A stretch of 12,079 nucleotides of DNA from a candidate division WOR-3 bacterium (GTDB lineage Bacteria > SDB-A). The notes under the pieces are model-generated. The model was not told the origin of the DNA, made no database searches, and was given only the letters and a program-made list of their open reading frames with translations. The stretch covers positions 1-12,079 of the forward strand of contig JAFGON010000008.1 in the NCBI GenBank assembly GCA_016926475.1. Reading direction: 5' to 3'. Numbering within the stretch: the stretch's first letter is position 1; the number at the start of each line of letters is the position of its first letter. Made by a program: the position numbers and the translations under genes. Positions 1 through 12,079 of this stretch are shown piece after piece.

Positions 1-2331
1 ATGTCACCAAAAAAACCGGAATGGCGAATAATTATTGATCTTCTCGAAGAAGCGAATCCCGCGCTCTACAAAAGACTCGGAAGAAGAATGATGAATTACC
101 TTTTCAAAAAAAACATAACAAAGATAGAAAACATAGTTCTCAACATAGACAAATCCGTGACCATGTTCGATTTTGAGGAAAGCCTTGACGATAATCAGCC
201 CCACCCGAGGATAAACACTCAGACTCTCGAAAAACTCATAGGCGAGGTGTTCAACATAGCAGAAGACGAGTTGGGCGAGCAGGAAATCACCGAAGTCATT
301 AGGATGTGGATAAAGAACGAAAACGTCCATTTTCTCATGAAGTCAGCAGAAAAAAGAGACGTCGCCTTTGACGAGATTCACAAAGCGCTTTACACGTTTT
401 CCAACCAGCCCCACTTAAAAGACGCACTGACGCAGGAAGACAGGCTTGGAGTCAGAGTCGCCCTGATAAGAAGATTTTTGAGCAACAACCTTTCATACAT
501 AAACACTCTAAAAGACCACATAACACTTGACGATTTCATAGACATCCTGAACAAGACCATAGGCCCATCAAAAGGAAACGGAAAACTCGGCGGTAAAGCC
601 GCTGGAATGATACGGGCGAAACAGATACTAAAAAGCAAATCTGCTGAGTTACCTGTACTTTCAGAAATAAAAACGCCAAAAACATGGTTTGTCACTTCCG
701 ACGGAATTTTCGAATTTCTGCATTCCAACGCTCTGGAAGAATTTCAAAGGATCAAGTACCACGCACCCGTCGAAATAAGAAGAGAATACCCCTATATAGA
801 ACAAATCTTCAAAAACTCGATAATGCCTCTTGAGTTCATATCCATGCTTAGCGTCGCTCTCGATGACTTCGGCGATTCTCCGATAATAGTCCGATCATCA
901 AGTTTGCTCGAAGACAGCCCTGAAGCCGCATTCGCGGGTAAATATAAAAGCCTTTTCGTTTCAAACCAGGGTACAAAAAAAGAACGGCTTGAAGCTCTGA
1001 TAGACGCCATAGAAGAAGTTTACGCAAGCGTATTCAGCCCGGACGTTCTTGAATACAGGAGAGAAAACGGACTCCTGGATTTCAACGAAGAAATGGCTCT
1101 TATGATTCAGGAAGTTGTAGGGACAAAAGTTGGCAAATACTACCTTCCAGCTTTCGCCGGAGTCGCCTTCACCGACAACGAATTCAGATGGTCGCCGAGG
1201 ATAAAAAAAGAAGACGGCATAATAAGGCTTGTCGCTGGTCTCGGTACAAGGGCTGTCGACAGGATAGGTGATGATTATCCGCTGCTTCTCTGCCCCGGCC
1301 AGCCAGGGCTAAAAGTGAATTCCACTCCCGAAGAGACGCTTCATTACTCGCAAAAGTGCGTGGACGTCATAAACCTCCAGACCAGAAAATTCGAATCCCT
1401 TCCTCTTAAGAAAATGATAGAGGAGATCGGTTATTCTCTTCCCGGACTCACCGACATTATTTCATTGTTTTCCGAAAACCAGCTCCACCAGGCGGTAGGG
1501 ACGATGATAGACTTTTCGAAAGGTGAACCTGTCATAACATTCTCCAACCTCATCAAGAAGGGTAAATTCATCAACTACATAAAGACCATGCTCGACGTCT
1601 TGAAAAAATCGCTGGGGTACCCCGTTGACATTGAATTCGCCTACAACGCGGTAAACGAGAATTTTTACCTGCTCCAGTGCAGACCACAAAGTCATTCAAG
1701 AGAGACAATATCTGTTTCGATGCCCCGCGATATACAGGCGGAAAAGATACTTTTCACGGCGAAAAGATACGTCACAAACGGCCTGGTCAAAGACATCCGG
1801 TACATAGTTTTGGTTGATCCGTCGGCGTACGATTCTCTCGAAGAACTCAACGACCTGATCACAGTCGGAAAAATAATATCGGATCTCAACTCTGACCTTC
1901 CGAAAAAAAGTTTCATACTTGCAGGACCCGGAAGATGGGGGAGCAGAGGGGACATAAAACTCGGAGTCAGAGTGACATACAGCGACATAAACAACACGGC
2001 TATGCTCATTGAGATAGCCAAACAGAAAAAAGGCTACATGCCGGAACTCTCTTTCGGCACCCATTTTTTCCAAGACCTCGTAGAATCGCAGATTAAGTAC
2101 CTCCCCCTTTACCCGGACGATGAAGACAGCGTCTTCAACAATGAATTTTTCTCACACTCAAAAAACACCCTTTCTTCTCTCGCCAAAATCCCTAAGGATA
2201 AAAAGAAACTTTTTGAAAGTGTGGTGAAAGTCATAGACCTTGAAGCCGAATCCCCGGGGATGAAGGCTGAAATAGTCATGGACGGAGACTCTTCATACGC
2301 AATCGCGTTTTTAAAAAACGACGATAAATAA
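1..2331 (+). CDS. PEP synthase/PPDK-type ATP-binding domain protein without phosphohistidine domain
   Basis: The 776-residue protein has three parts. Residues 1-185 are a helix-rich N-terminal region. Residues about 190-565 are a pyruvate phosphate dikinase (PPDK) / PEP synthase ATP-grasp domain. Residues about 575-776 are a distinct C-terminal domain. Visible ATP-domain landmarks are GGKAAG (K199), VRSSS (R298) followed by EDSPEAAFAG, DIEF (D543, E545) and LLQCRPQ (Q559, R561). These match the nucleotide-binding residues known from PPDK, so ATP binding is likely intact. The usual partner domains, a phosphohistidine swivel with a TSGG-x-x-CHAA-type motif and a PEP/pyruvate barrel, are absent. 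The C-terminal domain has GPGRWGS (642-648) and SFGTHFF (684-690), both shared with the next gene. The ATG is the first base of the window, so no upstream signals can be judged, but the N-terminus looks complete. Database entries of this type are often called PEP synthase; I do not think that reaction is supported. The substrate is unknown. Confidence 0.85.
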   Translation: MSPKKPEWRIIIDLLEEANPALYKRLGRRMMNYLFKKNITKIENIVLNIDKSVTMFDFEESLDDNQPHPRINTQTLEKLIGEVFNIAEDELGEQEITEVIRMWIKNENVHFLMKSAEKRDVAFDEIHKALYTFSNQPHLKDALTQEDRLGVRVALIRRFLSNNLSYINTLKDHITLDDFIDILNKTIGPSKGNGKLGGKAAGMIRAKQILKSKSAELPVLSEIKTPKTWFVTSDGIFEFLHSNALEEFQRIKYHAPVEIRREYPYIEQIFKNSIMPLEFISMLSVALDDFGDSPIIVRSSSLLEDSPEAAFAGKYKSLFVSNQGTKKERLEALIDAIEEVYASVFSPDVLEYRRENGLLDFNEEMALMIQEVVGTKVGKYYLPAFAGVAFTDNEFRWSPRIKKEDGIIRLVAGLGTRAVDRIGDDYPLLLCPGQPGLKVNSTPEETLHYSQKCVDVINLQTRKFESLPLKKMIEEIGYSLPGLTDIISLFSENQLHQAVGTMIDFSKGEPVITFSNLIKKGKFINYIKTMLDVLKKSLGYPVDIEFAYNAVNENFYLLQCRPQSHSRETISVSMPRDIQAEKILFTAKRYVTNGLVKDIRYIVLVDPSAYDSLEELNDLITVGKIISDLNSDLPKKSFILAGPGRWGSRGDIKLGVRVTYSDINNTAMLIEIAKQKKGYMPELSFGTHFFQDLVESQIKYLPLYPDDEDSVFNNEFFSHSKNTLSSLAKIPKDKKKLFESVVKVIDLEAESPGMKAEIVMDGDSSYAIAFLKNDDK

Positions 2332-2335
2332 CTAG

Positions 2336-5290
2336 ATGAAAAAAAACGAAATTGAACAATACGAAGAAAATCTAAGGATAACCTCTGACATAAACAGAGA
2401 GCTTTCCCCCTTCAAAACAAGAGAGATACTCGTAGTCGCGACCTTATACGACTCTTTTATAATAGAAGAGGAGGGTCTTCTGAGCGACATGCTCTTCGAA
2501 GAATATTTCAAGATAAGCCTCGCGGACGCGCCGAGGATAACTTCCGTCTATTCAAAGGACAGGGCTCTTTCTGCCCTCAGAGAGAAAATGTTCGACCTCG
2601 TCATACTGACAATGAGAATAGACGACTTTCAACCCTACGAAGCAAGCGTCTCAATAAGGGAAACAAACCCCGACCTTCCGATATTCCTTTTGCTAAACGA
2701 CAATTCAGACATCAAAATCTTTGAGCAGTGGAAAGGAAAACCAAACGCTATAGACAAAGTTTTTATCTGGAACGGGGACGCTAAAATTTTCCTCGCCATG
2801 AGCAAATTTGTCGAAGACTCAAAAAACGTCGACACTGATACTTCGCTTGCTTCTGTCAGAGTCATACTGCTCGTCGAAGATTCACCGGTATACTACTCAA
2901 GGTATCTGCCTCTTTTGTACAGAGAGATAATTAAACAGACTCACCACCTTATCAAAGAGGAAAAGTTCGACGAAAAAAGAAAGATCACGAGGTACAAAAC
3001 CCGTCCTAAAATACTCCTCGCCTCAACATTTGAACAAGCCCTTCAGATTTACGAAAAGTACAAACCATACGTCATGTGCCTTATCACCGACATGGCTTTC
3101 CCAAAAAATGGGGAAATTTCCGAAAGGTCAGGTATTGAACTCATCGAGAAATTAAAAACGTCAGACCCTGGTTTGATAACCCTCTTGCAATCCTCCGATC
3201 CCGGGGCAAAGACAAAAGCCCAAAATTTTCAGGTAGGTTTCATAGACAAGAACTCGGAAATACTCTCTTCTCAGGTCAGGGATTTCATTCAAAACACTCT
3301 CGGTTTCGGTCCTTTTTTGTTTAAAAACGAAAACGGCGAAATTATAGAAATCGCTAACAACCTCGAAGAATTCGAGGAAAAGATAGAAAAAATACCAGAA
3401 GAATCGGTTTTGTATCACTTCGAGAGAAATGATTTCGCAACCTGGTTTTCTGCAAGAGGAGAATTCAAAATTGCAGAGAGCCTCAAAAAACTCCCAGTAG
3501 AGAATTTTGAGAGCTCAAAAGAGATAAAATTTCACCTCAGCAACCTGACTAAACTCGTCGAATACAAAAGAGCGAAGGGAAAAATAATCAATTTCGACGA
3601 CAAATACCTCACCGAGGGAGACAGTATCTTAAGGCTTTGCGCGGGATCTTTGGGAGGTAAAGCAAGAGGCATAGCTTTTATAAACTCCCTTCTGCAAAAC
3701 AGCGCCCTTGAGAATTCGGTCCCAGGGGCGAGTATTAAAATTCCCAAAACTTACGTCATTGGCACCGATTCATTCGACAGGTTCATCGAAGATAACGGAC
3801 TTCTTGAATTCGCCATAAGAGAGCGCGACCATCAGAAAATAAAACAGAAATTTCTGTCCTGCTCCCTGCCTGCCGACCTGGAAAAGAAAGCGAGAATCCT
3901 CTTGCAGAAAGTGGTTCAACCCCTCGCCGTCAGATCCACCGCCGTATTTGAAGATTCGATATCGCATCCTTTCTCAGGCATCTATGAGACCTACATAATA
4001 CCCAATTCAAACTACAACTTTGAAAAGAGGTTCAAGCAGTTCACAGACGCCGTCAAACTCGTGTACGCCTCTGTGTATTCGCAAGTAGCCAAGACCTATT
4101 TTGAATCCATTGGCTACAGCATAGAAGAGGAGAAAATGGCGGTCGTAGTCCAAAAACTCATTGGAAATAGCGTGAACGGAAGTTTTTATCCCTCCTTTTC
4201 GGGGGTCGCCCAATCATACAACTACTACCCGATTTCCTACATCAAACCCGAAGAAGGCATAGCTGTTTTGGCTCTTGGACTTGGAACATACGTGGTTGAT
4301 GGAGACAGAGCTTTCAGGTTTTGTCCAAATCATCCGAAAATTGATTTCTACACACCTGAAGATCTGTTGAAAAATTCTCAGACCTACTTCTGGGCTCTCG
4401 ACATGAATAAAAATGAAATCGACCTCTCTCAGGGAGAGGAAATCACACTCGTCAAATCGAACCTCGACAGAGCTGAAATGGACGGTCGACTGAAAGACAT
4501 AGCATCGGTATGGGATTGGCAGAATAACAGGTTTTCCAGCCACCTGGGTACAGAGGGTCCAAGGGTGATCAATTTCGCAAACATAATAAAGTACGGATCC
4601 TTTCCACTCGCTGATATACTCCAAAAACTTCTGAATGTATTCAATACGGCGCTGGGGACCCCCGTGGAAATCGAATTCGCAGTAGAACTCGGAAAAAGAC
4701 CCGTGTTTTACATTCTCCAGCTAAAGCCTTTCATAAGAAGCTCCGGCGAGGGAGACATTAATTTTTCAGAAATCGAAGGGAAGGAAATTTTCATTTTGAC
4801 CAATCAGTCTCTCGGCAACGGCAAGGTAGAGGGAATAAGGGACATGATCTGCGTGATTCCCGAAAGGTTCGATAAAATGTCAACTCCGAAAATCGCCGAA
4901 GAAATCGAATGTTTCAACCAGAAACTGAAAACATCCAAAAAACATTACCTGCTCGTAGGTCCCGGCAGATGGGGAACGAGCGACAGACTGCTCGGCATAC
5001 CGGTCAAGTGGAATCAGATATCCGCCGCCAAAACGATAGTAGAATACGGTATGGAGGGTTTTCAGATAGACCCTTCTCTCGGGTCGCATTTTTTCCACAA
5101 CATCACCAGCCTGAACATAGGTTACCTGACTATCCCTTTTAGAAGTGAAAAAGACTTCATAGACTGGCAATTTCTCGAAAAAGGCAGGAAAGTTGAAGAA
5201 AAAAACTACACAGCTCACATTGAATTCGAAGACCATTTAAAAGTGCTGATGGACGGAAGGCAAGGCAGGGCCTCGGTTTACTTCGACTGA
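2336..5290 (+). CDS. Receiver-domain fused PEP synthase/PPDK-type ATP-binding protein
   Basis: This 984-residue paralogue of the upstream gene has a signalling front end. Residues about 28-160 look like a degenerate receiver: T92 sits where the phospho-aspartate is expected, and the acidic pocket and lysine are not evident. Residues about 174-325 look like a second receiver with acidic pair E181-D182, phosphoacceptor candidate D252 (LITDMAFP), S286/S287 and K305. A linker region follows, then the ATP-grasp domain (about 435-800): GSLGGKARG (K442), AVRSTAVFED (R533), VEIEF (E778, E780) and LQLKP (Q795, K797). The C-terminal domain repeats GPGRWGT (875-881) and SLGSHFF (914-920). No phosphohistidine or PEP-binding domain is present. 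The start lies 4 bp after the previous stop with no clear Shine-Dalgarno sequence, so translation is probably coupled. The layout suggests an ATP-dependent activity switched by phosphorylation. The kinase is not in this window and the substrate is unknown. Confidence 0.85.
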   Translation: MKKNEIEQYEENLRITSDINRELSPFKTREILVVATLYDSFIIEEEGLLSDMLFEEYFKISLADAPRITSVYSKDRALSALREKMFDLVILTMRIDDFQPYEASVSIRETNPDLPIFLLLNDNSDIKIFEQWKGKPNAIDKVFIWNGDAKIFLAMSKFVEDSKNVDTDTSLASVRVILLVEDSPVYYSRYLPLLYREIIKQTHHLIKEEKFDEKRKITRYKTRPKILLASTFEQALQIYEKYKPYVMCLITDMAFPKNGEISERSGIELIEKLKTSDPGLITLLQSSDPGAKTKAQNFQVGFIDKNSEILSSQVRDFIQNTLGFGPFLFKNENGEIIEIANNLEEFEEKIEKIPEESVLYHFERNDFATWFSARGEFKIAESLKKLPVENFESSKEIKFHLSNLTKLVEYKRAKGKIINFDDKYLTEGDSILRLCAGSLGGKARGIAFINSLLQNSALENSVPGASIKIPKTYVIGTDSFDRFIEDNGLLEFAIRERDHQKIKQKFLSCSLPADLEKKARILLQKVVQPLAVRSTAVFEDSISHPFSGIYETYIIPNSNYNFEKRFKQFTDAVKLVYASVYSQVAKTYFESIGYSIEEEKMAVVVQKLIGNSVNGSFYPSFSGVAQSYNYYPISYIKPEEGIAVLALGLGTYVVDGDRAFRFCPNHPKIDFYTPEDLLKNSQTYFWALDMNKNEIDLSQGEEITLVKSNLDRAEMDGRLKDIASVWDWQNNRFSSHLGTEGPRVINFANIIKYGSFPLADILQKLLNVFNTALGTPVEIEFAVELGKRPVFYILQLKPFIRSSGEGDINFSEIEGKEIFILTNQSLGNGKVEGIRDMICVIPERFDKMSTPKIAEEIECFNQKLKTSKKHYLLVGPGRWGTSDRLLGIPVKWNQISAAKTIVEYGMEGFQIDPSLGSHFFHNITSLNIGYLTIPFRSEKDFIDWQFLEKGRKVEEKNYTAHIEFEDHLKVLMDGRQGRASVYFD

Positions 5291-5300
5291 AGAGTTCGTC

Positions 5301-6212
5301 CTACCGGGTTTTGACAAGAGAAAAATTTTCAACGATTCTTTTACTTATGAAACCTTTTATTTTCCAAAAAGAAAAGGTCTTCCTCTGAAAAAGAGAGTTT
5401 TCATGCCATACCCCTTTTTCATCCAGGCATCCCTTTTTCCCGCCTTCGAGGGACTGGAAAAGTTCGAAACTCCTTTTAAAAAACAGGAACTTTTTATTCA
5501 GGCTCAGTTTCACGCCCAAAAGCGACTCATCAAAAATAAATTTTTCCACTTTTTCTTCGTCCAAAGTAATGTTTACAATCAGAGCGGATGATCCTGGTAT
5601 CTTTTTTATTTCGCTTTTTTCAAAAAACAGCCTTAATGTCTGTGAATTGCTGTGGTGGATAAAGTCCATTTTGTCGGGTATTAGAGTCTCCCTGCCGTAC
5701 CTTCTTTTTTTTGCCCACACAGAATAAAGAGTTAGGGTCGAATGTTTTTCAAGTTGAAACCTGTAATAGTTTTCAACCATCCTTATTTTCGATTTTTTCG
5801 TCAGGTTGATGATGATGTTCTCAATATCGTCCCAAATTTCTTTCCCGATTAAGTATGAACCTATTACCGAGACAAGGGATTCTATTGAAAGAAGGTCTTC
5901 GGGCTTGAAAAGAGCGAAGAACAGTACTATCAACAAGCCGAGAATAAGGCCGAAAAAGTTGCCGAACCTCTCTGTTATCTCTCCATACGCCGATCTCTGC
6001 TTTGCGAGTATGTCGTTGACGTATTCTTCATAGGGAGAAAAAACAAAATCCTTTGAAGAAATTTCTCTCGAGAAAGGATACAGGACGAGGTGGCATTCGA
6101 CCGAGCTGAGTTTTTTCATGTCTTCTATTTTGTCTATCAAGATTTCGTAGTCCCCTTTTTTCAGGGAGACCACACTCACCGAATTCTCGAATTTTCTTAT
6201 CCCTTCTTTCAC
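5301..6212 (-). CDS. Hypothetical two-helix membrane protein
   Basis: I do not recognise this 303-residue protein. Residues 1-84 are soluble and charged. Two hydrophobic segments follow at about 85-103 and 108-124, separated by a short charged loop (KPED). The remaining roughly 180 residues are basic and hydrophilic, with beta-like stretches. The hairpin topology would put both soluble parts on the same side, probably the cytoplasm. No signal peptide, metal motif or catalytic motif is apparent. The start is GTG, chosen because the frame opens there and because an extended -10 box lies just upstream. There is no Shine-Dalgarno sequence; the next in-frame methionine is residue 32. The gene converges on the upstream receiver-fusion gene with only 10 bp between the two stops and ends in TAG. 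It follows the terminator of the small membrane protein gene on the same strand, so it is probably its own transcription unit. Confidence 0.65.
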   Translation of the reverse strand: MKEGIRKFENSVSVVSLKKGDYEILIDKIEDMKKLSSVECHLVLYPFSREISSKDFVFSPYEEYVNDILAKQRSAYGEITERFGNFFGLILGLLIVLFFALFKPEDLLSIESLVSVIGSYLIGKEIWDDIENIIINLTKKSKIRMVENYYRFQLEKHSTLTLYSVWAKKRRYGRETLIPDKMDFIHHSNSQTLRLFFEKSEIKKIPGSSALIVNITLDEEKVEKFIFDESLLGVKLSLNKKFLFFKRSFELFQSLEGGKKGCLDEKGVWHENSLFQRKTFSFWKIKGFISKRIVENFSLVKTR

Positions 6213-6221
6213 TGCAGAGAA

Positions 6222-6230
6222 ATTTTACCA
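6222..6230 (-). promoter_or_regulatory. Extended -10 promoter element for the two-helix membrane protein
   Basis: On the minus strand the sequence reads TGGTAAAAT, an extended -10 (TGn followed by TAAAAT, one mismatch from TATAAT). The predicted transcription start is about 3 nt before the GTG, giving an almost leaderless message. The -35 position falls in the T-tract and stem of the neighbouring terminator and has no good match. An extended -10 can work without one. The same ten bases, TGGTAAAATT, occur upstream of the cyclase gene. This is motif matching only. Confidence 0.4.
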
Positions 6231-6237
6231 GATATGC

Positions 6238-6267
6238 AAAAAAAAACCGGGGTTTTTATCCCCCGGT
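6238..6267 (-). terminator. Rho-independent terminator of the small membrane protein gene
   Basis: Read on the minus strand, ACCGGGG pairs with CCCCGGT to form a 7-bp GC-rich stem around an 8-nt loop, followed at once by a T-run of about nine. The hairpin begins 18 bp after the TGA of the 108-residue membrane protein gene. It is the only clear intrinsic terminator in the window and separates that gene from the next one on the same strand. Confidence 0.88.
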
Positions 6268-6285
6268 CAAGCAGCAGGTGGGAGG

Positions 6286-6612
6286 TCATTTTTTCTTTCT
6301 TGAGAGTATCTTTGCTACCGTGAAATATAAAATCATGCTGAACCCGCTCATGCCGAGCATCATTGCAGTGACAGCCGTCCCTCTGGTCTCGGCAGGAAAC
6401 AAAAACCCCAGCAGCAAAGCCGCGGCGAGAGATATGAGAATCATCGCCCACATCAAAACCACGTTCTGAGGACCATTTTTCGACAAATTGTTGAGGTCGA
6501 AGTTGCTTTCTCCTTTTTCTATGAGCCTCTTTTTTATCTGATAATCCGTACCGAGTTTCACTATGCCGTAAACAGTCAGGAAAAATGCGGACATCGGTAA
6601 AAAATCTTCCAT
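6286..6612 (-). CDS. Small three-helix membrane protein, DUF6249-like
   Basis: This 108-residue protein has hydrophobic segments at about 5-20, 51-72 and 79-101, a basic KRLIEKGE stretch after the first helix (28-35), and a lysine-rich C-terminus. The helix / LIEKG / two-helix pattern resembles small DUF6249-type proteins, which I recall lying near sigma-factor genes in Bacteroidetes-like genomes; this match is from memory. No enzymatic motif is visible. The start is well supported: AGGAGG (6618-6623) lies 5 nt upstream of the ATG. The gene is divergent from the ECF sigma factor and shares its 131-bp intergenic region, including a matching promoter-like element. It may therefore be a target or an accessory component of that sigma factor. 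A strong terminator follows it. Confidence 0.75.
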   Translation of the reverse strand: MEDFLPMSAFFLTVYGIVKLGTDYQIKKRLIEKGESNFDLNNLSKNGPQNVVLMWAMILISLAAALLLGFLFPAETRGTAVTAMMLGMSGFSMILYFTVAKILSRKKK

Positions 6613-6634
6613 TTAAGCCTCCTTTTAACCAAAT

Positions 6635-6663
6635 AGACAGACAAAATCGCCTAAATGTTGCAA
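6635..6663 (-). promoter_or_regulatory. Candidate ECF-type promoter of the small membrane protein gene
   Basis: On the minus strand TTGCAACA (6663 to 6656) is followed after 16 bp by TGTCT (6639 to 6635). ECF sigma factors commonly use an AAC-containing -35 element and a short GTC-type -10 at about this spacing. A start about 7 nt past the -10 would give a leader of roughly 16 nt containing the AGGAGG ribosome binding site. The same element pair, in opposite orientation, precedes the sigma gene. The assignment rests on two sites only. Confidence 0.4.
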
Positions 6664-6701
6664 AATTTTACGCCAAGTTCTCATGACTCCCAAAAAAATA
6701 A

Positions 6702-6737
6702 TTGCAACAATTCTGATTTTTTTTTGTCTGATATAAT
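6702..6737 (+). promoter_or_regulatory. Promoter region of the ECF sigma factor gene
   Basis: Two overlapping signals are visible. TTGCAACA (6702-6709) followed after 15 bp by TGTCT (6725-6729) mirrors the element pair on the other strand and could be an autoregulated ECF promoter. TGATATAAT (6729-6737) is a perfect extended -10 for the housekeeping sigma factor; its expected start falls at about 6744, the A of the ATG. AATTG-CAA-CAATT (6700-6712) is also a small inverted repeat. No Shine-Dalgarno sequence lies between here and the start codon, so either promoter gives a leaderless or very short-leader message. Confidence 0.5.
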
Positions 6738-6743
6738 CAAAGC

Positions 6744-7328
6744 ATGGGAGAAACAAATGAAAAGGAAATTGTCCGGAAAATAATATCCGGAGACCAGGAT
6801 GCTCTCGCTTCTTTCATAGACTCCTACAAAAAACTCGTTTTTCACGTAGCGGGAAAACTCATAGACGATCGGGACGACCTCGAAGACGCCTGCCAGGACA
6901 TATTCATAAAGATACACGGCGGTCTCGGCAGTTTCGACCACAAGTGCAAACTCTCTACATGGATAGCAAAAATTTCTTATAACCATGCCTGCAACTTCAT
7001 AAAAAAAAGAAAAAAGACGACAAATTTCAGCGTTCTATCCCAAAAATCTTCCGGCAATGAAGACTTTCTTTTAGACATTGAAAACGACAAACCTTTCATG
7101 AAAAATGACCTCGGAGATTCTCAGATACTCGAAAGGTGTCTGGATAAACTCGACCCTGTCAAAAGAGAGATGGTCTACCTCTACCATTTGGAGAATTTTT
7201 CATACGAAGAAATATCTTCTTGTCTTTCCATGCCCATGGGAACAGTTAAAAACCACCTCTTTAGGGCTCGAAAAATATTGAAAAATATGTTATTGAAATA
7301 CAAGGAGAAGGTAAATGAAGCATCTTGA
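6744..7328 (+). CDS. ECF-family RNA polymerase sigma factor
   Basis: This 194-residue protein has only the two domains of an ECF (group 4) sigma-70 factor. Residues about 15-90 are region 2, including DDLEDACQDIFIKI for core-polymerase contact and the FDHKCKLSTWIAKISYNHA stretch for -10 recognition and melting. Residues about 128-182 are region 4, with LDPVKREMVYL, FSYEEISSCLSMPMGTVKN and HLFRARKIL forming the helix-turn-helix that reads the -35. Residues 91-125 are a variable linker. The gene overlaps the anti-sigma gene by 14 bp, the classic cotranscribed regulator pair. The ATG has no Shine-Dalgarno sequence and follows a TATAAT box by six bases. The protein should direct polymerase to a small regulon, probably including its own promoter and the divergent gene. 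The inducing signal is unknown. Confidence 0.93.
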   Translation: MGETNEKEIVRKIISGDQDALASFIDSYKKLVFHVAGKLIDDRDDLEDACQDIFIKIHGGLGSFDHKCKLSTWIAKISYNHACNFIKKRKKTTNFSVLSQKSSGNEDFLLDIENDKPFMKNDLGDSQILERCLDKLDPVKREMVYLYHLENFSYEEISSCLSMPMGTVKNHLFRARKILKNMLLKYKEKVNEAS

Positions 7329-7791
7329 CGAGATTTCAATCCAAACATTTTTGGAAAATGGCGGAAAAGATCTGCCTATAAAAGAACATCTCGACCAATG
7401 CGAAGAATGCAGAAGGTTAGTGAAAGAATACGAACTTCTCTTTCAGAGTCTACTCCTGACGGACAAAAAGGATAAACTCCCTCTTGAGTTCACCCAAAAA
7501 TGCATCTTGGCAATTGAATCCAAAAAAGCGTTTTCAAGAAGAATCAGAATTTTCTTCTATTCTTTGTCCGCTTTACTGGTTTTGGCTTTATCGTCTCTAT
7601 ACGCACTTTTATTTTTAAACTACACAACTTTTTTCAAACCTTTTTGCCAATTTTTCTCCAGATTTCCACAAAATTTCTCTTTTGTCGGCAACATCCGTTC
7701 GGGCAGTTTTTCTTCAATTGTTTTTCTTATACTCCTGACTGTTTTATTCTCTGATATTTTCCTCAGAGGTCGAATCTGGAAACTACGGTAG
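7315..7791 (+). CDS. Membrane-bound zinc-type (ZAS) anti-sigma factor
   Basis: The 158-residue protein has a short cytoplasmic domain carrying HLDQCEEC (H25, C29, C32), the His-x3-Cys-x2-Cys signature of zinc-binding anti-sigma factors. H3 could be the fourth ligand. Two hydrophobic segments follow at about 79-101 and 133-150, with a roughly 30-residue aromatic-rich loop between them and a short basic tail. With the ZAS domain in the cytoplasm, the loop would face the periplasm and could sense the signal. Most relatives have one membrane helix, so the second is slightly unusual. The start overlaps the end of the sigma gene and is preceded by AAGGAG with a 7-nt spacing. Inferred role: it holds the adjacent sigma factor inactive until released, by redox change at the zinc site or by proteolysis. 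The gene ends 4 bp from the convergent cyclase gene. Confidence 0.85.
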   Translation: MKHLDEISIQTFLENGGKDLPIKEHLDQCEECRRLVKEYELLFQSLLLTDKKDKLPLEFTQKCILAIESKKAFSRRIRIFFYSLSALLVLALSSLYALLFLNYTTFFKPFCQFFSRFPQNFSFVGNIRSGSFSSIVFLILLTVLFSDIFLRGRIWKLR

Positions 7792-7795
7792 AATT

Positions 7796-10700
7796 TCAAG
7801 AAACCAGCTCTTCGTATTTTTCAAGATAGCTTAGCTGTTTGAACTCTTTCGAATCCCCTTCAATGACCTTTTTATAATAAGCCGCCGCTCTTGATTTGGC
7901 AGTTTGATCTCCTTTGACCTTCCAGATTGCGTAGTGAATCTCGGCTGTCAGATCATCATCGCGATATTTACCGATCATTTCATAAAGATATGCCGCCGCC
8001 TTTTCCTTTTCTTCCGTCTCTGAAAGGTACAGAGCGTGGTTCAGCTCGTGTTTGAACATCATAAAATCGTTTTTAATCTTTTTCGACAACTCATATAGTT
8101 CGTTGTTGATTTCCACCGCTTCGTCGAATTTTTTTGTCAAAATTTTCAGGTAGAATTTTATATCGAGGGTCTGACCCAGAATATGATCCTTTCCGGACAG
8201 CTTTGCCATGCCGGCGGCTTTTTCTATGTATTCAAGAGCTTGTTCATACATGCCTTTTCTCCTCTTGATGTCGCATAAATTTATCAAACAAAATATCTGC
8301 ATTACTATATCGCCTATTTCAACGGCCATTTCATAAGCCTTCTCGAGCATACCAAGTGCTTCGTCCAGTTTTTTTCTGCTCATCAATATTAGCGCAATGT
8401 TGTTAAGCGTTATAAGAAGCCCTTGCCTTTCCTGCAACTTTTCGTGAATCTTCAGTGCTTTGTGGTAATAAAAAAGCGCTTTGTCTAAATCCAGTTTTAT
8501 TTCCATGTAGGATAAACCGAGATTTCCGTAGAGTATACCCTTCGCAGATTCGCTGCCTATCTTTTCGGCTAGCTCGACAGCCTTTTCCAGATAATCAAAA
8601 ACCTTTTCAAAACCCAACTGCCTCCCGAAAAATACTGCGTTTCTGCTGTAGCTCTTCGCAAGCAAATTCAAATTTTCATTTGTTTGAGAGATTTCGCACA
8701 ACTTACGCGCCTCTTCGAGTGCTTTTTTCGCCCAGGGGTATCCCTCCTCTTCTAAATTCAGATAATGGTGGTACATGGCTATACTTTCAAGGGTCTCTAT
8801 GAGGGTGACAGGGTTTTCAGTGTATCGAATAATTTTTTTTAAAATCTCATGCGTTTTTTTTATTTCCCCGATGTCTCCAGTCTCCAGATATACATCGAAT
8901 ATGATGTTTATCAGCGCGCAATACTGCTCGCTGAAGGGTTTCACATGTTCAAGGGTTTTTTTGGCCAGTTCAAGTGATTTTTTGTATTCCGGTATCTTTG
9001 AAAGCAGTCTAATCCATTTTATTCTGTTTTCCGTTTTTTCAACACCCGACAAATAACCGTCCAGCGTCCGGGCGTAATGGAGTGAATCCTCTTTCAAACC
9101 CATTTTTCTGGCGTAATCAAAGGCTGTTTTACCAGTCTTGACGATTTTTTCCGAGTTTTCGGCTTTTTCCCAATGGGATAATAGTTCTCTGTAATGGCAG
9201 GTCAAATCCTTGGAATATATCCGCTCTATTATCTGAGCCGCGAAAGAGTGCAGTTTTCTCAGTTTTCCTTTGAGCATCATGTGGTAAACAGAATCTCTTA
9301 TGAGGACGTGTTTGAACATGTATCTGATTTTTTCAAGTTTTATCCATATAAGCTCGTTTTCCCCTGATCTGAGATCTTTGTTTATCCTCTTTTTGCCGAG
9401 CATTTCTGTCAAAACTTCGACTGCGAATTCTTTTCCGAGCACCGAAGCGTTTCTGACCGTCTCTTTGAAGTCTTCGGCGAGCCTGTCGAACCTCGCCGTT
9501 ATCACCGAATTTATATCCGCGGGTATTTCCTCTGTCTGTCCGATGACGTTCATATTTTCATCCAGCAACTTATTTTCCAGAAAATACAGGCAGAACTGCT
9601 CCAGGAAGAAAGGGTTACCTCCAGTTTTTGCGTGGAAGTATTCAACGGTTTCTACGGGTATGCTTTTCCTCTGGAGCTTTATCTTCAGCATTCTCTCAGT
9701 GAGATCGAGCTTGAAATTTTCAAGCTTCAACCTCCTGATGTCACAAAACTGTATTTCTGTCTCAAAAGGTTTTCCGTCGTCTTTCAACCTGCTAGTAAAA
9801 AAGAAGACAAACGGATAATTTTCCACGTTTCTCGACAAGATTTTTATCAATTCGACAGAATCCTTGTCCGCGCAGTGAAAGTCGTCGACGACGAGAACTA
9901 TCGGTTTTATTAGGGAAAGCGCTTTGATAAAAGCTTTGAAGGCGTATGAAAAATTTTCGATTATCTGTTCCGGTTTTAAACCGGAAAATTCGAGGCTCTC
10001 ATTTTCAGTCGCAATGTAATGGATTAAATACGCTTTTCCCAGTAACAGCTCTTTTTTCAACGTTCTGTCCTTCAATTTAAGGAACAGTTCCTGTATGACC
10101 TTTTCCAGATCCCCGATATTTTTGGAAACATAATTCCTTAGAAATTCGACGAAGGGAAAAAGGCTTTCGCGTTCAGCGGATTCAAAAGGCAGATTTACCG
10201 TTACAAAATTGTTTTCCACATGCTTTTCGCATAAAACATCCGACAGAAGTTGACTTTTCCCCGTTCCAGGCTCTCCGTCAATAAAAACCGCCCCGCCATT
10301 CATCTTGTACGTCAAAACTTTCTCAAGCGCGTCCAGCAGTATTTTCTTTTCATTTTCTCTGCCTATCGTGTCGAATGCCCTCGTTCGGTCATCCCGCTTA
10401 TCTTTTAAACTTTGGGCGAGAAAAATTTCCACCTTATCTTTTATTCCCTTTAAACTCTGTTTTCCCAGGGATTTGACGATCAACCTTCCCCTGAGCGTCG
10501 ACAAAAAGTCTTTGTCGACAAGAATCTGTCCTTTTTCCGCTTTTTGGGCGAGTCTCGCCGAAAGGTTTACGCATCTGCCCATGACGGTGTACTCGCAGGC
10601 TAAGTATGAACCGATCAACCCGGCGTAAACTGTTCCTCTTGCAATGCCTGTAGCCGAAGCGTCACTGTCCTTTGTATTAATGTCTTTGGAGTATCTGAAT

Positions 10701-11605
10701 GCCATCTCCGCCGGCTTTTCTACAGCGGTGGGAGCACCAAAAACCGCCATGACGACAGAACCTTTGTCCCCTACAACGGCTTTGTTGAGAAAACCGCCGT
10801 ATTTAACGGCAATTTTCTCCGCATAAGCGACTTTTCGGGAAAAATTTTCCACCCCCTCGAAGGAAGTGAAGCAGACCGAGACTTCCCTGAATTCTCCCAT
10901 TTCTCTTTTTTCCAAAATGTTTGAAGGGATAAAAACTTTCTGAGTTTTGAAATAATCCCTTTCCCAGGGCTTTATTAAGGGCTTTGCTCTTGATTCTGCC
11001 GAGAAAGCTTTTTTTGAAAGATGCCTGAAGGTAAAATTTCCTCTATCAGGTAAATCGGTTTTTACATCAGGGGAGACTTTGATTTCGTATCCCATGCACC
11101 TTTTCAAAAGGTCCGCGGTCTCGTAAAAAGGTTTTCCCGAAAAATAATAGGTATGTCTTTTTCCGCATTTGACTATATTAAGCTCGGCTATACCCATGGA
11201 CAGAGCTGTTTTGGGTGAAAAGACGAATTTGCCGAATTTCGTTTTGACCGGGTTTATACGATTGAACTCTTCTGTTATTTCATACGCGGCTGAAAGAGCT
11301 CTCGATGAACACCTTTTTAGACCTCTTTTAGCCTCGAAAATAGCGTAAAATGCGTCCCCGGCGAAGACGATTACTTGTCCATGGCGTCTTTCCACTATAT
11401 CAATGGCGGGTGTGAAAACCGCGTTGATGATTTGGGAGAGAATTTCAGCTCCTTCTCTGCCGTTTCCCGTTAGTTCCTCTGTTACACGAGTGAACCCTGT
11501 GATGTCGAGGAAAATAATCGTTCCTTTAATGCTTTCATGGAACTTTTTTTCCTTGAAAAACTTCACTACTTTTTGAGGGAGATAACGCCTATTTGTCACT
11601 CTCAT
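7796..11605 (-). CDS. Soluble-adenylyl-cyclase-like protein: two cyclase domains, ATPase and TPR repeats
   Basis: The 1269-residue protein has, in order, a class III cyclase domain C1 (about 26-180), a second cyclase domain C2 (about 238-400), a P-loop ATPase (about 412-700) with Walker A GEPGTGKS (444-451), Walker B LVVDD (571-575) and GGNPFFLEQ (662-670), and a TPR-like helical tail (about 815-1265). C1 has both metal-binding aspartates, D34 in FLDITGF and D84 in FAGDA, but not the Asn/Arg pair. C2 has serine at both metal positions (S248, S283) but keeps K281 in GDKG, T340, N347 and R351 in YTVMGRCVNLSAR. The two domains therefore make one composite active site. The Lys/Thr pair predicts ATP as substrate and cAMP as product. 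No membrane segment or signal peptide is seen, so the protein is probably cytosolic. AAGGAA lies 6 nt before the ATG. The ATPase and TPR parts probably regulate the cyclase or bind partners. Confidence 0.9.
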   Translation of the reverse strand: MRVTNRRYLPQKVVKFFKEKKFHESIKGTIIFLDITGFTRVTEELTGNGREGAEILSQIINAVFTPAIDIVERRHGQVIVFAGDAFYAIFEAKRGLKRCSSRALSAAYEITEEFNRINPVKTKFGKFVFSPKTALSMGIAELNIVKCGKRHTYYFSGKPFYETADLLKRCMGYEIKVSPDVKTDLPDRGNFTFRHLSKKAFSAESRAKPLIKPWERDYFKTQKVFIPSNILEKREMGEFREVSVCFTSFEGVENFSRKVAYAEKIAVKYGGFLNKAVVGDKGSVVMAVFGAPTAVEKPAEMAFRYSKDINTKDSDASATGIARGTVYAGLIGSYLACEYTVMGRCVNLSARLAQKAEKGQILVDKDFLSTLRGRLIVKSLGKQSLKGIKDKVEIFLAQSLKDKRDDRTRAFDTIGRENEKKILLDALEKVLTYKMNGGAVFIDGEPGTGKSQLLSDVLCEKHVENNFVTVNLPFESAERESLFPFVEFLRNYVSKNIGDLEKVIQELFLKLKDRTLKKELLLGKAYLIHYIATENESLEFSGLKPEQIIENFSYAFKAFIKALSLIKPIVLVVDDFHCADKDSVELIKILSRNVENYPFVFFFTSRLKDDGKPFETEIQFCDIRRLKLENFKLDLTERMLKIKLQRKSIPVETVEYFHAKTGGNPFFLEQFCLYFLENKLLDENMNVIGQTEEIPADINSVITARFDRLAEDFKETVRNASVLGKEFAVEVLTEMLGKKRINKDLRSGENELIWIKLEKIRYMFKHVLIRDSVYHMMLKGKLRKLHSFAAQIIERIYSKDLTCHYRELLSHWEKAENSEKIVKTGKTAFDYARKMGLKEDSLHYARTLDGYLSGVEKTENRIKWIRLLSKIPEYKKSLELAKKTLEHVKPFSEQYCALINIIFDVYLETGDIGEIKKTHEILKKIIRYTENPVTLIETLESIAMYHHYLNLEEEGYPWAKKALEEARKLCEISQTNENLNLLAKSYSRNAVFFGRQLGFEKVFDYLEKAVELAEKIGSESAKGILYGNLGLSYMEIKLDLDKALFYYHKALKIHEKLQERQGLLITLNNIALILMSRKKLDEALGMLEKAYEMAVEIGDIVMQIFCLINLCDIKRRKGMYEQALEYIEKAAGMAKLSGKDHILGQTLDIKFYLKILTKKFDEAVEINNELYELSKKIKNDFMMFKHELNHALYLSETEEKEKAAAYLYEMIGKYRDDDLTAEIHYAIWKVKGDQTAKSRAAAYYKKVIEGDSKEFKQLSYLEKYEELVS

Positions 11606-11625
11606 CAGGTGTTCCTTTTTCGGTT

Positions 11626-11654
11626 ATTATGAATTTTACCAAAACAGTTCTCAC
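11626..11654 (-). promoter_or_regulatory. Candidate promoter of the cyclase gene
   Basis: On the minus strand GTGAGA (11654 to 11649; 4 of 6 to TTGACA) and CATAAT (11631 to 11626; 5 of 6 to TATAAT) are separated by exactly 17 bp. Between them lies TGGTAAAATT (11641 to 11632), an alternative extended -10 identical to the one upstream of the two-helix membrane protein. Either would leave a short leader containing the AAGGAA ribosome binding site. This is motif evidence only. Confidence 0.4.
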
Positions 11655-11726
11655 AGCGCATCTCTGATAAAACACCTTTTCAAAAAGAGCTTTTTATTAT
11701 ATTTTTCGAGCTAAAAGGAAACTGGC

Positions 11727-12079
11727 ATGAAACTATATTTTTTAACCGTAGTTCTTCTTGTCTGCAGCAACGTCTTCATGACGTTCGCGTGGTACGCTCA
11801 TCTTAAAAACCTTTCGGACAGACCCTGGATAATCGCTTCGCTGGCGAGCTGGGGAATTGCTTTTTTCGAATACATGATCCAAGTCCCCGCCAACAGAATC
11901 GGACATCATGCGATGAACATAGGACAGCTAAAAATTCTCCAGGAAGTCATAACACTTTTTGTCTTTCTGCCGTTCGCGGTTTTCTACATGAAGGAGAAAC
12001 CCGGTTTGGACTATCTCTGGGCTGGAATCTGTCTTCTCGGCGCGGTTTTTTTTCTTTTCAGGAAGACGATTTTCGGTTA
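11727..12079 (+). CDS. DUF486/DMT-type small membrane protein, cut at its 3' end
   Basis: The 117 visible residues match the DUF486 branch of the drug/metabolite transporter superfamily. They include an N-terminal hydrophobic helix with CSNVFMTFAWYAHL, then SWGIAFFEYMIQVPANRIG, then LKILQEVITLFVFLPFAVFY, and a final helix ending in FFLFRK. Four membrane segments can be seen (about 3-21, 33-50, 69-86 and 93-110). The family is usually about 115 residues long, and the window ends two bases into the next codon with TA, so the stop is probably the very next base and the gene is essentially complete. AAAGGAA lies 6 nt before the ATG. The gene is divergent from the cyclase across 121 bp. The transported substrate of this family is not established to my knowledge. 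Confidence 0.88.
   Translation, partial: MKLYFLTVVLLVCSNVFMTFAWYAHLKNLSDRPWIIASLASWGIAFFEYMIQVPANRIGHHAMNIGQLKILQEVITLFVFLPFAVFYMKEKPGLDYLWAGICLLGAVFFLFRKTIFG

Follow-up and report, generated by a model that had tools for sequence, protein, structure and literature searches.

What does an ATP-grasp protein of the PPDK and PEP synthase type do once the PEP/pyruvate domain is gone, and what would carry the phosphoryl group in it? The question is raised by two adjacent genes, here called P1 and P2, at the start of the window (the whole stretch of DNA analysed, 12,079 nucleotides of a candidate division WOR-3 genome, contig C8). A sequence-only reading had held that both proteins keep the ATP-binding domain, have lost the phosphohistidine and PEP domains, and end in a shared domain whose invariant histidine could serve a different carrier.

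Two tandem ATP-grasp proteins

The features of the two genes, all on the plus strand, are as follows.

1-2331, plus strand: P1, ATP-grasp protein of 776 aa; its ATG is base 1 of the contig; Pfam PPDK_N, E 2e-54
1-582, plus strand: P1 N-terminal all-helical region, residues 1-194; helices from the AlphaFold model
583-1731, plus strand: P1 ATP-grasp domain, residues 195-577, with all nucleotide-site motifs (PPDK_N, invariant residues, Z 22-27 to RPH and PEP synthase structures)
1732-2328, plus strand: P1 C-terminal GPGRWG domain, residues 578-776; judged from structure alignment, probably a divergent phosphohistidine swivel domain
1924-1944, plus strand: P1 GPGRWGS motif, residues 642-648 (GPGRWG, 642-647, at 1924-1941); GPGRWG invariant in 65 homologues
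2050-2070, plus strand: P1 SFGTHFF motif, residues 684-690, with the His688 codon at 2062-2064; invariant in 65 homologues except for the second position
2336-5290, plus strand: P2, response-regulator/ATP-grasp protein of 984 aa; P1 paralogue, 4 bp downstream
2417-2830, plus strand: P2 first receiver-like domain, about residues 28-165 (Response_reg match at 56-120, strands and helices of the model); phospho-acceptor Asp apparently lost
2852-3307, plus strand: P2 second receiver domain, residues 173-324; acid pair, Asp252 and Lys305 kept; Z 12-15 to REC domains
3350-3544, plus strand: P2 DUF5752-like segment, residues 339-403; PF19027, E 1.5e-5
3647-4744, plus strand: P2 ATP-grasp domain, residues 438-803; PPDK_N, E 2.6e-37
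4757-5287, plus strand: P2 C-terminal GPGRWG domain, residues 808-984; related to the P1 domain; model aligns to the phosphohistidine-domain end of 2ols, 1dik and 5hv3
4958-4978, plus strand: P2 GPGRWGT motif, residues 875-881 (GPGRWG, 875-880, at 4958-4975), from conservation
5075-5095, plus strand: P2 SLGSHFF motif, residues 914-920, with the His918 codon at 5087-5089, from conservation

The P1 stop codon (2329-2331) and the P2 ATG (2336) are 4 bp apart, and the two proteins are 31% identical over 527 columns (BLASTP, E 2e-55) in an alignment that runs from the ATP-grasp domain through GPGRWG...S-x-G-(T/S)-H-F-F. The C-terminal 205 aa of P1, used as the sole query in this genome, retrieve P2 at E 2.9e-12. 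The tandem arrangement, the relatedness of the two frames and the shared C-terminal domain reported by the sequence-only reading are thus confirmed. Its motif coordinates, its spacing of 43-46 residues and its H688/H918 numbering are all correct; from the start of GPGRWG to the histidine there are 46 residues in P1 and 43 in P2. Despite lying at the contig edge, P1 is complete, because its ATG at the first base coincides with the starts of its orthologues.

Pfam matches PPDK_N alone in P1; in P2 it adds Response_reg and part of DUF5752 to PPDK_N. No family matches the N-terminal region of P1 (residues 1-194). In the second receiver of P2 the acidic pair (ED), D252 and K305 are conserved among REC-bearing homologues, and with its REC fold, acidic pair, phospho-acceptor Asp and Lys this receiver gives P2 the N-terminus of a response regulator. 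Residues 339-403, between the receiver and ATP-grasp domains, resemble the C-terminal portion of the uncharacterised family DUF5752.

PEP-utilizers and PEP-utilizers_C have no Pfam match in either protein even at E 1, which bears out the earlier claim that the PEP/pyruvate domain is missing; the C-terminal domain leaves no residues in either chain for such a barrel. The RPH-type small-molecule (drug) binding domain is likewise absent by Pfam from P1 and P2. Lacking both a PEP/pyruvate barrel and a RIF-type substrate domain, P1 and P2 cannot be PEP synthases or PPDKs. Membership in those families is ruled out by the absent TIM barrel, although the PPDK_N ATP-grasp domain with its catalytic residues is present; the full-length PEP synthase equivalog models score 63 and 62 bits, below their cut-offs of 598 and 740.

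Downstream of P2, window positions 6744-7791 encode an ECF-type sigma factor (Sigma70_r2/r4) and then a small protein that weakly resembles a zinc finger and is probably the cognate anti-sigma factor. On the minus strand, 7796-11605 encodes a 1269 aa protein that combines an adenylate/guanylate cyclase catalytic domain, an AAA ATPase and TPR repeats; it is conserved as a neighbour of P2 in the sister genomes L018 and L019.

The C-terminal domain and its predicted fold

The C-terminal-domain alignment was scanned against 84,980 species genomes, which confirmed at least 562 relatives, and the best 80 of these were kept. Those 80 come from Acidobacteriota, Bacteroidota, Ignavibacteriota, Calditrichota, Chloroflexota, Planctomycetota, Spirochaetota, Lentisphaerota, Bacillota, Thermoplasmatota and unclassified lineages. 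Among 65 diverse P1-like sequences the invariant C-terminal residues are G642-G647, E671, S684, G686, T687, H688, F689, F690, D692 and E695, and in 28 P2-like sequences GxGRWG, D883, E903, S914, G916, H918, F919 and F920 are at least 90% conserved. Conservation of GPGRWG...SxG(T/S)HFF exceeds chance by far, and the histidine is invariant in the P1-like proteins and nearly so in the P2-like ones. The ATP-grasp domain is retained as well: PPDK_N is found in both proteins, and G197, G198, K199, R298, E304, D305, E545, Q559 and R561 are invariant in the 65 P1-like sequences.

Scans of Pfam, NCBIfam, PADLOC and PHROGs yielded no name for the C-terminal domain; the C-terminal regions of P1 and P2 drew nothing credible from Pfam up to E 10, and weak PADLOC matches were confined to the nucleotidyltransferase extension of one homologue. 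A profile search of this region had been named as a check on the sequence-only reading, and it matched no known domain of other function. Against PDB sequences, phmmer gave a confident match only for the ATP-grasp domain, and otherwise weak REC matches. Comparison with the phosphohistidine domain PF00391 by hhalign, first with three alignments and later, locally as well as globally, with one of 118 sequences, gave a probability below 1% and no support for homology. The canonical carrier motif T/S-x-x-G-G-x-x-x-H (PMC12167813) is absent from the domain. Because profile-profile comparison with PF00391 gave nothing, the argument for a carrier is a structural one.

AlphaFold2 models were obtained for P1 (pLDDT 88.4, pTM 0.84) and P2 (pLDDT 84.9, pTM 0.71) and compared with known structures by VIA-align 2, in which the ranges are end points and not residue pairs. 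P1 155-772 aligns with PEP synthase 2ols 12-467 (Z 26.1, 364 residues), P1 155-774 with PPDK 1dik 11-513 (Z 18.1, 351 residues), and P1 109-714 with rifampin phosphotransferase 5hv3 up to residue 866 (Z 27.3, 381 residues). For P2, residues 419-984 align with 2ols 4-467 and 1dik 2-511, and residues 420-984 with 5hv3 to 866. We take 1dik 511-513, 2ols 467 and 5hv3 866 to be the ends of the phosphohistidine domains. Alignments of the ATP-grasp domain alone cover 230-287 residues, and the full ones add about 75-120. In RPH the catalytic His825 lies at the C-terminus (PMC4844700). Chain continuity cannot explain the RPH match, because the RPH carrier is hundreds of residues away from its ATP-grasp domain.

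In the P1 model a strand (601-605), a helix (616-632), a strand (638-643), a short helix (660-663) and a strand (668-672) are followed by the SFGT loop, a helix (688-695) that starts at His688, a strand (699-703) and a C-terminal hairpin with MDG. Known carriers run V-I-L-V, T-S-P-E-D, G-I-L-T, GGMTSH-helix, P-C-V and ...DG, and the order of elements in P1 parallels this by eye rather than by computed superposition. The b-a-b-[loop-His]-a-b order is the same in both, with the invariant histidine opening a helix; since the alignments are defined by end points, no pairing of one histidine with the other is implied. Because the models align to the ends of the phosphohistidine domains and the element order agrees, the domain is more probably the same carrier in a highly divergent form than a different one, and we consider it likely, on the predicted models, that the C-terminal domain is a remote phosphohistidine swivel carrier. 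The earlier claim that the carrier is missing therefore holds for the profile libraries, in which PF00391 has no match, and probably fails for the predicted fold, which looks carrier-like itself. Its corollary, replacement by a different carrier, is not supported by the models, which superpose on PPDK, PEP synthase and RPH to the end of the phosphohistidine domain. Judged from the models, the PEP/pyruvate barrel is probably the only part truly missing relative to PPDK and PEP synthase.

We also considered a split system with the carrier encoded elsewhere. The idea was rejected: PF00391 matches a single gene in the genome, a frame of 1018 residues on contig C29 whose carrier sequence is typical of PPDK, and this gene does not encode a carrier standing by itself. 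Because that gene carries the canonical PPDK-type sequence, P1 and P2 are not merely subunits in want of a free carrier.

Two clades linked to glutamate dehydrogenase

A tree of the shared region separated P1-like and P2-like sequences into two clades with 100/100 support, each containing bacteria and archaea; the P1/P2 split is an old duplication. Short P2 forms of about 580 residues have no receivers and lie directly upstream of P1, usually with a spacing of a few bases or an overlap. Many P1 relatives are longer, about 1060 residues, with some 150 additional N-terminal residues, for which a GAF-like similarity was weak (E 0.02, in one of three sequences), and, at the C-terminus, a nucleotidyltransferase whose PF01909/PF18765 scores exceed or approach the cut-off. 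In these long forms (e.g., L032:7850-11032, L023:15436-18594 and many more) a minimal nucleotidyltransferase, GSTxxxTAGPxSDIDL, is fused C-terminally and a sensor-like domain N-terminally; judged from its sequence, the nucleotidyltransferase could possibly provide a second modifying activity. An additional P2-type gene of greater length, with open frames of about 1150-1570 aa, is present in several other genomes, and at L162:3633-9513 a tandem pair of P2-type genes adjoins gdh. P2 is rare in the class of G074 (3 of 99 sampled genomes at E 1e-60).

Both P1 and P2 are linked to genes for glutamate dehydrogenase (GDH). Unbiased clustering of neighbour genes singled out GDH, and by tblastn gdh lies directly upstream of P1 on the same strand in 48 of the 69 testable loci; an ORF-based count of 38/68 is too low, owing to spurious antisense ORFs in GC-rich contigs, and was not used. 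The linkage occurs in Acidobacteriota, Bacteroidota, Calditrichota, Ignavibacteriota, Spirochaetota, Lentisphaerota, Bacillota, Thermoplasmatota and others. The gdh genes beside P1 belong to a single type, for which the archaeal GdhA model is the best match although they score below its cut-off. Stand-alone P2 with receivers often adjoins a second type (L025, L027, L060, L068, L073, L077, L079), which matches the NADP-specific model at 751 bits against a cut-off of 536, and both systems occur together in L060, L073, L079 and L083.

In our source genome the first 155 residues of gdh were found at the end of contig C21 (86884-87348 of 87350), pointing outward. The contig break very probably falls inside gdh, since the start of that gene ends C21, P1 opens C8, and in the sister genomes gdh ends 50-57 bp before P1. 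Contigs C21 and C8 probably join across a gap of less than about 1 kb.

P2 was present at E 1e-100 in 64 of 70 genomes of one order, presumably Bacteroidales, judging by the family's named members. It also adjoins gdh, again of the NADP type, in Parabacteroides distasonis and Phocaeicola massiliensis, and the Bacteroidales protein WP_041525632.1, annotated without a function as "PEP/pyruvate-binding domain-containing protein", is a full-length P2 homologue adjoining gdhA. A gdh gene lies within 1.5 kb in 5 of 20 sampled Bacteroidales P2 loci and none that close in 15. When three named records are added to the 20, gdh is the commonest neighbour family (7/23), with the next at 4/23.

P1 loci without an adjacent gdh belong mainly to a Chloroflexota/Planctomycetota branch and make up most of its members; in three checked exceptions (L099, L104, L105) gdh was found 7-8 kb upstream. 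In five Chloroflexota loci where P1 has no adjacent gdh (L097, L099, L101, L104, L105), a DNA polymerase III beta-subunit gene and a DUF5671 protein gene lie just upstream. These Chloroflexota/Planctomycetota loci, together with the 15 Bacteroidales loci, count against GDH as the target, and gene linkage alone does not prove that GDH is one. A calcineurin-type phosphoesterase is encoded near 19 P1 loci; the protein, of about 285 aa, lies beside the operon and often on the opposite strand (L032, L054, L073, L079 and about 15 more).

A proposed function and its alternatives

A close precedent is VadK (Rv1127c) of M. tuberculosis, which combines an ATP-grasp with a phosphohistidine domain but has no PEP domain; it phosphorylates itself on His422 and modulates the methylcitrate-cycle enzymes to which it binds (PMC13400623). 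P1 and P2 would share its plan of a PPDK-derived ATP-grasp plus a His domain, with no PEP/pyruvate domain, if the C-terminal domain is a carrier; by analogy, VadK offers a precedent for enzyme regulation by interaction, and we propose the same role for P1 and P2. They differ in that VadK retains a recognisable PPDK central domain, whereas their C-terminal domain is unrecognised by sequence, and in being two paralogues with receiver, sensor and nucleotidyltransferase fusions and a GDH linkage in place of the methylcitrate cycle. RPH, of the small-molecule dikinase clade (PMC4844700), has the structurally nearest ATP-grasp domain (Z 26-27) and a C-terminal carrier, but P1 and P2 have neither its drug/substrate-binding domain nor the canonical GGxTSH carrier motif. 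The two-component dikinases HpeHI and phenylphosphate synthase (PMC12167813) similarly spread PPDK-like chemistry over two gene products. In these systems one subunit has the ATP-grasp and the other the carrier and substrate domains, in contrast to P1 and P2, which each have an ATP-grasp and a C-terminal domain. With PEP synthase and PPDK themselves the likeness is in the ATP-grasp motifs and in the succession of ATP-grasp and carrier-like domains; the PEP/pyruvate barrel is absent and the carrier motif not recognisable. The most probable mode of action for P1 and P2 is that of a regulatory dikinase that has been truncated and whose carrier has diverged strongly.

We propose that P1 and P2 are a paralogous, sensor-fitted pair of regulatory dikinases dedicated to GDH that phosphorylate their own C-terminal histidine, a proposal whose chances we put at about even. 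The linkage, architecture, conservation and two ancient clades beneath it are observed, and the carrier fold is a prediction from the models. The ATP-grasp domain would bind ATP and transfer a phosphoryl group to the invariant histidine (H688 in P1, H918 in P2), as in PPDK and rifampin phosphotransferase, with the C-terminal domain swinging as a remote phosphohistidine carrier. A protein partner is favoured because neither P1 nor P2 has a substrate domain. The acceptor, or the partner that senses the phospho-form, would then be a different protein. The likeliest candidate is the GDH encoded next to the pair, and its activity would be switched when the phospho-form binds it or passes phosphate to it or to a partner protein. 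Phosphorylation of the histidine, GDH as the target and the effect on GDH activity are what we infer. The receiver domains of P2 and the sensor-like N-terminal and nucleotidyltransferase domains of many P1 relatives may set the level, and the metallophosphoesterase beside some operons, a candidate reversing enzyme, may undo the modification. We regard as doubtful a stronger form of the proposal: the two paralogous dikinases, their carrier belonging to a new sequence class, would modify GDH covalently and so switch it on or off, one paralogue per GDH type.

P1 and P2 could also regulate GDH with no phosphohistidine chemistry at all, the ATP-grasp domain sensing ATP/ADP or ligating, adenylylating or binding GDH, and the GPGRWG and histidine motifs forming a nucleotide or metabolite site in a domain that is not a carrier. 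The C-terminal domain has no sequence similarity to carriers, its other invariant residues (R645, W646, E671, D692, E695) suggest a binding site of its own, and a nucleotidyltransferase is also present in many P1 relatives. Nevertheless, both models align over the entire carrier domain in three enzyme families and the invariant histidine opens a helix after a Ser/Gly/Thr loop, and we think this explanation rather unlikely.

A role as small-molecule dikinases seems less probable still. Here the ATP-grasp and carrier would phosphorylate a metabolite of the glutamate/2-oxoglutarate pathway to which GDH belongs, in the manner of RPH or HpeHI, and the structures nearest to the ATP-grasp domain (RPH and PEP synthase), the operon shared with a metabolic enzyme (gdh) and the known two-component examples (PMC12167813) all fit. 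Neither protein has a PEP barrel or a RIF-binding domain, however, the receiver, sensor-like and nucleotidyltransferase fusions are regulatory in style, and two GDH types are paired with two paralogues. Least probable is phosphotransfer through a truly different carrier, unrelated to the swivel domain and with no particular tie to GDH, as the sequence-only reading had it: the domain is unmatched in Pfam, NCBIfam and profile comparison and its histidine is invariant, but the structure alignments, the agreeing order of strands and helices and the GDH linkage make it very improbable.

What is new in the regulatory-dikinase reading is the link to GDH, an enzyme that connects carbon with nitrogen metabolism. 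Trans-acting control of Bacteroides GDH was reportedly described by Baggio and Morrison in 1996, to go by their title, and a report of 1987 is said to concern reversible in vivo inactivation of the Bacteroides fragilis enzyme. The literature on reversible GDH inactivation in Bacteroides and on a link between GDH and PPDK yielded nothing naming the P1/P2 family. P2 homologues adjoining gdh in related genera may tie the family to this trans control, as a lead and not as proof. If the stronger form of the proposal were true, it would describe a hitherto unrecognised signalling system spread across many bacterial phyla and the Thermoplasmatota and would identify the factor behind the reported trans-acting control of Bacteroides GDH. 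The old question of what controls that enzyme in trans becomes testable in genetically tractable gut commensals. The family is now annotated as "PEP synthase" or "PEP/pyruvate-binding protein", and a correction would end its misreading as gluconeogenic enzymes. A conserved pair of this type travelling with GDH across phyla would add a large and so far overlooked class to the known metabolic regulators.
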